IMG/VR virus record: IMGVR_UViG_3300027777_000174
Location: 1 to 21,900 of that record
Strand: one strand, 5' to 3'
Length of the DNA stretch: 21,900 nucleotides
DNA from: a virus
Shown: positions 1 to 21,900 of the stretch, piece after piece
How positions within the stretch are numbered: the stretch's first letter is position 1
Layout: each line of letters begins with the position of its first letter
Program-made: the position numbers and the translations under genes
The notes under the pieces: model-generated
The model's input: only the letters and a program-made list of their open reading frames with translations
What the model was told of the DNA's origin: nothing
Database searches by the model: none

Positions 1-138
1 TACTTCAAGAATTGTAGGGAAATCGGCATAGGTGTAATTATGACCATTTGTTCCCTTGTGAATTACTGGGCAGTCTTGTTGAAAAGCTGCCAAAGCCTTG
101 TAAATGTTGATAAGTGAATTTGTTTGTAATTGAATCAT
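1..138 (-). CDS. ERF-family single-strand annealing protein, N-terminal fragment
   Basis: Partial gene; only the first 46 codons lie in the window and the frame is open to the edge. The visible protein has a short hydrophilic start, then IYKALAAFQQDCPVIHKGTN and, shortly after, YTYADFPTILEV. This layout (alanine/leucine helix with a Gln, a 'K' before a short loop, then Y.YADxxxIL.V) is the N-terminal signature of ERF-type recombinases, which anneal complementary single strands during phage replication and repair. It starts at an ATG 45 bp after the stop of the DnaA-like gene, in the same operon. The assignment rests on 46 residues only. A different protein with a similar amphipathic start is possible but less likely. 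Confidence 0.68.
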   Translation of the reverse strand, partial: MIQLQTNSLINIYKALAAFQQDCPVIHKGTNGHNYTYADFPTILEV

Positions 139-183
139 ACTATTGGTTTTTGTTTAATAATAATTAAAATTAAGACTATTTTG

Positions 184-540
184 TTAATAAGTCAAATTAT
201 TTATAATCTTTTTTATTTCTCTCATTTCATCCGAAATATCCGTGTCGTACTTAAGTGTTAAAGTATTGTTAATTATTTTAATGGAATGTAATATTGTTGA
301 ATGGTCCCTATTAAATAATTTACCTATTTGACTTAAAACATAGTCGGTTTCTGTTCTAATTAGATATATGGCAATAAATCTTGCTTTTACTATTTCTCTT
401 TTACGACTTTTGCTAGTTATATCTTCATACGATAAAGAATAAAATTTGCATATTTCCTTAATTATATTGTCCACATAATTAATCTTTTGACGGTTCGCTT
501 TTTGCCTTTCTCTTAGGCTTGGCATTGACCAGTAGTTCAT
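184..540 (-). CDS. Standalone DnaA domain IV-like DNA-binding protein
   Basis: 118 aa. Residues 51-90 match the DNA-binding domain IV of the initiator DnaA: a helix VKARFIAIYLIR, then LSQIGKLFNRDHSTILHSI, whose RDHST core (residues 78-82) is the DnaA box-recognition signature. No AAA+ ATPase or domain I is present, so this is only the DNA-binding module, with a basic N-terminus (residues 8-20) and a short helical tail. It probably binds DnaA-box-like sites, either as an origin factor or as a regulator; which one cannot be told from sequence. It lies just upstream of the ERF-like gene, and its ATG overlaps the preceding coiled-coil gene by 62 bp in another frame. A later start (Met6) would not remove the overlap. 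Confidence 0.85.
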   Translation of the reverse strand: MNYWSMPSLRERQKANRQKINYVDNIIKEICKFYSLSYEDITSKSRKREIVKARFIAIYLIRTETDYVLSQIGKLFNRDHSTILHSIKIINNTLTLKYDTDISDEMREIKKIINNLTY

Positions 541-649
541 TTAGTTCTAGTTTAAGTTTTCTAATTTGGTTTCTTAACATCTCATTTTCTACCTCTAATA
601 TGTAAATTTCTCTTTGCAATTGGAACTTGCTATTGTCTATGTATGTCAT
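479..649 (-). CDS. Small coiled-coil protein, function unknown
   Basis: 56 aa, read directly from the sequence. It starts at an ATG 1 bp after the upstream stop and ends with TAA inside the DnaA-like gene. Residues 9-40 show heptad-like spacing of Leu/Ile/Val/Met (core FQLQREIYILEVENEMLRNQ), predicting one uninterrupted coiled coil, followed by a basic tail (KPKRKAK, residues 44-50). The regular heptads and tight spacing argue for a real gene despite the 62-bp overlap with the next one. I do not recognise the family. The coiled coil plus basic tail could suit a dimeric DNA-associated or adaptor protein, but that is inference. Confidence 0.55.
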   Translation of the reverse strand: MTYIDNSKFQLQREIYILEVENEMLRNQIRKLKLELNELLVNAKPKRKAKSEPSKD

Positions 650-650
650 A

Positions 651-956
651 TTAAAAATGTAAAAGGTTTATTGGTAACATAAAATCTTCGGTTATCTGGT
701 AAAGGTCCAGTATCAAAAAATGATATGACTTTAAGATTCTCTTTTGTATTTGGTTCATTCTAGCAATTTTAATAAGATAGTCATCCTCATAACGATTCAT
801 TAGTTTAATAGGATTGTTCCAAGTTGCACCTCTCCATTTTTGTAGATCTGTTTCAATGCTAGATTGCCTTGCTTGAGCCTTTTTAAGTAGTTCTAATAGG
901 CAAGTTGCTCTTTGATGTAGTTTTAGTTGTTTCCCTTGATAGATTAATGATTGCAT
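651..956 (-). CDS. Hypothetical helical protein in the small-gene operon
   Basis: 101 aa, ATG start 3 bp after the stop of the ribbon-helix-helix gene. It is rich in Leu, Ile, Lys and Gln and predicted largely helical. Residues 11-35 and 60-80 look amphipathic, and a WRGATWNNP stretch (about residues 42-50) breaks the helices. No signal peptide, membrane span or metal-binding motif is visible, and I do not recognise the family. Its place in an evenly spaced run of small genes supports expression. A role in takeover or replication is only a guess from its neighbours. Confidence 0.65.
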   Translation of the reverse strand: MQSLIYQGKQLKLHQRATCLLELLKKAQARQSSIETDLQKWRGATWNNPIKLMNRYEDDYLIKIARMNQIQKRILKSYHFLILDLYQITEDFMLPINLLHF

Positions 957-959
957 AGT

Positions 960-1106
960 TTAATTTTTAGATTCATAATATTTTTGTACGATAATTGATA
1001 CTAATTTACTGGGTGCTAAATACATTTTTTTAGCTTCAGCATCTACTTTTTTCTTGATTGATTCTGGCAGTCGAATGCAGACTACTTCTTTTTTTTCTGT
1101 TTTCAT
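960..1106 (-). CDS. Ribbon-helix-helix (Arc/CopG-type) DNA-binding protein
   Basis: 48 aa, read directly from the sequence. The layout is that of a minimal ribbon-helix-helix repressor: a beta strand VVCIRLPESI (residues 8-17), helix A through KKKVDAEAKKM, a short turn YLAPSK, and helix B LVSIIVQKYYE. Members of this fold dimerise and insert the paired strands into the DNA major groove at short inverted or direct repeats. It begins 5 bp after the stop of the 28-aa membrane peptide and ends 3 bp before the next ATG. The repeat-rich region at 1453-1590, upstream of the operon, is an obvious candidate target, which would make this an autoregulator. That link is inferred. Confidence 0.75.
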   Translation of the reverse strand: MKTEKKEVVCIRLPESIKKKVDAEAKKMYLAPSKLVSIIVQKYYESKN

Positions 1107-1111
1107 AGGAT

Positions 1112-1198
1112 TTAAATGTTTTCTAGGATTGCAGTTACGATAAAGGCAAAGATTATTATAACGATTGCCTGAAAATTCCTGTTTTGTTGTTGTGACAT
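1112..1198 (-). CDS. 28-aa single-span membrane micropeptide
   Basis: Short reading frame from an ATG 3 bp after the stop of the gene at 1202-1381 to a TAA 5 bp before the ribbon-helix-helix gene. It begins MSQQQNRNFQ, has a hydrophobic core AIVIIIFAFIVTAIL (residues 11-25) and ends ENI. The polar, positively charged N-terminus followed by about 15 hydrophobic residues predicts one membrane span. Tight spacing on both sides and the clean polar/hydrophobic split support a real gene. No function can be assigned. Confidence 0.5.
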   Translation of the reverse strand: MSQQQNRNFQAIVIIIFAFIVTAILENI

Positions 1199-1201
1199 AA
1201 T

Positions 1202-1381
1202 TTAGATTTTTTCGATTGAGATAATGATTTGATTGTTGGCTAGGTCAATAGTCCTAAACTTTACTACGAAGAACTTAGTATCTTCTATTGAATAGTCTAA
1301 GAAAATGTTGTCCCCAGCTTGAGGGATAAAGTTTCCATTAAATGGATAAAAATTTGTGTTTAAGCTTAAAAGTGTTTTCAT
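1202..1381 (-). CDS. Small hypothetical protein, first gene of the second operon
   Basis: 59 aa starting at ATG 1381 (MKTLLSLNTNFYPF). A TTG start 36 bp upstream in the same frame is possible, but it would begin inside the promoter-proximal region at 1403-1417, so the ATG is preferred. Proline and glycine around FIPQAGDNIFLDY (about residues 19-31), followed by alternating hydrophobic and polar residues, suggest a small beta-rich domain. The family is not recognised. It is the first gene after the promoter match at 1403-1432 and so probably among the first products of the operon. Confidence 0.6.
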   Translation of the reverse strand: MKTLLSLNTNFYPFNGNFIPQAGDNIFLDYSIEDTKFFVVKFRTIDLANNQIIISIEKI

Positions 1382-1402
1382 ACTAATTTGGTTTTGTTTC
1401 AA

Positions 1403-1432
1403 CAAAGATACAAACAATTACAATACAAACAA
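1403..1432 (-). promoter_or_regulatory. Bacteroidota-type promoter for the second operon
   Basis: On the minus strand a TTG at 1432-1430 is followed after 19 bp by TATCTTTG at 1410-1403. This matches the Bacteroidota sigma consensus (TTG, 17-23 bp, TAnnTTTG). The box ends 21 bp before the ATG at 1381, leaving a short leader. It is the best two-part promoter match I found, and it sits where a promoter is needed: after two terminators and before an operon. Confidence 0.65.
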
Positions 1433-1452
1433 TAAATTATTTAAATTTCTTT

Positions 1453-1590
1453 TTATCGGTCTAAAATGAGCCGATTATCGGTCAAATACGGCTCAAAGTT
1501 GCCTTATTAGGTAACTTTTATGAGCGACAAGTTCTCTATTTGTAAACTTTTATGGTATGTTCTATATTGGAACATTGTAACCAAATTGGT
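1453..1590. repeat. Cluster of direct and inverted repeats (operator or origin candidate)
   Basis: The 1382-1600 gap contains no gene but dense symmetry. TTATCGGTC occurs at 1453-1461 and 1475-1483, spaced exactly 22 bp. CCGAT-T-ATCGG is a palindrome at 1471-1481. TGAGCCG (1467-1473) pairs with CGGCTCA (1489-1495). AAAGTTGCC (1495-1503) pairs with GGTAACTTT (1510-1518) with one mismatch. ATGTTC-N7-GAACAT spans 1557-1575, and ACCAA-A-TTGGT spans 1580-1590. The cluster lies upstream of the promoter match, so it may hold repressor sites, an origin, or both. Confidence 0.55.
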
Positions 1591-1600
1591 AACATTTGAG

Positions 1601-1634
1601 CAAAAAAAGGGAGGCAGCATAGAAATGCACCTCC
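1601..1634 (-). terminator. Intrinsic terminator, end of the late operon (second of two)
   Basis: Minus-strand hairpin with outer stem GGAGG/CCTCC (1634-1630 with 1614-1610), a small internal mismatch, inner stem GCAT/ATGC and a 4-nt loop. It is followed by C and seven T at 1608-1602. A stem plus a U-tract is the standard rho-independent form. Confidence 0.8.
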
Positions 1635-1668
1635 GAAACCATTAGTATATCTAAACACAAATATAAGC

Positions 1669-1694
1669 AAAACTCCCCACCTTTCGGCAGGGAG
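1669..1694 (-). terminator. Intrinsic terminator with GAAA tetraloop (first of two)
   Basis: On the minus strand CTCCCTGCC (1694-1686), loop GAAA, then GGTGGGGAG (1681-1673) form a 9-bp stem with two G-T wobbles, followed by TTTT (1672-1669). It lies 26 bp after the stop of the HEVLH gene. The U-tract is short, which may explain why a second terminator follows. Confidence 0.7.
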
Positions 1695-1719
1695 AACCAT
1701 ATGAACCAGAAAAAACAAC

Positions 1720-1989
1720 CTAAATTGACCCATCCTGCAACGGCTCGTCATTTGAATCGTCTACCCTACGGTAGCCTTCATTCCACAGAATCTTAGTCAA
1801 AGTTACACTTTTGCGAATTATGGTTTTTTCGTCATCCTTTGGGTTTAGTAAATGCAATACTTCGTGAATCAATATTTCACAATGCTTCTTACCTTTTAAT
1901 CTTGCGTCTATATATACATTGCCGTCACTTTCAGCAATACCGTGCGCTTGTTCGCGGCCTAGTTTCTTGTATATAATTTTTATTTTCAC
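1720..1989 (-). CDS. Small HExxH putative zinc-metallopeptidase-like protein
   Basis: 89 aa with LIHEVLHLLNP at residues 41-50 or so. H42-E43-V-L-H46 is the HExxH zinc-binding and catalytic motif of metallopeptidases, placed in a hydrophobic helix as expected. It is preceded by a short strand (VYIDARL, residues 25-31), as in other small phage zincin-like proteins. The start is GTG at 1989, giving a GTGA overlap with the stop of the upstream gene; no ATG lies nearby. It is the last gene before the terminators. At 89 aa it is shorter than most zincins, and a third zinc ligand is not certain (D52 or E54 are candidates). Substrate unknown. Confidence 0.65.
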   Translation of the reverse strand: MKIKIIYKKLGREQAHGIAESDGNVYIDARLKGKKHCEILIHEVLHLLNPKDDEKTIIRKSVTLTKILWNEGYRRVDDSNDEPLQDGSI

Positions 1990-2171
1990 GATTTAAGTAA
2001 TGCTTCGTCTGGTCGTTCAATCTCCTTTACTACAATTCTATTGCCACCTCTTATCTTGGCTAACATCTTACTAACTGATTCAATTTCGCTAACCATTTCT
2101 TGATACTTCTTTACCAACCAAACTTCTTGTTCGGATAAATTAAGTTTATTCCAATTCTTAGGCATCTTCAT
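1986..2171 (-). CDS. Small hypothetical coiled-coil-like protein
   Basis: 61 aa, ATG at 2171; a second ATG two codons later would also work. It begins MKMPKNWNKLNLSEQEVWLV, then has a helical stretch with spaced hydrophobics (residues 16-40), then a basic and acidic tail ending RPDEALLKS. The N-terminal 'PKNW.KL.LSEQE.WL' reads like a small capped helix. I do not recognise a named family. Its stop overlaps the GTG start of the HEVLH gene by 4 bp, implying coupled translation. Confidence 0.65.
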   Translation of the reverse strand: MKMPKNWNKLNLSEQEVWLVKKYQEMVSEIESVSKMLAKIRGGNRIVVKEIERPDEALLKS

Positions 2172-2181
2172 AATTTTTTAT

Positions 2182-3198
2182 TTAAAATACTTTACTCTTT
2201 GTTATTCTCTTATTGTGTACTCTATAATCTCCGTTTGTCTCTTTCTCTAATATAGCAAACCCAGCGTTGTACTGATCCACGTGCTTACAATACTCAACGT
2301 TAGGGTGCATTAGCATACCAGTTGTCCAGCAAGTAAACATCTCGCCATCAAATTGGTTCTTTGTCGTGTATTCGCTTGTCCTATGAACGTGACTTGCAAT
2401 AGCCGATTGCTTAACCCTATCGTAAAGGGTCTTTGCTGGGCTTACACCGCTTCCCCTTTTGAATGTAGTATCTCCGTGTATTATTGGCAACTTACCAAAC
2501 TTAACGTGATCTAAATTCTTAAGTGGCTTTATATCAAATTCATTAAGCTTTAACAAATCCTCTAATTCAAACAATTGCAAACTTAACAATTCTGGTGCTT
2601 TGGTCCTCATATATCTTTCGTAGCGAAATTCGTGATTTGCATCCAAATTGTAATAAATAATTAAATCTGGGAATGACTTTCTTATAAATCCTAGCATCTC
2701 TAGTATGCTTTCGTATTCGTCACTAAAATTTCTTACTCTAGGGTCTTTTTGGAAATCGCTTAATTGGTAAAAGTCTACTAGGTCGCCATTGATAAATAAC
2801 GTATCTATTCCCTCTTTAGTTAAATGATTAAAGCAAACATCTATTGCCTTTGGGTCGTGGAATGGTACTTGAATGTCACTAATAAAGCCCATCTTCTTTA
2901 TTCCTATCGGTAAATTAAATACAACCTTTTCTTCTGCCCAAGTTTCAGGCTGAACAAAATGACTGCAACTTCTTTTAGTTTTTTCTAAGTATTCTTTATT
3001 GTTAACGGCCATCTTTACTGGTCCAGTCTTGCCTCTGTAATAGCGAATTAAATAACGCACATTCTCTTTGTCAGTAAAATGATTCTTGTTCTCCTTTAGG
3101 ATTAAAGTAGCTAAAGTGTTGCTAGGCATCCAAGCTGGATATTTTGCTAAGTAGTCAAGTATTATTTGACCACTTATTGTTGTTTTGCTCCCGCCCAT
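2182..3198 (-). CDS. Calcineurin-like metallophosphoesterase with N-terminal helical domain
   Basis: 338 aa. Residues 104-330 carry the metallophosphoesterase blocks in order: SDIQVPFHD (107-115), NGDLVD (137-142), DANHE (186-190), HGD (241-243) and SHVH (269-272). These bind two metal ions and hydrolyse phosphoester bonds in nucleic acids, nucleotides or proteins. Two positions differ from the family rule: Q110 stands where DxH has histidine, and NHE follows Asp-Ala rather than the usual Gly. The N-terminal 100 residues are basic and helical, possibly for DNA binding. The gene lies 16 bp after the endolysin stop. The substrate is unknown; DNA end processing or nucleotide turnover are possible roles. 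Confidence 0.85.
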   Translation of the reverse strand: MGGSKTTISGQIILDYLAKYPAWMPSNTLATLILKENKNHFTDKENVRYLIRYYRGKTGPVKMAVNNKEYLEKTKRSCSHFVQPETWAEEKVVFNLPIGIKKMGFISDIQVPFHDPKAIDVCFNHLTKEGIDTLFINGDLVDFYQLSDFQKDPRVRNFSDEYESILEMLGFIRKSFPDLIIYYNLDANHEFRYERYMRTKAPELLSLQLFELEDLLKLNEFDIKPLKNLDHVKFGKLPIIHGDTTFKRGSGVSPAKTLYDRVKQSAIASHVHRTSEYTTKNQFDGEMFTCWTTGMLMHPNVEYCKHVDQYNAGFAILEKETNGDYRVHNKRITKSKVF

Positions 3199-3214
3199 AT
3201 TTTAGGTTTTTGGT

Positions 3215-3820
3215 TTATGCTAAACTATCTCGCACTAAATCTGCTTCCGCTTCCCTTCTTACTACTAATCCGTCTAATCCTTTTCCTTCCCAGTGTCTTT
3301 TACTTTTCTCAATCTCTTCCGCTATACCTTCGTAATTCTTGTTCTTTACCATTTCTACAATGGCTTTCATTTCTGTTCTTGAATCTCCTTCTAACTTGTT
3401 TCCTCTGTTGTAAACCATAGAAACTAATGCGCCTTGAGTATCCTCGTTCAATGTTTCTAGTTCTGGGTAAATAGCCTTAGTCAATTTAAAATACTTAGGC
3501 ACCGAACATTTAACGAATACTTCGTATGCAATATTGTATGAAATTTTAACTTGCATCAATTCCCCTTTAAGCATTTGCTTGGCTTGGATGCCTTTAAGTC
3601 CTATAACCTTTCTTAATGGCTCCAGAAAATTAGGGGTTAATTTATTACCCCAGTCTAAAAAGAATTGTTTCTCGCTTACATAACCGCAATCGTAACCCAT
3701 TCCAATAGTAATGCCAGAATCCCCACCCGCCCAAATAGGGGATTGTAATTTCTTGTCATAGAATGCACGACCTCCAACCTCAAACTGAATAATTAAATCA
3801 ACTGCTTTTTTACTTAACAT
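3215..3820 (-). CDS. Endolysin, pesticin/T4-lysozyme-like muramidase
   Basis: 201 aa from ATG 3820 (MLSKKAVDLIIQFEVGG). A TTG nine codons upstream in the same frame is less likely. E14 in FEVGG, T38 and D44 in SGITIGMGYDCGY give a Glu-Thr-Asp set spaced +24 and +30, close to the catalytic spacing of pesticin and related T4-type lysozymes that cut the glycan strand of peptidoglycan. The C-terminal half keeps a helical lysozyme pattern, with ALVSMVYNRG and HWEGKGLDGLVVRREAEA. No signal peptide is seen, so export would need a holin. The start overlaps the stop of the 23-aa membrane peptide (ATGTTAA), at the end of the lysis chain. Confidence 0.85.
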   Translation of the reverse strand: MLSKKAVDLIIQFEVGGRAFYDKKLQSPIWAGGDSGITIGMGYDCGYVSEKQFFLDWGNKLTPNFLEPLRKVIGLKGIQAKQMLKGELMQVKISYNIAYEVFVKCSVPKYFKLTKAIYPELETLNEDTQGALVSMVYNRGNKLEGDSRTEMKAIVEMVKNKNYEGIAEEIEKSKRHWEGKGLDGLVVRREAEADLVRDSLA

Positions 3821-3885
3821 AAAAATAATATTAATAAAATAACCCAAACAATCAAACCACCCTTTAAGATTGTTCGTTCTTTCAT
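3814..3885 (-). CDS. 23-aa single-span membrane peptide nested between holin-like gene and endolysin
   Basis: Frame of 23 codons: MKERTILKGG, then LIVWVILLILFLC. The positively charged N-terminus (K2, R4, K8) followed by 13 hydrophobic residues predicts a single span with the N-terminus inside, ending on a cysteine. Its ATG overlaps the stop of the 64-aa holin candidate (ATGA) and its TAA overlaps the endolysin start (ATGTTAA). Overlaps on both ends with perfect frame closure are the main argument that it is translated. It could be an accessory lysis peptide, or simply a leader that carries ribosomes to the endolysin start. No homolog is known to me. Confidence 0.5.
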   Translation of the reverse strand: MKERTILKGGLIVWVILLILFLC

Positions 3886-4076
3886 TTTGTGAATTTATCT
3901 ATCGTAGCAAATCCCATACAAGCACAAACCAAATAAAATACCAATTCTCCTAGCTTAACATCCTTAGTCCATAAGTAAGTACCAAACAGAATAAAGGCAC
4001 CTATTGTAGCTATTATCCTTTTATGGCTTATAGAACCTCTTTCGTCTGCCAACATATTTTTAATAAAATCTCGCAT
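3882..4076 (-). CDS. Holin candidate, two membrane spans
   Basis: 64 aa. Residues 21-36 (IIATIGAFILFGTYLW) and 43-58 (GELVFYLVCACMGFAT) are two hydrophobic spans joined by a short charged loop. The hydrophilic N-terminus (MRDFIKNMLADERGSISHKR) and short basic end complete the class II holin layout. Such proteins open the inner membrane to release endolysin. The gene overlaps the upstream gene by 17 bp and the 23-aa peptide by 4 bp, and lies close to the endolysin. The assignment is by topology and position; the 57-aa protein at 4596-4769 is the other holin candidate. Confidence 0.65.
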   Translation of the reverse strand: MRDFIKNMLADERGSISHKRIIATIGAFILFGTYLWTKDVKLGELVFYLVCACMGFATIDKFTK

Positions 4077-4596
4077 AGTATCCTATTGAATATTGATTAG
4101 TAGTAACAGATATTGTAAATAAGCCCTTTTTAGCCGTCTTAATTCCTAATCCAACACCTATACCCACTTTATTGTCAAATGTCCTTAAATCGGCTAATAT
4201 GCCTAGAAAAGCCTCATTTTTGGATGGTATTGTCTTAATGGTTTCCACTTTTATCGTTTTTTGACTTATGTCTGCGTAAAAGCCTCTATTTTTTATCTTG
4301 TTTTGGGAGATTGTGTCGTTTATGATAAAAGTGCTAGAATCAACTTTTATAGTATCCGAGTAGGCTCGTACGTACGCATAATCTTGAACTATACGTACAG
4401 TATCGTGTATTAATGTTGTATCAATATCTAAAACAACAAAAGGGATGCTATCTCCCTTAATATATTTCTTCATTATTTCGTGCTTGTAAATAGTATCGGT
4501 ATGCGTTACTATTGTAGGTTCGTTTCCGTTGTACCTTCCTTTAAATATGAAGATAAGAACTACTGCAATCACTAAAGTAATTACAATGTCTCGCAT
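4060..4596 (-). CDS. Membrane-anchored protein, spanin candidate
   Basis: 178 aa. Residues 4-18 (IVITLVIAVVLIFIF) form an N-terminal membrane anchor with a basic residue after it, so the rest is likely periplasmic. The middle is rich in DT pairs (HTDTIYKH, DIDTTLIHDTV, YSDTIKVDS), and the C-terminus (about 145-178) alternates glycine and hydrophobics (GIGVGLGIK, FTISVTTNQYSIGYYARF) like beta strands. No lipobox is seen. In a Gram-negative lysis cassette, a single-span periplasmic protein beside holin and endolysin suggests a spanin that disrupts the outer membrane, but the sequence is not a classic Rz. Joined by TAATG overlap to the upstream gene. Confidence 0.6.
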   Translation of the reverse strand: MRDIVITLVIAVVLIFIFKGRYNGNEPTIVTHTDTIYKHEIMKKYIKGDSIPFVVLDIDTTLIHDTVRIVQDYAYVRAYSDTIKVDSSTFIINDTISQNKIKNRGFYADISQKTIKVETIKTIPSKNEAFLGILADLRTFDNKVGIGVGLGIKTAKKGLFTISVTTNQYSIGYYARFY

Positions 4597-4769
4597 TATT
4601 TGAATTTTTTAGTAGCTTTCCAATAATATCTTATGGCAAATACTCCAGATACAATAGCAACCAAACTTGCTAATAATGTGACAATAGGTTGAATGCTTGT
4701 GATACTTACTACGGCACCTAATCCACTTACTATCGTTAATGTGTCAGCTTGGTTGCTATGTGGCATCAT
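4596..4769 (-). CDS. 57-aa hydrophobic membrane protein, second holin candidate
   Basis: Read directly from the sequence. It starts at ATG 4769 (MMPHSNQADT) and ends with TAA sharing one base with the next ATG. Residues 11-28 (LTIVSGLGAVVSITSIQP) and 29-48 (IVTLLASLVAIVSGVFAIRY) are hydrophobic, giving one long or two short spans, and the tail YYWKATKKFK is strongly basic. Small size, hydrophobic core and basic tail are holin-like. Its own start overlaps the previous stop (TAATG). It might be the holin itself, an antiholin partner of the 64-aa protein, or an unrelated membrane protein. Confidence 0.65.
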   Translation of the reverse strand: MMPHSNQADTLTIVSGLGAVVSITSIQPIVTLLASLVAIVSGVFAIRYYWKATKKFK

Positions 4770-4915
4770 TATACTTCTTTTGCTTCCTCTACTGGAGGAT
4801 TTTGTTCTGCATTTAATTTACCTAAAAACTGCAATAGGGGTAAGCCGTATTGAGTTGGAATTTGATTAATAAATGCTTCTAAATCTTTTAGTTGTTGTTC
4901 GTTAATTGTTATCAT
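4769..4915 (-). CDS. 48-aa soluble peptide, first gene of the lysis chain
   Basis: Read directly from the sequence. ATG 4915, protein MITINEQQLKDLEAFINQIP, then a helix around YGLPLLQFLGKL and an acidic tail PPVEEAKEV. It is amphipathic and helical, with no membrane span. Its stop overlaps the start of the 57-aa membrane protein (TAATG). It sits 15 nt downstream of a TAnnTTTG box and is the first gene after the large fibre, so the lysis block may have its own promoter here. The family is not recognised. Confidence 0.6.
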   Translation of the reverse strand: MITINEQQLKDLEAFINQIPTQYGLPLLQFLGKLNAEQNPPVEEAKEV

Positions 4916-4924
4916 AGTGTTGAT

Positions 4925-4938
4925 TTTTTACAAATATA
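4925..4938 (-). promoter_or_regulatory. TAnnTTTG box before the lysis genes
   Basis: Minus-strand TATATTTG (4938-4931) continues into TAAAAA and ends 15 nt before the ATG at 4915. The 49-bp gap after the fibre gene is very AT-rich and has no clear hairpin. No TTG is seen at the proper -33 distance, so promoter activity is uncertain. Confidence 0.4.
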
Positions 4939-4964
4939 AGTATTAATTTATATAATTTTATTAA

Positions 4965-7900
4965 TTATAATCCAGCTTTGTCTAGTCTTGCTTGTAATAA
5001 TGTGATTAATGCTTGTTGTTCTTGTATAGCTTTTACTAAATATGGTACAATAAAATCAGATTTTAGTCCTAAATGCCCTTTATCATTAATAGTATTTATT
5101 GATATTGCTTCGGGTATTATTTCTTCAACATCTTGTGCAATCCATCCTATATTATTTTTAGCACCATCTATGTAATCAAATTTAGCAGGTTTTAAAGCTA
5201 ATATTTTATCAAGACCTGTTTCTATGTAATTTATATTTTCTTTTAATCTTCTATCAGAACCATATACCCAAGTAAGTCCAGAAATATAACATTGACCATC
5301 ATTTCTTACATATAATATAGTTGATAATGAACTATTTTTTACTACTAAAGCATAATTAGAAGAGGTATTATCAACACCTGATAAACTTAATCTTTGGTCT
5401 GATGCTCCTATATTTCCAATTCCAACATTACCCCCACTTGTAATACGCATTCTTTCAGCACCACTTTGCGTAAATGCCATATATCCATCACCTGATTCAA
5501 TTAAATTAGTATATGTTGAACCTTGCCAAGCTAATGCAGGATAATTATTTGATTTTGCTAATGTTAAAGTATTTCCTGCTCCTGTGATTGTAGTTGAACC
5601 ATTTACATCTAAAGTAGTACTAGGATTACTTGTACCAATACCTACATTACCTGATGGAGATAAATACATTGTAGTAGCAGGCGTAGCATTATTAACTGAT
5701 GTTAAAAATCTTATTGCTCCACCACCTGTTGCATCTCCTGTAGCTACTAAATCTAAAACCCTTGTATAGTTATTTGAACTCGGAAAGTTTTGTGCATATT
5801 TAAAAGCAATTTGTGCTCTATCAGTATTTGCTGAATAAGTTGCTAAACCTGCTGCACCACCATTTTGATTAATTAAAAAGCCAACACTACTACCATCAGC
5901 TTGAACACTACTGCTACTTGTCAATGCTCCTGTAAATCTTCCTGTACCACTAACATCTAATTTATAACCTGAATCTGTTGTTGTTCCTAAAAGTAAGTTA
6001 CCATAAATAGCAGCAGTAGTTGTTGAACTATTACCTATTATTGTTGTGTTAGAACCTAATCCTGTTGTTTGATAGCCTATTACTATTTGGTTGGTTTGGG
6101 AATTGGCTTGAGGATAACTATTAGTGCCCAAAAATATGCTATTATCTACAACCGTTGCCACAGTAGAACCATTTGCTATAAATCTACCTGCGTTTGTTCC
6201 AAGTGCAATATTAGAGCTTGAAGTAGTTATATTAAATAAAGCAGCTCTACCTATAGCAATATTATCACTTCCTGATGTAAGGCTAGACATTACAGAATCA
6301 CCTGCTATAGCTACGTTTCTTGTTCCAGTAGTCATACTACTTAACACAGAAGACCCAATAGCTACGTTATTACCGCCACTTGTATTACTTGTCCCTGCAG
6401 ATGAACCTATGAAAGTATTATTAACACCTGTTGTAATAGATTGACCTGCATTTACTCCTATTAAAGTATTACCACCACCTGTTGTAATTAAAGTTCCTGC
6501 ATTATATCCTATTGCAGTATTGTTATTAGCACTTAGTATGGAAGCTAATGCTCCACTTCCTAATGAAGTATTTTGAGTTCCACCTGTTACGTTATATCTA
6601 CCACTATTTAATCCTATAAATGTGTTTGTATTTGAAACTCCACTTGCTCTTACCTCTATATTTGCAGTGCCTGAACTATTTTGAAAAGTAGTTGTTGCCG
6701 AACCTGCGGTAACTTGTTTAAGACTTATAATAACGTTACCATCAAAATCCGTTGTTGGAGTTATTATTAATACAGAAGTGCTTGATGCTTTAATATAAAC
6801 AGTTCCACTTACAGATTGTGTACCTGATGTTTGACCACCAAAACTAATATTTATTGTACCTGCCGTTCTACCTGTAATAGTATAAACTATTTGATAACTA
6901 TTACCATTTACCGCAGCTAAAGAAGTCGTTAAAGCCGTTGTTGAACCTGTTGTATGTGTATAACCACCTACGTTTAAGTTAGTACCTGCTAAAGTCCAGT
7001 TAGTACCTGTACCTGTTACTGCTGCAAGTTCCGAACCAAGCTGACCACCATCACTTGCAGTAGTTCCTACAAATGTTTGTAATCCGTTTAAACGAGTTGT
7101 TCCTGCTACATCTAATTTATATCCTGCATCTGTAAAAGTACCTCCTTGTTGTAAAAGCCAGTTACCATTAGAAAATACTTGAGCATTTAGAGTAGATGAT
7201 GCACCTTTAAATATAATTCCATTAGTTAATCCAACAATATTTATTGTTGCTGATGAAATTGTTGTTCCTCCACCTGATAATAAACTAACATTACCTGTAC
7301 TTCTAAAGGTTGAAGCCCAAACTGTATTGAAGTTATTAGTTGAGTTACCAATATTATAAGTATTGTTTGCAGTTGTAATAATTTCACCACCAACTCTTAA
7401 AGCAGCACTTGTTGTTCCTGTAAAAGCTCCTAAAGTAAACGTAGGGTTAATATCTAATCCTACTAATACATCAGAGTTAGCTGAAGCTATTAAGGTAGGA
7501 GTAAGGTTAGTTCCTCTTGCTATTGCTGATGCAGCAGTAACACTATTATTAATTAAATGTTGAGCAGTAGGAGAATAAGTAAAGGTAGCATCACTTGTAA
7601 TAGATGTAGTTCCATTAAAATAACCTATTTGACCACTTGTTCCTGTACCTGTAATAGGATTAGTTAAAGCCGTTTGATATGTATTTGTATCTAAAGCAAA
7701 AGTTCCTGATGCAGTCATTTTTACAAATGAAGTAGAAGCATAAGATAATCCTGCTAAAGATGTTAAATTAGTTGCTAATGGCTGACCACCTAAATTAGTT
7801 AAAGCAGCTCCTGCCGTTGTTGCACCTGTTCCACCTCTATTGATAGCTATTGTGCTTCCATTCCAAGTAGCACTTGTAATTGAACCAGCATAATCAAAAG

Positions 7901-10037
7901 TATTTGTACTCCAACTTACATTTGATGGTGCTAGAAAATGTCTATCCCAAGAACCTGCTGCAATAGAATTATCATTTAATTCTAAAGTACAATATCCACC
8001 TGAAGGTATTGATACAACTAATGTATTTGAATTATTATTTACCGTTATTGCACCACTACTTTGATTATTATTGAAAACATATACTGCTCCATTTTGTAAA
8101 GTAGTTGCATCAGGAAGTTTAATTGTCTGTCCTCCTGAACCACTAACATAATAACTTGGTACAGAAGAAACTGTTAAAACTACTTGAGTACCTGAAGCAG
8201 TAATTGAACTGAAGCCATCAAAAATATTATTAACATATAAATTCCTACTTCCTAAATTCAAATCAGCAGTTGCACCTGTGTATGGTACATAAGAACTTAA
8301 TGCGCTACCATAATTTGGTATATTTAAAACACCACTAGAATATGTAGCATCCCCACTTGTACCAGTTGTAGTTAAAGTAATTGCAGATTGCGCTCTTAGA
8401 TTTGTAAAATATAAATTGCTTCCCTCTGTTACTTGCGATGTTGTATAATCTCCAGTTGCAGAAACTACCGCACCAGTTCTACCAAACACACTTGAAACAC
8501 CCGTTGTTAATGAACCTATATTTCCGTTAAGCTTTTGTATTGCAGTTAAAATAGTATCACTTGCAGTTATTGTTCCCGCTCCGCTTGTATATCCAGTTAA
8601 ACTAGAAGCTATTGTTCTAGCATTAGTATAATAAAGATTAGAGCCTTCGCTAATATTTGAAGTTGTTAAACTTACCGCACCAGTAAATCCATTTACAGAA
8701 ACTACCGAATCAGTATTGTCCACCTTTTGCCAAACGCTACCCTGAAATATTGCCCAATCTCCCACTTGCCAATCAGTAATTCCATTTAAGTTTGTAGAAC
8801 CCGCAACCGATACAATGTAGTAGTTACCGCTTGTTCCTACGCTACTTGTTAAGGTAGGAGTATTTGTAGAAGCATTCCAAGTGCCTTTGTATATTGATCC
8901 ACCTATTAATCCGTTAATTTGATTTTGTACTTTACCAAATGCAGTTAATATAGAATCTGTATCAACAACAGTTCCACCAGTAATATTCACACCCGTTAAA
9001 ACTTTACCCGTTACCGCTGAATTAACCAAAGATGGATTTGCATAAGTCCCACTTAATTCCCCTCCCGCAGTAATACCAGAGATAGTTGTTAAGTATGTTG
9101 AGTTATCGTAAGAAATTGTAGTACCACTAGCCTTTACAAAACCAGTACCATTTAACGCAGCTTGTTTTCCGTTAAAAGTATTCCAATCAGTAAATGAAAG
9201 ATAACCGTTTGTTGTAGTATTTGATTGACTAATACTAAAAGCACCCGTAGAAGAATTATAACTTAATGGGGTAGTAGCAGATAAAGATGCTAAAATAATA
9301 AAGTTAGAACCATTAGTTATTTGATTGTTATTTGTAGGAATAGTAATAACTCCTGTTGTAGAATTATAAGCACCACTTCCTGCTACAAAACTATTAGATG
9401 CCCTTGCTCTTGCATCGGTATAATAAAGGTTAGTGCCTTCGGTAACTAAAGTAGTAGAATAATCTCCGCTTGTAGCTACAACGGCACCAGTTCTACCAAA
9501 AACCGAAGTAACCGCATCTGTATTTAAATCACTCCAAGAAGCAGTAATTGTTCCACCGCCTTGTTGATTTAATGTTAAAGTCTTTGTTGTTGTTCCCGTA
9601 ACCGCAGCCGAAGTTAAACTTCTACTATATGCAGTATCCCAAGTTGTTTGACTTGCATTTGTAGGTATTGAGTAGCCACTTGCATAACCAAAAGCTAAAG
9701 TTCCCGCACTTGTAATAGGTGAACCAGAAATAGTTAAACCAGTTGGAACAGTTGCAGCCACACTTGTAACAGTACCTACATAAGATTCAGTTGAGTTTAC
9801 CCAAGTAGTTCCGTTGTATCTTAAAACTTGTCCAGTTGAAGGAGTAGAAATAGTAACATCTCCTAATAAGGTTAAATTGTAGTCGCCTTCTTGTGCCACT
9901 ACATTACCCGTTCTACCATAAACAGAATAAACACCACTAGGTAAAGGATATGCTCCAGATGGAGCCTCTATAATAACAATTTGGTCCGTTACATTAATGT
10001 TGATAATATCGTTCGTTACTACTATTTCTGTATTCAT
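4965..10037 (-). CDS. Large tail fibre with S74 intramolecular chaperone
   Basis: 1690 aa, almost all Gly/Ser/Thr/Asn-rich beta repeats. Residues 1-60 form the start, presumably the virion attachment end. GRTGAVV-GDY modules lie near 37, 178, 447 and 516, three followed by an NLYYT-AR element. Residues 381-440 are a module KGTWNASTNTP...GDWAIFQGSVWQK also found in the 554-aa fibre. Residues 1138-1335 hold about eight repeats of the N-AIG-A type seen in YadA-like trimeric head domains. The end is an S74 chaperone: SDRRLKENI with Ser1594 and Lys1599 in the self-cleavage spacing, then AQDVEEIIPEA and a final coiled coil. The chaperone directs trimer folding and is released by autocleavage. Receptor unknown. 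Confidence 0.9.
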   Translation of the reverse strand: MNTEIVVTNDIININVTDQIVIIEAPSGAYPLPSGVYSVYGRTGNVVAQEGDYNLTLLGDVTISTPSTGQVLRYNGTTWVNSTESYVGTVTSVAATVPTGLTISGSPITSAGTLAFGYASGYSIPTNASQTTWDTAYSRSLTSAAVTGTTTKTLTLNQQGGGTITASWSDLNTDAVTSVFGRTGAVVATSGDYSTTLVTEGTNLYYTDARARASNSFVAGSGAYNSTTGVITIPTNNNQITNGSNFIILASLSATTPLSYNSSTGAFSISQSNTTTNGYLSFTDWNTFNGKQAALNGTGFVKASGTTISYDNSTYLTTISGITAGGELSGTYANPSLVNSAVTGKVLTGVNITGGTVVDTDSILTAFGKVQNQINGLIGGSIYKGTWNASTNTPTLTSSVGTSGNYYIVSVAGSTNLNGITDWQVGDWAIFQGSVWQKVDNTDSVVSVNGFTGAVSLTTSNISEGSNLYYTNARTIASSLTGYTSGAGTITASDTILTAIQKLNGNIGSLTTGVSSVFGRTGAVVSATGDYTTSQVTEGSNLYFTNLRAQSAITLTTTGTSGDATYSSGVLNIPNYGSALSSYVPYTGATADLNLGSRNLYVNNIFDGFSSITASGTQVVLTVSSVPSYYVSGSGGQTIKLPDATTLQNGAVYVFNNNQSSGAITVNNNSNTLVVSIPSGGYCTLELNDNSIAAGSWDRHFLAPSNVSWSTNTFDYAGSITSATWNGSTIAINRGGTGATTAGAALTNLGGQPLATNLTSLAGLSYASTSFVKMTASGTFALDTNTYQTALTNPITGTGTSGQIGYFNGTTSITSDATFTYSPTAQHLINNSVTAASAIARGTNLTPTLIASANSDVLVGLDINPTFTLGAFTGTTSAALRVGGEIITTANNTYNIGNSTNNFNTVWASTFRSTGNVSLLSGGGTTISSATINIVGLTNGIIFKGASSTLNAQVFSNGNWLLQQGGTFTDAGYKLDVAGTTRLNGLQTFVGTTASDGGQLGSELAAVTGTGTNWTLAGTNLNVGGYTHTTGSTTALTTSLAAVNGNSYQIVYTITGRTAGTINISFGGQTSGTQSVSGTVYIKASSTSVLIITPTTDFDGNVIISLKQVTAGSATTTFQNSSGTANIEVRASGVSNTNTFIGLNSGRYNVTGGTQNTSLGSGALASILSANNNTAIGYNAGTLITTGGGNTLIGVNAGQSITTGVNNTFIGSSAGTSNTSGGNNVAIGSSVLSSMTTGTRNVAIAGDSVMSSLTSGSDNIAIGRAALFNITTSSSNIALGTNAGRFIANGSTVATVVDNSIFLGTNSYPQANSQTNQIVIGYQTTGLGSNTTIIGNSSTTTAAIYGNLLLGTTTDSGYKLDVSGTGRFTGALTSSSSVQADGSSVGFLINQNGGAAGLATYSANTDRAQIAFKYAQNFPSSNNYTRVLDLVATGDATGGGAIRFLTSVNNATPATTMYLSPSGNVGIGTSNPSTTLDVNGSTTITGAGNTLTLAKSNNYPALAWQGSTYTNLIESGDGYMAFTQSGAERMRITSGGNVGIGNIGASDQRLSLSGVDNTSSNYALVVKNSSLSTILYVRNDGQCYISGLTWVYGSDRRLKENINYIETGLDKILALKPAKFDYIDGAKNNIGWIAQDVEEIIPEAISINTINDKGHLGLKSDFIVPYLVKAIQEQQALITLLQARLDKAGL
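5425..5456. repeat. 32-bp exact repeat, copy 1 (fibre module ERMRITSGGNV)
   Basis: Identical on the same strand to 11555-11586. It encodes ERMRITSGGNV in both fibres. Perfect nucleotide identity over 32 bp between two otherwise diverged genes suggests recent exchange or strong selection. Confidence 0.85.
6035..6626 (-). repeat. YadA-head-like repeat array within the large fibre
   Basis: Encodes residues about 1138-1335: successive units of roughly 17-22 aa such as NNTAIGYNAGTLITTG, NTLIGVNAGQSITTG, NNTFIGSSAGTSNTSG and NNVAIGSSVLSSMTTG. The N-x-AIG-x-x-A pattern is that of left-handed beta-roll head repeats in trimeric adhesins. Confidence 0.75.
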
Positions 10038-10402
10038 TATAATTGTGTTATATCTTGAAATACAATAAAATTACCCCAAATGTAAGTCTTAACATTCTGA
10101 TTTGGAAATTGTATAGTTAGGTCATAAACATAGTTTCCCGCTGCTATACTTACCGCTTGATTTATTGTAATTTGATTATGATTTACACCACCGACAGTCA
10201 ATCCGTGACCTATTGTTAAAGTCAAAAGAGCAGTTGTAGAAGTCGGTCTAGTTCTTATTTGAATTTCAACCAACGCACCCGTTAAATCTATGGGTACGGT
10301 ATTAGCAGTTAATTGGAGTATTTGGCTCCAAGTATTGTTCTGCCATATCTGAATATTATAATTTGCTGGTCTGAAATCAGCATTAGAAGGATTACAAGAC
10401 AT
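10037..10402 (-). CDS. BppU-N-like baseplate protein
   Basis: 121 aa, one immunoglobulin-like beta domain. The order PANYNIQIWQNNTWSQILQL, then IDLTGALVEIQIR (about 58-71), then ISIAAGNYVYDLTIQF-like text (residues 85-103) and a closing strand matches the N-terminal domain of baseplate upper proteins: 'xxG..DLTG..v..qiR' followed by 'AG.Y.YDl.i'. Those domains anchor receptor-binding proteins to the tail tip. Its stop shares a base with the ATG of the large fibre (TAATG), so the two are probably made and used together. Here the domain stands alone, without the long C-terminal part. Confidence 0.65.
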   Translation of the reverse strand: MSCNPSNADFRPANYNIQIWQNNTWSQILQLTANTVPIDLTGALVEIQIRTRPTSTTALLTLTIGHGLTVGGVNHNQITINQAVSIAAGNYVYDLTIQFPNQNVKTYIWGNFIVFQDITQL

Positions 10403-10412
10403 TATTTTTCTA

Positions 10413-10426
10413 TTTTTACAAATTTA
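10413..10426 (-). promoter_or_regulatory. TAnnTTTG box before the BppU-like gene
   Basis: Minus-strand TAAATTTG (10426-10419) followed by TAAAAA, 16 nt before the ATG at 10402, in a 33-bp gap. No clear -33 TTG is seen. It shares the same ten-base core as three other gaps. Confidence 0.4.
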
Positions 10427-10435
10427 CTAATTTTT

Positions 10436-10990
10436 TTAACAGGTAGTATATATGTATGGTGGTGAAGTATTTACCTTAGCATTTAAGTAAATTGAAGAAT
10501 CAGCATAAAACTGTGCAGAATAAGAAGAAGATTGTCCACAATATCCAGTATAACCTCCACCATTACCTACTCCATATTGTACATTTACATTTGAAACATT
10601 TTGAAAACCAAAATAAATAGTACCACCTTCAGGAACTGTTATACTTCCTAAATTAGAGTATGTAGGATTACCAAGAGTTGTTATAGTTTTTTGTTTCCAA
10701 GTATTATCTCCTATTTTATATTTTATTCTAACAGGCTGTGCTGGACTGCTATAACTTGCCCTAGCATATATCGTAACTGAATATGAAGGTAAAGCTACAA
10801 TATCTTGATACACAGGACATTGATTGTTAGCATATCCTGATAAGTATGAAGTTTGTACATAGTAATAGTTTTTTACACCTAATGCAGTTGCAATTCTATC
10901 TGAAGTATATGGATATGCTCCATTTGGTATTAAACCTGAAATAGAATCTAAATTAGCATAAGTTACTAAAGAATTTATATTTAAACTCAT
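10436..10990 (-). CDS. Putative tail-tip protein, unrecognised
   Basis: 184 aa, ATG start in a 4-bp ATGA overlap with the 554-aa fibre. It has no obvious family. Residues about 60-140 are beta-strand-like with aromatic residues (VTIYARASYSSPAQPVRIKY, IYFGFQNVSNVNVQY). Then comes a Gly/Tyr/Ser-rich part (GVGNGGGYTGYCGQSSSY, about 140-157) and a Cys at the last residue. The tyrosine-rich glycine loops resemble receptor-contacting surfaces in fibre-associated adhesins. Given its position between two fibre genes it is probably a structural tail-tip or receptor-binding partner. That role is inferred from context only. Confidence 0.6.
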   Translation of the reverse strand: MSLNINSLVTYANLDSISGLIPNGAYPYTSDRIATALGVKNYYYVQTSYLSGYANNQCPVYQDIVALPSYSVTIYARASYSSPAQPVRIKYKIGDNTWKQKTITTLGNPTYSNLGSITVPEGGTIYFGFQNVSNVNVQYGVGNGGGYTGYCGQSSSYSAQFYADSSIYLNAKVNTSPPYIYTTC

Positions 10991-12651
10991 TTCAATTTAT
11001 TTTCTAGTTCTAAAATTCTTCTTTCTAATGCAGCTATTTTTAATGTGTGAACATCACTATAATTTACTACTAACTCGTTTTCTCCACTAACTGCATCAGG
11101 TACAAATTCTTGAACTTGTTGTGCTGAGTAACCATACCTGATAGAAGCATTATCTTTTCTGTTGAATTTAATAACTTCAATACCATCAACATCAATAATA
11201 GGATTAGTTTCTAATACATTTTTAAATCTAATATCTGAGTATTCAAAAAAAGCAATAGCGTATAAATAACCAAAAGAATCTCTATAAGCTATTGTATTAG
11301 CAGTTCCAGCAGTAGTAGGATTGTTAAATCCACTAATTGAACCTGCAGTAGTCGCTGAACCTGCAGTAGTCGCATAAGCACAAGAACCTGCAGATGTAAT
11401 ATATGCACTTGAATCTATACTACCATCTGCCTTTAGAAATTGACTTGACGTACCATCACTTTTTATAAATGAAGATGCAGTAACTGATGAACTAAATCTT
11501 CCTGTACCATTAACATCAAGTTTGTAGCCTGCATCTGTTGTAGTTCCTATTAATACATTACCCCCACTTGTAATACGCATTCTTTCGGCAGGGTCTGCAT
11601 TGTTTGATTTTGTTTTAAATACTAATGCAATATCTTCATTATAATCAGATGTACTAATACCTTCAATAGAAGCATATTTTCTAGTTTCTGCTGAAGTTTC
11701 AAAATTAGCAAGTTTGAATAATAATCTAACTCCTGTACCTACTCCAGCTGCATTACTACCATTATGTAATCCTAAAATATTTGTAACAGTATTAGCTGCA
11801 GTATTTGTTATTTGAGTAGTGTATTGAGGATTTGAATTTGCTATACCTACATTACGAGAATTACTTACATATAAAGTGGTAACATCATTAATTAAAAAGT
11901 TATGTACTGAACCATTATAGTTTATTTGTCTCCAATCTACTCCAGTTTCAAATGCTTGAATCCAAGCTTGATTTGTTGATGTATTAAACCATTGATGTAA
12001 TCCATTTGTAGAACTTAAACTACCACCTAAAATATCTAAATATCCACTTGCAGTTACACTACTAGAGAATGTAGCAATTGTTCCATTTAAAGAACCTGTT
12101 AATGTACCACCTGATAATGGTAAATAAGTACTTGATACTGCAGATATTGCAGCAGTACTAAATAAACCTAATGTACCATCTCCTTTTATGTAATCATTGG
12201 TTGTACCAGCACCTGAAATTGTTAAATTTCCTGAACTTGTAATTGGTGAGTTTGTAATAGAAAAAGCAGAAGGAGCAGTAAGACCAACTGAAGTAACCGT
12301 ACCTGTACCGCCACCAGCTCTTTGCCATACACTTCCTGAGTAAATAACAGTATTACCAGCAGTAAATACTATACCATTCCAAGTACCACCAGTACTAACT
12401 AAATAATAATCACCAGCAGTACCTACGCCATCTGCAATAGTTGGCGTGTTTGTTGAGGCATTCCAAGTCCCTTTATAAGAAGAACCTAATGTTGGTAATT
12501 GAGATGAAGGAACTTTACCATCTGTCCCTAAAGTAGCTATACCATTTGCACTGCCTAATGGAAGTGAACTTACTATTCCAGAAGTAGCAGTCAATGCCCC
12601 TGTTAAAGATTTTACCTTTAAATCTCCAGTTATTTGTAATTGATTACTCAT
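10987..12651 (-). CDS. Tail fibre with S74 intramolecular chaperone (shorter of two)
   Basis: 554 aa. Residues 58-110 form the KGTWNASTNTP...SGSVWQR module also present in the large fibre. Residues 116-150 repeat its VTSV...SPITSSGNL element. GTTTDAGYKLDVNGTGRF (369-386) and ERMRITSGGNV (356-366) recur there too. The C-terminus is an S74 chaperone: SDIRFKN with Ser472 and Lys477 at the self-cleavage spacing, YGYSAQQVQEFVPDAV, and a closing heptad helix ending LERRILELENKLK. Such domains guide trimerisation of beta-helical fibres and are cut off. The middle (200-350) is unique and may bind the receptor. Low-complexity ATTAGS repeats lie at about 427-438. Confidence 0.88.
   Translation of the reverse strand: MSNQLQITGDLKVKSLTGALTATSGIVSSLPLGSANGIATLGTDGKVPSSQLPTLGSSYKGTWNASTNTPTIADGVGTAGDYYLVSTGGTWNGIVFTAGNTVIYSGSVWQRAGGGTGTVTSVGLTAPSAFSITNSPITSSGNLTISGAGTTNDYIKGDGTLGLFSTAAISAVSSTYLPLSGGTLTGSLNGTIATFSSSVTASGYLDILGGSLSSTNGLHQWFNTSTNQAWIQAFETGVDWRQINYNGSVHNFLINDVTTLYVSNSRNVGIANSNPQYTTQITNTAANTVTNILGLHNGSNAAGVGTGVRLLFKLANFETSAETRKYASIEGISTSDYNEDIALVFKTKSNNADPAERMRITSGGNVLIGTTTDAGYKLDVNGTGRFSSSVTASSFIKSDGTSSQFLKADGSIDSSAYITSAGSCAYATTAGSATTAGSISGFNNPTTAGTANTIAYRDSFGYLYAIAFFEYSDIRFKNVLETNPIIDVDGIEVIKFNRKDNASIRYGYSAQQVQEFVPDAVSGENELVVNYSDVHTLKIAALERRILELENKLK
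11338..11373. repeat. Perfect 18-bp tandem repeat in the fibre gene
   Basis: Two exact copies of an 18-bp unit (11338-11355 and 11356-11373), encoding ATTAGS twice just before the chaperone domain, with a partial third copy near 11384. An in-frame unit like this can expand or contract by slippage without a frameshift. Confidence 0.75.
11555..11586. repeat. 32-bp exact repeat, copy 2
   Basis: Same orientation and identical to 5425-5456. It lies in the 554-aa fibre at the ERMRITSGGNV codons, next to the second shared element GYKLDV-GTGRF. Confidence 0.85.
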
Positions 12652-12661
12652 TTTCTAATTT

Positions 12662-13375
12662 CTATTTAAAAATTGCTCTAATAAATTCATCAGCAGCTAA
12701 AGGTCTAGCTGTTGCAAAGGTAATTGCTCCTGTGGATGTATTAAATACCACATTCTCATCTGTTGGAGTACCTGAAGATGCAATGACTCTAACCTCAATA
12801 CCTCCCCTTGTAACACTTATACAAGAGCTTCCTATTGCACCTGTAAAGGTTATACTAGTTTCACCACCAGTAGCTGTATAATCATACATTTTAACAATTT
12901 GACCACTTACTATTATCCCTTGTTGTGTAACTTGTACACCATCTATTGAATAACTTCCTGTGCCTTGTAAAGATACGCTATAAGTAGATGTGTTTTCTAC
13001 TGGCCCATTTAAAGATATGCTTGTTATATTAGTTACTCCAGTAAGGATTGTATATCCTAAAGTTCCACTACCTGTGCCATTATCATTGTCAATAGAAAAT
13101 TTAATAGTAATTGGAGTTCTATCTAATACTAATTGTAATAAGTATGCATAATTGTAATTACTACTAAGTGATATAAATCCATCACAATTAACTGACCAAG
13201 TAGTCACATCATTTTTGTACTCTCTAAACCAAGCAGATGTTTGACTTGTTACCTCAACTTGATCTACACTAGCTTGAAAAGAGCAACTAGTTGCAGCACC
13301 AAAAGGTACCGAAACACTAGTAGAAGGATTGAAATAATATAAAACTATATTTGTTCCATTAATAACTGATGCCAT
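12662..13375 (-). CDS. Second tail-tube-like protein with C-terminal extension
   Basis: 237 aa. Residues 1-142 align by eye with the major tail protein at 18005-18460: NGT..V near the start, ATSCS (28-32), W-S-V-N-C-DG (60-66), and ENTSTYSVSLQGTG (127-140) against ENPVTYSVSFKGTG. Residues 150-237 are an added beta domain (GGETSITFTGAIG, RGGIEV, STGAITFATARPLAADEFI). Tube paralogs near the tail tip can form a terminal or adaptor ring, so this may join the hub to the fibres. It lies 3 bp after the distal tail gene and 10 bp before the fibre, away from the true tube gene. The tube-like fold is a comparison by eye, not a structure match. Confidence 0.7.
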   Translation of the reverse strand: MASVINGTNIVLYYFNPSTSVSVPFGAATSCSFQASVDQVEVTSQTSAWFREYKNDVTTWSVNCDGFISLSSNYNYAYLLQLVLDRTPITIKFSIDNDNGTGSGTLGYTILTGVTNITSISLNGPVENTSTYSVSLQGTGSYSIDGVQVTQQGIIVSGQIVKMYDYTATGGETSITFTGAIGSSCISVTRGGIEVRVIASSGTPTDENVVFNTSTGAITFATARPLAADEFIRAIFK

Positions 13376-13378
13376 ATT

Positions 13379-15301
13379 TTAGATTTGACTTGATTGGTAA
13401 TAATAATTAGTTGTTTTTGTGGATGTAATATCTGTATTTGATATTTGAAGCAATGTTGATTTTATTTCATTATTAATGTATGAAATAGTAGCATTCCCTA
13501 ACATATAAGAATTACTTGCCACATTTATTATACTAGGATCAGTATCTGTTGCTTTTAAGAGTTTTGATGCATTAAATATGCCATTACTTGTAGAATAACT
13601 AGATAAATTACAATCAATATTTATTATGTTTTTACCATATACATTAATATATTGCTGTGTTAGTAGTTGCTGTAAACTAACATAACCTCCAATTGAACCA
13701 CCATACCTTGTCCAATCTACTGCTATGTTATCATTAGAAAGATATAATGCACCAATTTGTATTGGATTTATACTTGAGTTAGTTACGCTTTGTGCATAAA
13801 AGCCATATGGTACTTCTATTGTATTTACATACTGTTTATTATTATCTGTAAAAGCAGTATATGTTACTGATTTTAAAGTACTAGTCAATGCTAATTGAAA
13901 ATTACCTACTTGTACAACTGATGTTGATGAAGAATCTAACCAAAATGCAAAACTTAATTGACCGTCTTGTGGAAATGGTTTTGATTTTATATTAAATTGA
14001 AATGGAGCATAAGATGTAAATGCAGGTACTGCACAAAATCTATTTGAATTTGTAGACCAAGAACCATCATAATCCATATAATAAATAGAACTTCCTAAGG
14101 TAATAAAAAATTGAACATAACCATTTACAGATGATGAACTACCTAATAAAAAAGTCATTGAAAAATCTAATGAATCTCCTAAACAAACTTTTGGTAATCC
14201 TGTATTATAAATTGTCATTTTACTAGTTGGAGTTGTACCTCTAGTTAATCTATAGGTAGCATAACTATCATCTACATTATCTATAATTTGATAAGAATTA
14301 CCTGTACTTGTTGGTACAGGATTCCAATTATAAGGCTGATTTGTGTTTTGCAATGGCCTTAAATCCCAATTTGACATATAATTATCAGGATAACTAATAT
14401 AATTATTTATAACAATTTTATTATAACCTTTTTTTAATAATTTAATTTGAGAATTATTTGTAAAATATAAACCACTTGTATTACCTGTATATGCTTGTAT
14501 AGTACTAAGTGTGTTTAAATTGTTACCACTTCCCACTACAGTACCACTTGAATTGTATTCAGTATACCAATTATTTGTATTAGCAAATTCATTAATAGCT
14601 ACAATCCACCATTTGCCACCTGCTTGAAATATTCTACACCCAAATGTTTTTACTATATTAGATAATATCTCCAAACAATCTTTATATTCAGTTTGACTTT
14701 CTAAAAATGTTCTATATGGAAGGTAAGATTGAATAAATGGTTCATTGTAAGATTGAGTACTTCTATTACTCATACCGGTACAAAAATAAGAACATACAGT
14801 TACTATATTTGGATCAGTTGGAAATGTTAACGCATTTAAACATAATCTTATAAAATATAAAAGATTATTCTTATCATTAATACTTGTAGAAAATGATTGT
14901 GGCAAAGCTATATCTTTTAGCATTCCAAGTCCATCAATAGCATTAAAAGACATTTGTCTTCTACCAGTAGAAAACCCTATACTAACACTATCACTCAATA
15001 CCCATCCACACCATTCTATATTAGAATCTATAAATAGTTTAGCAAAATACTTTCTATCGTTTGTTGTTACGAGGTTTGGTATATTAACTAAATCATCAGT
15101 AATGTCTATTACTACTCCTATTTGACTTGCAAAAATTGGCTCAAACGGATCATCTGAATTAGGTATATATTGTAGATTTATATCTACTCCTTGATATTCT
15201 ATTATAGTTGGAGCTGAAGCTAAATCTTCTTGCAAATACAAATAAGCAGTTTTATTAGCCCTTGTCGCAAACGTAAATTTATATTTATTATAATATGCCA
15301 T
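13379..15301 (-). CDS. Distal tail / baseplate hub-like protein
   Basis: 640 aa, in the usual place after the tape measure, with TAATG overlap. The N-terminal 130 residues are beta-rich, with a FAKLFID..IEWCGWVLSD stretch (86-104) and MSFNAIDGLGMLKD (117-130) typical of tail proteins that continue the tube and connect to the hub. The region at about 206-235 (YKDCLEILSNIVKTFGCRIF then GGKWWIV) is a recurring block in tail proteins of Bacteroidota siphophages. The rest is long beta sandwich-like sequence. It probably forms the tail-tip ring to which the fibres attach. I cannot separate Dit from Tal roles by sequence alone. Confidence 0.65.
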   Translation of the reverse strand: MAYYNKYKFTFATRANKTAYLYLQEDLASAPTIIEYQGVDINLQYIPNSDDPFEPIFASQIGVVIDITDDLVNIPNLVTTNDRKYFAKLFIDSNIEWCGWVLSDSVSIGFSTGRRQMSFNAIDGLGMLKDIALPQSFSTSINDKNNLLYFIRLCLNALTFPTDPNIVTVCSYFCTGMSNRSTQSYNEPFIQSYLPYRTFLESQTEYKDCLEILSNIVKTFGCRIFQAGGKWWIVAINEFANTNNWYTEYNSSGTVVGSGNNLNTLSTIQAYTGNTSGLYFTNNSQIKLLKKGYNKIVINNYISYPDNYMSNWDLRPLQNTNQPYNWNPVPTSTGNSYQIIDNVDDSYATYRLTRGTTPTSKMTIYNTGLPKVCLGDSLDFSMTFLLGSSSSVNGYVQFFITLGSSIYYMDYDGSWSTNSNRFCAVPAFTSYAPFQFNIKSKPFPQDGQLSFAFWLDSSSTSVVQVGNFQLALTSTLKSVTYTAFTDNNKQYVNTIEVPYGFYAQSVTNSSINPIQIGALYLSNDNIAVDWTRYGGSIGGYVSLQQLLTQQYINVYGKNIINIDCNLSSYSTSNGIFNASKLLKATDTDPSIINVASNSYMLGNATISYINNEIKSTLLQISNTDITSTKTTNYYYQSSQI

Positions 15302-17295
15302 TATGAACCTCTTCTTAAATTTAATGATGATTCTGACCTATTCAAAGCTAATACTAAATCACTTCCTCTAAGTACAAATTGTCCACCACCTTGACCTCCT
15401 AACATATCTTTTAATTTGTCTAATGGTGCAACCACCTCAGGATTAGATTTAGCACCTGGATATTCGCCTATCAAACCCATTGTAGGGCCACTAACTATAC
15501 CACCATTAGCAAATTTTGATACTGGATTCTTTTGTGATACTGAATTTTTTAAGGCAGTACCAGCAGCAACTGCAGCAATACCTACAGCAATGGCTATAGG
15601 CCAAGTAGCAGGGTCTTTAAACAAAGCATCTACTGCTGCAAATAAACCTGAAATAATTAATAAATGTTTACCTATTTCAATAATAGCATCTGCTAACATA
15701 GATATAAATCCATCAAGAGAAAATTGTCCTCCTGATAATAAATTTCCTATTTGAGTACCAAATTCTACAAGAGTATTAGTAGCTAAATTATTTAATACAT
15801 CTGCTAAAGGTGTAAATGCAGCAGCTGTTCCTTCTGCTGAAGCATTTAATGTATTTATTTTATCTTGTAATTTATCTATTTCTTCAGCTGTTCTACCAGC
15901 TTGCATAGACATAATTAAATATCCAGCAACAGCTTGTTTATAATCTTCCCCTTGTTTTAAAGGTTCTTTTCTATGACCTTTTAATTGTGCAGATAATCTA
16001 TTTTGGATAGCATCCATTTCATTTTGAAACTCTCTATCTAAAATTTTTTTCTTTGCTTTCTCATCAGCCTCAGTTAATTGCAATCCTCTTTTTGAACTTT
16101 CCTCTCTAATAGCAAATTTCTTATCTTCCATTTGTTGATGAAAGTTAATAGATTTTTGTGCGTAGGTTTGTTCTATATTTGTTAATTCATCATTTGAAGC
16201 CTTATTAATTACAGCTTCTTTTAGAGCATTTAATTTTTCAATATCATTCAATTGATTAAAATAATATTCAGCTTGAAATAAATTATCTTTATAATAATTA
16301 AATATTGCTCTAGCTAACTCTTCTTGATTTTTTGATACTTTTTGTTTTGATGCTTTTGCTGCTGATTCGTCTTTACCTTTTCCTAATGCAACAGCAGGTG
16401 ATATTTTTTTTATCTTATCTAATAAATCAATTTTTTGTTTTTGTGCATTATTATAAGCATTTATACTATTAATTACTTTTGTATCTTTTAGTGTTAAACC
16501 TTTAGATGCAGTAATATTATCCCCTATTGCTTTATTATTTATATTTAATAAATCTGCAGAGTTTTTAAGTTCTTTTTGTTTGGCTATTTGTAATGGAGTT
16601 CCTGACTTTAATTCAGCTTTTATAATAGCTTCTAAATCTTTTTCATACTGTTTTAAAAGTATAACATTCTTTAGATTATCTATATATTTATTATAATATG
16701 TATTTAATCCATCTACTGTAGTTCCTTCTAATTTTAAATCCCTAAATATATCAGGATTAATAGATTGTAATTCTTTTATGGCACGTTTTTTCCTATCTCT
16801 TGTTTCGTTTTCATTTTCTAAAACTGCAATTAGTTCATTAACCTTTACTGCTTCATTAGAAACACCTTTTACAACTTCATCTTCTTGTTCTTTTAATTTC
16901 TTAGCAGAAGCTGTAACCTTTCTATTATGCTCATCCCAAAAAGTTAACCCTGCAACGATTGCAGAAAATGCTAAATATGCAGCACCACCTACACCAGCAA
17001 TGCCACCCAATAATGCTGGTAAGTTATTTTGTATACCTCTAAAACCATATGGTAAATCTTGAATAACTAAAGCAAGATTCATATATTGTTGATTAGTCTT
17101 TTTAAGAGTATTACCTGACTTATTCATCTTGTCAGAAGTCTTATCTATTTCATTTCCTAATTGCTTTAATTGAGCTTGAGCTTCTTTAGAACCACCTTCT
17201 ATTCCTTTTAGATATTCAGCAAATTTCTTAGCCGATGCAGGAACATTTCCTAGATCAAAGTCGAACTCAATTTTAACCATCTGATTGTCTGCCAT
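15301..17295 (-). CDS. Tail tape measure protein
   Basis: 664 aa. Residues 20-70 are helical. The block QDLPYGFRGIQNNLPALLGG (79-98) followed by hydrophobic VGGAAYLAFSAIVAG (102-116) is a conserved start of Bacteroidota tape measures. Residues 125-480 are long charged coiled coils. Hydrophobic stretches at about 544-558 and 565-583 may insert in the membrane. The end carries KFANGGIVSGPTMGLIGEYP and SNPEVVAPLDKLK (594-629). The protein fills the tail tube and sets its length; by the rough rule of 0.15 nm per residue the tail would be near 100 nm. ATG at 17295. Confidence 0.92.
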   Translation of the reverse strand: MADNQMVKIEFDFDLGNVPASAKKFAEYLKGIEGGSKEAQAQLKQLGNEIDKTSDKMNKSGNTLKKTNQQYMNLALVIQDLPYGFRGIQNNLPALLGGIAGVGGAAYLAFSAIVAGLTFWDEHNRKVTASAKKLKEQEDEVVKGVSNEAVKVNELIAVLENENETRDRKKRAIKELQSINPDIFRDLKLEGTTVDGLNTYYNKYIDNLKNVILLKQYEKDLEAIIKAELKSGTPLQIAKQKELKNSADLLNINNKAIGDNITASKGLTLKDTKVINSINAYNNAQKQKIDLLDKIKKISPAVALGKGKDESAAKASKQKVSKNQEELARAIFNYYKDNLFQAEYYFNQLNDIEKLNALKEAVINKASNDELTNIEQTYAQKSINFHQQMEDKKFAIREESSKRGLQLTEADEKAKKKILDREFQNEMDAIQNRLSAQLKGHRKEPLKQGEDYKQAVAGYLIMSMQAGRTAEEIDKLQDKINTLNASAEGTAAAFTPLADVLNNLATNTLVEFGTQIGNLLSGGQFSLDGFISMLADAIIEIGKHLLIISGLFAAVDALFKDPATWPIAIAVGIAAVAAGTALKNSVSQKNPVSKFANGGIVSGPTMGLIGEYPGAKSNPEVVAPLDKLKDMLGGQGGGQFVLRGSDLVLALNRSESSLNLRRGS

Positions 17296-17307
17296 TATCC
17301 TATAAGT

Positions 17308-17613
17308 TTATATATGTCCATATTTTTTAAGCACAGTTTGTAATTCATCTTTATCCATTACCCTAGGCTTTACAAAGTTACGAGTATCACAGTCTAATTC
17401 CATAAGCTCACTAGGCTTAACCTTTTTCCCTTTTGGTAGTTGAATGTTAATTAACATTGTTGTCTGCCACCTAGTTCTAATCCATTTTTGCTCTTCTTCA
17501 TGTCTATATCCGTACCAAACAAAATCTAGTTCAGCCATAGTCATCTCCCAAAACAAATGGGGAAGCACTTTGCACTCCCCCATTGTATATCTTTCTATGT
17601 CAATCCACTCTAA
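17308..17613 (-). CDS. Tail assembly chaperone, -1 frameshift extension (T-like part)
   Basis: Second half of a G/GT-type pair. The frame is open upstream of the ATG at 17583 and continues to the A-run. Reading AAA AAA and then shifting by -1 adds KLEWIDIERYT before that ATG, so the fusion has 122 residues of the first protein plus 11 plus 91, about 224 aa. The T part contains LFWEMTMAELDFVWYGYR, the W..mt..El.w...Gy pattern of T-like chaperone domains. GT binds the tape measure while G coats the rest during tail assembly. The ATG at 17583 may not be used at all. Confidence 0.8.
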   Translation of the reverse strand, partial: LEWIDIERYTMGECKVLPHLFWEMTMAELDFVWYGYRHEEEQKWIRTRWQTTMLINIQLPKGKKVKPSELMELDCDTRNFVKPRVMDKDELQTVLKKYGHI

Positions 17614-17981
17614 TTTTTTTTTACTCCATCTTTTTTACTTGACTTTGTTGGGGCAGTTTCTATTCCGCTTTGCATACTTTCTGATAATGCTGACATCACA
17701 TCTTGGAATTTTGAACTTCCCATTCCTCCCATATCATCTACCCAATCACAAACCTCAATTTCAGTAAAGGAAGGTGTTATACCTTGCGAGTATAATGGAT
17801 ATTCAGCAGCAGCTTTCAGTAAGTTGATTATAGCGTCTAAAGATGCTTGTCCACTTAAAGCCTCTCCTATTTCAGAAGGCCCTATGCCTTGTAATTGACA
17901 GAATCTTTTAAGACTCCACGTACAAAAACGCATCGGTATCTTCTTTCCATCGGAAAGAGTTAATTCAAATTGTCCTCTCAT
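17610..17981 (-). CDS. Tail assembly chaperone (G-like)
   Basis: 123 aa, ATG 17981. It starts MRGQFELTLSDGKKIPMRFC, a beta strand pair, then helices with LKRFCQLQGIGPSEIGEAL (24-42) and INLLKAAAEYPLY (52-64). A polar tail (EVCDWVDDMGGMG) and a C-terminal Lys-rich tail end at TAG. This is the compact layout of G-type chaperones encoded between the major tail protein and the tape measure. The end of the gene, KKDGVKKN then stop, contains nine consecutive A that form the frameshift site. Translation that does not slip gives this short product, the abundant form in lambda. Confidence 0.85.
   Translation of the reverse strand: MRGQFELTLSDGKKIPMRFCTWSLKRFCQLQGIGPSEIGEALSGQASLDAIINLLKAAAEYPLYSQGITPSFTEIEVCDWVDDMGGMGSSKFQDVMSALSESMQSGIETAPTKSSKKDGVKKN
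17614..17622 (-). other. Programmed -1 frameshift slippery site
   Basis: Nine A in a row on the minus strand. In the zero frame they read GTA AAA AAA AAT TAG, so the heptamer A-AAA-AAA (17622-17616) is exactly in X-XXY-YYZ register, two codons before the stop. Both tRNA-Lys can re-pair after slipping -1 into the downstream T-like frame. I did not find a strong pseudoknot by eye. Confidence 0.8.
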
Positions 17982-18004
17982 TTTGGTTTATTTTTGGTTG
18001 GTTA

Positions 18005-18460
18005 TTATGCGTTGGTTGCAATAACTAATGGCCCTGTTCCTTTGAAAGAAACTGAGTAAGTTACTGGATTCTCCATATCAGCAGTCAAATCTACGCTCTC
18101 GATAAATGCTGAACCTGAATAAACTACATCACCTACAATTGGAGTTACGCCATCTACTGTGGAGTTATTAACTGTAGTAAATTTAACTGAAACTGCTGTT
18201 CTAGCAATAGCTAAAGCATTTAATTCAGCTGTACTTATATAAGTAGCAACTGTACCAGGTACGACTGTAGCTAAACCATCTGTTGTTAAAGACCAAGATT
18301 TTTGACCGCCAATCTCATCAGCCCATCCTAAACTTTGTTTAGTAGATGAATCTGGTGTATCGATAGCCAAGCTTAAAGAACAAGAAGTAGCATATCCAAT
18401 TACTTCTGTTCCGATTAGAACTACTAATGAAGTTCCGTTAAAAATTCCTGTTGTTGCCAT
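18005..18460 (-). CDS. Major tail (tube) protein
   Basis: 151 aa of mainly beta character. It has FNGTSLVVLIGTEVIGYATS (7-26), then polar loop residues to SWSLTTDGLATVV (55-67), and ends with ESVDLTADMENPVTYSVSFK (121-140) GTG. This matches the TP901-1/lambda V type tail tube family, which polymerises around the tape measure into the hollow tail. It has the canonical place between tail terminator and assembly chaperone. Its paralog is at 12662-13375. The ATG at 18460 follows a poly-A rich leader, and it should be the most abundant tail protein. Confidence 0.85.
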   Translation of the reverse strand: MATTGIFNGTSLVVLIGTEVIGYATSCSLSLAIDTPDSSTKQSLGWADEIGGQKSWSLTTDGLATVVPGTVATYISTAELNALAIARTAVSVKFTTVNNSTVDGVTPIVGDVVYSGSAFIESVDLTADMENPVTYSVSFKGTGPLVIATNA

Positions 18461-18478
18461 TTTATTTTATTTTTTCTT

Positions 18479-18907
18479 TTATGTTAATTGATTCACGAAA
18501 TGATTCATTGTTATTACTCTTCTAAACACATATACTTCATTCACATAGTCAAAAGTAGCATTATTAGAGCTAATCCTTCTAGTGACAATCTTAAAGTCTG
18601 GTGCCGTAGATGGGTATAAAGGAGGATTAACTCCGATTATGCCTAAAAGTTCATTAGCATAAGTATCTACCGTTTTTTGTCCTACTTCACCTGCTTTAAA
18701 GGTTGTATAAACTATGTCAAATTGAATAGTAACGTTAAAAGCAAAGCTTTGTTTATTGCTATTCTCTATTTGTGTTTGACTACTAATAATCAAATAAGGT
18801 GGATCTATAGTATCAGGTGCTATGGTATCATAAACCCCTAATGAGTAAGAAGCCGATGTAAGCTTATCGAAATAAGCCTTCCTTATTGCAAATCCGCAGT
18901 CCTTCAT
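18479..18907 (-). CDS. Tail terminator / completion protein (DUF3168-like)
   Basis: 142 aa. An N-terminal helix (MKDCGFAIRKAYFDKLTSA) is followed by YDTIAPDTIDPPYLIISSQT (25-44), whose 'P..YvvI' strand is usual in tail completion proteins, then FNVTIQFDIVYTTFK (57-71), helix VDTYANELLGIIG and a final strand VYVFRRVITMNHF. Tail terminators cap the tube and bind it to the head connector. Position between the gp10-like gene and the tube gene supports this. ATG 6 nt after a TAnnTTTG box. Family match is by pattern; DUF3168 is my best fit. Confidence 0.7.
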   Translation of the reverse strand: MKDCGFAIRKAYFDKLTSASYSLGVYDTIAPDTIDPPYLIISSQTQIENSNKQSFAFNVTIQFDIVYTTFKAGEVGQKTVDTYANELLGIIGVNPPLYPSTAPDFKIVTRRISSNNATFDYVNEVYVFRRVITMNHFVNQLT

Positions 18908-18921
18908 TTTTTACAAATTTA
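18908..18921 (-). promoter_or_regulatory. TAnnTTTG box before the tail terminator
   Basis: Minus-strand TAAATTTG (18921-18914) then TAAAAA, ending 6 nt before the ATG at 18907. If it is a promoter, the transcript would be nearly leaderless, so a role as an A-rich translation leader is an equally good reading. Confidence 0.35.
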
Positions 18922-18932
18922 ACGAAATATAT

Positions 18933-19373
18933 TTATATTCTTATTTTCTTAATCTTGTTAATCATCTTACCTAAAACCTCGCTGTATGAATTGAACATAT
19001 ATGGTCTATATGGCATACCTATAAACTTTTTATTCTTTTTAAACGATAAAGCATAACTTTCTAAATCACTCATATTAACATTTGAGTAAACAGGTATTCC
19101 AAATCCAAAATCTCCTGTTCCAAATTCGACATAAGCAGCATATCTAGTATCAGCATAAACTGAAGCACCTACACCTTGTGCATACTGAGTATAACCTATA
19201 GAACCCTTAAGTAAACCAGTTTTAACTGGAACTTTTGCTTTTGCAGCATTAGCTATTTCTTTGACAGAATCATTTATAATCTTTGTAGATTCATCTGCTA
19301 TAGTTTTTGGTGCATTAGTATACTTTCTAACTAAAGCATCAACACCAGTAATTTTAGCATTAAATGTTGCCAT
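18933..19373 (-). CDS. HK97 gp10-like neck/tail completion protein
   Basis: 146 aa. After an N-terminal helix, KAKVPVKTGLLKGSIGYTQY (46-64) and YADTRYAAYVEFGTG (73-87) form the hallmark of this family ('P..TG.Lr.SI', 'YA.yvEfGT'), and RPYMFNSY (123-130) ends the core. These proteins join the connector to the tail. TAATG overlaps on the upstream side support coupled translation with the head closure protein. The C-terminus IKKIRI is basic. Confidence 0.9.
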   Translation of the reverse strand: MATFNAKITGVDALVRKYTNAPKTIADESTKIINDSVKEIANAAKAKVPVKTGLLKGSIGYTQYAQGVGASVYADTRYAAYVEFGTGDFGFGIPVYSNVNMSDLESYALSFKKNKKFIGMPYRPYMFNSYSEVLGKMINKIKKIRI

Positions 19374-19693
19374 TACTTAAGACTTGAACAACCTATTAAA
19401 TAATATTGATGCTCATCTCTTTCGTCTATGATTGAATTAATCATATAAGTCCTTGATTTATAATTAATTACAAGAGAATTAGTTAATGTTTTTGAAGTAG
19501 TATATCTAATTCTAAATAAAATAGTATCGCTTAAATTATCTTTTCCTGCTATATTAGTCCTTGAGTTTGAATCAGTTACGACTTGAGCCCAAGAAGTATA
19601 ATAGGTTGACAAGGTATTTACAAAGCCACCTGCTCCATCAGGAGTACTTGACTTGCTCTTAAATATAATTCTTTGTCTAAATTGATTTATCAT
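19373..19693 (-). CDS. Head closure / head-tail joining protein
   Basis: 106 aa. MINQFRQRIIFKSKSSTPDG at the start, AGGFVNTLSTYYTSWAQVVT next, then DTILFRIRYTTSK and the closing strands YMINSIIDERD. The pattern 'R.i.f......dg.G.....t.yy..wA.v' is that of head-tail joining proteins (HK97 gp8/SPP1 gp16 type). They plug the portal and provide the tail docking face. The gene is short and joined to both neighbours by single-base TAATG overlaps. Confidence 0.85.
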   Translation of the reverse strand: MINQFRQRIIFKSKSSTPDGAGGFVNTLSTYYTSWAQVVTDSNSRTNIAGKDNLSDTILFRIRYTTSKTLTNSLVINYKSRTYMINSIIDERDEHQYYLIGCSSLK

Positions 19694-20241
19694 TAGATAA
19701 AGTAATTAATACGTTTAAATGGTTGTATAAGTTCATATGCAGTCATTTGAATCTCATTTAATCTGTCATTTGGACTTTCTGATGATCTAAAGTCATAAAG
19801 GTCAGCCAAGAGCTTTAAATTGGCCGTTTTGATGCTTTCTGGAAGTTCATTATATCCACATTGATATGTAAATCTAAATTCTGAAGAAGGATAAGTTTTT
19901 ATATAAACTTTAGTATATGTTGGCCCAACTAAATAAAAATCTTCACCTTGTGTTAATTCTATCCATTCTCCTGCTCTAAATAACTCTACATTTAAAACTA
20001 TACTTATTGGAGCATATGGAAGTTCTATAAAAGCATCTACATAAGCTATTGTTTGTAAAGTTCTAGGTGTAAATGCTATACCAGCGTATTGTTCAAGTCT
20101 TTTTTGTGCTGATAAAATTAAACTATTGATAATATCATCATCTTCATTATAATCTACTTTTAAGTAATTTTTAGCTTCTGCTAATGTTATTACCTGACAT
20201 GTTGGTTCTTGTATAGCGGTTATATCTCTTACTATTTGCAT
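19693..20241 (-). CDS. Head-tail connector protein, HK97 gp6-like
   Basis: 182 aa. Residues 17-60 (VITLAEAKNYLKVDYNEDDD, then LILSAQKRLEQYAG) are the helical core 'lea.k.hLRvd..edD..i..li.aA...ie' that defines gp6-like connectors. LPYAPISIV (about 73-81) and the middle beta part follow, with a C-terminal helix starting about residue 137 (PESIKTANLKLLADLYDF). The family forms a dodecameric ring under the portal. ATG 20241 is 14 nt after a TAnnTTTG box in a 103-bp gap that also holds the terminator after the capsid gene. Confidence 0.88.
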   Translation of the reverse strand: MQIVRDITAIQEPTCQVITLAEAKNYLKVDYNEDDDIINSLILSAQKRLEQYAGIAFTPRTLQTIAYVDAFIELPYAPISIVLNVELFRAGEWIELTQGEDFYLVGPTYTKVYIKTYPSSEFRFTYQCGYNELPESIKTANLKLLADLYDFRSSESPNDRLNEIQMTAYELIQPFKRINYFI

Positions 20242-20249
20242 TATGCTAA

Positions 20250-20263
20250 TTTTTACAAAAATA
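20250..20263 (-). promoter_or_regulatory. TAnnTTTG box before the connector gene
   Basis: Minus-strand TATTTTTG (20263-20256) followed by TAAAAA, 14 nt before the ATG at 20241 and about 30 bp after the terminator. This is the one gap where a new promoter would make sense, since transcription should fall at the terminator. No TTG at -33. Confidence 0.45.
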
Positions 20264-20292
20264 ACTAAATTTTAGGTAAGAATTATATATAT

Positions 20293-20319
20293 AAAAAAGG
20301 GCAGCTTTTTAGGCTACCC
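20293..20319 (-). terminator. Intrinsic terminator after the major capsid gene
   Basis: On the minus strand GGGTAGC (20319-20313), a 7-nt loop, then GCTGCCC (20305-20299) form a 7-bp stem with one G-T wobble, followed by six T (20298-20293). It lies 25 bp past the capsid stop. It would lower, not abolish, downstream transcription and so favour capsid over connector. Confidence 0.8.
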
Positions 20320-20344
20320 CTTATATTGTAAATCTAATTAAAGA

Positions 20345-21490
20345 TTAAGCAATGTTACCAAAATCACCATAAACAAATGCACCACCATAATAGATAGGGA
20401 ATGCAATACGAGCTTCTACACGAACTGTGATTAAGTTTTGTTGGAAGTTTGTACCATCAAATTCAGAGAACTGAATGTTGATACCTTGATTTTGCATAAT
20501 TTGAGCACCTTGACTCCAATCACCTACTAAGAATTTGTCAGCATCAATTGCAGTTGATCTATAAACTGGTATACCAGCAATGCTTAAAGCACCATCAGTT
20601 GTAACAACTGTAGAAGCTGGTAAAGAGTATGCAGAAGCAGTATTCTTTGTGTTAACAATAGCAGCCCAATCAATTGGGTTGATTAATATACCTGTAGCAG
20701 AATAATTTGAAGCTTCTACTTGAGCAATTGCTTGAACTAATTGTTCAACATCAACAGTAGCAGTACCAGTTGCAGCAGAAGCAGCAACAGTTAAACCTTT
20801 AAGGTTAGGTGAAGTACCATTACCATTTAATAATTGAGCATCTTCTTGAATTAAATATCTTTCTAAAAGACGAGCTTGTAAGAAAGAAGTCATTCCTGGG
20901 ATATCATCTAACATTTGACGAGAAATTTTCAAGAAACCTGCAATGTACTGAGCAGGAGCATCTTGCATAGTAACAAACATATCAACTTGTGATTTTGTAC
21001 TACCTTCAGTTTGATTACCAATTGTACCGCTATCAGCACTTTCATAAGGATATGTAAAGATACCTTGTGTCATTTGACCTACTGGTAATAAACTTCTTAA
21101 ATGCACTTTACGAGAAGGAAGAGCATATACTTGATTAGCATATTCACGAGGGATAGATCCTGTAACTGCTGCAGCTTCAGTCATTGTAACAGCTTTGGTA
21201 TCCATAGTGAAACCAGCATTCTTTGCTTCTGCACGACCTACTTTGGCAATGCTATCAGCATTTTTTTCAATACCTTCAGCCAATAATTGGTTGAAAGATT
21301 TTGTTTGATTTTGATTCATTGTAAAACGATTGTTTTTTGCTTCTAATTTTTCAATTTCATCTTTAATAACAGTGATGTCTGCTTTTACTGCATCAATTGC
21401 AGCGTTGTTTTCTGCTTTTGCAGATTCAAATGCTTCTTTAACTTCAGTTTTTACACCGTCAAAGGCACCTTTTACTTCTTCTAAGTTCAT
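20345..21490 (-). CDS. Major capsid protein, HK97 fold
   Basis: 381 aa. Residues 1-60 form an acidic/basic coiled coil, the delta (scaffold) domain that the protease removes. Residues 104-150 hold the N-arm/E-loop start (AAAVTGSIPREYANQVYALP, then LRSLLPVGQM). FLKISRQMLDDIPGM (186-200), LLERYLIQEDAQLLNGNG (208-225) and NLKGLT (229-234) are the spine-helix/P-domain hallmark of HK97-type capsids. The gene begins in a TAATG overlap with the prohead protease stop, as typical. Crosslinking residues cannot be judged. Confidence 0.93.
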   Translation of the reverse strand: MNLEEVKGAFDGVKTEVKEAFESAKAENNAAIDAVKADITVIKDEIEKLEAKNNRFTMNQNQTKSFNQLLAEGIEKNADSIAKVGRAEAKNAGFTMDTKAVTMTEAAAVTGSIPREYANQVYALPSRKVHLRSLLPVGQMTQGIFTYPYESADSGTIGNQTEGSTKSQVDMFVTMQDAPAQYIAGFLKISRQMLDDIPGMTSFLQARLLERYLIQEDAQLLNGNGTSPNLKGLTVAASAATGTATVDVEQLVQAIAQVEASNYSATGILINPIDWAAIVNTKNTASAYSLPASTVVTTDGALSIAGIPVYRSTAIDADKFLVGDWSQGAQIMQNQGINIQFSEFDGTNFQQNLITVRVEARIAFPIYYGGAFVYGDFGNIA

Positions 21491-21900
21491 TAGTTGAAAA
21501 TTTTAAATGATTGTAAATAATTAACAATTTCCATCTCAGCCTTAACATTCGGATTATCGACTTCTTCCAATGCTTTTTCAAGCGGTTGTGAACCTTCGTT
21601 AATTGAATTTCCGTTTTCGATTTCTGATAGATACTGTTGTAATTGTTTGAGTCTTAACTCTAGCAACTCAAATGTTGCATCTGTGAAATTGCCTGTTCTT
21701 AATGACTTAATCGTTTTACCGATTTCATCGTTAATGTCAGCTTTTGCTTCAGATTTAACATTTACTGTTGGAGTATTAGCATTGGCTCCCCATAATACGG
21801 ATGAGCCTTCATACAATTTGATTTCTGTAATCTCGTTGAACTGTCCTTTAGATTGGGACTTTACAGTCTGAAACCCAATAGAATGTTCTGTGATATGACC
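21490..21900 (-). CDS. Prohead protease, S78 family (C-terminal part; 5' end outside the window)
   Basis: 136 codons are visible and the frame is open to the right edge, so the real start lies beyond the window. A TTG inside the frame at 21816 is not the start. The visible part begins GHITEHSIGFQTVKSQSKG, where SIGF is the block carrying the serine of S78 prohead proteases, followed by FNEITEIKLYEGSSVLWGAN, the 'E.slvevSvv..gAn' block. The remainder is a polar linker and a helical tail (LELRLKQLQQYLSEIE). It cleaves the delta domain of the capsid protein and itself is lost during maturation. The catalytic His lies outside the window. Confidence 0.9.
   Translation of the reverse strand, partial: GHITEHSIGFQTVKSQSKGQFNEITEIKLYEGSSVLWGANANTPTVNVKSEAKADINDEIGKTIKSLRTGNFTDATFELLELRLKQLQQYLSEIENGNSINEGSQPLEKALEEVDNPNVKAEMEIVNYLQSFKIFN

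Follow-up and report, generated by a model that had tools for sequence, protein, structure and literature searches.

A putative lysis operon with a conserved membrane microprotein and a lipobox-free protein in the spanin slot of an uncultivated virus

Six overlapping genes and their setting

The window analysed here is the whole stretch of 21,900 bases at positions 1-21,900 of the IMG/VR record IMGVR_UViG_3300027777_000174, which comes from an uncultivated virus, and it has a G+C content of 32.6%. The capsid protein was nearest to those of Cellulophaga phage phi10:1 and Flavobacterium phage 11b, with 32-34% identity, and two relatives of the lysozyme described below sit on Bacteroidetes or Chitinophagaceae metagenome-assembled genome contigs, which together make a Bacteroidota host likely. 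Between genes 651-956 and 1720-1989 lies a stretch of 763 bp (957-1719) whose only frames are weak ones of 71 aa each, and in which there was no Rfam match and no strong repeat; no RNA families were found across the window.

On the minus strand, six genes follow each other without a gap: s48 (4769..4915), encoding a soluble protein of 48 aa; h57 (4596..4769), encoding a two-span membrane protein of 57 aa; p178 (4060..4596), encoding a protein of 178 aa; h64 (3882..4076), encoding a two-span membrane protein of 64 aa; s23 (3814..3885), encoding a one-span microprotein of 23 aa; and the gene for a lysozyme of 201 aa (3215..3820). The block is flanked on one side by the gene for a tail-fibre-like protein of 1690 aa that has an S74 chaperone domain at its C terminus and on the other by a metallophosphoesterase gene. 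An earlier note on this DNA had described the six frames as linked by TAATG, TAATG, a 17-bp overlap, ATGA and ATGTTAA, with a membrane span in four of them. All of the frames and junctions were present, exact to the base, and hydrophobic segments were found in the expected number of proteins, one each in p178 and s23 and two each in h57 and h64, with none in s48 or the lysozyme.

The same note had called for a search for the small frames in related phages. The lysozyme, p178, h64, h57 and an M15 endolysin served as queries and gathered approximately 340 loci, giving 187 non-redundant IMG/VR contigs with the block in this or a rearranged form; these contigs (designated L below) are mutually related, and their sampling started from the cassette's own proteins. 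The frames were kept. Viral contigs contained 296 relatives of h57 and 268 of h64, and the frame of s48 was conserved as well. The order s48-h57-p178-h64-s23-lysozyme and the overlaps were retained in close relatives, nearly all of which showed an overlap of -1 at both the s48>h57 and the h57>p178 junction. The h64>s23 junction was -4 or -1 in 75 of 76 distinct haplotypes, and in the same set the s23>endolysin overlap was -4, -7, -11 or -25 wherever the endolysin adjoins. The pN/pS values were 0.40 for s48, 0.26 for h57, 0.28 for p178, 0.54 for h64, 0.56 for s23 and 0.13 for the lysozyme. Recurrence in relatives, together with the selection on s23 described below, supports the proposal that the small frames are genuine genes.

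All five junctions within the block overlap, compared to 7 of 21 elsewhere in the window (P = 0.012). Because a third of the other junctions overlap too, the pattern is weak evidence, and overlap alone is not diagnostic of a lysis unit. Judged from the sequences, conservation is strong evidence that the block exceeds chance, and the overlaps suggest that its translation may be coupled.

A promoter-like box at a fixed distance from s48

A single promoter-like box, TATATTTG, precedes the whole block at 4931..4938 on the minus strand, 23 nt ahead of the first ATG, that of s48, in agreement with the earlier claim that the block is one unit. The box matches the -7 element (TAnnTTTG) recognised by the Bacteroidota sigma-ABfr, in which the G is at -5 (PMC6847099), and transcription would thus start about 11 nt before s48, leaving a leader of about 11 nt. 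Motifs of this type are not rare in AT-rich DNA, with 39 observed in the whole window compared to 37.6 expected, and what counts is therefore the fixed position of the box. Among 93 distinct upstream regions, 84 have it no more than 60 bp from the s48 ATG, with a spacing of 22-25 bp in nearly all cases, even though the fibre genes that come before it vary between relatives. Of 712 other starts of cassette genes, just 16 have such a motif within the same distance. The box is thus a probable dedicated promoter of the lysis cassette.

The start of s48 has an A at -3, -6, -12 and -13, that is, at all four Kozak-like A positions. At -3 in the window, the s23 start has an A and the lysozyme start a T; the latter makes a poor Bacteroidota start and is consistent with a dependence on coupling. 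Since Bacteroidota messages are without Shine-Dalgarno sites (PMC6847099), termination-reinitiation at the overlaps of the block is plausible.

The lysozyme and the endolysin slot

The last gene of the block encodes a phage lysozyme, which matched Pfam PF00959 with 35.1 bits (cut-off 22.3; E 2e-8) over the C-terminal part of the domain and PHROG 7, an endolysin family, at 2e-7. Its dN/dS was 0.09. Across eight relatives Glu14 and Thr38 were invariant, and we take these to be catalytic residues; residue 34 is not a conserved Asp, as it is D, E or Q in the relatives. The protein has neither signal nor anchor, and the hydrophobic segment of a SAR endolysin was not found in its 201 aa. A search of cultured phages returned distant relatives in Xanthomonas and Bradyrhizobium phages, and by sequence no solved structure of the family was found.

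The same slot in relatives holds a lysozyme of the window type, a classical GH24 enzyme, an M15 peptidase, a VanY-like peptidase or a GH19 enzyme. These occupants bear out the earlier proposal of a lysis cassette, and in our reading such swaps are a better guide to the functions of places than any single sequence match. Several contigs carry tandem endolysins, an M15 peptidase followed by an overlapping lysozyme of the window type, for example at L294:4704-5763. The next gene in the window (2182-3198, minus strand) encodes the metallophosphoesterase, where many relatives (L149, L188) have an unrelated DnaQ-like exonuclease, and the position after the lysozyme gene is evidently another exchangeable slot.

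h64 as the main holin candidate

Hydrophobic segments occupy residues 21-36 and 45-60 of h64. Holins are small, have one to four spans and are encoded beside the endolysin, and h64 has these features; its adjacency is kept with the lysozyme, M15 and other endolysins. It weakly matched PHROG 1322, 'membrane protein'. A match to HxsA3 was judged to be due to chance (18.7 bits, cut-off 65). Among endolysin-bearing contigs, h64 was present in 137 and a different two-span protein of 60 aa in nine, with no contig containing both, and a two-span protein other than h64 fills the h64 slot in L188, L189, L226 and L228.

The second small membrane protein, h57, behaved differently: 135 of the 187 contigs carry it, 31 carry a 71-aa one-span coiled-coil protein and none carries both. 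Among PHROG families, the 71-aa protein weakly matched hemolysins and holins. The earlier note had seen two membrane-pore candidates here, and the constant holin-like endolysin neighbour h64 remains one. The claim of a second pore does not hold up as well, since a one-span coiled-coil protein can replace h57, which fits an accessory protein or regulator better.

The roles could also be reversed, with h57 as the true holin and h64 as an antiholin or regulator, or both proteins might form pores and act together. Each has two hydrophobic segments, and h57 persists in contigs without members of the h64 family (e.g. L188 and L189). Its matches to PHROG holin families (E 0.13 and 0.33) point the same way but are not significant. 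When h64 is missing, however, another two-span protein takes its place, whereas a missing h57 is replaced by the one-span coiled-coil protein, and in most lineages the neighbour of the endolysin is h64. We therefore consider a holin role for h57, alone or jointly, to be somewhat unlikely, and h64 as the main holin candidate to be the best reading of the sequences.

s23, a conserved microprotein beside h64

In the s23 family there were 61 different DNA sequences, encoding 48 different proteins of 23-31 aa. Every one of these proteins has one hydrophobic segment and a central Trp (48 of 48). In the interior of the gene 227 changes were inferred, 76 of them at the first, 46 at the second and 105 at the third codon position. 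Of the changes, 93 were synonymous compared to 55 expected (P = 7e-7), and omega was about 0.5. No stop codons had arisen where 13 were expected, a figure that is inflated because the sequences were chosen as open frames. By these measures s23 is evidently a real gene family under purifying selection.

Its closest association is with h64, which it adjoins in 78 of 79 contigs, the remaining one being truncated. Of 101 contigs with both p178 and h64, s23 was found in 78 and was absent from 23, a few of which are truncated. None of the 187 contigs combined s23 with the alternative two-span protein, and none from the u-spanin lineage had it. The gene that follows s23 varies, with a lysozyme of the window type in 62 contigs, an M15 peptidase in eight and a GIY-YIG gene in two. 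The most economical reading is that s23 may be a small partner of h64. GIY-YIG nuclease genes occur at varied junctions of the block with the neighbouring frames intact, namely between s23 and the lysozyme (L093, L112), between h64 and the lysozyme (L101) and after the lysozyme (L084).

It might instead be the act of translation that matters, with s23 as a coupling leader that delivers ribosomes to the lysozyme start and encodes a peptide that is itself functionless. The frame always overlaps the h64 stop and the endolysin start, and it has the A at -3 that the lysozyme start lacks. A leader of this kind is nevertheless unlikely, given that the amino acids are constrained, as seen in the omega, its P value and the invariant Trp, that the frame survives where a GIY-YIG gene splits it from the endolysin, and that in relatives without s23 the endolysin starts straight from the h64 stop (L084, L088).

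The overlap of the two frames, with a membrane span encoded just ahead of the enzyme, would also allow a programmed frameshift that joins s23 to the lysozyme and so forms a membrane-anchored, SAR-like endolysin. This was rejected as extremely improbable: the register is not conserved, as overlaps of -4 and -7 place the lysozyme in one register relative to s23 and -11 in the other, the overlap is without a canonical slippery heptamer, and in some contigs the nuclease gene intervenes.

p178 in the place of the u-spanin

Bacteroidetes phages were found in a survey to have u-spanins as their only spanin type (PMC12596118), and an outer-membrane step is therefore expected here. In 45 of the 187 contigs a u-spanin is present, p178 is present in 123, and the two never occur together; this exclusivity separates two lineages and does not represent many independent events. 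A lipobox was found in each of the 57 u-spanins of the sister cassettes, which also have a C-terminal span. In p178 the only hydrophobic span is N-terminal, at about residues 1-19, the C terminus is predicted to be beta, and a lipobox ([LVIFAM]x[GAS]C in residues 6-32) was found in 0 of 133 distinct members, so p178 has neither of the two features by which u-spanins are recognised. A profile comparison gave homology to the u-spanin a probability of 3%, and such homology was rejected. Inspection of the other block proteins and of frames of at least 20 aa between 2900 and 5300 revealed no lipobox, and thus no partner for p178 in a two-component spanin.

AlphaFold2 models of p178 had a low global pTM of 0.28-0.29. 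They showed an N-terminal span at residues 2-19 and a poorly predicted, DT-rich, extended middle with three strands, followed by C-terminal strands of moderate confidence at 128-138, 143-153, 158-165 and 169-175. A set of 50 relatives showed alternation of hydrophobic with Gly or polar residues in the first two of these strands, and 40 of these proteins end in Phe or Tyr. Alternation and a terminal aromatic residue occur in outer-membrane strands, and a soluble sheet may alternate too. Nothing significant was found for p178 in Pfam or PHROGs. Comparison with the PDB gave no known fold, as the best Z values of 5.2 and 5.1 (TamAB hybrid barrel) were within the chance range, and so was the likeness to the anchor of the trimeric autotransporter AtaA (Z about 4.2).

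From its occupation of the u-spanin slot we infer that p178 performs the outer-membrane step. Spanins are defined by a lipid anchor. The missing lipobox, the lack of u-spanin profile homology and the pTM of 0.28 were all counted against a spanin role.

Some contigs have an optional trio of genes, i87, i98 and i130, between the p178 or u-spanin gene and the h64 or endolysin gene (L005:2847-3720; L294:3509-4402; L234:3601-4524). It encodes an 87-aa one-span coiled-coil protein, a second coiled-coil protein, with a lipobox in all 50 members, and a protein that combines a signal peptide with a C-terminal span; about 80 bp of the gene for the last are shared with the lipoprotein gene. From their sequences, i87 and i98 look like an i-spanin/o-spanin pair, a type reportedly lacking in Bacteroidota phages. 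As the trio co-occurs both with p178 and with the u-spanin, p178 may not be the only protein with a spanin role.

A proposed lysis operon

Taken together, the block is probably a lysis operon consisting of s48, the accessory protein h57, the spanin-slot protein p178, the main holin h64, the modulator s23 and the lysozyme. Except for that of the lysozyme, we infer these functional roles; gene order, overlaps, conservation, swaps, promoter box and enzyme family were read from the sequence. Transcription would probably start at the TATATTTG box and give one message, on which the overlapping stops and starts would pass ribosomes from frame to frame. As h64 accumulated in the inner membrane it would form a lethal lesion and free the lysozyme, a cytosolic enzyme without an export signal. 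h57 may assist the holin, as XhlA accompanies XhlB, and the s23 span peptide, made in step via the ATGA overlap, may modulate h64. p178, with its N terminus in the inner membrane and a beta-rich periplasmic part, would replace the u-spanin and disrupt or bridge to the outer membrane.

Alternatively, s48, h57 and p178 could belong to a separate membrane module, for example for superinfection exclusion, which adjoins the lysis genes by chance. The endolysin and h64 do occur without s48, in the u-spanin lineage, p178 is without a family assignment, and overlaps are found across the whole genome. Against this, h57 lies right before a u-spanin and a GH24 endolysin in another lineage (L149, L193, L214) and is thereby tied to lysis, p178 occupies the exact u-spanin place, and the promoter box precedes the whole block. 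A chance neighbourhood of this kind thus appears quite unlikely, and we favour the single lysis operon.

A more speculative proposal is that p178 is a lipid-free spanin of reversed polarity, in which the N terminus spans the inner membrane, an extended beta stalk crosses the periplasm and the four C-terminal strands enter the outer membrane, where they may form an oligomeric barrel, and that the peptide of 23-31 aa which tunes h64 is the smallest known dedicated lysis protein. We consider this combination doubtful.

As far as the sequences tell, what is new here is s23 and the finding of a protein without a lipobox in the place of a spanin; the position of p178, the promoter and the wide distribution had been missed by the earlier note. 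In at least 123 non-redundant contigs a lipobox-free protein lies in the u-spanin place, so these phages may have a second outer-membrane route or do without one. s23 is a conserved membrane microprotein far under gene-caller cut-offs, in a lineage without a cultured relative for these genes. Both questions, the microprotein and the outer-membrane breach, are testable with six short genes.

Comparison with known systems

Among the cultured phages in the collection no relatives of h57, h64, p178 or the u-spanin were found, in line with the earlier statement that the arrangement matches no named Bacteroidota lysis system. Flavobacterium phage 11b (NC_006356) is a Bacteroidota siphovirus with a related capsid, and its lysis row consists of gp47, a one-span coiled-coil protein, gp48, a GH19 endolysin, and the u-spanin-like gp49. 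The 11b phage differs from the window in gene order and endolysin type and is without the h57, h64, p178 and s23 families. The gene for its gp49 (YP_112525.1, L338:28129-28593), a protein annotated as hypothetical, directly follows that of the GH19 endolysin; with its lipobox and C-terminal span, gp49 is a u-spanin candidate.

The u-spanin of the sister cassettes (L149, L193, L214) and p178 share their place in the cassette and have one inner-membrane span each. Similarly, the u-spanin gp11 of phage T1 has a periplasmic part predicted to be mainly beta (PMC6139136), and p178 resembles it in its one inner-membrane span and predicted beta periplasmic part. In contrast, u-spanins combine an N-terminal lipobox with a C-terminal span, whereas p178 has an N-terminal span, no lipobox and a C-terminal beta segment, without sequence homology. 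The Foldseek neighbours of p178 were uncharacterised phage proteins, one of them the DUF6808 protein A0A8S5PJU3 (E 7e-4 and 3e-3), with low TM-scores of 0.24-0.28. By sequence, 27 p178 members had no match to DUF6808 in Pfam or NCBIfam, which makes it a structural neighbour only, and a literature search for DUF6808 found no paper.

Cassettes with two membrane proteins offer the closest comparison for the block as a whole (PMC9025707, PMC13056207). In XhlA/XhlB, in LydA/C/D of P1 and in LysF1a/LysF1b of mycobacteriophages, at least two small membrane proteins adjoin the endolysin, as they do here, and the 71-aa replacement of h57 is like XhlA in having one span and a coiled coil. With families of the XhlA/XhlB type the block has no significant sequence match, and it adds a third membrane peptide of 23-31 aa.
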